Below are positions 1 to 64,000 of a stretch of 64,000 nt of DNA, one piece after another (the first letter of the stretch is position 1; each line of letters starts with the position of its first letter). The stretch comes from Mycoplasma sp. (ex Biomphalaria glabrata) (GTDB lineage: Bacteria; Bacillota_I; Bacilli_A; Mycoplasmatales; GCF-1484045): NCBI RefSeq assembly GCF_001484045.1, contig NZ_CP013128.1, positions 228,283 to 292,282 on the forward strand. Direction: 5' to 3'. The translations under genes and the position numbers were made by a program. The notes under the pieces were generated by a model, which was given only the letters and a program-made list of their open reading frames with translations, made no database searches and was not told the DNA's origin.

Positions 1-1038
1 TTTTGATATTATGTTGCTCTTAGTATTATTTGCTAAATGAATCATTCTAGCGCCTGTGTCTTGAATTATTGTATTTTTTTTAGCGATTGCGATAGATAAT
101 GTGTAACCTTTTGCATATTCGCCAGCTAAAATACATGAGGGATATTTCATATTTATGTGAGCACCGATGTTTCCATCTATTCACTCCATCAATCCATTTT
201 CGTAAACAAATGCACGCTTTGTCACTAAATTGATAACATTGTCACTTCAATTTTGAATTGTTGTATAACGAACTTTTGCATTTTTATGAACAATAATTTC
301 AACAACAGCTGCGTGCAACAAATCATTTTGATACGTTGGCGCTGTGCAACCTTCAATATAGTGAAGTTCTGAATTTTCATCAGCAATTATTAATGTCCTT
401 TCGAATTGACCCATGTTTTTGGCATTAATACGGAAATATGATTGCAATGGTTTCGATAATTTTACATTTTTTGGAATATAAATAAACGATCCTCCACTTC
501 AAAATGCAGTATTTAGTGCAGAATACTTATTATCGCCACTTGGAACAATTGATGCAAAATGTTGTTTAAATAAATCGGGGTAATTTTTTAAAGCCGAATC
601 TGTGTCTGTAAATATTACTCCTAATTCTTCAAGTTCCTTTTCTAATTTATGATAAACTACTTCACTTTCATATTGTGTAGACACTCCGGCTAAAAATTCT
701 TTTTCCGCATCTATTATTCCAACTCTATTAAAAGTTTCCTTAATTACTTTTGGAATTTTTTTTCAATCATTTTCTGGTTTTTGTGTCGACTTAATGTAAT
801 AAGTATAATTATCAAAATTAATATACTTTTTTAAATTTGGTCCCCATTTTGGATTATCGATTTTTTTAAATTCATCAAATGATTTTAATCTCAAAGTAGT
901 CATTCAACTTGGTTCATTTTTTAAAAGAGATATTTCTTTTACTAAATCTCTAGAAATGCCTTTTTTAACTTCTATAAAAGATTTAACATTATCAGAAAAA
1001 CCATATTTATATTCATTATTAATTGCTTTTTTACTCAT
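1..1038 (-). CDS. sufB: SufB, Fe-S cluster scaffold subunit (3' end outside window)
   Basis: SufB is the scaffold of the SufBCD complex, on which iron-sulfur clusters are built in the cytosol. Seen here: 346 codons from an ATG at 1038; the family is about 465 residues, so the C-terminal quarter lies beyond the left edge. The N-terminal stretch ([15 protein letters not shown]), the conserved block [15 protein letters not shown] and EGCTAP are typical of SufB. The start overlaps the sufU stop by 8 bases, indicating translational coupling at the end of a sufC-sufD-sufS-sufU-sufB operon. Several Trp codons are TGA. No frameshift is visible in the part present. Confidence 0.93.
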
Positions 1039-1447
1039 TAATCATTTCCTTAATTAAATTAATTCCTAAAGTTGCACAATTAACACGGCTAGGTTGACGA
1101 TTAACATTTTTAAAAGCTATTAATTCGTTTAGTTCATCTTCATTAAATTCTTTACCTTTAATCATATTTAAATAATTTTCAATAATTTTATTCGCTTCAA
1201 GAACTGTTTTGCCTTTAATTTCTTGAATCATTATGTCTGTTGAAGATGTACATATCGCACATGCAATTCCAATAAAACCAATTTTCTTTATAGTATTATT
1301 TTCTAAAACTAACCCTATCGTAATGTCGTCTATACATGTTGGTGAATTATATCTTTTAATTTTTCAAGATGAATCAATACTTTTAAATTGTGGGTTATTA
1401 TAATGATCCATTATTATTTGACGTAGCATTGTTTCATTTAAATTCAT
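1031..1447 (-). CDS. sufU: SufU, zinc-dependent sulfurtransferase
   Basis: SufU accepts sulfur from the cysteine desulfurase SufS and passes it to the SufBCD scaffold in Gram-positive type SUF systems. The 138-residue protein has the IscU-like fold signatures: SPTCIDD (Cys38 and Asp40), GIACAIC (Cys63) and VNCATL (Cys124). These match the Cys/Asp/Cys/Cys zinc ligands known for SufU of Bacillus. The length fits the family (about 140-150). It starts 15 bases after sufS and overlaps sufB. The insertion that separates SufU from IscU appears to be present, but this was not checked by alignment. Confidence 0.92.
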
Positions 1448-1462
1448 GTTAAATTCCTTTTC

Positions 1463-2695
1463 TTAAAAAAATGCATCTAGGCAATCTCCTAAATTTTTTA
1501 ATGCATTAATAAATGTATCTATTTCTTTTTTAGTGTTATAAATGCTTAATGATAAACGAATTGTTGATTTGGGAATTAGTTTATCTCCTAACAATTTTAC
1601 ACAATGTTGCCCTGCTCGAACGCAAATATTTTTTGTTCCTAATTGCATTGCCACATCTTCTGCAAATAATTTTTCAACCTCAAAAATAATAATTGGAAGA
1701 TCTGCTTTTGGATTATAAACCATAACGTTAGGCATATTTTGCAGTTTCCTTAAACAATAATGATGTAGTTCCATTTCGTATGCATTAATAGATTTTAAAT
1801 TTAGAGATTCAAAAAATTGTACACATGCATGAAATCCAAATATACCACTTAAGTTAATGGTTCCAATTTCAAATTTTGAAGGAGATTCATCTTTCAATGT
1901 GTAATAACCACTCTCTTCAATAATATGATTATTACCTCCCCCCAACAATAAAGGTTCGGTATTAATTTGAATATTTCTAGTCATGTATAGAGCACCTATA
2001 CCGGTTGGTCCGAATAGCTTGTGCGCAGAAAAAGATAAGAAATCACATTTAATTTTTTTTACATCTATTTTACAATGTGCAATTGACTGTGTTGCATCAA
2101 TTGAATAGTAAATTTTTTGAGTTAATTGAGAAATGTTATATCCAATATTTTCAACATCATTAATATAGCCTAAAACATTTGAGGCATGAATCAACGAAAT
2201 TCATTTAGTTTTTGGTGATATCAATTTTTGAACATCATCTCATTTAATATTAATTAAATTTTCTGGAAGATATTTAACTATACATCCTAACTCTTTTGCT
2301 ACTCTAAAAATTGGCAAAATAGAACTTGAATGTTCAAGCATAGAGGTAATTATTTCATCACCGGGTTTTAAAAAAGTTCTCATTGAATGAGCTATTTGAT
2401 TTAGGCCAAACGATGAATTAGGTGTAAAAATGATTTCATTGTCACTATTTGCATTAATCAATTTCGCAATTGCTTGCTTTGTTTCAGTGTATTTAATATC
2501 AACCTCTTGTGCGTTTTTATAGACACCTCGATGAAAATTTGCTGACACAAAAGTATCATAGTGAGAAATTGCCTCAATTACTTTGGTTGGTTTTAAAGTA
2601 GTGCTACTATTGTCAAAAAAAATTAAATCCTTATTTTTCTTAAAAATTGGAAATTGTTTTTTAATTGCGCCGATGTTACTTGAAATATTCTTCAT
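1463..2695 (-). CDS. sufS: SufS, cysteine desulfurase
   Basis: PLP-dependent group II cysteine desulfurase that removes sulfur from L-cysteine and hands it to SufU. The 410-residue protein has the PLP-binding lysine in SFSAHKLFGP (near residue 226), the HASNVLG block, and the catalytic cysteine in RAGQHC (near residue 365). The N-terminal FFDNSSTTLKP and FHRGVY motifs are canonical. Two Trp codons around 2195-2240 are TGA. The start at 2695 overlaps the sufD stop by 20 bases. Length and motifs look complete and functional. Confidence 0.95.
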
Positions 2696-3455
2696 ACTTT
2701 TTAATTATATATTTATTAATATTCAAGGTAAAAATGTTATTAAACATACTAAAAATTAATATTTTTTCTGCTTTTAATTTTTCAATGCCCTTGCTTCTCA
2801 AATAAAAAACATGATCTTGGTTAATATTTCCTATAAAACATGAATGACTAGCCTTTACTTTGTTATCTGTAGCTTCAATGATTGGTATCCCACTACATTT
2901 AGTCTTCGGACTAGTTTGTAAGAATAATATATTTTGATCAACTTCGCAATTACTCATTTTCGGAGCTAATTTATTATTAATAACTACATTATTAACACTA
3001 TTTTCTTGTGCAAGAAAAAAAGATTTTACAAAAGATTTTGAATTTGTGCACTTATGATTTATTATCGCTTCAACGTCTTTAATGTTATTTTTTTTAGATA
3101 TTCCCAAAAAATCTAAATTATAATTAATTTGGTTTAATAGCGAGATGTTGCATTTAACTTTCTGATTAGAATCACTTGCTAATATTACTTGATCGTGGAT
3201 ATATGTTTGTTGAATAAATTTATTATCAATAATAAAATTATTGTTGCTTATATCAAAAATTCTTTCTAATTTAATCACGTTTGGAAAAATATTTCACTTA
3301 ATTTTTGGTAAATTACCTATTAATCAAATAGAAACATCGCTTCCTGCAACATTAATTGTCAGGTTCGGTATAGTTTCGTTGAAATCAATCTGATAAATAC
3401 CCGACTTATCAATATTAATTTCATTTGTTAATTTAATTTTTAAAAGGTTTTGCAT
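2676..3455 (-). CDS. sufD: SufD, short form
   Basis: By position between sufC and sufS this is SufD, the partner of SufB in the SufBC2D scaffold. The sequence supports a beta-helix protein with the SufB/SufD-like segment around KASHSCFIGNINQDHVFYLRSKGI followed by a short C-terminal helix. At 259 residues it is much shorter than usual SufD (about 420-440); the missing part is N-terminal. sufC ends inside the first codons (23-base overlap), so there is no room for a longer gene, and I found no frameshift that would restore one. Function as a trimmed SufD is inference from synteny and the C-terminal motif. Confidence 0.8.
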
Positions 3456-4218
3456 TTAAACATTGCTCCAAATAAATTCGATTTTTCTTAGTTAGATATT
3501 TGTTAAAACCATTATTGTGGATTTCTGTGATTAAATCACTTTTCCCGGTTTTAACAATTTGTCCATCAACTAAAATATGAACATAATCGACATTTAAATT
3601 AAGCAAAAATTTATCGTAATGACTGATTAAGATAAATGACTTATTAAGATTATCTGTTTGGATCATGTTACAAATAAAATTTATTGAATCAATATCTAGA
3701 CCAGAATCAATTTCATCAAGCATAGATAATTGTGGATTAATTAGTAACATTTGCATAATTTCAAAACGTTTTTTTTCTCCACCAGAAAAATTAACATTTA
3801 AATATCTCTCTTTAAAATCAGATGGCATGTCTAATAAATCTATTTTGCTTTCAATTAATTTATAAAATTTTATAGTTGATAATTTTTCTTCGCTATGGGA
3901 ATTAACTAATAATCTTAAGTAATCTAATGTTTGAACTCCAGGTATAGCGATAGGATTTTGTCAGGCTAAAAATATACCTAATTTTGAACGATCTTCTGGT
4001 TTTAAATCTGTAATATCCTTATTTTTCCAAATTATTTGACCCGAAATAATCTGATACTTAGGATTTCCCATAATGACTTGAAGCAATGTAGATTTGCCTT
4101 GTCCGTTTGGCCCTAAAATTGCATGTTTTTCACCAATTTTAATAACTAAATTTATATTTGATAGTATTGGTTTATTGTCTGCATTCACACTTAAATTTTT
4201 TATTTCTAGTAAATTCAT
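3433..4218 (-). CDS. sufC: SufC, ATPase of the SUF complex
   Basis: ABC-type soluble ATPase that powers cluster assembly on SufBD. The 261-residue protein has Walker A GPNGQGKST, the Q-loop FLAWQNP, the signature NFSGGEKKR, Walker B LSMLDEIDSGLD and the switch His in ILISHYDK. FSGGE plus DEIDSGLD is diagnostic of SufC compared with transporter ATPases. The ATG at 4218 is preceded by a GGAG ribosome site about 8 bases upstream; an in-frame upstream MCMEILI extension lacks one. It is the first gene of the suf operon, behind a promoter-like region. Confidence 0.95.
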
Positions 4219-4276
4219 TATCAAAATCTCCATGCACAATATTATTAATATGATTATTGTAGCATTCTAACTAAAA

Positions 4277-4305
4277 ATTATATACAAATGCCGTAAAATT
4301 GCGAA
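4277..4305 (-). promoter_or_regulatory. Putative promoter of the suf operon
   Basis: On the minus strand a perfect TATAAT (4277-4282) lies 17 bases downstream of TTCGCA (4300-4305), which matches the -35 consensus in four of six positions. It sits about 60 bases upstream of sufC in the divergent gap with the HIT gene. Read from sequence only. Confidence 0.5.
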
Positions 4306-4333
4306 TTAAAACTAAATTTATTAACATAAAAGT

Positions 4334-4759
4334 ATGAGTAATAACTATAATCCTAATTGCCCCTTCTGTAAAATAATAAAAAAAGAATGAAAATCTTATA
4401 TTGTTTATGAAACTAGTAATGTTCTAGCAATTTTAGACATTCACCCAATCACAATAGGACACACACTTATAATGCCAAAGCATCACCATCAAGATTTTTT
4501 GCAAACACCAATTGAAATTTTAAAGGAAGTAGATGAAGTCGCTAAAGAAGTGATGCAATTAATGAAGAAAAAACTAAATGTGAATAATTTTAATGTTGCG
4601 ACAAATATTGGAAAATTAGCTTGCCAAGAGGTAATGCATTACCATTTACACATTATCCCAAGATATGAACAAAAAAAAGAAACAAATCCTAAAAATACAA
4701 GACTAAAAATTACTGATCATGATCTTGAATATCTTTGTAAACAATTTCAAGTTCTTTAA
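4334..4759 (+). CDS. HIT-family nucleotide hydrolase/transferase
   Basis: HIT proteins hydrolyse nucleoside phosphoramidates or dinucleotides in the cytosol. The 141-residue protein has the N-terminal NCPFCKI zinc-type pair, LDIHPITIGHTLIMPK, and the histidine triad HYHLHIIPR near residue 115. The Trp at residue 19 is a TGA codon, so table 4 is needed for the full gene. It starts 115 bases from sufC in a divergent arrangement. The 3' end overlaps the opposing membrane-protein gene by 50 bases as read. The Hint subfamily is likely; the substrate cannot be told. Confidence 0.92.
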
Positions 4760-6020
4760 AAAATTCCTCAAAATCATTATGTCTTTGGTCTCGACGAATT
4801 TTATTTACATCTAAAATTAAATCCATAAATTCATCGACAAAAAATAATTGTTCATTTTTCTTTTTTGTTTTCATAATTTTAATAAAAATTACAAATAATA
4901 ATCCTCACGCAATAACAGAAAAAGTAATAGCTATACGAATAAATAATAATGTTGATGTTGTAATACTTGCAATATCATTTTTATTCATTCATGGAGCTGA
5001 TGTAAATAATAATAAATTATTCATTAAATAATTGAATGATAGGTCTAAAGTTCCACTCCCGCCAGGAATAGGAACAAACACATTAGCTAGTTCCACCATA
5101 ATTGAAATAATTATCGTTTCAAAAATGTTCATACCTGGAAAATCACTACTTGAAATTTTGTCAATACCAACAACAGCAAAATAAGCCAATGAACCTTGAT
5201 AAACAAAAAACATTAGTATCATTATGAAACTAATAAATAGAACAGGTGGCATTTTAAAAAATCTTTTAAAATCATGAGCTAAAATTTCAAATGTATTGTT
5301 CATTTTTATTTCATTTACTCTTGCTAAATCACGATTTTTTAATATTTTTGTTGTAAATCAATGAACAATTTTCATGATGCGCTTTTGAAAACTACCACTA
5401 ACAGTTACAGATAACAATGTTAGTCCCCAAGTAACCTGTAAAAATATTCCAATAGCAATAAATATTATCACTATAACTCCAAAACCGATATTCGAATTAA
5501 TAGCTTTTGTGTCATGCTGATGAATTTGAAACAAACTTTCAGCAAAAGACGGATTTGCTAATAAATAAAATCCTCCAAAAGCGATAATTATTAAACTCAC
5601 AACTTGATTCATAATATTAACAAAAATTATTCCAGGCAATACTTGTGAGGAAGTAAAACCATTTCTACGCAATATATAAATTTTCATTGCGTCGCCACCT
5701 AACCCAAAAGGGGTGACAACTCCTAAAAAATTAGATAAAGAGAAAACTACAATAGTTTTTCATAACGGAATGCTTATATTATATTTATGGAAAATATATT
5801 TTTGGAGTGTTCCAAAAATTATTCCCTTCAAAAATGGATACATTAAAATTAATAAAATCGCTCATCATTCTGTGTGACGAAAAAAATTCAATATTTTATC
5901 TGGATCTTGAAGAATAAAACCAAACAATGTTCCAAATAAAATCCCTAATGAAAGGATCCCCATCACCATATATAAATATAACTTTGTACGACTTTTTGGT
6001 TTTCTAGCTGTTATTGGCAT
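4710..6020 (-). CDS. UPF0104 / flippase-like integral membrane protein
   Basis: A 436-residue protein with about eight hydrophobic segments and the motif FGLGGDAMKIYILRRNGF, typical of the lysylphosphatidylglycerol synthase transmembrane domain family (UPF0104, YbhN-like). Members act in lipid handling or flipping; the substrate is unknown here and the soluble aminoacyl-transferase half of MprF is absent. The ATG at 6020 follows the phosphohexomutase by 9 bases. The charged C-terminal tail overlaps the convergent HIT gene by 50 bases. In the tail, GAA TTT TTT AAA at an A6 run (4758-4763) would become a stop (TTT TTT TAA) if the run had one more base, so the last 14 residues may be artefactual. 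Confidence 0.82.
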
Positions 6021-6029
6021 AAAGTAAAA

Positions 6030-7679
6030 CTATCTAATTATATTTTTAATACTTTCTTCAATTTTGTTAATTTTATCTTTAGCAGCAATCACACTAACAT
6101 CTCTTATCGTTATATAAAATTTTAATTTCGGTTCAGTACCTGACTTGCGAATAGCAACTCATGAGTTATTATCCTTACTTAAAAAAATTTTTATTGTTGG
6201 AGATGAGTCAAATTTATTTGTAATAATTTTCTTATCTACAACATCCAATTGACCAATTGAAGAAATATTATTTCTTAAAAAATTTGTAAAAATATATTCA
6301 ATTTTTTGTAAATTATCACTTTCTAAATAAATTGTTTTGTATTGATAAAATCCAAAATTTGAATATATTTCCATCAAAACATCATCCAAATTTTGCCCTT
6401 GATTTAAATAAAAATTCATCATGTCACAAAAAACTAAAGAGGTTTGAATTGAATCTTTTTCCCTTAATCCATCAAAAGTTAAATAACCAATTGCTTCCTC
6501 AAATGCAAAAATAAATTTTTTATTATGAATATTTCTTTCGATTTCATTACCAATTCATTTAAAACCAGTTGAAGTTTTTATTTCACTGTAGTTATATGAA
6601 CGAGCAATTTCTCCAGGTAAATCACCTGAAACCATCGTTGAAACGATGAATCCTTCGTGACGTAATTTGTAGACTTTTTTCATTTGCATGCACAAATAAT
6701 TAGTCAATAAGGTTGCCACTTCGTTTCCGTGTAATATTACAAACTTGTCCTGCCTATTTTTATATGCAATTCCAACTCGATCACCATCAGGATCTGCAAT
6801 TAATATTAAATTTATGTACTTATCTTTTTTAGCAAAAGTTATTAATTCATTAAAAGATTCAACATCTTCTGGATTAATGGCATGAACTCCCTTAAATTCT
6901 GGATTTGGAGTTGCTGTTTTTGGAAATATGGTCATTTCAAAACCTAATTCGTTAAATAAATTAGGGATAATTTCATATGTTGTTCCACACTGCGGTGAAA
7001 ATAGAATTTTCATTCTTTTAGGTAAATTGTAATTAAAAATGTTTTGCTTAATGGTTTCTACAAAACCCAATTCAATTTTTTCTGGTAATTCACATATCAA
7101 TGGTAAATATCCATTACATTTCATATTAAAAACTTGCTCTTGAAAATCTGGTAAAAATTTCTGAATTTTTTGAGTGTCTTCTGGTAATAATTGACAACCA
7201 AATTCATTATAAACTTTACAACCGTTATATTCTTTAGGATTATGACTAGCTGTAAAATTCATTCCTCCAGCTGCTTTTAAAATGCGAATGCAATACGATA
7301 AGAAAGGTGTAGTCTTTAATTCGTTCTTATGCGCTAGGTAAACTAGAACATTGGAATCACTCAATATTTTTGCAGCTTCTATAGCGAAATCATAGCTATT
7401 AGCACGATTATCGTGGAAAATAACTACACCTTTCTTCTTAATTGTGTATAGTGGTCATTTTTGCTTTAAAAATTCTAAATAAGCTAAAGCGATTTGCCTA
7501 ACTGTATACTTATTGAGTAAACTAGGTCCTGGTCCCATTTTTGCGCGAACCCCGGCCGTTCCGAATGTAAGAGGGCTCCCAAAAGCCTTTTGTTTTTCTG
7601 AATCACTCATTTGACTAATTTCTTTTATAGTTTTTTCGTCGCTTTTTTCTATTCAAAAATCAAAAACTCTTGTATCCAT
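6030..7679 (-). CDS. Phosphoglucomutase/phosphomannomutase
   Basis: Alpha-D-phosphohexomutase that interconverts hexose 1- and 6-phosphates, needed to make nucleotide sugars for glycolipids. The 549-residue protein has an N-terminal FGTAGVR segment, the phosphoserine loop TASHNPKEYNG, the metal loop DPDGDRVG and the C-terminal phosphate-binding RKSGTEPKLKFY, in that order. The length fits the PgcA/ManB type of Gram-positive bacteria. It lies 19 bases after metK and 9 before the flippase-like gene, so the three are probably co-transcribed. A link to glycolipid export is only inference from this pairing. Confidence 0.93.
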
Positions 7680-7698
7680 AATATTCACTTATATTATT

Positions 7699-8850
7699 TT
7701 AACTAATTATTTTTCTTTTAATTTCTTCAACCTTATTTAATTGCTCTCAACTAAAATTATGTTCTTCCTGACCAAAATGCCCATACGCTGCTGTGTTAAA
7801 ATACTTTGTTTTTCGTAAATTTAAAGTTTCTATAATTTTACGAGGTTGTAAATTAAATACTTCACGAATTACTTTAATTATTTGATCATCAGAATATTTT
7901 GAAGTACCAAAAGTATTAACACATATTGAGACTGGATCGCTATAGCCAATTACATAACCAATTTGAATTTCGCACTCATCAGCAATTCCTGCTGCGACTA
8001 AATTTTTGGCAATATATCTTGCAGCATACGCTGCACTTCTATCAACTTTTGTTGGGTCTTTTCCTGAAAATGCTCCACCCCCATGACGACTTCAACCACC
8101 GTATGTATCAACAATTATTTTTCTTCCTGTCAAACCAGTATCAGCCACAGGACCACCAATATTAAACGGATTCAAATAGATTTTATCTAAATTAGGTAAT
8201 GTCATATTGTGACATTCTAGAACTGGTTTGATTATACTTTCGATAATAAATTTTTTTGCTTGAGGTAAATCAATATTTTTTGCACATTGAAATGACAATA
8301 CAATGGAATCTACTTTAGCATCTTTTTGATTGTTATAAAATTGAATAGTCACCTGCGATTTCATATCCGGATAGGCATCAACAAATTTTCCATTCTTTCT
8401 TAATTTACTGGCCAAATTGACAATTTCATGAGCTATAGTAATTGGTAAAGGCATGTAATTATGCGTACGATTTGTTGCAAAACCAAACATAATTCCTTGA
8501 TCCCCTGCGCCAATATCTTGTTCATCTAACGAATTAGTAACTACATCATCAATTTCTGAAGATTGTTTATTAATAATAACTTCAATTGGAAATGTTTTGT
8601 AATCTAAATATTTATCATTTGAGTCATATCCAATATTCTTTAATACGCTACGCGCTAATTTTTCCACATCTGTTTTGTATGTAGATTTTATTTCCCCTGA
8701 AATAATTAATTTTTTAGCAGTAATGAAACATTCACATCCAACGTGAGCATTTGGGTCATTACTTAAAAATTCATCTAGTACCGCATCACTAATAAGATCA
8801 CAAATCTTATCTGGATGCCCTTCACTAACCGATTCTGATGTAAAATACAT
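7699..8850 (-). CDS. metK: S-adenosylmethionine synthetase
   Basis: Makes S-adenosylmethionine from methionine and ATP. The 383-residue protein shows [16 protein letters not shown] at the N-terminus, [12 protein letters not shown] in the middle and [20 protein letters not shown], all MetK signatures. The ATG at 8850 gives the canonical N-terminus; GAGGAG lies only two bases before it, and a TTG 21 bases upstream is an alternative start. The 66-base gap to the upstream permease shows no SAM riboswitch. The length is normal (about 380-400). Confidence 0.96.
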
Positions 8851-8916
8851 ATCTCCTCTTTCTATAATCAAATCTTACACTGGCAATTCTTTTCCGTCAA
8901 TTATCAATAATAATAT

Positions 8917-10494
8917 TTATTCGCATTGAGGTTTTGCAATATCATTTTTAATTTGTTTAGCTAATGGATGTAAATCGCCTTCAGGAAAATATTGATATAA
9001 TTTCAAATCTGGATTTTCGCGAACATAATCTACAAAACTGGTTGGAAATTTTTCATTTGAAAAATACTTATTACTAATAAAATTCAAAATAAAACCAATC
9101 ATTAATAACGGAATAAAGAAAATATACGGCAATCATGCCACCACAATATCTTCAATTTTTGTACTATTAATTGTTATCACAACAACAGGATAGACTAACG
9201 AAAACGCTAAAAAAGCAATACCAATTGTTGCGTAAACAACTATTATTAGTTCAATTTTGGACAATTCAATAGACTTATTTTTATATTCTTTTAGAATAGC
9301 TAATGTTGATGTCATGTACATCATAATAAAAGTTAATGACGCTGCATTTAGAGATGATTCTAATCTTTCAGCATAAGAATTATTTAATAAGGAAATGATT
9401 ACAAAAAATGCAATAAAAACAAAGCATATAATTGAATCTAACCACACACAACGTGAAAATTGGGAATGTTTATTAACTTTTGCAAAATAACGTGGGAAAA
9501 CGCCATCGATAGTTAAAACAAGCAAATTACGAGTTTGCACTCAAGCTGCTTGTATTCTAAGAGTTGCTTTATTGGCAATCTGTGAAGGAATTGCAATCCA
9601 TAAAAAAATGGTTCCAATAGTTGCAAATGTCCCTACACCAAACGTTGCAATTAATGAATTAATAGGATTTGGGTCAATAGCATCTGTCGGATTTAAAGAA
9701 TTCTTTCCAGAAGGCCCTAACGCATTAAGCATAAATATAAAAAACAACACATATATAATAAAACCTATAATAACAGTTGTCATAATAGCTCATGGAACAA
9801 TTTTCTTTGGGTTCTCTACTTCTGCGTTAATAACGGAAATTCCTTCAATTCCGCCAAAACAAAAGAAAATTAATGAAGTTGCTGAGCAAATATTTAAAAA
9901 CGATAATCCTTTAAGGTGAGGTGGATTTACTAAACGATTACAAACGCCTTCAATATTGTGAAGTGAATAAAAAAAATAAATGGTAGCAAAAATTAAAACA
10001 CCCAAAATTACTAATCATTTTAACGAAGATAAAATGAAAACTAATCATTTTGATGAATTAAAACCATGATTCATGATTCATATGATAAGAAAAAATAATA
10101 ATGCTGCACCTAATATTATTAATCACTTAAAATTGTTATATATCTCAGTTCCTTGAAACGTTCAAACAATTCCGGCTATTGAAACAACAGCTAATATTGG
10201 TGATTGTATATAAGAAGATCACACATTTAGCAAACCTACTTTTTTTCCAAAAGCTCTTCGTGTAACAATATAACCGCCAGAGTATGAATTTGGATAATTA
10301 CGAACAATGACTGCATAAGATATTCCAACCGAATAAGCAATTGTTGATACCAAAAACAATGCTAATATAAATCACAAACCTAAGAAACTATAAAGTTGCC
10401 CAATCGTCATCACAAAACCTATTCCGATAATGTAATTTATTCCAAAAAATAACGCTGTAAAGCGTGACATTTTTTTAGTTATTTTTTTCTCCAT
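8917..10494 (-). CDS. APC-family amino-acid permease, copy 1
   Basis: A 525-residue polytopic membrane protein with about 12 hydrophobic segments. The N-terminal GINYIIGIGFVMTIGQ and the mid-protein FCFGGIEGISVINAEVENPKK are amino acid-polyamine-organocation (APC) superfamily motifs. It is clearly paralogous to the next two genes upstream, sharing segment order and a cytosolic tail of the form FVDYVRENPDLKLYQYFP. The ATG at 10494 overlaps the upstream permease stop by 20 bases; a second in-frame ATG lies at 10470. Substrate not predictable; amino acid uptake or antiport is the family role. Confidence 0.88.
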
Positions 10495-12064
10495 TTAAGC
10501 GTTGCTTTCTTGTACTTTCAATTTCTATATACAACGGATGTTGTTCATAATTTGGAAAGTACTTATAAAATTCCAATTCTGGGTTTTCAATAATAAAATC
10601 AATTAATGACGTTGGAAAATGAGTATCTTTTTTGTTCATAATATATTTTCCTATCAAAAAGATAACAACACCGCACAAAACACCTAATACATAAAAAATG
10701 ACCGGAAATCATGCCATCACAATATCGCGAGCCGACGATTTTGTATCAAATGTATCTGAAATAATTGGATAAATAAAGGTAAATATTGCAATACACATTG
10801 ATGCAAATGCATAATAAACCCATAATTTTTCTTTTTTATTTAAATTAATTTCTTTATTGTAATTTTTTTTCATAATCGCTAGAACACTAATCATGTAAAT
10901 AAATAAATAACTTAGAACAATGGCTGATAAAACATTAGATAAGTCGTTGATTATTTCAGGGTTTGTAATACTCAACACAACAAAAAGAATAATAAAAATT
11001 CCAGAGATTATTGAGTCCAATCAAATACATCAATAAAATTGCCCGTGCTTATTAATCTTACCAAAGCGTTTTGGTAACATTCCCTCGATCGTTAATACCA
11101 ACATTACACGAGAATTAATTCAAGCGCTTTGAGTTCTTACTGTGCATTTATTTGCAATCTGGGAAGAAATAATAAAGTAAAGTAAAACTAATCATCCCCC
11201 AGTAGCTACTCCACCTAACATTGTAAATAGAATTGAGTTAATTGAATTTGGCGTTTCTGAAGAAGTTCCGGTTGGATATAATCCATCAGGACCATTCGGG
11301 CCTATAACATTTAACACCATAACAAAGTAAATTAAATATAGGAATGTTCCAGCTATCATTGTGTACAAAACAACTTTTGGTAATGTTTTTGTTGGATTAT
11401 CAATGTCGGCAGAAATTGAACTTGTCCCTTCGATTCCGACAAATGATAGAAACAATAGCATTATTGAAGTACACAAATTAGCAAATGAGAAATCAACATT
11501 ACCATTCACTATGTGCGACTTAATACGCGCGAAATCATGCAATGAATAAAGAAAATAAATTGTAGAAAAAGCAATTGCTCCTAAAATTACTAATCATTTT
11601 AATGATGAAAAAATGTAAAGTAAACGATTCGATGCTCTTAAACCATGGTTCATTACAAAAATAATTAAAATGAACAAGAAAGCAGCTAACAAAATAACAA
11701 CTCATAAATAGTGCTTATATAAATATGTTCCTTGAAATGCTCATATCATTCCAGCTATCGATGATATTGCAACAATTGGCGATTGTAAATATGTACTTCA
11801 TAAACTGATAAATGCAATAAAGCGATTAAAAGCACTACGCGCAACAACATAGGATGTTACATAGGAACTTGGGTATATTTTTGTTAAATAAACAAATGAT
11901 AAACCGATGGCATAAGACATTGTTGCAACGATTATTAGTGCTAGGATTAATCACAATCCAAGAAAATGATATATTTGTCCAATTGATATAAAGAAAGTAA
12001 ATCCAACAACAAAATTAAAACCAAAAAAAATTGCTGAACGTTGAGAATATTTTTTATGTTTCAT
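10475..12064 (-). CDS. APC-family amino-acid permease, copy 2
   Basis: A 529-residue, roughly 12-segment APC transporter. GFNFVVGFTFFISIGQ at the N-terminus and LSFVGIEGTSSISADIDNPTK match the helix 1 and helix 6 motifs of the family. The C-terminal tail LIDFIIENPELEFYKYFPN is shared with copy 1. It begins 6 bases after the stop of copy 3 and overlaps copy 1, so all three are one operon. Many Trp codons are TGA. Divergence between the copies suggests different substrates, which is inference. Confidence 0.88.
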
Positions 12065-12070
12065 TGATTA

Positions 12071-13681
12071 TTACGTGTTCACTATTTCAACAGCTGGAAT
12101 GTGATCATGATGTTTATAGTCATCTAAAGTTTTTAAAACAGATTCATCAACAGATTCTGGATTATGTTTCAAATATTCTACAAAAGATGGGTCTAATTTT
12201 TGATTTTGTCATCCTAATTTCTTTGAACAAATAAAAATTACTAATCCTAAAAATACAGAAATAATTAAACCAATAAACTGAAAGGCAAATTGTTTAAAGT
12301 CAGGAGAACCAATTCCTTCACTTGTTCAATAGAAAATTCCTTGTCCAATAAAACCAACCAAGATTAATAAAATCGCACCCAAACTAAATAAATACATTGC
12401 AATTTCAAATTTTGAACATTCCATTAATTTTTTGCGTCATAGATTTAATATTGCACAAATTGCTCCAATGTAATTCAAAAAGGCAACGATTGTATAAATT
12501 CCTAAAGTATTTGCTAAATTATTAGCAACATCTTTTGTAGCAAAAATGCACAATAAGGAATAAGTTAAAACTAATACACCTGTTAAACATGAATCGAACA
12601 TTAAACATCTATTGAATTGTCCATGTTTATTAACATGTGTAAATCATTTTGGGATTCATCCGTCAACAGCAAGTGGCAATAATAAGCGAGTATTAACTCA
12701 TGGGTTTTGTACACGTGATGTCGATTTATTAGCAACTTGAGAGATAATTCCAATTGAACCTATAGCAAGGAAAATACCTGTTCCGGCTCCTAAAACTTGT
12801 TTAATAACTGTATTAATAGGGTTTCCATCTGCGGCTCCATTTGGAATAATTGATGATGCACTTGATTGATCAGCTCCTAATGCTCCAATAAAGGCAAAGT
12901 AATAAACTAGATAAAATATAGTTGCAACAATAATAACAACGATTAATACTCATTTAAGATTTTTCTTTGGGTCTTCAATATCGTCACTAATTGCAGCAAT
13001 ACCTTCAAAACCACCAAAAGCAAAAAAGAAAGTTAAAACGGATGTAATTAAATCTCAAAAAGAAATTTTTTGGTGAAAACCTTTTCCAGTAAAATTATCA
13101 ATAATTTGCTGCCCATGACCTGTTGCACCAAGTTTAATTATTTCAGCAAAAGCAAATAATAATGATGATCCCAAAATTAATCATTTTAAACCTCACATAA
13201 ATCATAATGAGAATCTTGTTGTGTTGAAACCAAAGTTTACAACAGCAATTAAAACAACAAATAAACCACCAGCACCAATGAATAATCATGGTTTAGCATC
13301 ATTAAATGCTTGAGGTGTATTCAAGTCTCACCCAAAAAAGTTCGCATTTTGAAACGCTCATACAATTCCAGCAACCGAACTAATGGCTACAAATGGTGCT
13401 TGAATGTATTGAAATCAACCAATTCAAAAAGAAACATTTTTTCCTATACCATTTTTTGTATATAAATAAGAACCACCATAACCTTGGAACTTAGCCGATA
13501 AATTAGCAAATGCTAAACCTACACCATAAGCAATAACAGCGCAAATTGCTAGGATAATTGGAAAACCAATTATTCCTGATGTTAAAAAGGATTGCCCTAG
13601 CCCCACAACAAACGCATAACCCACAATGAAGTTAAAAGCAAAGAACAATCCTCCGTATTTTGAAAACCTCTTTTTCTGCAT
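12071..13681 (-). CDS. APC-family amino-acid permease, copy 3
   Basis: First gene of the permease array, 536 residues. AFNFIVGYAFVVGLGQ and FAFGGFEGIAAISDDIEDPKK are the APC motifs; about 12 hydrophobic helices follow. The tail is more divergent (SFVEYLKHNPES, then a His/Asp-rich end). The ATG at 13681 has an AGAAGGGGTG ribosome site about 11 bases upstream. A promoter-like TTTAAA-17-TATAAT lies upstream. Substrate unknown. Confidence 0.88.
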
Positions 13682-13742
13682 ATAAGTTTTATTTCACCCC
13701 TTCTTTTAGACTAAATTAATAGTCATACAATTATTAATATGC

Positions 13743-13771
13743 ATTATATATTAATTTCAATAAATTTTAAA
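13743..13771 (-). promoter_or_regulatory. Putative promoter of the permease operon
   Basis: Minus-strand TATAAT (13743-13748) with TTTAAA (13766-13771) exactly 17 bases upstream, about 60 bases before the first permease start. The same TTTAAA-17-TATAAT arrangement precedes eno. Confidence 0.5.
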
Positions 13772-13790
13772 GGGATTATTTCTGCAAACA

Positions 13791-13816
13791 CAAAAAAAGT
13801 AGGAATTACCTACTTA
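13791..13816 (-). terminator. Rho-independent terminator of the tRNA operon
   Basis: Inverted repeat AGTAGG-AATTA-CCTACT (13798-13814) followed on the minus strand by seven T residues (complement of 13792-13798). It lies 45 bases beyond tRNA-Phe, the last gene of the tRNA operon, and before the permease promoter. Confidence 0.8.
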
Positions 13817-13860
13817 ATATAAACGATTATTAATTTAAGTTAATTTCCGAAAATTAATAA

Positions 13861-13936
13861 TGGTGGCTTTGAGCGGAATTGAACCGCTGACACAAGGATT
13901 TTCAGTCCTTTGCTCTACCGACTGAGCTACAAAGCC
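13861..13936 (-). tRNA. tRNA-Phe (GAA)
   Basis: 76-base cloverleaf, acceptor GGCTTTG/CAAAGCC, anticodon loop CTGAAAA giving GAA, encoded CCA. Last gene of the tRNA operon. Confidence 0.96.
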
Positions 13937-13940
13937 ATAA

Positions 13941-14016
13941 TGGCGGTCCTGACGGGACTCGAACCCGCGATCTCCTCTGTGACAGAGAGGCATGTTAACC
14001 ACTACACTACAGAACC
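13941..14016 (-). tRNA. tRNA-Asp (GTC)
   Basis: 76-base cloverleaf, acceptor GGTTCTG/CAGGACC with one G-T pair, anticodon loop CTGTCAC giving GTC, encoded CCA. Four bases from tRNA-Phe. Confidence 0.96.
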
Positions 14017-14019
14017 ATA

Positions 14020-14096
<77 letters not shown>

Positions 14097-14189
14097 ATGT
14101 TGTCAAACAAATTAATTTTACATATTTTTGTTCATAAGACAAATAAATTAACATGTTTGTTTTAAGACCAACATTTAAACATAAAAAAA

Positions 14190-14282
14190 TGGCGGAAGCA
14201 GAGGGATTCGAACCCCCGCGGGCCTCGCAGCCCCTTTCGGTTTTCAAGACCGACCCCTTCAACCGGGCTTGGGTATGCTTCC
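14190..14282 (-). tRNA. tRNA-Ser (TGA)
   Basis: 93-base class II tRNA with a long variable arm; acceptor GGAAGCA/TGCTTCC, anticodon loop CTTGAAA giving TGA, encoded CCA. It is separated from tRNA-fMet by 93 bases of non-coding sequence. Confidence 0.95.
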
Positions 14283-14288
14283 TAAACT

Positions 14289-14363
14289 TGGTGGATCCTA
14301 CAGGGATCGAACCTGTGACCAATCGGTTATGAGCCGACAGCTCTGCCGCTGAGCTAAGGATCC
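14289..14363 (-). tRNA. tRNA-Ile2 (CAT, lysidine-type)
   Basis: 75-base cloverleaf with anticodon CAT. The GGATCCT acceptor and the CGGCTCATAACCG anticodon arm resemble lysidine-modified tRNA-Ile2 of Firmicutes, not elongator Met; a separate, typical elongator Met lies at 14530-14604. It should decode AUA after TilS modification (known biology of the family). Confidence 0.8.
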
Positions 14364-14368
14364 TTAAA

Positions 14369-14444
14369 TGGTGGAGTCAACCGGAATCGAACCGGCGACC
14401 TATTGCTTGCAAGGCAATTGCTCTACCTACTGAGCTATAACCCC
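14369..14444 (-). tRNA. tRNA-Ala (TGC)
   Basis: 76-base cloverleaf, acceptor GGGGTTA/TGACTCC with two G-T pairs, anticodon loop CTTGCAA giving TGC, encoded CCA. Confidence 0.95.
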
Positions 14445-14449
14445 ATAAA

Positions 14450-14526
14450 TGGTCGGAAAAACAGGACTCGAACCTGCGGCCCCTTGGTCCCAAACCAAGT
14501 GCTCTACCAAACTGAGCTATTTTCCG
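14450..14526 (-). tRNA. tRNA-Pro (TGG)
   Basis: 77-base cloverleaf, acceptor CGGAAAA/TTTTCCG, anticodon loop TTTGGGA giving TGG, encoded CCA. Confidence 0.95.
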
Positions 14527-14529
14527 AAA

Positions 14530-14604
14530 TGGTAGCGGAGGTGAGATTTGAACTCACGACACTCCGGGTATGAACCGGATGCTCTGCCGCTGAGCTACCC
14601 CGCC
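14530..14604 (-). tRNA. Elongator tRNA-Met (CAT)
   Basis: 75-base cloverleaf, acceptor GGCGGGG, anticodon arm CGGTTCATACCCG, the form usual for elongator Met; encoded CCA. Confidence 0.93.
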
Positions 14605-14609
14605 GTAAA

Positions 14610-14686
14610 TGGCGTGCTTGACAAGAGTTGAACTCGTAACCTTTTGATCCGTAGTCAAACGCTCTGTCCAATTGAGCTACAAGCAC
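14610..14686 (-). tRNA. tRNA-Arg (ACG)
   Basis: 77-base cloverleaf, acceptor GTGCTTG/CAAGCAC, anticodon loop CTACGGA giving ACG (A34 would be deaminated to inosine by TadA), encoded CCA. Confidence 0.94.
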
Positions 14687-14689
14687 GTT

Positions 14690-14765
14690 TGGAGGTGCCG
14701 GTCAGATTCGAACTCACGATAGTGGAGTTGCAGTCCACGGCCTTAAACCACTTGGCTACGGCACC
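14690..14765 (-). tRNA. tRNA-Cys (GCA)
   Basis: 76-base cloverleaf, acceptor GGTGCCG/CGGCACC, anticodon loop CTGCAAC giving GCA, encoded CCA. First gene of the operon. The T stem GTGAG/CTGAC has one G-G mismatch, which is unusual. Confidence 0.9.
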
Positions 14766-14799
14766 AAATGCAATGTTGATTAATACAAAGCACCTAGTA

Positions 14800-14828
14800 A
14801 TTTTAACACTTATTTTTTCAATAATCAA
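14800..14828 (-). promoter_or_regulatory. Promoter of the tRNA operon
   Basis: Minus-strand TTGATT (14823-14828), 17-base spacer, TAAAAT (14800-14805), with the expected start of transcription about 25-30 bases before tRNA-Cys. It lies in the 92-base gap after potCD. Confidence 0.6.
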
Positions 14829-14857
14829 CTTTAGCAAGCACCAATATTTCATTTTAA

Positions 14858-17185
14858 TTAACCTGATATATCTGCGAGAATGGTATTGTATTCCTCGACA
14901 TAAACATCTGAAAAAGCATAAATGTAAATACTATATCCTTTTTGATTTGGGTATAGACTAGCATCAGGTCATTTTAAATCCATATGTAAAATCTCATCAC
15001 TTAAAGTATTTTTCTCTGTTGGAAATTTATTTGGATCTATAGTAATTGATCATGTTGGTTTAGATTGATCAAAAACTGGTAACCCATTACAGTAATCCAT
15101 TAAGTATGTGTATTGTTTTTTTGAATATATATAACCTAAAAACTTATATGAGTTTTCCAAATTCTTACCACTCTCAGATTTTAATAGCGAGAAACCATCA
15201 ATTCATAAATTTCCATTAAATCCGTTATATGGATTAGTTGTTGAATTTGTAATTAACTTGGCGTTCGCTAAGTTAGTAATAAGTGGTCTTAAACTTGGAT
15301 ATTTATCAACAGCAAATAATAAATCAGATGAGTAAACGATGGCAATATCATATTTACCGCTACCAATCACATCCTGAATGCCATCCCCTTGAAAACTAAT
15401 ATTGTCATCTATCTTTAGTACTTGCTTAAAAAAATTAGTAGCTGAATGAATTGCATTAGCACTAACCGCATTCTCCCCGTCATGCGTAATGCTATCTAAA
15501 ATTTCCTTATTATCAGGAGTTGGATTATTAATGTTTGCACTAGAAAGTAATTGCTTTTCACCATTCGATTCAGCTGACAACATTAATTGAAAAATAAATC
15601 AAAAAGTATTTCTAGAATCATCAGATAACACGATACGTTCATGATTTTTAATTGCATTTCAAATACTATCAAAATTAGGTTGGTACGATGAATTATTTTT
15701 GTCTAACATCATTAATGTTCCTCAATTGTAAGGTAATAAATATGTGTCATTAAAATTATCACTCGGTTTTAAATTATCAGTAATAGATGGTACCTTTTGT
15801 AAAAGTTCAGAATTAAAACCATTTTTAACATCAGCAGCACTATAATTTGTGCCACCATACATGTTCATATATTTTGCAAGTTTTGTAAAATCAATTTTCT
15901 GTAGTTTTGGATTAGCATAATTATTATCTTTGTCTAACAGTTTAGTAACATAATAATCACTTTCCATTATTAAGTCATAATTATGTGTTAATAATTTAGC
16001 GCCCATTTGTTCTGAATTAGTAAATGTAGTAACATTTGGAAAAATTCCTGTCTTATCATTAAAACTATTGTAAGTGTCATCATCTATATATGAACCATAA
16101 ATAGCAAGATCTAATTCATTAGCTGCTTGCTCAAAATAATAAATTAAAAAACCTGTGCCACCAAACAGTAGTGCTATTACTCCCCCTAAATTTAAAAATC
16201 GCTTTGTTCTTGCTGAATTTAAAATTGCTAAACGTGAATTTTTAACACTTAAATTTTTGGAAAAAAAACTTTCTTTTGAAATTTTTGCTTCTAATTTGTC
16301 GCGATCTGCTTGTAATTTTTTAATTGTCTGTTCTTTATTAGAACGATTTGATAGTTCTGCCATAATGATACGTTGATTCATTTTAACCAAAGCTTTTATA
16401 AGAATATTTTTCTTTTTTAAAAAATTCTTCGCAAAATTAATTACTAATAAACCCACCGCTAATAAAATTAAAATAAAAATAAAAAAAACGTTAACGATTG
16501 GAGTCAATGATTTTTGAGTATATAGATAAATTGAGATATTTTGCACATTTCCGCTAGTAAAGTAAGAAATAATAAAATCATCAAATGACATTGAAAAAGC
16601 AATAGCTGCCCCTATGTAAATACCAGGGCGAATAATAGGTAAAATAACTTTTCTTAATGTAGTCATTGGAGTTGCTCCCAAATCATAACTTGAATCAATA
16701 ATATTAGTATCTATATTTTTAATTCTCGTTAAAACAGTTAATAAAACATAAGGAACACAAAAGGAAACATGAGCACAAACTAATGAAAAGAAACCAAATG
16801 GTAAAAACATCCCCAAAAAGAAAATTAACAATGCTGTTGCGGTTAAAATATCTGCATTAATCAAAGGAATATTGTTTATCGTTAACACAAAATTACTAAT
16901 TCGTTTGCTGGTTCTTCATAAACTAACAGCAGCTAGTGTTCCAATTATTGTTGCAATTAAAGTACTGATTACAGCAATAGCGATAGTATTTAAAATTATT
17001 TTTCAAAAAGCTACTGAACGAAAGAATGCACCAAAGTACTTAAAACCAAAACTGTAATCAATAAAAGAACTAATTGAGCCATTATTATTAAACGCTAAAA
17101 TTATCATTACGATAATCGGAATGTAAATAACAAGTAAGATAATCAACATATAACTTGCTGAAAAAAATTTTTTTAAATTCTTCAT
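14858..17185 (-). CDS. potCD: PotC-PotD fusion: polyamine ABC permease plus substrate-binding protein
   Basis: 775-residue fusion. Residues 1 to about 260 are a PotC-like permease with six hydrophobic segments and the EAA-type loop SSYDLGATPMTTLRKVILP. A basic/coiled linker (about 265-320) leads to another membrane helix, GGVIALLFGGTGFLIYYF, and then a PotD-like binding domain facing outside (LDLAIYGSYIDDDTYNSF onward). Anchoring the binding protein by fusion suits a cell without a periplasm, and PotCD fusions are known in Mollicutes. The start overlaps the potB stop by one base (TAATG) after a GGAGG site. Substrate spermidine/putrescine is inferred from family. Confidence 0.92.
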
Positions 17186-18075
17186 TACTCTCCTCCCTCC
17201 ATTTTTTTCTTTTTATCGTTATTGAAAGTAGTTTTATGTTCAACAAAGCGCAAAATAAGTACAAAAAATAATGACATTGTTGCGACCATTGAACCTATTC
17301 CAGTTGCTTGAATAATATTTCCACCGCTTAAAAAATAGTTTTCAATTATTTTTCCAATATTGATGGATTTCCCACCACCAAGCATTTCTGGGATAATTAG
17401 AGTCGTTAAAGCTGGTAAAAAAACCAAAATTATCCCATTAATTATTCCCGGAATTGACAAAGGGAAAATTATTTTTCAAAACGTTGTTCAACGATTAGCA
17501 CCAAGATCCCCGCTCGCAGCAATAATTCATTTATCAATCTTATCCATGCTATTGATAATACTTAGGATCATAAATGGTAAATATAATAAAACCATCCCAA
17601 GTACCATCACTCCTAAACTGCCTAACATATTAGGGTCGATTCAATTAATTAACGCTTTTAAACCAAGAGTTCTTAGCAACATATTCAATCAAATTGGTAA
17701 AGTAAAAAGTAATAAGTACATTTTTGTACGTTTTTTTACAACAAATTTTAATATATAGCAAATTGGTAAAGCAACAATAATAGAAATTATAACTGTTAAA
17801 GATGCCATTAAAATTGAATATCCAAAAACAGCTAAATAAGCATGATTTTCAAATAATATAATTCAATTAGCAAAACTCAATCTAAACGCAAGAGAGGAAT
17901 CATCTCTAACAATTAAAGAGTAAAATACCATAATAATTAAAGGCAAAACTATTAGAATACCGGCAACTAAAATATATGGAATCAACAATGTGGAAAAGTT
18001 TTTTGAAGAACTTAATGGATTAATTGTTTTTAGAGGCTTAATTTTATTTTTTGCCACATCAAAAAAACGTTTCAC
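17185..18075 (-). CDS. potB: Polyamine ABC transporter permease PotB
   Basis: 296-residue inner-membrane permease with about six hydrophobic helices and the ATPase-coupling loop ASGDLGANRWTTFWKIIFP. I chose the GTG at 18075 because it overlaps the potA TAG by one base and has AAAGGA upstream at good spacing; an open frame extends 15 codons further up inside potA with a TTG, but lacks a ribosome site. It pairs with the permease half of PotCD to form the channel. Trp codons are mostly TGA. Confidence 0.9.
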
Positions 18076-19199
18076 TATTGGATTTCCTTTCACATTACGT
18101 GAATATCTTCTGGAGTTCAATGTAACCCAACTTTTTTGCCTTCTGGGTGGTAATCAGTTGTGTGCACTAAAAAACTACGTTTTCTTGTTTTTACTAAAAT
18201 TTCTCAATGCACTCCAATGAATGCTACATTTTGAACTATTCCTGTAAAGAAGGTTTTTTTATTAGTAGCCTTAATAATGTCGATATCTTCTGGGCGAATC
18301 ATTATATCCACTTCTTGATTATGTCCAAAACCCTTATCCACACAATTAAATTTTTTGCCGTCAAAAGAAACTACCTCATCTTCAATAAAAATAGCATCTT
18401 CAATAATATTTGATTCCCCGATAAAACTAGATATTCATCTTGATTCTGGTTCGTTATAAATATCGATCGGAGTTCCATTTTGAATAATATTACCTTCATT
18501 CATTACAACGATACGATCACTTAATGTCAAAGCTTCTTCCTGGTCATGAGTAACAAAAATAAAAGTAATCCCTACTTTACGCTGAATTTTTTTCAATTCA
18601 ACTTGCATATTTTTTCTCAAAGCATTATCCAAAGCAGAAAGTGGTTCATCTAATAATAAAATTTTTGGTTTGTTAATTAGTGCTCGTGCAATCGCTACTC
18701 TTTGTTTTTGACCACCTGATAAATCGTTTGGGTTAGCATAAATAAAATCTTGTAGGTTAACAAGTTTAACCACTTCTAGAACTTGTTGTTCTATTTTATC
18801 TTTATCTATTTTTCTAATTCTTAATGGATATGCAATATTTTCGTAAACATTCATGTGAGGGAATAAGGCATAGTTTTGAAAAATAGTATTAATTGGTCTT
18901 TCATAAGGTTCTCAATTGCGAATATTTTTTCCTTCGATATAAATTTCTCCAGCACTAGGTTGCTCGAACCCAGCAATCATTCTTAAAAGTGTCGATTTTC
19001 CACAACCAGAAGGTCCTAAAATTGTTACAAATTCACCTTGTCTGATGTCCAAATTAATTCCTTTTAAAACAATTTTCCCATCGAATTCTTTTGAAATTGA
19101 ACGGATTTCAAGAATATTTGAATCCTTATGTTCAAATTGCTCATGCTCATTTAAGTGATGAGCATGTGTGATGTGTTTTTGTTTTTTTTGGAATAACAT
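18075..19199 (-). CDS. potA: Polyamine ABC transporter ATPase PotA
   Basis: 374-residue ATP-binding subunit. Walker [11 protein letters not shown]-loop FQNYALFPH, signature LSGGQKQR, Walker [13 protein letters not shown] and the switch His in [10 protein letters not shown] are intact, followed by a C-terminal TOBE-type regulatory domain ([22 protein letters not shown] region). A His-rich N-terminal stretch ([15 protein letters not shown]) precedes the domain and is not typical. AGGAGG lies 5 bases before the ATG at 19199. First gene of potA-potB-potCD. Confidence 0.94.
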
Positions 19200-19302
19200 T
19201 TTTGCCTCCTTTTTTTCTCATAAAAATCAAAGTAATTGTAATACTTTTTTTTCGAATAAAAAAGAAAATTTTTGTCTAAATTTTGACTATCTTTTTGCTA
19301 GG

Positions 19303-19378
19303 TTTTTTTTGATTTTTTTTGAGTCATTTGTTTCAAATTTTTTTTATCTTTTTTTATAACTTTTTTTTCAGTTTTTTT
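19303..19378 (+). other. Phased T-tracts upstream of potA
   Basis: Six runs of seven or eight T (19303-19310, 19313-19320, 19338-19345, 19349-19355, 19361-19368, 19372-19378), several spaced 10-12 bases between centres. Such phasing bends DNA. The 184-base gap between the HAD gene and potA (19200-19383) holds no gene; no convincing -35/-10 pair was found. Confidence 0.5.
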
Positions 19379-19383
19379 AACAT

Positions 19384-20295
19384 TTAATTTTTCTTTTTTT
19401 GAGTAATTCCTTCAAATTCTTTCGTGTCAGAAAATTCAATTTTTTCTGTTAAAACATATTTATTTATTGCGTCCGCAACTCCTGATTCTTTATTTGTTCC
19501 AGTTGTAAATTTAGCCACTTTCTTTAATTCAGTAATAGCATTCCCCATAGCAATAGAAACACCTGATACCTTTAGCAAAGGTAAATCATTTCAACCATCG
19601 CCAATAGCCGCTACTTCTTCCATCAAAATATCTTTTTTTGCAGCCAATCACTTAACAGCTTCGCCTTTGTTTACGTTCAAGTTTGTAATTTCAATACTTA
19701 AATTGTGGGTCGGAGCTACTTCTAGTTTTCCGCTAAATTTTTCAACTAGTTCCTTTGTTTTTGTTTTTAGTTCTTTTTTCTTGATGAAACCTTTTGTATA
19801 AATAGCAATAATTTTATAACAAGAGTTTTGAAATTTTTTCATATCACTTGTCTTGGCTATTTTTTCATTAATTTGTGATGCAACGATTTTTGCAATTCAC
19901 GAAGAAATATTAGAGTATGGCCCGCTGGTTGTATAAACTAAAAATTTTCAACCATTGGATTGTAAATATTGAATAGCTTCTTTCATTAATTTTTCTGGAA
20001 TTAAATTAGAGTAAATCACTTCGCGTTTGCGAATATCGTAAATTTTTGCACCATTTAGCGAAACTACATACCCTTGATTTTTATTAATAAGAATATTTCT
20101 AGCAACCGGCAGTGCTCCTTGAAGATCGCGACCAGTCGATAAAATTATTTCAATTCCCTCTTTTTGTGCAGCAATGCATGCAACATGATTTTTTCGAGAT
20201 AATAAATGACGATTAAACAATAACGTTCCGTCTAAGTCCAAGCAAAGTAATTTAATTTTTTGATCTTGTATTTTTTGGTGTAGTTTGCTTAACAT
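19384..20295 (-). CDS. Cof-type HAD phosphatase (1)
   Basis: 303-residue member of the Cof/IIB haloacid dehalogenase family, cytosolic phosphatases acting on sugar phosphates or flavin/PLP-like substrates. Motif I is LCLDLDGTLL (residues about 17-26), motif II ILSTGRD, and the motif III/IV region is AAIGDGWNDLPLL with a TGA-coded Trp. The C-terminus carries about 20 extra residues after the usual end. The start overlaps the upstream membrane-protein gene by 44 bases. Substrate unknown. Confidence 0.9.
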
Positions 20296-21037
20296 CAGTA
20301 TCTCAATCTTTTATGTGTTTTGCTACAATATATCACACTAGTGTAAAAAGCTCAAACGCAAGGAGTGCAAGTGGTAAATATTGTCAACCATCATTTTCTT
20401 GTAAATTCGTCACAGGATAAATGTTAGTTCCTATTTTCAATGCAAATATTATATAAAATATGATGTAAATTATTGGATAAACTAAAATTCATAAAAAGAA
20501 TTTTTTCTCAATAATAAAATTGTGATAAAAATGTAAATGATTAATAGTAAAAATTATTAAAAATCATGGAATAACAAAATGAACCAACACATTGAATAAA
20601 TCGAACGGTCATGCATTATCATGAAACATTTTTTGACCACTGGGTTGATTAAGCACACCAATACCAATAAGTGACACGTAAATTACAACTGCAATCATAA
20701 CAACAGTGTCATAAATTGCTACAGCTAAAAGTGCATATTTATTAGTTAACTTTACTAGTCATTTATTAGTTGAATTTGTGTAATGTTGAACAAGCATGAT
20801 TGCAAGAAAAAAAGTAACCATTGTGGTTGTTAATCAAGTGAATTGTGCAAACATTGAAAAAGAAAATGGTGAAAATAACAGTTCATGATTTGGTAATTTT
20901 ATATCAGCAATATCGTAAACTAGACCTACAATGAATCTTGCAAGTAATGTTAAGAAAAAGCTCAAAAATGCTACTCACATCAATTTTAAATTCACACGGT
21001 TATGTCTTTCGGACATTAATGGATTAGAAGTGTACAT
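20252..21037 (-). CDS. Integral membrane protein, Pr6Pr / FAR-17a-like
   Basis: 261-residue protein needing six or more TGA codons read as Trp. It has about six hydrophobic helices; the segment FDLFNVLVHFVIPWFLIIF and the YPIIYIIFYIIF helix recall the Pr6Pr / FAR-17a/AIG1-like family. Function unknown. ATG at 21037 has no strong ribosome site. It sits between two Cof-type phosphatase genes, 13 bases after one and overlapping the other by 44. Family assignment is by motif memory and is tentative; the reading frame itself is well supported. Confidence 0.68.
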
Positions 21038-21050
21038 ATTTATATTTTAA

Positions 21051-21911
21051 TTATTTCAGAATATCAAATATAAAATCTTCATCATTTGTTTTTTGTGATT
21101 GAAATTTTGCACCACGTAATGCATCTTTTGTTGCATTTTTTGGAACAAAAGAATAGTGAGTAGTTTTTAACATAAATTCATCGTTTCCACTATCGCCAAA
21201 CGAAATTGTTTGTTCTAAATTAATATTCATTTGATTGGCAACAAATTTGACCGCTAAACCCTTATCTGCATTTTTTCTTGTTATCTCTAGGTAACTTACA
21301 TCGTCATGAGAAAGTGACCATGCAAAATTGTATTCATGACCATATTTTGCAATTAATTCTTTTGCGGTTTTCATTGATTTTTCATCATTTCTTTCAATAT
21401 ATATAATAAATTTTAAAATTTTATGGCGAGGTTCAAATTCTGAACGGAAATGGTCATACATAGTAATTCCTTCAGTTCTCTCAATAAAATATTCATCCAA
21501 ATATGTTTGAAATTTAGTTTCTTGATCAATCGGTCAATTGTGATAAACATTATTTCTTTGCATCGCACGGAAATTTAATTTATTTTGATTACAAAAAGAT
21601 GCAATTTCATTAATAAAGTTAGTATCTATTATCGATTCAAATAACAATTCTCCTAAGTCATTTAGAATAATTGCTCCATTAAAACTAATTACGTATGTTG
21701 GTTTTAATCCTGCTTTTTGACATTTATAACGAACAAAAATATCAGGTCTCCCTGTTGATACCACAAAATAATTTCCTTTTTTTTGTCACTTTTTAATTGC
21801 TTCTATTGTCTTCGGAGTTATTTCTAATTTTCTATTTAACAAAGTTCCATCGAGATCAAAAAAAGCGATGTATTTTTTTCCGTCATAAAATGTTGATGGG
21901 ATTTTAGACAT
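21051..21911 (-). CDS. Cof-type HAD phosphatase (2)
   Basis: 286-residue Cof/IIB-type HAD hydrolase. Motif I IAFFDLDGTLLNR (about 16-28), motif II VVSTGRPD, motif III lysine region, motif IV ISFGDSGNDEFML. A paralogue of the phosphatase at 19384-20295, with low direct similarity outside the motifs. The start overlaps the trxA stop by 8 bases. Substrate unknown. Confidence 0.9.
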
Positions 21912-22215
21912 TAAAAGTTTCTTTCAATAACTTTAGAACCGCAGCCTCTGGTTTAAAGCCTGAAAATTCCGTCACCATTTGCCCATTCTTAAAAAGCATT
22001 ACAGTTGGAACAACTTTTATTTTAAAATCACTTCCTAGTTTTGGTTCCTCTTCAACATCAACTTTATAAAAGTTAATATTTGGCATTGTGCTTGCAATTT
22101 TTTCTAAAATTGGGGCCATCATTTTGCAAGGTCCACATCATGTTGTGAAAAAATCAACAACTACATAACCGTTTTCAATTTTTGAATTAAATTCACTTGT
22201 TTTTATTTTTTCCAT
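21904..22215 (-). CDS. trxA: Thioredoxin
   Basis: 103-residue thioredoxin, a cytosolic disulfide reductant. The active site WCGPC is at residues 26-30, with its Trp encoded by TGA at 22138-22140; this single codon shows that UGA is sense in this genome. The cis-Pro segment VVPTVMLFKNG is present. GAGGGA ribosome site before the ATG at 22215. First gene of a minus-strand run, back-to-back with eno. Confidence 0.96.
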
Positions 22216-22245
22216 TATTCCCTCTTTATACTAAAAATTAATTTT

Positions 22246-22251
22246 ATTATA
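22246..22251 (-). promoter_or_regulatory. Putative -10 element of trxA
   Basis: Perfect TATAAT on the minus strand, 31 bases before the trxA start; no good -35 at 17 bases. Confidence 0.4.
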
Positions 22252-22276
22252 ACTCAATATTTGGTAATAAATTTTG

Positions 22277-22305
22277 TTTAAAAAATATTCCTTTTGAAAT
22301 ATAAT
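22277..22305 (+). promoter_or_regulatory. Putative promoter of eno
   Basis: TTTAAA (22277-22282), 17-base spacer, TATAAT (22300-22305), about 36 bases upstream of the eno start in the divergent trxA/eno gap. Confidence 0.55.
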
Positions 22306-22332
22306 CATATTTAGGTTTATTAAAAACTATAG

Positions 22333-23688
<1,356 letters not shown>

Positions 23689-23710
23689 TTAGATATAAAA
23701 AGGAAAGAAA

Positions 23711-24376
23711 ATGAATATATTCAGAAAAGAAAAATCGCCGATAGTTAATGTTCCGAAAAATATTATGTCACTAGTAATCGGACGTTTTAAAGAAAATACT
23801 TACATAGTTTCTAACAAAAATGAATGTATTTTAATCGATCCAGGAAATGATGCAAAAAAAATTATCGATCAAATATTAAAAAATAATTTAACACCAGTTG
23901 CTATTTTATTAACACATGGACATTTCGATCACATTGGAGGCGTTAATGAGATTTTAGAAAAATGAGATCTTACTATTTATGGAGGTAAAAATAGCAATGC
24001 TTTTTGCAGCAATCCTCAATATCATTATGGTTCACCTATAATTTCTATTAACAAAACAATTCATGAACAAGATGATAATACAGAAATTAAGTTAATTAAT
24101 TACCGTATTAAATTTATGGCAACACCAGGTCATACTATGGATTCATGTTTTATAATTTTTGAAGACCTAAATTGTATTTTTACTGGTGATACCTTGTTTT
24201 ATCACGATATTGGGGCTTTGCGTTTTGCTACCAATAATAAAGAGCAAATGCGATTAACGCTTAAAAAAATTAAGGAATTAAGGGATAGTTACCTAATTTT
24301 CCCAGGTCATAATAATTTTTCCACTATAGGAGAAGAAAAAATTAATAATCCTTATTTAATAAAAGATCTAATATAA
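23711..24376 (+). CDS. Metallo-beta-lactamase-fold hydrolase (glyoxalase II-like)
   Basis: 221-residue MBL-fold protein of the YqgX/GloB-like group. Metal ligands are visible: THGHFDHIGG (residues about 75-85), TPGHTMDS, TGDTLF and PGHNN. Such enzymes hydrolyse thioesters or similar bonds; the exact substrate is unknown. AAAGGAAAG ribosome site before ATG 23711. It follows eno by 22 bases, downstream of a terminator, and precedes a small membrane protein. Confidence 0.9.
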
Positions 24377-24387
24377 GTAAGGATAAA

Positions 24388-24618
24388 ATGCATTTAATCG
24401 ATATTATAATCCCATTAATTATTTCTGCGGGTTTGGGAATATTATTTTTATTTCTAAACAAACGACGCCAAAATATTTGAAGAACCGAAAAAAAATGAAC
24501 TCCGTGATCTGACAATAAAATGACAAGAATTTTAGATTTTACATGGCGTAACATTTTTGGAATACTTGCATTTATTTTTTTATTTGGTGCAATATCTATA
24601 ATATTTGCATTAATTTAG
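24388..24618 (+). CDS. Small two-helix membrane protein
   Basis: 76 residues, readable only with TGA as Trp (four sites). Two hydrophobic helices (about 3-22 and 56-76) flank a basic, Trp-rich middle (RRQNIWRTEKKWTPWSDNK). AAGGAT ribosome site, 11 bases after the MBL gene. I do not recognise the family; function unknown. Confidence 0.7.
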
Positions 24619-24643
24619 TTAAAAATTATCGTTTAATAAAGAT

Positions 24644-24674
24644 TTGCATATTTTGAGTAAAAGCAATTTATAAT
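24644..24674 (+). promoter_or_regulatory. Putative promoter of nagB
   Basis: TTGCAT (24644-24649), 19-base spacer, TATAAT (24669-24674), 33 bases before the nagB start. Confidence 0.4.
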
Positions 24675-24707
24675 AAAAGCAAATTAATTAATATTTAAAG
24701 GAATATA

Positions 24708-25475
24708 ATGAAAAATAAAATTTTACTATTTAAAAATCGCAGTAGCGTTGATGCATGATTGGTACAAATTTATAAAGAACAAATTAAAACTAAACCGCAT
24801 AGTGTTTTAGGTTTTGCAACCGGCACAACTCCAATTAATTTTTACAAAATGCTTCAAGAAGATCATCAAAAAAATGGCACAGATTGAAGTAAAATTGTTG
24901 CGTTCAATTTGGATGAGTTTGTTGGTATACCAATTGGTCACAAAGAGTCTTTTAGAACCCAAATGGAAAATAATTTATACAACGGATTGAATATTAATAT
25001 TAAAAATACACACTTACCAGACGGAATGTGCATTGATTTAAGTCAAGAAGCAAATAATTATGAAAAATTAATTAAATCTAAAGGTGGTATTGATCTCCAA
25101 TTTATTACATTAGGGGTAAATGGTCACATGGCATACAATGAACCAGGTACTAGTTTGAAAACTAAAACTCATGTTACAGGATTGACACCAGCTACACGCG
25201 AAGAAATTGTACGACAAGGAAAATTTAGAACATTGGAAGAGACACCAACAGCAGCTATAACTATGGGTGTCAAAACTATTATGAATTGCAAAAAAGTATT
25301 AATGGTAATTGTTGGTGATAATAAGGCAACTATGGCTAAAAAAGCATTGGAAGAGACACCAACAGCAGAAATCCCGGCTTCACAACTACAGAAACACAAA
25401 AAATGCTTATTTGTTATGGATGAAGATTCAGCGAAGTTATTAGATTTAACAAAACACGATGTTAAAAGAATGTAA
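24708..25475 (+). CDS. nagB: Glucosamine-6-phosphate deaminase
   Basis: Converts glucosamine 6-phosphate to fructose 6-phosphate and ammonia, letting amino sugars enter glycolysis. The 255-residue protein shows [17 protein letters not shown] with the catalytic Asp, [12 protein letters not shown] with His, and [10 protein letters not shown]. Start ATG 24708 after AAAGGA. An in-frame 24-base perfect repeat gives [16 protein letters not shown] twice (25231-25254 and 25345-25368). The facing PTS EIICB could supply the substrate as GlcNAc-6-P, but nagA is not in the window. Confidence 0.93.
25231..25368 (+). repeat. 24-base perfect direct repeat inside nagB
   Basis: CATTGGAAGAGACACCAACA plus GCAG occurs at 25231-25254 and again at 25345-25368, in the same reading frame, 90 bases apart. 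It falls on two functionally different segments of NagB. Confidence 0.9.
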
Positions 25476-25477
25476 TA

Positions 25478-25513
25478 TTAATTAAAACCCCTAAAATTAG
25501 GGGTTTTAATTAA
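25478..25513. terminator. Bidirectional terminator between nagB and the facing small gene
   Basis: Perfect 14-bp stem TTAATTAAAACCCC / GGGGTTTTAATTAA with an 8-base loop (25478-25513), T-rich on both sides of the GC core. It overlaps the stop of the opposing small gene by three bases. Confidence 0.85.
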
Positions 25514-25725
25514 TTAGGAAAATTATTATTTAAAATTGTTCCAATTATCACAACAACTATTACAAGAATAAATAAACCTGAAACCACAAATCAAGTTCAA
25601 CGGTTTTTGTAGATACTAATTTTCATTCTTTCGATTAAACTAGAAATTTTAAAATTTGTTACCTTAGAAGTATGCTGTTTTTTAGAATATTTGATCTTTT
25701 TCGTTTTTACATTTTTAGTAACCAT
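25510..25725 (-). CDS. Small basic single-helix membrane protein
   Basis: 71 residues (needs two TGA codons): a Lys-rich N-terminus of about 40 residues, then KNRWTWF and one hydrophobic helix (about 46-66). It starts 3 bases after the PTS EIICB stop with an AAGGAT site. Its shape resembles SecE, but the usual SecE signature is not clear and nusG is not adjacent. Function unknown. Confidence 0.6.
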
Positions 25726-25728
25726 AAA

Positions 25729-27486
25729 TTATCCTTCAATCTTACACATTTTGTTCATAAAGATAACAACGTGCTCAACATCTGTTCCTACAATTATTTG
25801 ATATGAATTTGCACCTAGCCTACGAGTTGCATATGCTCCAGCCGCCTTAATGGCTGCATCATTAATTTTTGAGTTATCCTTAACTTGTAGTCTAATTCTT
25901 GTAGCACAATTTTCTAGAGTAATTATATTGTCTTTTCCAACTTCTTTTAAGAAAATTTCAGCCATACGACGATAGCGATCACTTTTATTTGTACTACTTT
26001 TTGTTGTGGCGCTAATTGATGAAGTTGATGTTTTTTCCCACATGTGTGTCATTTCTTCTTCATCTTTTCTTCCTGGAGTTGGAATATTCATTTTTTTAAT
26101 CAAATAAGAGAATGTAAAGAAATACATGACAAATCCGATAGCGGCAATTGGTCAAACTCATAATGGATTACTAAAAACGGTATTCCCTTGAGCACTAATA
26201 TTATGATCTTGATTAAAAATTGAAATATCTCAACTTGTTTTAAAAGAAATTAAATAATCAATTAACCCAGCTGAAAAACCAAAACCAACATGGATCCCAC
26301 AAGCAATAGTTATAGCACACAAAATTCCTGTAAAAATAGCATGTATTCCTCATAGCAAAGGTGAGACAAAAATAAAAGCAAAAGCAAGTGGTTCATCAAT
26401 TCCTGTTAAAAATGAAACAAATGCTACTCCACCTAAAAAAACTCAAACCTGTTTACGTTTATTTTTAGAAGCTGCATAAACCATTGCAATTGCTGCTCCG
26501 GGTAGACCTCCCAAGAACATTGGGAAATAACCAGTTGTAAATTCCCCTGCTGTATTTAATGAATTTTGGAAAGCATTTATGTCTCCAAAAATTGTTTCAG
26601 TTTGACCAGTGTAAACATTAGTTCCACTAACTGGCAAAGCAAATCATAAAAATGTATTTAAAATATGATGTAAACCAAATGGTTGCATTAAACGATTAAT
26701 AACTCCGTAAATAAATGCACCGATTATTTTTACCCCACTACCTGAACCTAATCAAGTTCCTAATTTAACTAAAGCGAATTGAAATCACGGTCATGTTAAC
26801 GAAAATAATAATGCTAGCGGAATAGATGCAGCTATTCCAACCATCGGAACAAAACGACGTCCACCAAAAAAACTTAAAGCAGCAGGTAATTGAATTTCTT
26901 GATAACGATTATATAGTCATGCAACTATACATCCACAAACAATTCCGCCTAACACTCCTGTGTCCAAAATGTACTGTGGTGCATTTCCCTTTCCCATATC
27001 TAAATACATTAATTCAGATAATGATTGACCATTGCTCATAGTAACATTCAAAACGTGCCCATAAAACAATTCTGGAAACATTCCTTTTGCTGTTAATGAC
27101 TGAAGAATTAAATACGAAATTCCTCCAACAAGTGCAGCTTCTCCACGATTATCTCTAGCTAAACCAAATCCAAGTCCGATTGCAAAAACTAATGCAATGT
27201 ATGTGAATACAGTTGCTCCGGGAATGTGAATTACTTGCCCTATTCAATAAAGAATATGATATCCGATTCCATTTAAAACATTCGATGTTCCCTTTTGAGT
27301 GGAAAGATCTATGAATAGTTGACCGATACGATTCAATAATGCTGCAAAAGGCAAAATTGCTATTGGATACATCAACGCTTTCCCTAAACGCTGTAGTTTT
27401 GCCATCATACGATCTTTAAAGTCAGTATATTTATTTGATTTAATATTATTTAAAGCGGGTGATTTTTTTAATGTTTTTGTATCCAT
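25729..27486 (-). CDS. PTS EIICB transporter, glucose/N-acetylglucosamine family
   Basis: 585-residue sugar permease of the phosphotransferase system. EIIC (about 30-480) has ten or so hydrophobic segments with HHILNTFLWFALP and FLTGIDEPLAFAFIF (the GITEP-type sugar-binding motif). After the linker MNIPTPGRKDEEE comes EIIB with its phosphorylated Cys in ENCATRIRLQ. No EIIA domain is fused, so Crr (55400-55891) may serve it. GAGGGG site before ATG 27486. nagB facing it hints at GlcNAc as substrate; this is inference. Reads through intact, unlike the ptsG paralogue at 55909-57689. Confidence 0.9.
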
Positions 27487-27680
27487 GTTTTTGCCCCTCA
27501 TTTTTAATTTTAAATTAAAAAAAAGAACAATCATTAAGAACAACATTAGGATTTTTAGTTCAACAAAATATTAATACAATAGTATTTTTATATTATTTAA
27601 AAAAACAAATATTTATTAGCATTTTCACATTACTAAGTTTTATATACTAGAAATAGATAAATAATTAAAAAAAGGAATAT

Positions 27681-28031
27681 ATGGCTTTCTCAAGAGAAAA
27701 AAAATTAGATATGTGAAATGAACGTTACGGAGACAAAGAAGTTGCTAAATGTCGTTGTTTTTGTCCAATGCATAAAAATAAGTTAGGAAAATTAAATGAA
27801 GATGGTGGATGAGATGTCGGGGTTAAAATGTTTAAAAAAGATGATGGTAATCCCTCTAACTATCGTCCTTTATGTAAAAATTGTATAGCTAATCAGAAAA
27901 AAGAAAAACCTACTAAAAAAACTAAAGCAGCAGCTAAAAAAGAAAAAAATAGAGCATTGCTCTATTTTTTTATGGTGATGCGATTTTTTATTAAAATAAT
28001 TTCTTATAAAAATAAAAAATGGTGCACGTGA
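27681..28031 (+). CDS. Small degenerate HNH/zinc-finger-like protein
   Basis: 116 residues as read. CRCFCPMHK near residue 25, GGWDVGVKMFKKDDGNPSNY and RPLCKNC at about 74-80 recall the zinc-ribbon frame of HNH nucleases (Cys pair, W-x-V-G, N, R-PLC-x-x-C), but the catalytic His of W-x-x-[DG]-H is replaced. A Lys/Ala-rich tail follows. AAAGGAA site before ATG 27681. The frame then crosses a terminator hairpin and ends within tRNA-Leu; one more A in the A7 run at 27943-27949 would give a TAG just before the hairpin, so the true protein is probably about 90 residues. Confidence 0.7.
27945..27972. terminator. Bidirectional terminator (HNH-like gene / tRNA-Leu)
   Basis: Stem AAATAGAGC-ATT-GCTCTATTT (27947-27967) with T runs on the 3' side of both strands. 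It serves the plus-strand gene and tRNA-Leu on the minus strand. Confidence 0.8.
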
Positions 28032-28104
28032 AGGGAGTCGAACCCCCACGCCGTAAGGCGCTAGATCCTAAGTCTAGTGCGTCTGCCAATTCCGCCACAC
28101 GTGC
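28020..28104 (-). tRNA. tRNA-Leu (TAG)
   Basis: 85-base class II tRNA, acceptor GCACGTG/CACGTGC, long variable arm, anticodon loop CTTAGGA giving TAG, encoded CCA. Confidence 0.95.
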
Positions 28105-28132
28105 ATAATCTTTATCTCTTAGGACATATTAA

Positions 28133-28161
28133 ATTATATAATTTTTATCAAAAAATAACAA
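28133..28161 (-). promoter_or_regulatory. Promoter of tRNA-Leu
   Basis: Minus-strand TTGTTA (28156-28161), 17-base spacer, TATAAT (28133-28138), about 29 bases before the tRNA. Confidence 0.6.
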
Positions 28162-28176
28162 TATTTATGAGTTTAA

Positions 28177-29226
28177 TTATTTATTTCGCTTAGCATGGCT
28201 AACTGGATTTCATCAAGGATTATTGTTTCAATGGTAATCATTTGTAAATTCTTCCTTAGTTAATATATCTGTCATAATGATGGCTGGATTAAATAATGCA
28301 CAACGCCCGATTGCAACAGCATCGGCACCGTTATCTAATGCCTTTAAAACGTCTTCTCTAGTTTTATAACGATTAACCGCAATAACGTTTTTTTTCGTAA
28401 GAGTTCTAAACGTTTTCATTTGACTAAAAAACGGTAACTGTTGGTCGTAAGTCATTTCTTCTTTAATAATTTTGTTGCTTTTTAAATCAATTATATCCCC
28501 GCCAGAAATATGATAATAATCCAAATACTTATCTAATTCTTTAACGATTGGTGCAAAGTCTAACGTTTTAAAAGTGGCATTATCGTTATCAGATGGAGAT
28601 AATCTAATCCCGGTTGGTAGAATTTTTGATATACCTTTAACAATTTCAATTAAATATTTACCGCGTTCACATATATCTTTTGTCTTAATTAAGTCATTTG
28701 TATAAGGATTTAACATTGAACAAATTAAATAACCGTGCGCTCCATGAATTTCAATAAAATCGAATCCAGCCTTTTTAGCTCGTTTAGCTGCACTAATAAA
28801 ATTTTGAACTACTTCTATTAAATCATTGTCATTACAAAATCTAGCATTAGTTCCAAATCATTCGTTCGCTTTTTTGGTTACACCAAAAGCATTTGGTACT
28901 TCTGCTTTAGAACCAGCATGCGCTAATTGAATACCAATTTTAGAACCCCCTTTTTTAACAATTTCTACGATTTTTTTAAGACCATCTATGTGGCGATCAT
29001 CTCATAAACCCAGATCTTTTTCAGTAATTTTAGCATTTGGACTAACAGCTGTAGCTTCAACTATGATGGTTCCATACCCGCCATAAGACCTTGCTCCATA
29101 ATGCATAATGTGATAATCATTAGCATAACCATCAATAGACATGGCTGTGTCCATAGGTGGTAAAATAATTCTGTTTCTTGCAATTACGTTACTTAATAAT
29201 TCAAGTGAATCACTTATTTTTTTCAT
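28177..29226 (-). CDS. NADH:flavin oxidoreductase, old yellow enzyme family
   Basis: 349-residue FMN-dependent TIM-barrel enzyme of the YqjM type. [14 protein letters not shown] (FMN binding), [27 protein letters not shown] and [14 protein letters not shown] are family motifs in the right order. Members reduce activated C=C bonds in xenobiotics or oxidative-stress products; the natural substrate is unknown. Starts 8 bases after folD with an AAGGAAA site. Confidence 0.9.
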
Positions 29227-29234
29227 AATTTTCC

Positions 29235-30101
29235 TTAATCAATAATTTTAATGGCATATTTCTTATAGACTTGCAGTTGATTATACATCAGCATTGCTAC
29301 AGTCATAGGTCCGACTCCCCCAGGCACTGGAGTGATCCATGAGGCCTTTTTTGACACTTCATCAAAATCAAAATCGCCCGACAGTTTTCCTTTTTCGTTT
29401 TGAGAAATTCCTACATCTATGCAAATTGCCCCATCTTTAATCATATCGGCAGTTATAGATTTAGGTCTTCCTGTTGCAGAAATAACTATATCACCTAGTT
29501 TTGTAAAATACTTTAAATCACTTATGTATCGATGCGTTATCGTAATGACTGCTTTTTCGTTTAACAACATTAGCGCCATCGGTCTTCCCACTATTTGACT
29601 TCTACCAATAATAACAGCGTGTTTTCCTTCGCATGAAATATTATATTCATCTAGTAATTTCATAATTCCAAATGGTGTACATGCTTGAACATCAGCATTA
29701 TCTTGTGCTAATCTTCCCATGTTCAAAGGATTAAAACCGTCGACATCTTTTTGATAAGAAATTTTTAACATAATATCACGTTTGCGAATTGGTTTAGGTA
29801 GAGGAAATTGAACTAGAATTCCGTGAATACTTGGATTATTATTTAATTCGTCTATTTTAATGTCTAATTCTTCTTCTGTAATGTTTTCATCTAATCTGAT
29901 AATTTCTGAATCAATTCCACAATATTCGCATGCCTTAATTTTGTGTGTAACATATTTTTGGCTTGAATAATTATTACCAACCATAAGAACAACTAATTTA
30001 GGTTTACTAAATCCTTTTTCTATTAAAGTGATGATTTCTTGTTTGATTTGGTCTTTTATTTTCTTAGCTAAAGATGAACCATCTAGTATTTTTGCTGCCA
30101 T
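29235..30101 (-). CDS. folD: FolD, methylenetetrahydrofolate dehydrogenase/cyclohydrolase
   Basis: Bifunctional enzyme producing 10-formyl-THF from methylene-THF. 288 residues: YVTHKIKAC with the catalytic Lys, ILVQFPLPK, DVDGFNPLNMG, CTPFGIM, the NADP fold VIIGRSQIVGRP and PGGVGPMT. It lies directly downstream of the purine operon (54 bases after purD). Its product is the formyl donor of PurN and PurH, so the position is functionally coherent. Confidence 0.96.
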   Translation of the reverse strand: MAAKILDGSSLAKKIKDQIKQEIITLIEKGFSKPKLVVLMVGNNYSSQKYVTHKIKACEYCGIDSEIIRLDENITEEELDIKIDELNNNPSIHGILVQFPLPKPIRKRDIMLKISYQKDVDGFNPLNMGRLAQDNADVQACTPFGIMKLLDEYNISCEGKHAVIIGRSQIVGRPMALMLLNEKAVITITHRYISDLKYFTKLGDIVISATGRPKSITADMIKDGAICIDVGISQNEKGKLSGDFDFDEVSKKASWITPVPGGVGPMTVAMLMYNQLQVYKKYAIKIID

Positions 30102-30129
30102 AAGTCATCCTTTAAAACAAACTATTTTT

Positions 30130-30135
30130 ATTATA
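30130..30135 (-). promoter_or_regulatory. Putative -10 element of folD
   Basis: TATAAT on the minus strand in the 54-base purD-folD gap; a TTAAAA lies about 18 bases upstream. folD may have its own promoter or be read through from the purine operon. Confidence 0.35.
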
Positions 30136-30155
30136 CAAGTTGAAAGAAATTATTT

Positions 30156-31424
30156 TTAAAAATTTTTCCTACCAATGTCTGTACGATAATGAAATTCATT
30201 CCCAACAGAGTTTTCAATTTTGTCATAAATATTTTTGTAAATAACTCGAAATGGTTTTTTTGATTTATGAATAATCATTGCTATTCTTCCACCATTAGCT
30301 AATCATTCGTCATTAACCCGTTTAGCACCCATAATAATTAATTCTTTTTCATCAAATTTTCTCAATGAACTAACATCAAAATCTTTTTTATATTGTTCTG
30401 GATATCCAGGAGCTGCCAAAACAACACCTAAAACGTTATCCTTACTAAATTTTAATTTCAAAGGTTTATTGCTAAAATAATTGTCAAATACTTCTACTAA
30501 ATCATTTTTAAGAAGTTCCATTATTCCTTCAGTTTCTGGATCACCAAAACGAACATTGTATTCAATTACTTTTTGTTCACCATGACTATCTTTCATAATT
30601 CCTGTAAATAACACTCCATAGTATGGGTTTCCGGTATTTGATAAATGATCTACAAGAGGTTTAACGCATGTATTAATAGCTTTTTCAATATCTTTTTTTG
30701 TTAAGTTCTTTGGGTTATTATAAATACCCATTCCTCCCGTATTAGATCCTTTATCATAATTAAAAACACGCTTATGATCACAAATCACTGGCAATGGATA
30801 AATTTCTTTGTCACGAACAATTGTAAGAAGTGAATATTCAAACCCTTCTAGAAATTCTTCAATTACCAAAATATTATCTTCACCATATAAATGTTTTTCA
30901 AAAATTTGTTTTCCGTATTTTAAAGCTTCATCAATTGAGTTAGTAATCAAAACACCTTTGCCACCGGCTAAATTAGAAGATTTAATAACTAGAGGAAATT
31001 TTTTTCAAGTTTTTAAAATATGTTCTAATTCTTTAAGAGAATATGCTTCTAAATATTTTGCAGTCGGGATATTGCATTTATTCATCAAAATTTTTGAAAA
31101 TGATTTAGAACCTTCTAACTGAGCGCAATATTTATTTGGACCAAAGCATTTAATTCCGTTTTTATTCAAAAAATCAACAATGCCGTTTGCTAATTGTTCT
31201 TCTGGCCCCACAACCACAAAATCTACATCGATAGAATTACAGTAATCCAAAATACTGTTTAAATCATTTGCGTTCATTCAGGTTTTTTTATAAACATGTC
31301 TTCATAAACTAGAACCTGGTAACGTATGAATGATTGGTTTGTGTTTAGATTTCAAAAATTTTTTTGCAATTGCATGTTCTCTTCCGCCAGAACCTATTAT
31401 TAAAATATTTTGCTTTTTTTTCAT
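30156..31424 (-). CDS. purD: PurD, phosphoribosylamine-glycine ligase
   Basis: Second step of IMP synthesis: phosphoribosylamine plus glycine plus ATP gives GAR. 422 residues, normal length. ATP-grasp enzyme: N-terminal [27 protein letters not shown]-binding [27 protein letters not shown], the glycinamide signature SNTGGMGIY and [11 protein letters not shown]. Starts one base after the purH stop. Last pur gene of the operon. Confidence 0.95.
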
Positions 31425-31425
31425 A

Positions 31426-32973
31426 TTAGTGTAAAAAATGTCGCTTTCCTGTTAAATACATAACTAAATCTAGTTGATTACATTTTTCAATAACATCCTT
31501 ATCTTTAATGCTACCACCAGTTTGCGCAATTGCTACAATAGGATATTGTGAAATTAATTCTATTGAATCTGGCATCGGAAAAAAAGCGTCTGAAGCTAAA
31601 ACGGCATTTTTTAATATTTCTTTATTACTTTCAAGAGCTAATTTTACTGCTTGAACACGATTAGTTTGACCAACACCGATACCTAATAATTGTCCATTTT
31701 GTGCAACACATATTGCATTAGATTTTAGATGCTTACAAATTTTTCAGGCAAAATGTAAATCATTTAATGCGCTTGCATTCTCTCTTTTTGTTACGCAATG
31801 CCAATTTTTGAAATCATCTTTTCAATCTGGAAAATCTGAATCTTGATAAAGAACGCCACCATTAATTGATTTAAAAGTGAAAGGTTGGTCGCATTTGATT
31901 TCAAAATCAAGAATTAATAATCTTAAATTTTTTTTAGTTTTTAAGATTTCTTCAGCTTCTTTTGTAAAACCTTGCGCAATGATTATTTCCAAAAATATTG
32001 TATTTAATTCATTTGCTATCTTAGGAGTTATAATTGTGTTAGTTGCAATAATTCCGCCAAATATTGAAATTTTATCCCCTTCATAACATTTTCTTCAAGC
32101 TTTATATTCGTCATCATCTATTCCAACGCCACAAGGATTTGTGTGTTTTAACGCTGTATAGCATTTTTTGCTACTAAAATCTCTCACAATATTTATAGCT
32201 GCATTAGCATCATTGATATTGTTATAAGATAATTCTTTTCCGTGAATTTGCTTTGCCTTCAAAATGGTAAATAAATTAAACGCATTGTCTTCATAAACTG
32301 CTGCATCTTGATGCGGATTTTCCCCATAACGGAGGGATTGAACTTTTCTCATCGGAATAGCGAAGTTATCTAAATAACTAATATTATTAATTCTCGAAAA
32401 ATATTGTGCAATTTTAGCATCATAGTAACTTGTATACGCAAATACTTTATTTGCTAAATATTTTCTAGTAGATATGGTCGTTTTACCATATTCAATTATT
32501 TCCTTTTTTACGATTTCGTAATCATTTGGATCAAAAATAACTGTGACGTGCTTATGATTTTTTGCTCCACTACGTAACATAGATGGTCCACCTATATCAA
32601 TATTTTCAACAGCATCCTCGTATTTACAATTTTGATTAGTTATTACATCTTCAAATGGGTATAGGTTAATGACAACAAATTCAATCGGCGAAATATTATT
32701 TTTAACAATTGTTTTAACATGTTCTTCAACATCAAGATCTGCCAATAAGCCGCCATGAATTATCGGATGCAATGTTTTAACTCTTCCATCCAAAATTTCT
32801 TCTGAATGTGTTAAATCCTTAACTTGAATAACATCTAATCCTTCTTTTTTAAGAAGATTAAAAGTTCCTCCCGTAGAAATAATTTTTATTCCATATGCAT
32901 TCAAAAATTTTGCGAATTCAACGACTCCATCTTTTTTGCTAACAGAAATTAATGCATATCTTGTTTGTTTCAT
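31426..32973 (-). CDS. purH: PurH, AICAR transformylase / IMP cyclohydrolase
   Basis: Catalyses the last two steps to IMP. 515 residues. The N-terminal cyclohydrolase (MGS-like) domain shows [29 protein letters not shown] and [15 protein letters not shown]; the C-terminal transformylase has [18 protein letters not shown] with the catalytic Lys-His and QTNRVQAV, and the protein ends GKRHFLH. I chose the ATG at 32973 (AGGGG five bases upstream); ATGs at 32976 and 32988 are in frame. Needs 10-formyl-THF. Confidence 0.95.
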
Positions 32974-32996
32974 CATCACCCCTAACATTTACTATT

Positions 32997-33575
32997 TTAA
33001 TCCCTTTGCTCGTAATTTTGTAATAACTTCTGGAGGGTTTTTATATATAAAACATGTTCGATTTTATGAATTTCATGAGTAATTTCTTCTAAAGACTTTT
33101 CGTAATTTACTTTAATTTTATCTTGAAGAATAATTTTTCCAGTATCAACTCCACCATCAACATAATGAGTTGTTACACCAATATATTCGTCATGATTATC
33201 ATAAGCTTTTTTAATCGCACCAATTCCTGGATAACTTGGTAATAGTGATGGATGAATATTTATAATTCGATTTTGAAACTTATCAATAAAAGATGTAGAC
33301 AATATTTTCATAAAGCCTGCCAATAAAATATAATCCACTTCATCATTTACTAATAAATCTATAATACTTTTTTCAGCATCAGTTTTTGATTTGTGTTGGT
33401 TATAATCGACCAAATATGATTGAATATTTAATTTTTTTGCCCGTTCCAAGATATAGGCATTCGGTTTATCGCAAATAACCATCACTAATTTATATTGATT
33501 TTTATTTTTAATAATATACTCTGCTAGTGCTTGAAAGTTTGAACCATTACCTGAACCAAAAATTGCTATTTTCAT
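32997..33575 (-). CDS. purN: PurN, GAR transformylase
   Basis: Third step: formylates GAR using 10-formyl-THF. 192 residues, normal for the family. Motifs: IFGSGNGSNFQAL, LLAGFMKILS, the catalytic block IINIHPSLLPSYPGIGAIKKA with Asn and His, and VTTHYVDGGVDTG. The start overlaps purM by 10 bases. Folate dependence (rather than formate-dependent PurT) fits with folD downstream. Confidence 0.95.
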   Translation of the reverse strand: MKIAIFGSGNGSNFQALAEYIIKNKNQYKLVMVICDKPNAYILERAKKLNIQSYLVDYNQHKSKTDAEKSIIDLLVNDEVDYILLAGFMKILSTSFIDKFQNRIINIHPSLLPSYPGIGAIKKAYDNHDEYIGVTTHYVDGGVDTGKIILQDKIKVNYEKSLEEITHEIHKIEHVLYIKTLQKLLQNYEQRD

Positions 33576-34588
33576 AAAATATTAATAGTTTTGTTCCCTG
33601 TTATTGTTTCTCCGATTTGACATGCCTTAACGTTATGAAAACTCAAAATTTTTAGCGTTTTTTCTACATCTTTTTTATTTACTACAACAAAAAAACCCAT
33701 CCCCATGTTGAAAATATTAAACATTTCTTTATGATCAACATTTCCTTCTTTTTCGATAAATTGAAAAATACTAGGAACATTAATTAATTCTTCTTTAATA
33801 TTTGCTGATATGTTATCTGGAAAACATCTAGGTAAATTTTCAATTATACCGCCTCCCGTGTTGTTTGCTAAACCTAAAACATCAACCTTCTCAATCAAAT
33901 CCAAAATTGGATTTACATAAATTTTAGTTGGTTCCATTACAATATCCAAAATGCTTCTTCCATTTAGTTGTTCATGATAATGTTCAGGTTTTAAAACCTT
34001 GCGAACTAAAGAATAACCATTTGAGTGAATACCAGACGATTCAAGTGCAATAATTATATTCCCTGGTTTGATTTTACTTCCTAAAATTAATTTTTTCTTG
34101 TTACATATCCCTGTAGCCATTCCAGCCAAATCTAGGTCACCCGGTTTATACATATCTGACATTTCTGCTGTTTCCCCGCCTAAAAGTGCACAATCAATAG
34201 GATCTAAAGACTCAACAATGCTTTTTATAATAATTTCTATTTGATCGGGATTAACTTTGTGTGTGCCAATATAATCTAAAAAAAATAACGGTTTAGCACC
34301 GTGGCATATTAAATCATTAACACACATAGCAACCAAATCTTGTCCTATATTTTCTAAACGATTATGATTTAAAGCAATCATCAATTTAGTACCAACACCA
34401 TCAGTTGAAGATAACAAAATAGGATTTTTAATTTTTAAATGACTAAAATCAAATGCCCCAGCAAACATTCCAATATTATTTTTAAAAACCCCGCGAACTT
34501 GTTTTTTTGCTATCTTTTTAATTCGGTTAACAACTTCATAACCAGCTTCGATATCAACACCTGATTTTTTATAACTATTTGTTTTCAT
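33566..34588 (-). CDS. purM: PurM, AIR synthetase
   Basis: Fifth step: cyclises FGAM to AIR with ATP. 340 residues, normal length. Motifs: KKSGVDIEAG at the N-terminus, LLSSTDGVGTKLMIA, MCVNDLICHGAKPLFFLDY, LLGGETAEMSDMY, GIHSNGYSLVR and NTGGGIIENLPR. The frame passes a TGA Trp two codons before the TAG. ACGAGGT ribosome site. Overlaps purF by 14 bases and purN by 10. Confidence 0.96.
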
Positions 34589-36005
34589 TATTTACCTCGT
34601 TTTCACAATCATGCAATTTACTTGGATATTTTCCTGAAAAACAAGCAGTACATAAATTACCATTTTTAGTTCAACGGTCTAAGCTTTTTTGCAAGCCATT
34701 TAGTGAAATAAATTCTAATGATGTTGCATATTTTAAATTTCTTAAATATTCATCTTTAGATTGAGCGTATAATGCCAATTCTGCTCGTCTTGAAGTATCA
34801 ACACCATAAAAACATGGTCATTTTATTTCTGGACTTGCAATCCGTATATGGATTTCCTTAGCACCCGCATCATGTATTAATTTAACAATTGATTTCATTG
34901 TTGTTCCGCGGACAATTGAATCATCTACTAAAATTACACGTTTATTTTCCAAAACATGTTTATTAGGATTTAGTTTCATCATTACGATGCGTTCACGTTC
35001 CTCTTGAGAAGGAGCGATAAAACTTCTTCCGATATATTTATTTTTAACCAAACCAATGTCATAAGGTATTTTAGAATATTGACTATACCCTAAAGCAGCA
35101 GATAGAGAGGAATCTGGTACTCCAATTACAATGTCAGCATTAAGGGGGTGTTCTTTAGCTAATTCTCGTCCTGTTTGCACTCTTTTTTCATGAACATTCT
35201 TTCCTTCTAAAATTGTATCTGGTCGGGCAAAGTATATATATTCCATTGCACACATATTATTTTTGCATTGCTTAGGTGGAGTATAATATTTGCTACTAAT
35301 ATTGCCGTCATTTGATATTTCTATAATTTCACCTGGTTCAACATCTCTAATGAAATTAGCGCCAACTGCATCCAATGCAACAGTTTCTGAGGCTAAAATA
35401 TAACCGTCTTTTAATTTTCCTAAAACTAAAGGTCTTAATCCTCATTTGTCTCGACAACCATAAATTTTATTATTTTCAATAACAATAAAACTAAATGCTC
35501 CGACTAGTTCTTTTAAGGATTCGTCAATTTTGTCAATTGTTGTTAATTTTTTTGATGTATTTATTAAGTGTCCTAATAATTCTGAATCAGAAAAAGAAAA
35601 GAAAATACTTCCGCGTTTTTCTAATTTTTTTTTCAAAGTTGATGCATTAACGATATTACCATTGTGGCACGTAACATATTGTGTATGGTGTAAAGTGAAA
35701 ACAAATGGTTGAATGTTAATTGTACTTTTCCCACCAAAAGTCGAATATCTAACATGTCCAAGCCCGATATTACCTTTTAGCGATTCCATATCTTCTTTTG
35801 AAAAAGAATTAACGATTGAACCTTTTCTCTTAACGATGTTTACCATATTATTATCGATAGTTACCATTCCTGATGCCTCTTGCCCACGATGTTGTAAAGC
35901 ATGTAAACCTAAATATAAATAATAATTAGCATTGGGTACATTAATAACACCAATAACACCACATTCTTCATTTAGTCCATGAAAACTAGAATCTTTAAAT
36001 GACAT
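34575..36005 (-). CDS. purF: PurF, amidophosphoribosyltransferase ([4Fe-4S] type)
   Basis: First committed step: PRPP plus glutamine gives phosphoribosylamine. 476 residues. A 14-residue propeptide (ending GLNEE) precedes Cys15, the predicted N-terminal nucleophile after cleavage, as in Bacillus. Glutaminase motif LGHVRYST; PRPP motif VILVDDSIVRGTT. Four cysteines match the Bacillus [4Fe-4S] ligands: one in NMCAMEYIYFARPD, one in KWPCFYGVD and two in LCTACFSGKYP. So the enzyme probably needs the SUF machinery. ATG 36005 overlaps purC by 11 bases. Confidence 0.96.
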
Positions 36006-36693
36006 TTTTTAACCTTTCCAAAAATTCTTGGTAACCTTTTACCAAGTCACCTTTTTCTTCGCGATATAAATCTTTATCTAAAGATTCTAAACTTTTCTTA
36101 TCCACAAGTCTCATACAATCGGGTGTAATTTCGTCAGCCAAAATAATTTGATTTTTATATCATCCTAACTCTATTTTAAAATCTACTAACATAATATCCA
36201 TTTTGCTAAATAGATTTTTCAAAGCAATATTAACACTCAGCGCTATCTTTTGAATTTGTTTTAAATTTTTTTCAGTAACAATACCTAAACCAATTATTTG
36301 TGATTCAGAAATCAATGGATCACCCAATTCATCATTCTTTAAACTAAACTCTACAATTGGTTTCTTAAAAAGAAAATCTTTTTTTACACCTAATCTTTTT
36401 ACTATACTTCCGCGAGCTTGATTACGAACAATAATTTCAAGAGGAATAATATCAACTTTTTTACAAAGTTGTTCAATTTCACTTAAATTCTTGATAAAGT
36501 GCGTTCTTATTCCTTTGTTTGCCAAATACTGAAACAAAATTGTTGTTATTTCGCAATTCAAAATACCTTTTAAATTAAATTGATTTTTTTTCAGGGAATT
36601 AAATGCCGTAACGTTATTAGTGTGCTCAATAACAACATTATTTTCGTCGTATTTGTAAACTTTTTTAGCTTTTCCTGTGTAAATTAGCTCCAT
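35995..36693 (-). CDS. purC: PurC, SAICAR synthetase
   Basis: Seventh step: joins CAIR and aspartate. 232 residues, the usual bacterial size. MELIYTGKAKKVY, NNVTAFNSLKKNQF, PLEIIVRNQARGS, the LADEITPDCMRL segment and KGYQEFLERL are canonical. An AGAGGT ribosome site lies before ATG 36693; the start codon overlaps the purL stop by one base (TAATG). Confidence 0.95.
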
Positions 36694-39600
36694 TAGTGTT
36701 TACCTCTTTTTGTAGATTTTTTGTAACCTACTATATATTTAACACCATTTTTAAATACATTAGTAGGTGTGTTAATAGATAGATTTTGAAATAAATCGGA
36801 AGCAATTCTTTCTGGATGGCCCATTCTGCCTAAAATTAATCCATCAGAGGAAACAATTCCTTCGATTGCCCCAATTGAACCAGAATAATTATAAGTTTCT
36901 CCAGGAAATTTCTCTCCTTCGTCTCAGTAAATTGAAAAAATTTGCCCTGAATGTAGGTACTTTGTTAATTGTTCTTTACTTAACACAAATCTTCCTTCTC
37001 CATTAGAAATGGGAACGTCGTTAATAGTATGAAGATTTTCATAACGTAATCAGGGAGAAGCGTTGGAAATGACTCTCGTTGTAACAATCGATGAGGCGTG
37101 GCGGCCTATAGTATTGTAAGTTAATGTTGGACTATCACTTTTTTTCATAAAATTTCCTTGAGGTAATAACCCCGCTTCGACTAAGGCTTGAAAACCATTA
37201 CAAATACCTATAATTAGTTTTTTAGCTTTTAAATGCTCATGAATAACTTTTGCAATTTTTGGAAGACGTAAAATATTAGCAATAAATTTTCCACTACCAT
37301 CTGGTTCATCTGCTGCACTAAATCCACCTGGAATAGCAAAAATGTCGCATTTTGCAATTTTTTTTGCTAACTCATCAATTGATTTTTCAATGCTTTTTCG
37401 ATTAAGATTGGTAAAAATAAATAATTCAGTTTTAGCTCCTTCATTTTCAAAGGCTTTTTGTAAATCATATTCGCAATTTGTTCCCGGAAAAATTGGAATA
37501 AGAACATGACATTTCTTTTTATTAAGAGGGTCAACATCTTTGATATTATAGTACATTGGTTTTTTAACTTGTTCAATTTGATTTGGTCATGCTGAATAAA
37601 TTTTTAAATATTCTTTTATTTGTGGAAGTTCTGGAGCATTTTTCATATCTAAAACAAGTTTGTTATCAATTATCACAATTGACGAGTGAATTGTATTTCC
37701 GATATGTCTTAAAAGCGGGTGGTCAACCTCTACTGAACTTTCAATAATAAATGAACCTGGTTGAACTTGATTTAAATCTTCTGAAAATAAATTTAGACCC
37801 AGCATATTCCCGATTGCTGCACTCATTAATGTTTCGTAAATTCTACGATTTGAATTAACTATAATTGAGTTAACATTTTCATCTTTTAAAAGAACTCCGA
37901 TTAATTCATAAATTTCCTTTAATTTGTCATAGTCTGGAATTTTTAAATTATCTAATGGTAATTTAATAAAATAAATAAAACTATCGCTTTGTACAAAATG
38001 CGATGGTTTCACTTTCACTAATTCTTCGACAGTGAAACCAAAACTAATAATCGTTGGTACTACGTCAATTTTCTCAAAAGAACCTGACATCGAATCTTTC
38101 CCACCAATTGATGCCAAATTCAGAGCTTTCATTGATTTATATGCTCCAAGTAGTGCTAAAAATGGCTGAGCTCATTTTTCTGGTGATGTTAATCGGCAAA
38201 AATATTCCTGAAAACTGAATCTAATTTTTTGATATTTACCACCTCTTGCAACGATTTTGGAAACTGATTCAATAACTGAAAAAATTCCTGCGTGATATGA
38301 TGAGTGATTAGCAATTGCTGGGGAAAAACCTACCCCAACAATTGCTTTAAAATTATGCTCTTCATTATCCAAAGGAATTTTGGCAACTAATGTATTTGTT
38401 TTTGACAGTAAATGTTTCCCAGCATATGGACTCATAACTGTTGTTCGCCCAATTGAACTATCGAAATATTCAATCATTCCTTTTTGAACACAAAGATTTA
38501 AATCTTTATTCATCTCACTACCATCTCAAACATCTGCGCAGTCGACTATATTTGGCACGCCCAAACCACAAATTTTAACTTGTGTTGTTTTTTTTGCTCC
38601 GTTAGTTTTTAAAAAACTACGATCAATATTCACAATGATGTCATTTTTATATTTTGCTACTAGTTTTTCATCAGCGGTAACTTTACCAACAACATATGCT
38701 TCCAAATTTTCTTTGTTACAAATATTAATAAATTTCTTAACATTTTCTGGATCAACTACAACAGCCATTCTCTCTTGCGACTCGCTAAAAAGTATTTGAT
38801 AAGGATTAATTCCTTTATATTTGATTAAAAATTTATCTAGGTAAATTTCAACACCATCGCTAATTTCGCCAATGGCAACACTAGCCCCACCAGCGCCAAA
38901 ATCATTACATTTTTTGATTAATTGCGAAAATTTATAATTTTTACGAAATAATCTTTGCATATTTCGTTGAATAATTGCATTACCTTTTTGGACTTCACTT
39001 GCAATGTTTTTTGATAAATCTTTTTTATGACTCTTACTACTTCCACTAGCTCCACCAATGCCATCTATACCAGTTCTTCCTCCAAATAATATAATTACAT
39101 CGCCAGGTTGTGGTTCTTTTTTATTTAAATTATTTTCTGGTGCTACCCCTAAAACTGCTCCACACTCTAGATGTTTAGCGACATAACTTGGATCATAAAA
39201 TTCTTCAACAAGTAAACACGGCATTCCGATTTGATTTCCATATGAACTAAAACCGCGTGTTGCTTGTTTTGAAATTTTTCGTTGTGGTAATTTTCCTTCT
39301 AAAGTATTTTCCACTTTTTCTAAAATATTCCCGCAACCAGAAATTCTTATGCCGGCAAATGCATATGCACGATTTGCCAAAATATCACGAATTGCTCCTC
39401 CTAAACAAGTTGACGCTCCACCGAATGGTTCAATTTCAGTTGGATGATTATGAGTTTCGTTTTTAAAATTAAAATAGTAATTTTTTTTGTTTGCCTCGAA
39501 TTTTATCGAACACGCATTAATTTCATCTGATTCTTCTAAATCATTTAAATTTCCACGATATTTCTCTAAGCGAGCATTAATAGTAGCCATTTCCATTAAA

Positions 39601-40394
39601 GTTAATGGTTTTTTGTCCAATTTTAGCATTTTTCTTGTAGCATTATAGTCAGTAATTGTATTTTTTATTTCTTCATCGATAACGTCATAACAAATTAATT
39701 CAACATCCGTAATCTCAGTTGAAAAGGTAGTATGACGGCAATGATCACTTCAATATATATCAAATAAAGTTAATTCACTAAAATTAGGATTTCGATCAAT
39801 TGATTTAAAATATTTTTGAATCTCTACTAAATCATCTTTATCAAGCGATAATCCCAACTCTATAACAAGTTCATTAAGTTCATTAATTGATAGCAAGTTA
39901 AAATTGCTAACTTCTTTGTTTTCAAAAGGTGTAATTGTAAATTCTGGTTTTTCAAATATAAATAATTCTTTTAATCTAGATTCAATAGGGTTAATAATAT
40001 AATTGGAAATCTTATTAAATTCATTGTCACTCAATTTCTCGTTAAAAACCAATAAAGTTCCTGTGAAAATTTCAATATCCTTGTTTGGAAAATTTAATTT
40101 ACAAATTTTTTCAGCGTTATCTTTTCGGATATCAAATTGTAAAGGAAGTGGCTCATAAGATAGAAATTTTTGATCTTTTAAATCAATATCTGTAATGAAG
40201 GAATCTGTGTTTACCTTTGCAAGTATATTTTCCATAATAAAATTTTCTTCATCTTTAGTAGCGTTAAAAATATCGTATACATTATAATATTCGATTGATT
40301 CGAGAGTTTCAATATTTAAGTCATTTTGGAATTCAGAGAAAAGCGACTTTTCTTCCATATTAAAACCATTTTTTCGTTTTACAAAATATCTCAT
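36693..40394 (-). CDS. purL: PurL, large single-chain FGAM synthetase
   Basis: Fourth step: FGAR to FGAM with ATP and glutamine. 1233 residues in one chain: N-terminal PurS-like region, linker with WSDHCRHTTF (Trp is TGA), two AIRS-type halves (FKNETHNHPTEIEPFGGA; GAGGASVAIGEISDG; SIGGKDSMSGSF) and a C-terminal class I glutaminase (PGTNCEYD, GICNGFQALVEAG with the nucleophile Cys, GHPERI). This is the large form of Clostridia and Gram-negatives, not the separate PurS/PurQ/PurL of Bacillus. GAGGGG site before ATG 40394; no frameshift seen over 3.7 kb. Confidence 0.96.
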
Positions 40395-40395
40395 A

Positions 40396-41514
40396 TTACC
40401 CCTCTTTATCTAAAATTGATTTAATTTTATCAATTATTTCAACTTCGCTTTCAAGAATATTAATGTGTGCCATTTTGCGATTATATTTCGTTTCTTCTTT
40501 GAAATAATCAACAAAATCTAAATTTCTATTTAGTGGATAATTTTCCATTAGTTGCTTAATTTTTACATAATGTTGACCAAGCACATTGAACATAACAGCC
40601 TTGTGTTCAAAGACCTGTTTAGGTAGAGATTTATTTAATAAGATGTATGAAATAAAATCGAATTGAGAATATCGCATTGATAGCATTGTGTGATGACCAG
40701 AGTTATGCACTCTTGGAGCCAATTCATTTGCGATTAAATTTCCTTTTTTATCCAAGAAAAATTCAATCGATAGTATGCCAGAATTAGGTAATTTGTTGGT
40801 AATTTTCTTAAAATAATTTTTCAATTTATTATTAACTACTTCATCTAAAAATGGTTTTGAGGAATATAGAATTCCATTTTTATGAGTATTTTCATTTATA
40901 GCACAAATTTGTATCTTTTGGTTGTAATAAACACCTATTACCGATATTTCCTTAACATAATCAACAAATTCTTCTAAAATACATTCTGATGTTTCAACTA
41001 ATTTAATAGCTTTTTCAATAGCATTAATGTCATCTTTATTTTTTATTACAACTTGCCCTTTTCCGTCGTAGCCAAGTTGCGTTGTTTTCAAAATACACGG
41101 ATAAGATGTCATATTTAAATAAATTTTCAAATTAGTTGAATTGTTTATAATGTGAAATCCGGCTGTTTTAATGTTCAAATTGCGGAATAAATTTTTTTCA
41201 AGAATACGGTTTTGCGAAATCATAAGTGGTGTTGTTGTTTGAAGACACTTTGGGTTTTTCTGATTAATTATCTCTAACGAATTAATTGGAATATTTTCGA
41301 ATTCATAACTTACTATATCTGATTTAGAAAAAAGTTCAGATAGTTTTTTTTCATCACCGTATTGTCCAACAATTATTTCATCAGCATAAAAAGAAGCACT
41401 ACATTTTTTATTAGGGTCTAAAATTATAACGTGCGTCTTATTATCTAAATATTTTAACGATAATGTCATTAGCATTGCTAATTGCCCGCCACCAATAATT
41501 CCAACTCTCTTCAC
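40396..41514 (-). CDS. purK: PurK, N5-CAIR synthetase
   Basis: Sixth step, first half: carboxylates AIR with bicarbonate and ATP. 372-residue ATP-grasp protein with VGIIGGGQLAMLM, LKTTQLGYDGKGQVVI, ILEEFVDYVKEISVI, NELAPRVHNSGHHTM. The start is GTG at 41514, supported by GAGGT six bases upstream. One base after the stop begins the purL ATG; purE lies 4 bases upstream. Confidence 0.95.
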   Translation of the reverse strand: MKRVGIIGGGQLAMLMTLSLKYLDNKTHVIILDPNKKCSASFYADEIIVGQYGDEKKLSELFSKSDIVSYEFENIPINSLEIINQKNPKCLQTTTPLMISQNRILEKNLFRNLNIKTAGFHIINNSTNLKIYLNMTSYPCILKTTQLGYDGKGQVVIKNKDDINAIEKAIKLVETSECILEEFVDYVKEISVIGVYYNQKIQICAINENTHKNGILYSSKPFLDEVVNNKLKNYFKKITNKLPNSGILSIEFFLDKKGNLIANELAPRVHNSGHHTMLSMRYSQFDFISYILLNKSLPKQVFEHKAVMFNVLGQHYVKIKQLMENYPLNRNLDFVDYFKEETKYNRKMAHINILESEVEIIDKIKSILDKEG

Positions 41515-41518
41515 TAAA

Positions 41519-42010
41519 TTACCTCTTATTTTTTAATTCTTTATTGCTATTAAAAACATTTTCTTTCATGTTCTCTTTATAACTTTTAAGTTTATTTAAA
41601 AGAGTATTATCAAATAAACTTAAAATTTTGCATGCAAATAAAGCGGCATTGGCGGAATTATTCACACCCATTGTTGCAACCGGAGTTCCTTTTGGCATTT
41701 GAACTATTGACATAACAGCATCAACGCCTTGAAATTTATCACTAAATATTGGAACACCTATAACCGGTAATATAGTTAGTGATGCTACCATTCCTGGCAA
41801 ATGAGCACTTCCGCCTGCTCCAGCAATAATAATATCATAGTGATTATGTGCATTTTTCGCGAAATCATACATTCATTCTGGTGTACGGTGAGCCGACACA
41901 ACTTCTACATCATAATTAACACCCATTTGATCAAAAATTTTTGTGGCATCTTCCATTCCGAAAAAATCGTTTTTTGAACCCATAATGATTGCTATTTTAT
42001 TTTTTAACAT
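41519..42010 (-). CDS. purE: PurE, N5-CAIR mutase
   Basis: Sixth step, second half: converts N5-CAIR to CAIR. 163 residues: IAIIMGSKNDF at the N-terminus, VVSAHRTPEWM with the catalytic His, IAGAGGSAHLPGMVAS, TILPVIGVP and MPKGTPVATMGVNNSANAAL. Sequence form and the presence of PurK indicate class I. It sits one base after purB. Confidence 0.96.
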
Positions 42011-42011
42011 A

Positions 42012-43298
42012 TTAAGCAATTCCTAATCTTTTATAAACAACAGGGATGTTGTCTAAAAATGCGGATAAAGAAAAACAGGTTGATAATTCTGCTTGTGATA
42101 GTGGGATATTATTATCTAGCAATAATTGTTTAAAATCTAATTTATTTTTATAAGCTTTCATAGCAATTGGTTGGATGAAGTCGTATGCTTGTTCTCTTGA
42201 TCAACCCTTGTCAATTAGTTTTAACATAATTTTTTGGGAAAAAATCACTGAACTTGACATAAAAATATTTTCAAGCATTCTAGACTCGTTAACAACTAAG
42301 TTAGATAAAATGCTCTTAGTTCTTCTAATAGCGTAATGTAATACTGTTGTAGCATCAGGAATGATAACGCGCTCATTTGATGAATGGGAAATATCTCTCT
42401 CGTGTCATAGTGCAACGTTTTCAAATATTGTTACCATGTAACCACGAATCAAACGAGCAATTCCACAAATATTTTCAGAACCAATTGGATTACGTTTGTG
42501 TGGCATAGCTGATGAACCCTTTTGTCCTTCACTAAATCCTTCCTCGCATTCCCCAACTTCTGTTCTTTGGAGATGACGAATTTCAGTACATATAGTTTCT
42601 AAAGTAGATGCTATTAATGCTAATGAAGCTAAATATTGTGCATGACGATCTCTTGCTAAAACTTGAGATGAAATTTTCGAAGAACTTAAATGTAATTCTT
42701 CACAAACAAATTCCTGAATTTTTGGATCGATGTTAGCGTAATTACCTACTGCACCCGACACCATTCCTGTTTCAATAATTGAGCGAGAAGTTAAAAATGA
42801 TTTAAATGCGCGCATCAACATATCGTATCAACCTGCAAATTTATAACCAAAACTAGTTATTTCAGCATGCATTCCATGTGTTCTACCTATACATGGTGTC
42901 AATTGATATTTAATTGCCATTTTTTTGATGACTTCTAATAATTCTCATAATTCCTTATGTATAAATTCATTTGCTTGCTTGATTAGACAAGAATTAGCTG
43001 TATCGACAAGATCAGATGAAGTCATTCCATAATGAATTCACTTTTTTTCCGGTCCTAAAGATTCACTTACACTTCGCGTGAAGGCAATAACATCGTGCTT
43101 TACAACCTCTTCTAATTCAGCCATTAGTTTTAAATCAAATTTTGCTTTTTTACAAATTAAGTCGTAATCGTGTTGTGGAATTTCTCCCTTTTCCACAAAT
43201 GCTTTAACAACTAAAATTTCAATTTTTAATCATCAACTAAATTTATTTTCTTCACTTCAAACTTGTTCCATTTCAGGCGTAGAATAGCGCTTAATCAT
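42012..43298 (-). CDS. purB: PurB, adenylosuccinate lyase
   Basis: Used twice: SAICAR to AICAR in the IMP pathway, and adenylosuccinate to AMP. 428 residues. N-terminal [39 protein letters not shown] and the lyase signature [17 protein letters not shown] with its catalytic Ser loop. AGGAG ribosome site about 10 bases before ATG 43298. Three bases after purA. Confidence 0.96.
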
Positions 43299-43301
43299 AT
43301 A

Positions 43302-44585
43302 TTATCACTCCTTATTTACAAGAATAGTTTGTTCCCTACTTGGTCCACATGAAACTAAAGCTAATTCACAATTTAATTGTTCTGCAATGTATTCTAAATA
43401 TGTTCTACAATTTTTTGGTAAATCTTTATATTTACGAACAGTTGTTAATTCATCATCTCATCCTGCAAAAGTCTTATAAACTGGTTGACATTTTTCTAAA
43501 ATTTTTAAGTCTGCTGGGAAGTCGTTAATAACGACACCATCAAGTGTGTAGTGTGTACAAATCTTAATATTTTTAATACCACTTAGTACATCTATTAGTG
43601 CAACTGATAATAAATTAACACCACTAACTCTTTGAGAATGTCTTAAAACAACTAAATCTAGTCATCCTATTCTTCTTGGTCGTTTTGTCACTGTTCCATA
43701 CTCGTGACCTTTTTCACGAATAGTATCTCCTATTTCTGAAATTTCTTCAGTTAAAAATGAACCTTCACCCACTCTTGTGGCATAAGCTTTAATAACACCT
43801 AAAGTGTTATTGATGTTATGATAATCAATTCCGTTACCCAACGCGATTGAAGCAGCGGTTGGTGATGATGATGTAACGTATGGATATGTTCCGTGGTCAA
43901 TACACAGCATAACTCCTTGAGCACCTTCAAACAACGCATTTTTTTCTTGCTTAAAATTTTTCTCCAAGTATGCTCCAGTGTTGTCAACATATTTTTGTAT
44001 TTTCTTACCTTGCTCAAAATATTTATCAACAATTGGTTCAACTTCGAAGGTTTCTTTTCCAAATGCCTTTAAAATTTGGTTTTTTATTTTCAAAGCAAAA
44101 GTTATTTTCTTTTCTAACTTCACTTTGTCGAATAAATCGTGAACGCGAATTCCAATACGACTGATTTTATCTTCATAACATGGTCCAATACCACGTTTAG
44201 TCGTTCCTACTTTTTCGGCACCCTTTATTTCTTCATATAATTCATCCATTGCAATGTGATATGGCATTACTAAATGAGCTCGATCTGATATTTTTAGTTT
44301 TGTTCCATTGTTTAAATTTTCTAAAATCTCGATTTCATAGGCTAGAGTGTCTAAATTAACAACAACACCATTACCTAGGATAACTGTTTTATTGCTGTGT
44401 AGAATTCCAGAAGGTAATAAACGTAGTTTATATTTAACATTGTTTACAACAATTGTGTGACCAGCATTGTCACCACCTTGAGAACGGACAATATTATCAA
44501 AACTATCAGTTAAATAATCGATAATTTTACCCTTACCTTCATCTCCTCATAACATTCCAACGACACATAAATTTTGCTTTTTCAT
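43302..44585 (-). CDS. purA: PurA, adenylosuccinate synthetase
   Basis: Commits IMP to AMP using aspartate and GTP. 427 residues. GDEGKGKIID P-loop, GGDNAGHT, TTKRGIGPCYEDK, ALFEGAQGVMLCIDHGTYPYVTSS and VTKRPRRIGWLDLVVLRHSQR. First gene of the purine operon, 8 bases after the ktrB stop, so no room exists for a purine riboswitch or leader; transcription may come from within or before ktrB. The last codons (GAG TGA) use TGA as Trp before TAA. Confidence 0.96.
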
Positions 44586-44593
44586 ATACTACA

Positions 44594-46222
44594 TTATCCT
44601 ATCATTAAACGTTCTTCTGCGAAACTATATTGTGAAGTTGGTTTTAAAGATTTTCTACCAACTAAAATAGTTCCAGAAATTGTTAACTGTCCAATAAACA
44701 TTAAAAAGATTAATCCTATACGTGAAAATACCGATAACCCGTCTTCGGATGACAATCCAGACGATAAACCGGTCGTTCCAAATGCACTACATGCTTCAAA
44801 AAACGAATCTAGAAAAGTGTAATGATATCCATTAGGAACAGTAGTCTGTCGTTGTGTTTCGACTGCTGTTATATCTGACGTCAAAAATAACGAAACAAAA
44901 AGAATTAAAACTAGCGATAAACTTGTCACGGCAATTGATTTAATTACTGAGGAATTTGAAATTGTTCGCTGATAAATTGTAATTTTTGATGATTGTCTTC
45001 AATATGAAGAAATTGTTAATAACATAATTGCAAAGGTTGTTAGACGGATTCCTCCACCTGTTGAACATGGCGAAGCTCCTATTCACATATTTAAAGCTAA
45101 AATAATTTTTGTTCCTGGCATGAAACGTTGAGGGGAAATGTTTTGAAAACCGGCATTTCTTGCACTAATTAATGAAAAAAATACAAAGAAAAATTTATCT
45201 GTTGTAGAAAAATTAGGATCGTGGAAAATATCTCGAACTTGAACTCCTTGATTTGGAATATCTCCTCCACGAAATGCTGGGTTATTCATTCAATCACTAT
45301 CAACTGTAAAAGTATAATTATTTGGCGCTGTCACTTCTATTATAAAAATAGCAGCTAAACTAAAAACTAGTAATCCTAAGTAAAATGATGTAGTTACCTT
45401 TGTAAATAAAGAAAAGATATGAATTTCTCCTCTTTTTCTAGCATGATATTTTTCATATAAATCCAAATAAACTGGAAATCCTATTCCACCAATAAAGATT
45501 AAAATAATAAAACAAATAATTAAAAAATAATCTCTATAAAAGGGTTCTAGCGAATAATTACCAAAAACATCCAATCCAGCATTATTAATAGCACTTGTTG
45601 ATGAAAATATACCAACTCATAATGCATATCAAAAATTATTATGCAATTCTTGGCCACTTGTCATAGATGGTCCCTTTAAATATTCCATTACATATGAATC
45701 AAAATGAAAATGAAGTGCTAACGCTATTCCAAATAAAAAGTTAATTCCCAACAAAATAAAAATACTAATAGCAATTAGTTTAACTGATCCACCATTTTTA
45801 TTTAATCCTTTTTCCTCTGCAATAAAATCAATATCTCCTATTGATAATTTTTTGCGAATAATGAAAAAAATCATAACTTTTATAGCCATAAATCCTAATC
45901 CACCAAATATGACTAAAAATCATAATATAAATTCTCCGAAACCATTGAAAGTAACAAACACAGAACTTGTTGAAGTCAACCCTGTGTCTGTAATAGCTGA
46001 ACAGGAAAAAAACATGGCCTTGATAAATGTAAGACCTGAAAAACCAGATTTTCAAGTAATAGGTGTTGAAAATAAAATAGTTGAAACTAATATTAAAAAT
46101 ATATAAACCAAAAATATTCGTTTGATCGGATTTAAAACAAGTAGATTTTTAATTTTTTCAAAGATGTTTCTCCCATGCAAACTGGTTTTATCGATCTTTT
46201 GAATGGATATCTTTTTATTCAT
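44594..46222 (-). CDS. ktrB: KtrB, potassium uptake channel subunit
   Basis: 542-residue TrkH/KtrB-type membrane protein moving K+ with Na+. About 10-11 hydrophobic helices and the repeated pore loops: SAITDTGLTSTSS, SAINNAGLDVFG, SARNAGFQNIS and ACSAFGTTGLSSG. The second half also has WIGASPCSTGGGIRLTT. Start ATG 46222. The gene is divergent from its regulator ktrA, 95 bases apart, and leads directly into purA with an 8-base gap. Confidence 0.94.
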
Positions 46223-46253
46223 ACATTAAGCAACTCTATAATCTATTTAATTT

Positions 46254-46259
46254 TATAAT
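46254..46259 (+). promoter_or_regulatory. Putative -10 element of ktrA
   Basis: TATAAT 58 bases before the ktrA start; a second TATAAT lies at 46237-46242. No clear -35 for either. Confidence 0.3.
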
Positions 46260-46317
46260 ATTATGTAGATGTTAAATTAATATTGTTATTAATTTTTGTA
46301 AAATTGGGAGTTTAATC

Positions 46318-46983
46318 ATGACTAATGATTATTGTGTTATTGGATTAGGAAAATTTGGTCGCGGAGTTCTAGAAACATTACTACTTTTAAAAAGAAATGT
46401 AATCGCAATTGATTTAGATAAAAATAAAATAAACGAAATTGCTAAAAAAACTAGATTCGCTATTGCTTTAGATGCAACTAATTATGATGCGTTAAATGAA
46501 ACAGGTGTTGATACTGTTCATACAGTGATTGTCGCTGTTAATGATATCGAATCAAGTATTTTAACATGCGTTAATTTAAAAGAATTAGGTATTAAAAATA
46601 TTATTGCTAAAGCGATTTCAGATAATCATGAGAAAATATTAAGATCAGTTGGTGTAACGCAAGTTGTTCGACCAGAAATTGAAATTGCAAGACAATTAGC
46701 TAAACGTTTTGTTTATGGAATTGATAATAAACTAGATGAATTTGAATCGGAATTTACATTAATTAAATTAAATTTATTAAACTCTCGTTTAGAAGGTAAA
46801 AAAATTAAAGATCTAAATATTCGTGATCAATATAATGCAAATATTGTTTACATCAAACATAAAAATAAAATAATGTTCCCAAACCCAGATTCAGTTTTAG
46901 AACTTGGTGATGGAATTACATGCGTAGTTAATAATGAAAACGCAAGAGACTTAAAAAACTATATCGAATCTCTTAAAAAATAA
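46318..46983 (+). CDS. ktrA: KtrA, RCK regulatory subunit of K+ uptake
   Basis: 221-residue cytosolic partner of KtrB. An N-terminal RCK_N Rossmann domain (YCVIGLGKFGRGVLETL; VIAIDLDKNKINEIA; ALDATNYDALNETG) binds ATP/ADP or NAD, and a C-terminal RCK_C (TrkA-C) domain from about residue 140 typically senses c-di-AMP. GGGAG ribosome site. Its stop abuts the gatB stop directly (convergent). Confidence 0.95.
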   Translation: MTNDYCVIGLGKFGRGVLETLLLLKRNVIAIDLDKNKINEIAKKTRFAIALDATNYDALNETGVDTVHTVIVAVNDIESSILTCVNLKELGIKNIIAKAISDNHEKILRSVGVTQVVRPEIEIARQLAKRFVYGIDNKLDEFESEFTLIKLNLLNSRLEGKKIKDLNIRDQYNANIVYIKHKNKIMFPNPDSVLELGDGITCVVNNENARDLKNYIESLKK

Positions 46984-48732
46984 TTATTTATTTTCTTTTT
47001 TAACAAGTTCATTTAATTTATCTTGCAATCTTTGCTTTAAAGATGCGGGATTTATTTTTTCAATGTGTTCTTTATTATTTTTCATTATTTGTCCAAATAT
47101 CCCATTTATAACTCTATCTGGGCGATTTTTATATTCAGGTAATACTTCGCTTAAATTCATTCTAGAAATGGAGTTATTAATTATTGATTCCTCAAAATTA
47201 ATAATATTTAATGATTCATTAATAAGAGCATTTTTATCATCTAATATTTCTGGATGACTAGAATTTTCTTTATGATAAGAAGGAGGAAGACCTAACATAT
47301 TATTTAATTCATCAAATCGATCTTCATTAATCAAACTTATAATTAGTGTAAATCGTTTGTCTATTTCATTTTTTAACAAATCTATATTAGCAAATTTACC
47401 ATTCTTTTTATCCTCAAACAAATAATCAATATAATCTATATCTCAAATGATATATCTCATGTAATCCTCAAAACGATTAATAATTTTATTTGTATCTAAC
47501 TCTTTGGTTTCTATTAGTTTTGAACGATAACCTGATAGCCCATTAACAAGGTGTTGATTTAATTTTTGATTAATAAAATTTGTAAAAAATAAATAACGAT
47601 CGTCAATTTCTTTTTTACAATCGTCAATTTCTTTTTGATTGCTTATTTTATTTTGACAAGATTCCTGAGATATTTCTTTTAATTTAGGTAAAAAAATTAT
47701 ATTGTTGTGGTTTAAAAGAAACTCAAGAGTTTCAATAAAGATTCGAAAATTAGATAATTCTATCATTTCATCAATCTTTTTTCTATCAAAATATTCAAAA
47801 ACTAAATTAGTTAAAGAAACCAAATGTTTTCTTAATTCGATTTGATTCAATTTATACAAGCCAAACATCGGATCTCTTAAATATTTATAATCTATTTCTG
47901 TTTCTTTAAACCTCATAAATTTATTTTTTTGAGTAGATTCGTCAAATCTCTTAGTTTGTTGTCTAATTTTTTTATTACTTTCTAATAAATCAGTCAATTC
48001 TTTCACTTCATTATCGATTGCTTTTTTAATATTTGCTAAAGAATTTAAATTTTTAATTTCAATTCTAGTACCCATTTTATCGGAATTTTTTTCACTCACT
48101 GAAACGTTTAGGTCGCAACGAAACTGCCCTAACTCAAAACGAGCAAATGATATGTTAGCAAAAATTAGTTTTCTTCTCAATTCCTTAATGTACTCAACAG
48201 CTTCATAACTATTGCTAATATCGGGTGAAGAAACTATTTCTAATAATGGATTACCGGCTCTATTATAATCTATCTTCGTATTTTGACCATGATGAATCAT
48301 ACTAGCCGTATCCTCTTCAAGAATTATTTTTGAAATACTAATTCTTTTTTTTATTCCGTTTTCTAATGTAATTTCAAGATTACCGTTTACACCAATGGGA
48401 TTATAAAATTGCGTGATTTGATAACCTTTTGGCAAATCAGGGTAGAAATAATGTTTTCGATCAAATCTTAATGCGTCTGCTATTTCTGCATTTAAAATTA
48501 AGCAAACCATTAATGCTTTTTTAACCGCTTCTTCATTAGGAATAGGCATATACCCTGGATATCCTAAATCTAAGGGGCTAATGGTAGTATTAGGTTTTTT
48601 GGGGATAAATTTATTTAATTCTTTGTGAACCAATATTGCCGATAAATTGATAGATGGAGAAAATAATTTTAATAATGTATTTAAAGTACAATGGATCTCA
48701 ATCCCAATGTTTATTTTGTATTTATTATTCAT
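46984..48732 (-). CDS. gatB: GatB, Asp/Glu-tRNA amidotransferase subunit B
   Basis: Transamidates misacylated Glu-tRNA-Gln to make Gln-tRNA. 582 residues, about 100 longer than usual. NIGIEIHCTL, DLGYPGYMP, RKHYFYPDLPKGYQITQF, EEDTASMIH, DYNRAGNPLLEIVSSPD and GQFRCDLNVSV are family motifs; the middle and C-terminal helical regions are expanded and Lys/Glu/Asn-rich. The C-terminal YqeY-like tail (FGQIMKNNKEHIEKINP) is present. One TGA Trp joins the two halves near 47422-47442. Two bases after gatA. Confidence 0.93.
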
Positions 48733-48734
48733 AA

Positions 48735-50273
48735 TTAATTATTTACCACCATATTTTTATATCCGTTCGAATTCTTTTCATCACATAAACAATCTTCCAA
48801 GATTTTTGCAAAAGCTAAACACTTGTGCTCTGAGTATTGGTCTGAATTAATTGAGCAACCTATTGGCATTCCTTCGATAAATCCAATTGGAATGGAAATT
48901 GAAGGAGATCCATAAAAATTAGCGAGTAGAAATTGATTATCTCTATGAGAATAAAGTGTATTTATATCATATTTAGCATTTTTAACATCTTCAATCAATT
49001 TAGCTGGATTTGTTGAAGGAAGAAAAATAATTTCATACTTTTTAAACAATTCTGACATCTTTCTACATATTAGATTTCGAAATTTCTTAGCATTATCGAA
49101 GTATTTACTTTTATTTTCTTCTAATAAAAAATATGCTCCTAAAATTTGTCTTCGAATAATTGATTTCGTAAATTGTGAACGGGTGTTTGTAAGAATTTCT
49201 TCTCAATTTTTTCCATTTATTCTTTCACCTAGCGAGATTCCTTGTAGATATGCTTGGCATGAAGTAGCTTCAGCATAAGAAAGAATGTTATATGCCGGCA
49301 AAAGAGCATTTAACAAGTCATCACCAAATGGTAGAAAATCAAATTCAAAACCTTTTGTTTTTAATTTTTCAATACATGAATCAAAAATTAATTTGTGCTC
49401 CGAAAATTTCTCTAAAGTATCGTACACCTCTTTTAAAATTAAAATTTTTTTAGGTTTGTAAATTTTTTTATATTTTAAATTATGTTTATTTAACAAGTCT
49501 TCGTGATTATTTGTAACTAGATTTTTACCAAGTCAATATTCTTCTGAATAATCCAATAAATATTTTTCTTCATCAAAAGAAGTAAAATCTTTTTCGTCAT
49601 AACCTTTTATGGCATTATAAACGATTGCTGTATCTTCAACCGATCTACTTAAAATTCCAACAGTATCTAAGGATGGAGTATATGGAATAACTCCAAATCG
49701 CGAAACTCTATTTCAAGAAGGTTTAAAACCAACAATTCCACAAAGTGAAGCAGGCATTCTAACAGAGTCTCCGGTATCAGTTCCCAAACTAAATTGGCAT
49801 ATGCCAAGCGCCACTGCGGCTGCAGAACCACTAGATGAACCCCCGGATATTCTTTTTTTGTCTCACGGATTTCTAACTTCACCAAAAGGAGATGATAAAC
49901 CAGTTCCACACATTCCTAATTCATCTAAATTGTTTTTAGCAAATAGAATTCCACCTTGATCTAATAATTTATCTAAACATGTCGCATTGTGCAATGGTTG
50001 ATATTTAGCTAAAATTTTACAACCAGCTGTAGTATATAAATCGGCAGAATTTATATTATCCTTTGCAGTAAATACTATATTTCAAAGTTTACTTTTCTTA
50101 GGAGTGGAAGATTTCATTTTCTCTTTAATTTTCTCTTTATCATTAAAAGAAATAAATAAATTTTCATGCTCATACTTCTCAAAATTTGATCACATTTTAT
50201 CAAATGCTTTATCATGAGAACGATCTTCTGATATTTTTTTAATTGAATCCATTGTTTTATTTTTTTCATTCAT
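48735..50273 (-). CDS. gatA: GatA, Asp/Glu-tRNA amidotransferase subunit A
   Basis: Amidase that releases ammonia from glutamine for GatB. 512 residues. The Ser-cisSer-Lys triad is visible: FTAKDNI (Lys), [13 protein letters not shown] (cis-Ser) and [12 protein letters not shown] (nucleophile Ser). C-terminal [15 protein letters not shown] is typical. Start ATG 50273, two bases after gatC. Several TGA Trp codons. Confidence 0.95.
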
Positions 50274-50275
50274 AA

Positions 50276-50593
50276 TTATTCAATCACCTTAGGTATAATT
50301 ATGTATTCTTCATCATTTCAATGTTCTGGATTATTTTTTTTATAATTTGCAACTTCTGTAAATCTTTCGTAAATATTATATCCTCCTTTTCCTAATTCAT
50401 ACGAGCATTCGTATGAAGAGAGTGTTTTAAATTCAGCATTAGAAAGATCTACTTTATCCATTATTTGTTTTTGATGTTCAATAAAATCGTATTCCTCGAC
50501 TAATTCTTTTAATTGTTCATCATCTAATGGTAAATAAAGGGATTTTGCTAATTGTTTTAGTTTTTCTTCAAATTCTTTATTCTTTTTTTCCAT
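50276..50593 (-). CDS. gatC: GatC, Asp/Glu-tRNA amidotransferase subunit C
   Basis: 105-residue small subunit that stabilises GatA-GatB. Helical N-terminus (KQLAKSLYLPLDDEQLKELVEEY) and a C-terminus ending NDEEYIIIPKVIE match GatC, which usually ends with YxVPKVVE. The ATG at 50593 has GTAGGG upstream; an in-frame ATG at 50611 lacks a site. Frames extend through one TGA Trp. Confidence 0.88.
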
Positions 50594-50645
50594 AAGACGC
50601 CCTACATTCATAACTTATTTTATTTTAAAAAATAATTGATGTAAA

Positions 50646-52777
50646 TTATTCTTTTAGAATATCTACTAATTCTTTTTTGCCTAAAATTGATATATTTAAT
50701 TTTTTTGCTTTTTCTAATTTACTTCCTGGATCGGTTCCGCAAAGCAAATAATCTGTTTTAGAAGTAATAGAATTCGAAACTACAGCGCCATATTTATTTT
50801 CTAAAATTTTAATAATTTTGTCTCTAGAAACATTAAAAGTTCCTGTTATCACAATTTTTTTATTAAAATATTGTGTTTTTTCAAAAATAGAAGTTGATTC
50901 TTTCGTTGAAAGACTTAATCCGCATTTTTTTAAATTATTAATTAATTCTAAATTCTTTGGATTTTTAAAAAATAAAAAACAGAATATGCAATTTTTTCGC
51001 CAACAATATTTAAAGAATTCATGTCATCTATTGTTGCATTGATTAAATCATCAATATTTTTATATTCTTTTGCTAAAATTTTAGCAATTTTTTGCCCAAC
51101 ATGTCGAATGCCTAATCCTGTTAAAACTAGAACTAGATCGTTTTTTTTGGAATTCTCTATTGAATTAACTAGATTTTTTATCAGTAATGAATTTTCTAAA
51201 TCAACTTCCGTGCCATCAATATTTTTAGAAAATTTTTTAATTGCTTTCAGCAAAGCTAATTGCATTTCTTTATTTTTTGCTAATTTATAAATATCTTCAA
51301 TTGTTTCTATTATTTTATCCTGAATAGCATATTCAATAATTTTTTCGCCCATTCCTTGAATATCCATGGCATTTCTTGAACAAAAATGAATTAGTGAAGC
51401 CTTTATTCTAGCTGAACAATTCAAATTTGGACAGTATTGATCAACATCATCATCATATCTAATCAATTCACTGCCACAAATTGGGCATATAGTTATTTCA
51501 GAAAATTTTTTACTATTTTTTTGGCGCTTATTAAAATTAACACGTAACACTTTCGGAATTATGCCTCCAGCTTTTTTTAAAAAAACAAAATCTCCTTCGC
51601 GAATATCTAATTTTTCAACGTAGTCATAATTATGTAAAGTTGAAAAAGTTACTCGTGAACCTTCCAAAATTACACTATCTAATTTAGCATTATATGTCAC
51701 TTTGCCGGTTCTGCCAATTGTTACATATATTTGTTTTAACTCCGTCTCAACCTCTTGTGCTGGAAATTTATAAGCTATTGCCCAACGTGGAAATTTGTCC
51801 GTATTCCCAAGAAAATTTTGAATTTTAAATTCATTTATTTTTATTACTATCCCATCTGCTTCAAACAACATTTCTGTAATTTCTTGATTTTTTTCTGTTA
51901 GAAATTTTTTAATATCCGTCATTGTATGTAGATGTTGATAACTTGGTTCAACATTAAAATGATTAATCTTTAGAAATTGTAAAATATCTAATTGAGAATT
52001 AAATGATAAATCGTATTTTGGTTCAATATTGTAACCAAAAAAAATTAGTTTATTAATCATAATTTTTCTTAATTCGTTAAATCTATTTTGATTTAAATTA
52101 TTAGAAATTTTATTTTTATTAATATCGCGAACTAATCCAGATGTTGTGTTACGAGGATTAGCAGGGATCAACCTTTCTTTTAGATTATTTGCTAATAACT
52201 CCTTATTTAATTCAACAATTTGATTTTTATAGTTAGCAAAATTTTCTTTCGACAAGATGATTTCACCACGAATTTCGACATGTTTATCCTTTATTGAAAT
52301 TGTTTGGGGGATAGTTGGGTTAGATATTAAATTCTCAGTTACATCTTCACCGTATTCTCCGTCACCTCTTGTTAAAATTTTGACAAGTTTTCCGTTTTCA
52401 TAATGAATACTCAAACTTAGTCCATCTATCTTATACTCGCAAACGTAACTAAATTGTTCATTTTGATTATCAAGTTTGCGAATAATACGTTTTTCAAATT
52501 CTAATAAATCTGCAAAACTAAAAGCATTATCTAAGCTAAACATTCTTTCTAAATGCTTGATTTTTCGATGAGTTCCAAAATAACCTTTACCCACTTGTTG
52601 AGTTGGTGAATTCGGTAAAATAAACTCTGGATATTTTTTTTCTAGTACTTTCAGTTCTTCTAATTTGGCATCAAATTGTTGATCAGAAATGCTAGATTGA
52701 TTTAATGAGTAGTACTCATGATTGTATTTATTTATTTCGTTAACTAATTTTTCTATTCGTTCTTTAATATTGTTCAT
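50646..52777 (-). CDS. ligA: LigA, NAD-dependent DNA ligase, with a frameshift near 50970
   Basis: Joins nicks in DNA using NAD+. From ATG 52777: Ia domain, adenylation domain with CEYKIDGLSLSIHYENG (catalytic Lys), OB fold, zinc finger CPICGSELIRYDDDVDQYCP, helix-hairpin-helix region with GLGIRHVGQKIA. This frame stops at 50948. The rest (FFKNPKNLELIN, then BRCT domain VITGTFNVSRDKII to 50646) continues in another frame with no stops. One extra T in the T6 run (complement of 50967-50972) joins both into about 710 residues. The gene is essential in general, so an assembly error or slippage is likelier than decay. Confidence 0.92.
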
Positions 52778-53696
52778 TCAATTTCTCTTTGATTAATCTT
52801 AAATTGTTATTGAAGCAAAAGTTATTTCAAAATGCTGGTACTCTTGCAACATAAATATTTTTACTTAATTCTAATTTATCAACCAAAGTATCTGGGAAGT
52901 AAATGCGATAAGCGTGAAGGAAAATACCTGTTGGACCCTCTGCGTGACCATATCTCATATCTCCAACGACTGGAAATCCAATTGATGCTAATCCAGCACG
53001 GATTTGGTGTTTTTTTCCGGTATGAATATGAACACGTAGCAATGAAAAATTATTTTCACAAGCAACTGGTGTTATAGTTTGTGAAAAAGCTTGAGTGTTT
53101 TCGCTATGATCAGTCACGACCATTTTCTCGCCAATATTTTTTAAATAACCATCTTGACGAATTTCCTGTTTTAATTCATTTTCAACAATAACTAAGTATT
53201 CTTTTTCTAAAGTTTTTATTTCCCTGTTTAATAAAACTGCTGCATCGTGACTTTTAGCATAAACGATGCAACCCGTTGTGTCGCGATCTAGGCGATGAAC
53301 GTGAGTTGGTTTAAAAGTTGATTTTTCAATTTGATTTTTAAGCATTCATTGTACCTGATTATCAAGAGAATCTTCAAATCCGTGAACACTCATACGATTT
53401 TGCTTATTAATAATCATAATATTGTCATTTTCATAAATCACATCAACATTTTTTAAAGTAGTTGGTTTAACTAATCGCTCCGTATAATAGTTATGAGATT
53501 TCAATTCGTCGATTATTTCTAGTTGGTCATTTTCTTGAAGAAAATATTTTTGATCATTAATTTTTTTTCCATTAATAGTAATTTTCCCTTTACGTATTAA
53601 TTTGTAAATTAAAGATAAACTAATTGTTTTTATCTTTTTTCTTAAAAATTTGTCTAAACGCTGGTTAGCATCATTCTTTGTTATTATCAATTTCAT
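52764..53696 (-). CDS. rluD: RluD-type 23S rRNA pseudouridine synthase
   Basis: 310-residue RNA pseudouridine synthase. S4 domain at the N-terminus (NQRLDKFLRKKIKTISLSLIYKLIRKGKITING), then the catalytic block HVHRLDRDTTGCIVYAK with the active Asp, and HQIRAGLASIGFPVVGDMRYG. The ATG at 53696 lies two bases after the upstream stop; an earlier in-frame ATG at 53738 lies inside that gene and is less likely. RluD versus RluC cannot be separated with certainty. Overlaps ligA by 14 bases. Confidence 0.9.
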
Positions 53697-53698
53697 AT

Positions 53699-54661
53699 TT
53701 ATGTTGTGTAAGTATTCACTAATACCATTATATTTCATATCGAGTGGATAGGTATAGAATATAATGTATTTCTATTCCCAAGCATATAAGCGCCAATTAA
53801 TGGAATAGCTGTTCCCATATAATCAATGATATATTTAAAATCACTTGAACCAACATGCATATTCGAAAAATATAGTAAGCTACACACTGCTCCAATTGTT
53901 CAATTTCAACTTTTCTTTTCATTTCCGAAAATAGCAAAAATTCCTTCACGAGTAGCTAATTCTTCCAAAACAGGAGCAACTAAAGTCGTCAACATAACCA
54001 TCGGAATTGCTCCAGCTAACGAACCTTTTAATAATTTATCGATAGTATTCTGGTTAGTGTTACCTCCGTCATTAGAACTTAATTGAGTTATTCCGATTTT
54101 TCCAAACAAAATTGTAATTATGTATGCTGAAACAAAACCGCCACCCACAATCATTAGATAATAACCTATGTTTTTGGGATTTTTAAAACCAATAATAGTT
54201 TCTTTATATTGCTTACGAATATTATCGAATAAATAAAAACCAAGTATGGCTGCTCCAATTTCTCCCAACACTTGAACTCATATACTAATAATATTCGCAT
54301 CATCATTACTAAAACCTAACATTCCGATTAGCAACATTATCATAAAAATAATTGGTCCCATAAATAATGAAAAAAAAGCAAAAAAAGTATAACCCGTCTT
54401 TAAAATAATATTCCCTTGCAAGATAACTAATGCAATAAAAGATAAAGAAGTTGTAATCATTGTCAAAACCATCGTAAATAAATCACGGTCATCAGGTGAA
54501 ATATGTATTGCATATGAAAAAATAATGTTCACTAAAATTGGACAAAAAATTGTTAAAAAAATAAATATAATTCGACTAATTTTATGAAAACCATAATGAT
54601 TTAATTTGCTTAATGTAATATTTAAATAATCATCGTTATTATGATTTAATTGTTCTATCAT
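53699..54661 (-). CDS. CPBP-family intramembrane metalloprotease
   Basis: 320-residue membrane protein with about eight hydrophobic helices. The three motifs of the CAAX-protease/Rce1-like (CPBP, Abi) family are present: EELATRE (EExxxR), LLYFSNMH (FxxxH) and IPIHSIWN (HxxxN). Family members include bacteriocin self-immunity proteins and processing proteases; the role here is unknown. Read across several TGA codons, including in the last motif. Overlaps pncA by 7 bases. Confidence 0.85.
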
Positions 54662-55260
54662 ACTATTTCCAATCCTTTCTCTTTCAATTCATTTAATTTT
54701 TGTTTTGATAATTCGCTAGACAAACCAGCAATTAAATTTATGTTGGTGGTTACTTTATAACCAAAGTTTATTGCATCACTTATTGTTGAACTAACACAAT
54801 AATCTGTAGCTACTCCAACTATTTCTAGTGTTTTAACTTTTTTACTTTGTAAATACTTGTTCAATCCTGTTTCATGAATTTTATCATTATCTAAAAAGGC
54901 ACTAAATGAGTCTACATTTGGCAACAGGCCCTTATTAATAATTTTTGACCACGGTTTATCAATTAATAAAGGAACAATATCGGCCCCGATAGTATTTTGA
55001 ACACAATGAATTGGTCACATAATGTGTCTAACACCATTTATTTCAATTTCCTGAAATAATTCATCCTTTGATCTAGCAAAACAAATGTGATTTATTGGGT
55101 GTCAATCACGTGTTGCAATAATTAGTTTTCCATTATTTAGGTACTCATCGATGCGGTTGGCAATTTTATTTATAATTGATTTTGCTTTCGGAACTCCTAG
55201 TGGACTTCCATCCATAAAATCATTTTGCATATCGACAACTATTAAGGCATCTTTTATCAT
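54655..55260 (-). CDS. pncA: Nicotinamidase
   Basis: Hydrolyses nicotinamide to nicotinic acid in NAD salvage. 201 residues. ALIVVDMQNDF with the catalytic Asp, TRDWHP metal ligands, and GVATDYCVSSTISDA with the nucleophile Cys and cis-peptide region. AAGGAT site before ATG 55260. It ends with a TGA Trp before the TAG inside the next gene. NAD supply suits the neighbouring NAD-dependent ligase. Confidence 0.92.
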
Positions 55261-55276
55261 ATAAATCCTTAAAAAA

Positions 55277-55350
55277 TGGAGCAGGTGAAGGGAATCGAAC
55301 CCTCAACTACAGCATGGCAAGCTGTTGTTTTACCACTAAACTACACCTGC
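55277..55350 (-). tRNA. tRNA-Gly (GCC)
   Basis: 74-base cloverleaf, acceptor GCAGGTG/CACCTGC, anticodon loop TTGCCAT giving GCC, encoded CCA. Confidence 0.95.
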
Positions 55351-55382
55351 AAAAGAGACTTTGACGTGTGCGCAATGTCTCT
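55351..55382 (-). terminator. Hairpin / weak terminator after crr
   Basis: AGAGAC (55354-55359) pairs with GTCTCT (55377-55382), with an inner TTG/CAA extension; on the minus strand it is followed by four T, directly before tRNA-Gly. It could end the PTS transcript or be a processing structure. Confidence 0.45.
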
Positions 55383-55399
55383 ATCATTATATTAAAATA

Positions 55400-55891
55400 T
55401 TAAATTATTTCAAATAATGGTTCAGTACCTTCTGTTGAAATTTTTTTGTCAAACAAAAAGTTAATTTTTTTACCTTCTAAACCTTCATTCATTGCAATAA
55501 TTGGCGTTTGAATAGAAGTTGCTTTTTTCTTTAAAAAATTTAAATCAATTTCAGCAATTTTGTCACCTTGCTGAACTTTTTGCCCTTCGGAGACTAAAAT
55601 ATTGAATCCTTCTCCATTTAATTTAACTGTGTCTATTCCAATGTGAATTAAAATTTGAACTTTCCCTGCTTGAATATTAATTGCGTGTTTTGTTTCAGCG
55701 ACCATTGTTACCTCACCAGTAACTGGTGCTAAAATTTCCCCAGTCGATGGTGTGAAAATAATTCCATCTCCCACCATTTTTTCTTTAAACACTTCGTCAA
55801 CACATTTCGTCACCAAATCAACTGTACCTTTACCTGGTGCAAAAACTTTAACCGTTGTTGGTGTTTTTTTAAAAAAACTAAATAACCCCAT
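55400..55891 (-). CDS. crr: PTS EIIA, glucose type (Crr)
   Basis: 163-residue soluble phosphocarrier. VFAPGKGTVDLV, GDGIIFTPSTGEILAPVTGEV, the zinc/phospho-His pair TKHAINI and ILIHIGIDTVKLNGEGF, and KVQQGDKIAEID are canonical. It passes phosphate from HPr to EIIB domains; both EIICB proteins in the window lack EIIA. AAGGAG site before ATG 55891, 17 bases after ptsG. Confidence 0.95.
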   Translation of the reverse strand: MGLFSFFKKTPTTVKVFAPGKGTVDLVTKCVDEVFKEKMVGDGIIFTPSTGEILAPVTGEVTMVAETKHAINIQAGKVQILIHIGIDTVKLNGEGFNILVSEGQKVQQGDKIAEIDLNFLKKKATSIQTPIIAMNEGLEGKKINFLFDKKISTEGTEPLFEII

Positions 55892-55908
55892 TTTATTAAC
55901 TCCTTCTC

Positions 55909-57689
55909 CTAAATACTATCATAATAACTTTGATATTTAACCTTAATTATTGATGCTAAATTACCATAAATTATTTGAATTTCATTTTTTGAACGATTAA
56001 CTCCAAAAGCACTTACTTTTGACGCTCAGTTACCTTGTTCGACTTTACTTGCATCAATAACTGTAATTCTTAATCTTGATGCACAATTTGATATTGCCTT
56101 AATGTTACTTTTTCCACCTAAGCATTTTGTTAAAACTTCAAATTTTGCTTTATCATCTTCTGCTGAACTAACTTTCTTTCCGGATTTAGTTGCTTGATAT
56201 TCAGCTTTAGAAGCTAATTTTGCTCCTTCAGCTCTTCCTGGTGTTGGAATGTTTTTCTTTGTTATATAAAAATAAAAACAAAATAATAAATAACAGCGTA
56301 TGGAATACCAATTACAAATACTCATCAGAAACCAGTATTTAGGTTTTGACCCGGAACAACAGAGTGATTAAACATCGGTAATACTCCATAAACTAATAAA
56401 TCAACTGCTCCACCTGATAATGTCATTCCAATATTTGCACCCAATAAGTTCATTAGCATAAATGAAATACCTGCCATAATCGCATGAAAACCAAAGAAAA
56501 GTACTGGTGCTAATAACAAGAAAGTATATTCAATTGGTTCTGTAATACCTAATAAAAATGATGTAGAAGCAGCAGAGATAATCATTGTTCTTGCTTCAAC
56601 TCTTTTTTCTTTAGGTGCAGCCATGATCATCGCATAAGCAGCTCCTGATAAACCAAATATCATAAATGGATATTTACCTTGCATAAAACGACCCAAATTA
56701 AAATTTAGTCTTTCACCGTTATGAGTAAAATAAAAATTATCTGCTGTTCTAAATGGAAAACCTAATTGTTGAAAAGTAAATCACATTTTACTATCACCTT
56801 GTCAATTATAATTTTTGTAATCCAATCCTAATGACTGAAGGTAAGCGGCAATAGTTCCTTCATCTTTTCCATTAATTCAAATATGATCAACATTCGGATC
56901 TAATGAACCACCAGCACCAGTTCATCATAATGGTGCATAAAATACGTGATGTAGCCCAAAAGGTACTAAACATCTTTCTAATATACCAAAAATCAGCGAG
57001 TCTAATCCTCCTGGTAATTTACCAGAATTTTCACCTACTCAATTTAAACCGATTGAAAATAGTGGTCAAACCAATAAGAAAGCTATTCCGATAAGCGCAC
57101 AAACCGGAATAACAATGATTCCAACAAATCTTTCTCCCGAAAAGAATTGAATTAAAATTGGTAATTGTGTTGAGTTAAAACGGTTATATAACTTAGCGAC
57201 CACCCCACCAATTACCATACCCCCAAACACACTCGTTTGAACTTGTGTAATTGAACCAACAAAATTAGAGGCAATTTGATTACTTAAATCTTTATAAAAG
57301 AAAATATTATAAAGTGTATCACTAGCTCCTGGAGTTACTGGTTTAATAAAAACAGATTGAGCATAAGCAAAAGCAAAGTAACCTAAAGCTGCTGCAAACG
57401 CTGCATAAGCTTTCTCATTAGCGAAACTCATCGCTATTCCGATCGCAAAAAATAATCCCAGTGAATCAAATAAAAATTGGCCCAGATTTTGGATTTCTGT
57501 TCCAATATCTGCGCCAACAGATCCCTTAGCGACATTATTAACGATTGTAGCACCAATTCCTAGGAATAACCCAGCCAATGGCATAATCGAAACGGTAACA
57601 AATAAGCCTCGAGAAAATTTATTTAGTATTTCACGAAAAGAAAAATTGCTGTTTTTTCAAAAAACTAATTTTTGAATTTTAGTATTCAT
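55909..57689 (-). CDS. ptsG: PtsG-like PTS EIICB, with a frameshift near 56276
   Basis: Sugar permease of the PTS. From ATG 57689 (AAGGGGA site) the EIIC domain has the helices, [19 protein letters not shown] and [18 protein letters not shown]. That frame ends at 56262. The linker [12 protein letters not shown] and the EIIB domain with Cys in [10 protein letters not shown] lie in the next frame and end at 55909. One extra T in the T5 run (complement of 56274-56278) fuses them. The paralogue at 25729-27486 has the same domain order without a break, which supports a single original gene. Sugar is probably glucose. Confidence 0.88.
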
Positions 57690-57760
57690 AAAATCCCCTT
57701 ATCACGAATAATTTTATTTTAGCACTAAATACATTAAATAATCATAATTTTTATAGAAAA

Positions 57761-57809
57761 GCATTAATTTATGCAGTTTTAAAAATTAGTTGTTAAAAAA
57801 TTAGTTGTT
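57761..57809 (-). repeat. Palindrome and tandem repeat upstream of ptsG
   Basis: GCATTAATTTATGC (57761-57774) is a near-perfect palindrome, followed by two copies of AAAAATTAGTTGTT (57781-57794 and 57796-57809). They lie in the 119-base gap between the small membrane gene and ptsG. A regulatory role is only a guess. Confidence 0.5.
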
Positions 57810-58060
57810 TAATGAGTTTGCAACAGAAATACTACAACAGAACCAACTACAAAATAGAAAGCCAACATAATATATAAAGTTGGTTTATTTTTTTTATAAA
57901 ACCCTCAAGTAGCTTTTTCTACTTGTGAAGATAATCTTTTAGCATTTGCTGCTTGTGTGTATTTGTAAGCAAATCAAATTCCTGTCATTAAGCAAAGAAT
58001 TGCTGAACCTGTATATCATCCATTAAAACTGAAATTAGCCAAAATACTATTTAATATCAC
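57809..58060 (-). CDS. Small two-helix membrane protein in the PTS operon
   Basis: 83 residues, readable only with TGA as Trp. Helix 1 GSAILCLMTGIWFAYKY, a basic loop (NAKRLSSQVEKATWGFYKKNK), helix 2 LYIMLAFYFVVGSVVVFLL. The GTG at 58060 has AAGGA eight bases upstream and overlaps ptsI by 14 bases. I do not recognise the family. Its place between ptsI and ptsG suggests a role with the PTS, which is unproven. Confidence 0.65.
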
Positions 58061-59771
58061 TCAAGAAATCCTTTACTAATTTTTCTACTTCAGAAGCTGA
58101 ATCTAAAGTAATGGCTTTTTGTGCTAATTCAACACATTTTTTGTAATTTAATTTACGAATTAATGAACGTGTTTTCAAAACTAAACTAGTTGATACTGAA
58201 AATACATCTAATCCAAGTCCTAATAAAAGCGGGATTGCTAATCTTTCTCCACCCATCGATCCACAAACGCCTGCTTCACGATTTTGAGAATGAGCACCAT
58301 CAATTGTCAATTTTAATAATTTAATAATAGATGGATTTAAAGGTTGGTATAAATACGAAACTTTTTCACTCATACGGTCAGCTGCCATAGTGTATTGAAC
58401 TAAATCATTTGTTCCTACAGAAAAGAAATCTGCATGTTTTGCTAAATTAGATGAGTGAATAGCTGCTGCTGGAATTTCAATCATAATACCTAGTTCAACT
58501 TTTTCATTAAATAATTGTTTTTCACTCTTCAATTCTTGCTTACATTCTTCTAATAATGCTTTAGTTCCTTTGATTTCATCAACATTAGAAACCATTGGTA
58601 ACATAATACGAATGTTTCCATAATGACTTGCTCTTAATAAAGCTCTTAACTGTGTTTTAAATATTTCTTTATTGTCTAAGCAAAATCTTAAAGCACGATA
58701 TCCTAAAAATGGATTTTCCTCATGAGGGAATTGAAAATAATTCAAGTGTTTATCGCCACCTATATCCAATGTTCGGATAATAACTGGTTTCCCATTCGAT
58801 ATTTTTGCTACATCACGATAAACTTCAAATTGTTCATCTTCAGTTGGTCAATGTGTGTTGTCCATATATAAGAATTCGGTTCTAAATAATCCAACACCCT
58901 CAGCACCATTTTCATAACCGTTTTCAGCATCTTTAAAATTACCAATATTCGCTTCAACTTTTACTTTATGACCATCTAAAGTGATTGAAGGTTCATTTAT
59001 TAATTTTTTTAACTCTTCTTTATCTTTTTTAGCTTGAGCTATTTTTGTTCGGAACTCACTAATAATTTCATCACTTGGATTAATAGTGATTTCACCGATT
59101 GTCGCATTTAAGGCAATCAATTCGCCATCCTTAATTTCCAAACTTGAATTTTTAGCACCAACAATAATTGGTATATCTAAACTTTGTGCAATAATAACAA
59201 CATGAGATGTTTTTGAACCAACTTCATTAATAATTCCTTTAATGTATTTAGGATCAAAAGCAACAGTATCGCTCGGAGTAGATTCGTTAGCAACTAAAAC
59301 TACTTCTTCATTAATTGATGAATAGTCTTTTAATTGTTTGCCTTGTAAAACCATTAATACTTGGTTAAAAACGTCTTTAACATCTAATGCTCTCTCTTGT
59401 AAATATTTATCGTCAATAGCCATTAGTAATTCTTGATGTTTTTTAGAGATTGAATCAATTGCTTTTTCAGCATTATAATGATGTTCTAAAATTAATTCAT
59501 TTAAGTCTTCTTCTAAAGTCGGATCTTCAAGAACTTGTAAGTGACCTTGTAAGATTTCTGCTTTGTCTCCTAATTTATCCCTATTTGCTTCATATTTTGC
59601 CAAAATTATTTCTGAAACTTGTTTAATTGCCTTTTCAGCACGAGCGCGTTCACCCTTAGCATCCTGTTTTGCAATTTTTTTTTCGCTAATAATAATTTCT
59701 TCGTGCTTAATAACAAAAGCCTTAGCTAATGCTAAGCCTTGATAAGCACCTATACCTGTTATTTTCTTCAT
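58047..59771 (-). CDS. ptsI: PTS enzyme I
   Basis: 574-residue PEP-protein phosphotransferase, the entry point of the PTS. Motifs: VGSKTSHVVIIA with the phosphorylated His (the family usually has GGRTSH), EGVGLFRTEFLYMD, RTLDIGGDKHLNYF, NPFLGYRALR, SVGTNDLVQYTMAADR and AGVCGSMGGE with the active Cys. Length normal. Starts 18 bases after ptsH. Uses PEP made by enolase. Confidence 0.96.
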
Positions 59772-59789
59772 TAATTCCTCAACTAATTC

Positions 59790-60050
59790 TTAAATTAAAT
59801 TATTTTGTTTTAAAGAAGCAACGATTCCTTCTAATGCTGCTTCAGCATCATCTCCGCTAGCTTCAATTTCTACAGTTTCGCCTGATTTAACTCCTAGTGT
59901 CATAACACTTAAGATTGATTTTAAGTTAGCTCTTTTTGATTTATAAATCATTTCAATTTTTGATTTGTATTGACCTGCTGCTTTAGCTACGATTGACGCT
60001 GGTCTAATATGTAAACCGCTTGGATCGATAATTACTACTGATTTTTTCAT
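59790..60050 (-). CDS. ptsH: PTS phosphocarrier HPr
   Basis: 86-residue carrier between enzyme I and EIIA. SGLHIRPAS carries the phospho-His; ANLKSILSVMTLGV carries the regulatory Ser46 position, so HPr kinase control is possible. GGAGG lies 8 bases before ATG 60050; an in-frame start 5 codons upstream is less likely. Confidence 0.96.
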   Translation of the reverse strand: MKKSVVIIDPSGLHIRPASIVAKAAGQYKSKIEMIYKSKRANLKSILSVMTLGVKSGETVEIEASGDDAEAALEGIVASLKQNNLI

Positions 60051-60083
60051 TCTAAATTCCTCCATAATGCAATATTTTAAGAA

Positions 60084-60106
60084 TATAAAAAAAAACGCTC
60101 GTTTCC
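60084..60106 (-). terminator. Possible terminator after cls
   Basis: Minus strand GGAAAC-GAGC-GTTTTT (short stem with two G-T pairs) running into nine T, 12 bases after the cls stop and before ptsH. Confidence 0.4.
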
Positions 60107-60117
60107 AAATAAAAATT

Positions 60118-61641
60118 TTAATACAAAGGTGATAAGATGCGAATTATCCATTTTCTTAAAAAACCTAAACGGAATAATATCAACTTTTCCTCGGTAATTT
60201 GAGAAGAACTACGCAGTAGTGTCTCAAATTTTTCAGATATTTCTTGGTTAACCTTCGAACTATAAAAAAACCCTGTCAATTCAAAATTTTGATAAAAACT
60301 TCTGTTATCAAAATTTAAACTTCCTAACAGCGAAAAATCTTTATCAATTATTATTATTTTACTATGGACAAAAAGATTTTGAGTTTCATAAATTTCAATT
60401 CCATATGGAATCAAAATTTTATAAGTTTCTCTCGTTGCATCAAGTATAATTTTTTTATCTGGTAATGATGGAGTTATCAAGCGAATTTTAACACCTCTCA
60501 TTGATGCATTTTGTAATGCTCTTATAATTTCATCTGGACAAATTAAATAAGGAGTGCTTATATCTATTGAGCCGATTGCATTATTTATTAGTGACAATAA
60601 TACTTCCATAATAATTGAATTTTTATAAATCGGTCCTGATGGAATAAAAGCTAAATAACCAGAATTTCCTTCATCATTACTCAATTTGGCCATCGATTTT
60701 ATAGGAATTTTCGAAACTGAAGTTCAATCGTATATATAAATTTTTTCTAATTGATAAACTCCGTTACCAGTTATTTTTATAAAATAATCTTCTCAATAAC
60801 CAAACTTAGAAGTAATTGAGGCATATTCATTTCCGAAATTTATTCCTCCAAAAAATCCCACTTGTCCATCAATAATAATAATTTTTCGGTGATATCGATA
60901 ATTTAAGGTTGTACCTAACAAAAATTTACTTTTAAGAGTAAATTCGCAAACATCAATTCCGCTTCGACGCAATTTTATTAAATTAATTTGTGAAATATCT
61001 GAGTAACTACCAATTCCATCATATATTAGATAAACTTTCACATCTTCTTTAACTTTTTTTTCTAGAATATTTAGCAAAGTATCAAAAACTAAACCATCAG
61101 AAATAATGTAAGCTGATAAAAATATTTGTTTTTTTGCTTTCTCTAAAGATTGAAAAATTTCTAAATAAGCTTCATTACCATTCTTTAAAATTTCATAATC
61201 TTTTAATAATTGAAATGGTGAATCAGTTAAAGATGTAATATATTCAAATTGTCTTTTATAATAAGTGGATAAATTCTTGTGTTCAATCAAATTATCGTTT
61301 TGTTCTCATTCTTTAGCTCGTTGTTTGGTAAAAGAAGATTTTTGTTCTAAAAATCTTTTTTGATTAATGCGATAAGCGAATTTTCGTCCAAATAGGAAAT
61401 AACTAATTGCTCCAAAAATTGGTACTGCAAAAATGATAATTGTTCAAGTAATTTTTGTATCATGTCTTCTGTCGGAACTTAAGATAATAAAACTTAGAAT
61501 AATATTTAGTAAGTAGACAATTATAACAATATAAAATGGTGAATTAATGTAGCTATCAATAAAATAAACTAATAACATTAAAATAGTTATAAAAAAAGTT
61601 AACAACAATGATGTTATTAAAATCATTCGAAATTTTAACAA
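60118..61641 (-). CDS. cls: Cardiolipin synthase (phospholipase D family)
   Basis: 507-residue membrane enzyme joining phosphatidylglycerols into cardiolipin. Two N-terminal helices (about 7-27 and 36-55), a WTIIIFAVPIFGAISYFLFGR segment, then two HKD motifs: HRKIIIIDGQVGFFGG and HSKIIIIDKDFSLLGSLNFDNRS. One frame throughout with several TGA Trp codons. The start is taken as TTG at 61641, with AGGGG seven bases upstream; an ATG five codons later is the alternative. Confidence 0.93.
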
Positions 61642-61702
61642 GCAATCGCCCCTATCATCTTTTATTTTAAATTGTTTTTATTGTTTAATTAAAAATAAAA
61701 AA

Positions 61703-61792
61703 TGGCGGAACAGGTGAGATTCGAACTCACGCGCCGTTTAACCGACCTATTTTCTTAGCAGGAAAACCTCTTAACCACTTGAGTACTGTTCC
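61703..61792 (-). tRNA. tRNA-Ser (GCT)
   Basis: 90-base class II tRNA, acceptor GGAACAG/CTGTTCC, anticodon loop CTGCTAA giving GCT, long variable arm, encoded CCA. Confidence 0.95.
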
Positions 61793-61822
61793 ACAATAAG
61801 CAACTTTATTGCTTTTAATATA

Positions 61823-62503
61823 TTATAGTATTTCGAACGCTAATTCAATCATGGTGTTAAGTTTTGTTTCTCGTTCTTCTTTTGAAAATTCATTTCCTTT
61901 TGAAATCAAAGAATCGCTAACAGTTAACAAAGTGACTGCATTTCTATTCAAAAAAAACGCATTTGCTTGTAATGAGAAAGATTCCATTTCCACGACATCC
62001 GCATTTTTTAAATTTCTCGTAACTCCATCTAATGTATAAAAATTTTCTGAACAAAAAATGTCAACAAATTTTAAATTGGGTTTTTTACTTTTAATACATT
62101 CCAAATATTTCTTATCTACTACTATTTCATGAAGATCGAGATTTGCAAAATCCTTAGCGTAAGAGGAATTTGACATTGTTTTTTTTCCGATAACTACATC
62201 GCCTATTTTTACATCTTTATTAATTGTTCCGCATGTCCCTATGCGAATTATTTCTTCAACATCATAAAACTTAAATAGTTCATAACTATATATACCCATG
62301 CTCGGAATTCCCATACCACTAGCAATGACAGACACTTTTTTACCATTATATGTTCCTGTATAACCTAAAATATTTCTTGTTCTATTTATGCAAACAGGAT
62401 TTTCTAAATATTTTTCAGCAATATATTTTGCACGAAGTGGATCACCTGGCATGATTACTTTTTTAGCAATGTCATCTTTTGTAAAATCTAAATGAAATGT
62501 CAA
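61823..62503 (-). CDS. deoD: Purine-nucleoside phosphorylase DeoD
   Basis: 226-residue hexameric-type phosphorylase releasing purine bases from nucleosides: salvage alongside the de novo pathway. VIMPGDPLRAKYIAE, ASGMGIPSMGIYSYEL, IRIGTCGTI, VVEMESFSLQANA and TVSDSL (catalytic Asp) are canonical. The start is TTG at 62503, supported by AGGAG five bases upstream. It begins 8 bases after mgtE. Confidence 0.94.
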   Translation of the reverse strand: MTFHLDFTKDDIAKKVIMPGDPLRAKYIAEKYLENPVCINRTRNILGYTGTYNGKKVSVIASGMGIPSMGIYSYELFKFYDVEEIIRIGTCGTINKDVKIGDVVIGKKTMSNSSYAKDFANLDLHEIVVDKKYLECIKSKKPNLKFVDIFCSENFYTLDGVTRNLKNADVVEMESFSLQANAFFLNRNAVTLLTVSDSLISKGNEFSKEERETKLNTMIELAFEIL

Positions 62504-62511
62504 ATTAACTC

Positions 62512-63999
62512 CTATACTCCTTGCAAGACATGGAATACGATCATTGAAATCGAAAAGAAAACGGCCGTACTAATGGCATCTGTTAAAGTCGTTAATAACG
62601 GTGCTGCCATTACGGCTGGGTCTTGCTTAATTTTATGAGCTAAAATTGGTAAAGAAGCTCCGACAAATTTAACGATTGAAACGATGACCATCAATGCTAA
62701 TGTTGTTGAAAGCATACTTTTTCAAGCATCGACATCTATTCCTAAAAATCCATGATTAGGTGCTGGAGGATTATGTATTGAAAGAATGTAATAATAAGCT
62801 AGCATTCTTAAAAAATTAAAAAATGATAAAAAGATCCCAACAAAGATTGATGTCTTATATTCTTTAACAACTATTTTTCAATAATCTTTAATTGTTATTT
62901 CACCAAGCGCTAACGCTCGAAGAACAACTGTACTACTTTGACAACCAGCATTTCCAGCTGTTCCCGAAATAACTGGTAGAATTGGAACTAAAATAGCCGT
63001 AAAGATTGTGTCATGAAGAAACGAAATATTGCGCAGTACAGAGTCGCTTTGGTATACATTAGCAAATATTTGCAAAACAGTTTGACTCAGAGTTGCTGAA
63101 ACCATTAAAAAAACTAATCATTTTAAACGAGATTTAGCCATGCTAAATGGACCAATTTGCAAATAATTTTTATCTGCTATCTCTGCTATCGGAGTAATAC
63201 CAGCACCTTTTTCAAAGTCCTCAGTAACCTCTTCTTCCATAATTTCTCAAACATCATCGTAACTAATAATACCAACTAGTCTTTTCTTTTCATCAACAAC
63301 TGGAATTTCATCTATTTCATATTTTTGGAACATATTTGAGACAACTTCGCGATCATCATTTGCAAAAACATATAATGGGTTTGGTTGCATGATTCCTTTA
63401 ATTGACTCTTGTCTACTTGCAAAAAAAATATCTTTTAAATTAACAACCCCTACTAATTCTTCATTCTCATCAACAACATAATAAGAATTTAAAGCATGAC
63501 AAAGTTCAGGTTCATTTTTGATTTTTTGAATTGCGTCACGTATTTTATCTTTTGTATTTAATGAGACAAATTTTACATGAGAATATGAACCTGCAGATTC
63601 CTTTGGGTATTTTAAAAATTCGCGTAAATGTTTTGCTGTTTTTGTATCACATGAATCAAGAATTTTACCTACTAGATTTTCTGGTAACGTTTCTAACATG
63701 CCAACAATGTCACTTGTTCTAATAGATGCAACCGTTAATTTAATTTCGTCACGTGTCAAGCAATCAATAATTTGTTGACGTAATTCGTCATTTAAATCCA
63801 TAAAAATTTCAGCAGTAACTGATGGTTTCAATGAACGGAAAACAAATAAAATATCAATTAATTCAAAATCATTTAACACTTCTGAAACATCAACATAATT
63901 GTTATCTTCAACAAACGCTCTTAAGGCATTTATATCACGATTCTCAATTAAACCATGCAAAGATTTAGTTAATTCTTTTTTATTATTAATGTTCTGCAT
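62512..63999 (-). CDS. mgtE: MgtE, magnesium channel/transporter
   Basis: 495-residue Mg2+ channel. The N-terminal superhelical MgtE_N domain (about 1-140) is followed by two CBS domains (YVVDENEELVGVVNLKDI; IPVVDEKKRLVGIISYDDV) that sense Mg2+, a plug helix, and five membrane helices including PVISGTAGNAGCQSSTVVLRAL, the conserved pore segment. ATG 63999 is one base from the window edge; the N-terminus looks complete but an upstream start cannot be excluded. Confidence 0.93.
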
Positions 64000-64000
64000 T

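Follow-up and report, generated by a model that had tools for sequence, protein, structure and literature searches.

In nanopore assemblies, many genes are split by deletions at homopolymers, mostly of A/T and two to eight bases long, and A/T homopolymer deletions in long-read assemblies can pseudogenise a large share of the genes in a genome (PMC12007338). Frameshifts at A/T runs have also been described in endosymbionts, where frameshifted genes are rescued at long poly(A) tracts in 12–50% of their transcripts (PMC5009743). The classical cases of slippage involve runs of nine or more bases. LigA variants of E. coli, Thermus and Deinococcus that lack the BRCT domain still seal nicks (PMC10504179).

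Here we describe a ligA gene that is divided between two reading frames in a genome assembled as a single contig of 647,830 bases. The window, that is, the whole stretch of DNA analysed around the gene, comprises 64,000 nucleotides. With a GC content of 29% and TGA read as tryptophan (code 4), the genome is that of a Mollicute. The window also holds, at 29235-44585, a long purine-synthesis series (folD, purD, purH, purN, purM and purF, continuing with purC, purL, purK, purE, purB and purA; all named by eye from their translations), which is unusual for a Mollicute genome so small.

The main ligA frame lies on the minus strand, where it runs from an ATG at 52777 to a TAG at 50950-50948, encodes 609 aa and matches the NCBIfam LigA model with 550 bits. 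The adenylation domain (aa 70-341), OB domain (aa 344-421), zinc finger (aa 431-456) and helix-hairpin-helix (HhH) domain (aa 551-605) of a LigA all lie in this single frame, which stops just past the HhH domain, exactly between HhH and BRCT. The BRCT domain, which in a LigA shares this frame, is absent from it in the assembly and sits in the −1 frame, which means that one base is lacking. On the same strand, this second frame is open over 50646-51059, encodes the end of the HhH-BRCT linker followed by the BRCT domain, and closes with a stop of its own; FFKNPKNLELIN and the BRCT domain together span 50984 to 50646 within it, the Pfam BRCT match (42.9 bits) covers ∼50864-50658, and the peptide LEKAKKLNISILGK is an example from the BRCT part. 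An effect of the genetic code was rejected because the main frame, as far as its stop, has the same translation with table 4 as with table 11. An independent start for the BRCT piece was likewise rejected, as no start codon was found near the junction; the first listed start of the BRCT frame is a GTG at 50852, inside the BRCT match.

Both frames are open over 112 nt (50948-51059, minus strand), and the shift could formally fall anywhere between 51059 and 50948, although alignment with relatives favours the T runs within this overlap. The junction reads G-T6-A-T6-A5 (50962-50980, minus strand), with the missing base placed by alignment to the relatives: the sequence AKSVVEWFKNP of one of them (L006) aligns without gaps to AYSVFYF/FKNP here and puts the shift at the T runs. 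Of 29 relatives with loci read in frame, all except one encode HhH and BRCT in a single frame. Similarly, within the order a profile built from the joined HhH and BRCT domains found matches in 282 of 298 genomes; most of the matches listed spanned it from end to end, whereas the present genome gave two separate matches. Conservation of a single frame in nearly all relatives argues that the split seen here is more than chance. The one exception among the 29, locus L022 in genome G015, shifts out of frame and then back again within the linker and BRCT; the ligA copies of close kin of G015 are intact.

Decay of the BRCT domain was rejected, because its score against the relatives' profile (90 bits) lies in the middle of the relatives' own leave-one-out range (56–122 bits). 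A second ligase compensating for a broken ligA was also rejected, since a genome-wide search found one NAD-dependent ligase adenylation domain only and no match to an ATP-dependent ligase. Much of what the preliminary description had said about the locus is thus borne out. ORF reading and domain matches agree with a catalytic frame that ends at 50948 and a BRCT domain that continues, free of stops, in the next frame; the alignment with relatives agrees with one T lacking at a T run, to which the 112-nt overlap adds a minor correction; and both the undecayed state of the downstream part and the single copy of DNA ligase hold.

In contrast, the implied specialness of ligA does not hold, because the same one-base shortfall recurs in unrelated core genes throughout the genome. 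The scan for frame changes covered the window and 13 further stretches of 20 kb from the same genome (324 kb, about half of the genome), and splits were found by coding potential combined with NCBIfam family models. In each of five genes, consecutive stretches of a single NCBIfam model are matched by two different frames: tkt, encoding transketolase (A6 at L038:8263-8272; profile positions 3-173 then 172-650), der (A7 at L039:16655-16667; 2-341 then 334-432), mnmE (A8 at L042:3966-3973; 3-300 then 312-446), yebC (A7 at L038:19370-19380; 1-186 then 188-238) and fakA/YloV (A7 at L040:1341-1347; 1-138 then 136-530). The split of a GmrSD-type gene follows the same pattern (A7 at L035:14760-14770; GmrSD_N 2-152 then 130-198). 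Within the window, ptsG, a PTS glucose-type IICB gene (55909-57689, minus strand), is one base short, with its IIC part (57689-56262) and its IIB part (down to 55909) in different frames and T5 runs at ∼56278-56268; a ptsG paralogue at 25729-27546 is intact. A homology scan with few reference genes had suggested ligA and ptsG as a special pair, a view that was rejected when coding potential and NCBIfam models added more genes.

A further case is very probably lysS (A5, L042:19672-19740), in which, read by eye, the N-terminus MEYNRKFSEQEQIRRDKKK meets a stop and EKLKNLGFENY goes on one frame back. This gene and a split, unnamed ORF in L035, which has no family match, are weaker cases than the others. 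Among the matches listed, there was no second full copy of tkt or der.

All ten cases (nine computed, and lysS by eye) lack one base and none has an extra one, an outcome expected once in 1024 if both signs were equally likely. Nine of the ten have an assignable A/T run, which is five to eight bases long (T6 in ligA). The fraction of short runs rises with the inferred run length, from 2/1022 at six bases through 2/439 at seven and 4/143 at eight to 1/8 at nine; this climb from 0.2% to 12.5% rests on nine cases. There is about one split for every 30 kb of coding DNA. Unlike genes in real decay, the conserved coding DNA inspected showed no genuine stop codon in frame.

Junctions of this kind were nearly absent from three control genomes: a scan for start-less junctions flagged 5 in 298 kb of coding DNA of the present genome and one each in G024, G016 and G036 over 351–376 kb of coding DNA. 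The scan missed splits with a chance start codon nearby in the present genome, and the control counts leave out G010, which was sampled less, as well as two other Mollicute genomes, G001 and G003, which have many flagged junctions (10 and 13, respectively). Several of those in G001, a genome with a completeness of 81%, appear to split conserved genes, and G001 may also carry assembly errors. A cross-genome tblastn comparison was noisy from rRNA and tRNA shadows and was used as support only.

We conclude that the ligA split is probably an error of the deposited consensus, for which homopolymer undercalling in a long-read assembly would be the technical cause. The T run would have lost one T when bases were called or the reads assembled, and living cells would make an ordinary single-frame LigA with its BRCT domain. 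Most likely, an error of this kind affects nine or ten genes, ligA among them, in the half of the genome that was sampled. The shift lies in a homopolymer, recurs genome-wide as deletions and has a rate that rises with run length, as undercalling predicts; ten one-directional, run-length-dependent shortfalls out of ten match the error profile of long reads, and their occurrence in unrelated core genes argues for assembly error rather than new biology. Der, LysS and LigA are essential proteins, and the joint loss of their functions is not credible in a living cell, which also points to the consensus. Whereas the preliminary description had looked to transcript editing and mixed run lengths, genome-wide recurrence points to the assembly instead, and overall the earlier reading of ligA is partly supported.

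Some observations stand against undercalling. The genome is 97.5% complete, and its A/T runs show no obvious truncation and are about as long as in a relative with a similar GC content. In addition, replication slippage in AT-rich symbionts also yields run-length-dependent shifts, and many junctions were flagged in G001 and G003 too.

An alternative explanation, which we consider unlikely, is that the deletion is real, that the cell lives on a LigA without BRCT, and that the frame with BRCT is a pseudogene fragment of recent origin. The position of the truncation at the HhH/BRCT boundary fits this explanation, as do the nick-sealing activity of the BRCT-less enzymes cited above and the shifts in the ligA BRCT region of G015, a member of the same order. 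The earlier point that ligase is normally essential stands for the ligase, but loss of BRCT is not the same as loss of an essential function. E. coli LigA without BRCT supports growth if over-expressed (Wilkinson 2005, as that work is cited in PMC10504179), which is the basis for this distinction, and by analogy a BRCT-less ligase could be viable here. However, the BRCT sequence is undecayed, and a ligase without BRCT offers no explanation for the same defect in der, tkt and lysS, genes whose loss would do far more harm.

A real deletion could also be tolerated if RNA polymerase slipped at the T/A runs of many genes at once and full-length protein were made as a result. The runs do lie in an AT-rich reduced genome, frameshifted genes are rescued in the transcripts of endosymbionts as noted above, and the E. 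coli RNA polymerase favours poly(T) (PMC6260861). However, the runs here are just 5–8 bases long. In reporter assays, indel bypass by the E. coli polymerase took at least seven T, and more still for A, and insertion at T6 affected <1% of transcripts (PMC6260861); the T6 run of ligA is thus shorter than the roughly seven T or more that are needed (PMC6260861). Slippage also leaves unexplained why every case is one base short, and we regard it as very improbable. The more general proposal that the short runs are real, and that this Mollicute corrects about twenty genes, core ones included, by general polymerase or ribosome slippage, seems barely plausible to us.

Least probable of all is programmed −1 ribosomal frameshifting at U UUU UUA, which would yield two ligases, one with and one without BRCT. 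An HIV-type heptamer (T TTT TTA) does lie in the zero frame within the junction (50972-50966, minus strand) and, judging from the codons, slippage at this site would yield a protein of suitable length. However, this heptamer is the automatic remainder of a T7 before A from which one T has been removed, 27 such in-frame heptamers occur in the coding DNA of the window, the downstream RNA folds no better than shuffled sequences (z of −0.46 and +0.36), the relatives read keep both domains in one frame, and in E. coli A_AAA_AAG causes much more frameshifting than U_UUU_UUA (PMC5009743). By eye, no Shine-Dalgarno-like stimulator was seen upstream of the ligA shift. Furthermore, the overlaps of ptsG, der and yebC lack a slippery heptamer, and thus the split genes have no shared recoding signal.

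If the shortfalls are technical, as we favour, the gene list of this genome cannot be taken literally: ligA, ptsG, tkt, der, mnmE, yebC and fakA would be mis-annotated as broken, lysS probably so too, and accurate reads would be needed before gene loss or recoding is claimed for this lineage. If instead the short runs were real, the genome would display a striking genome-wide tolerance of frameshifts.

As in −1 frameshifting of the dnaX and HIV types, an in-frame X XXY YYZ heptamer is followed by a continuation in the −1 frame; here, however, there is no stimulatory structure, the split is not conserved, and the heptamer would be a by-product of the deletion. The slippage rescue described in Buchnera and Blochmannia (PMC5009743) resembles the present case in that useful genes of a small AT-rich genome are frameshifted at A/T runs, but it involves long poly(A) tracts and was demonstrated on transcripts, whereas the runs here are 5–8 bases long and all one short. 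The LigA variants of E. coli, Thermus and Deinococcus without BRCT (PMC10504179) end at the same domain boundary, and a truncated product could work in the same way; those variants were engineered, however, and here the BRCT sequence is present and undecayed. Compared with nanopore and PacBio drafts (PMC12007338), the density of splits in this genome is well below the worst published. In common with such assemblies (e.g. Kastor, PMC12007338), the present one has one-base deletions at short A/T runs in conserved genes, and a risk of deletion that increases with run length.
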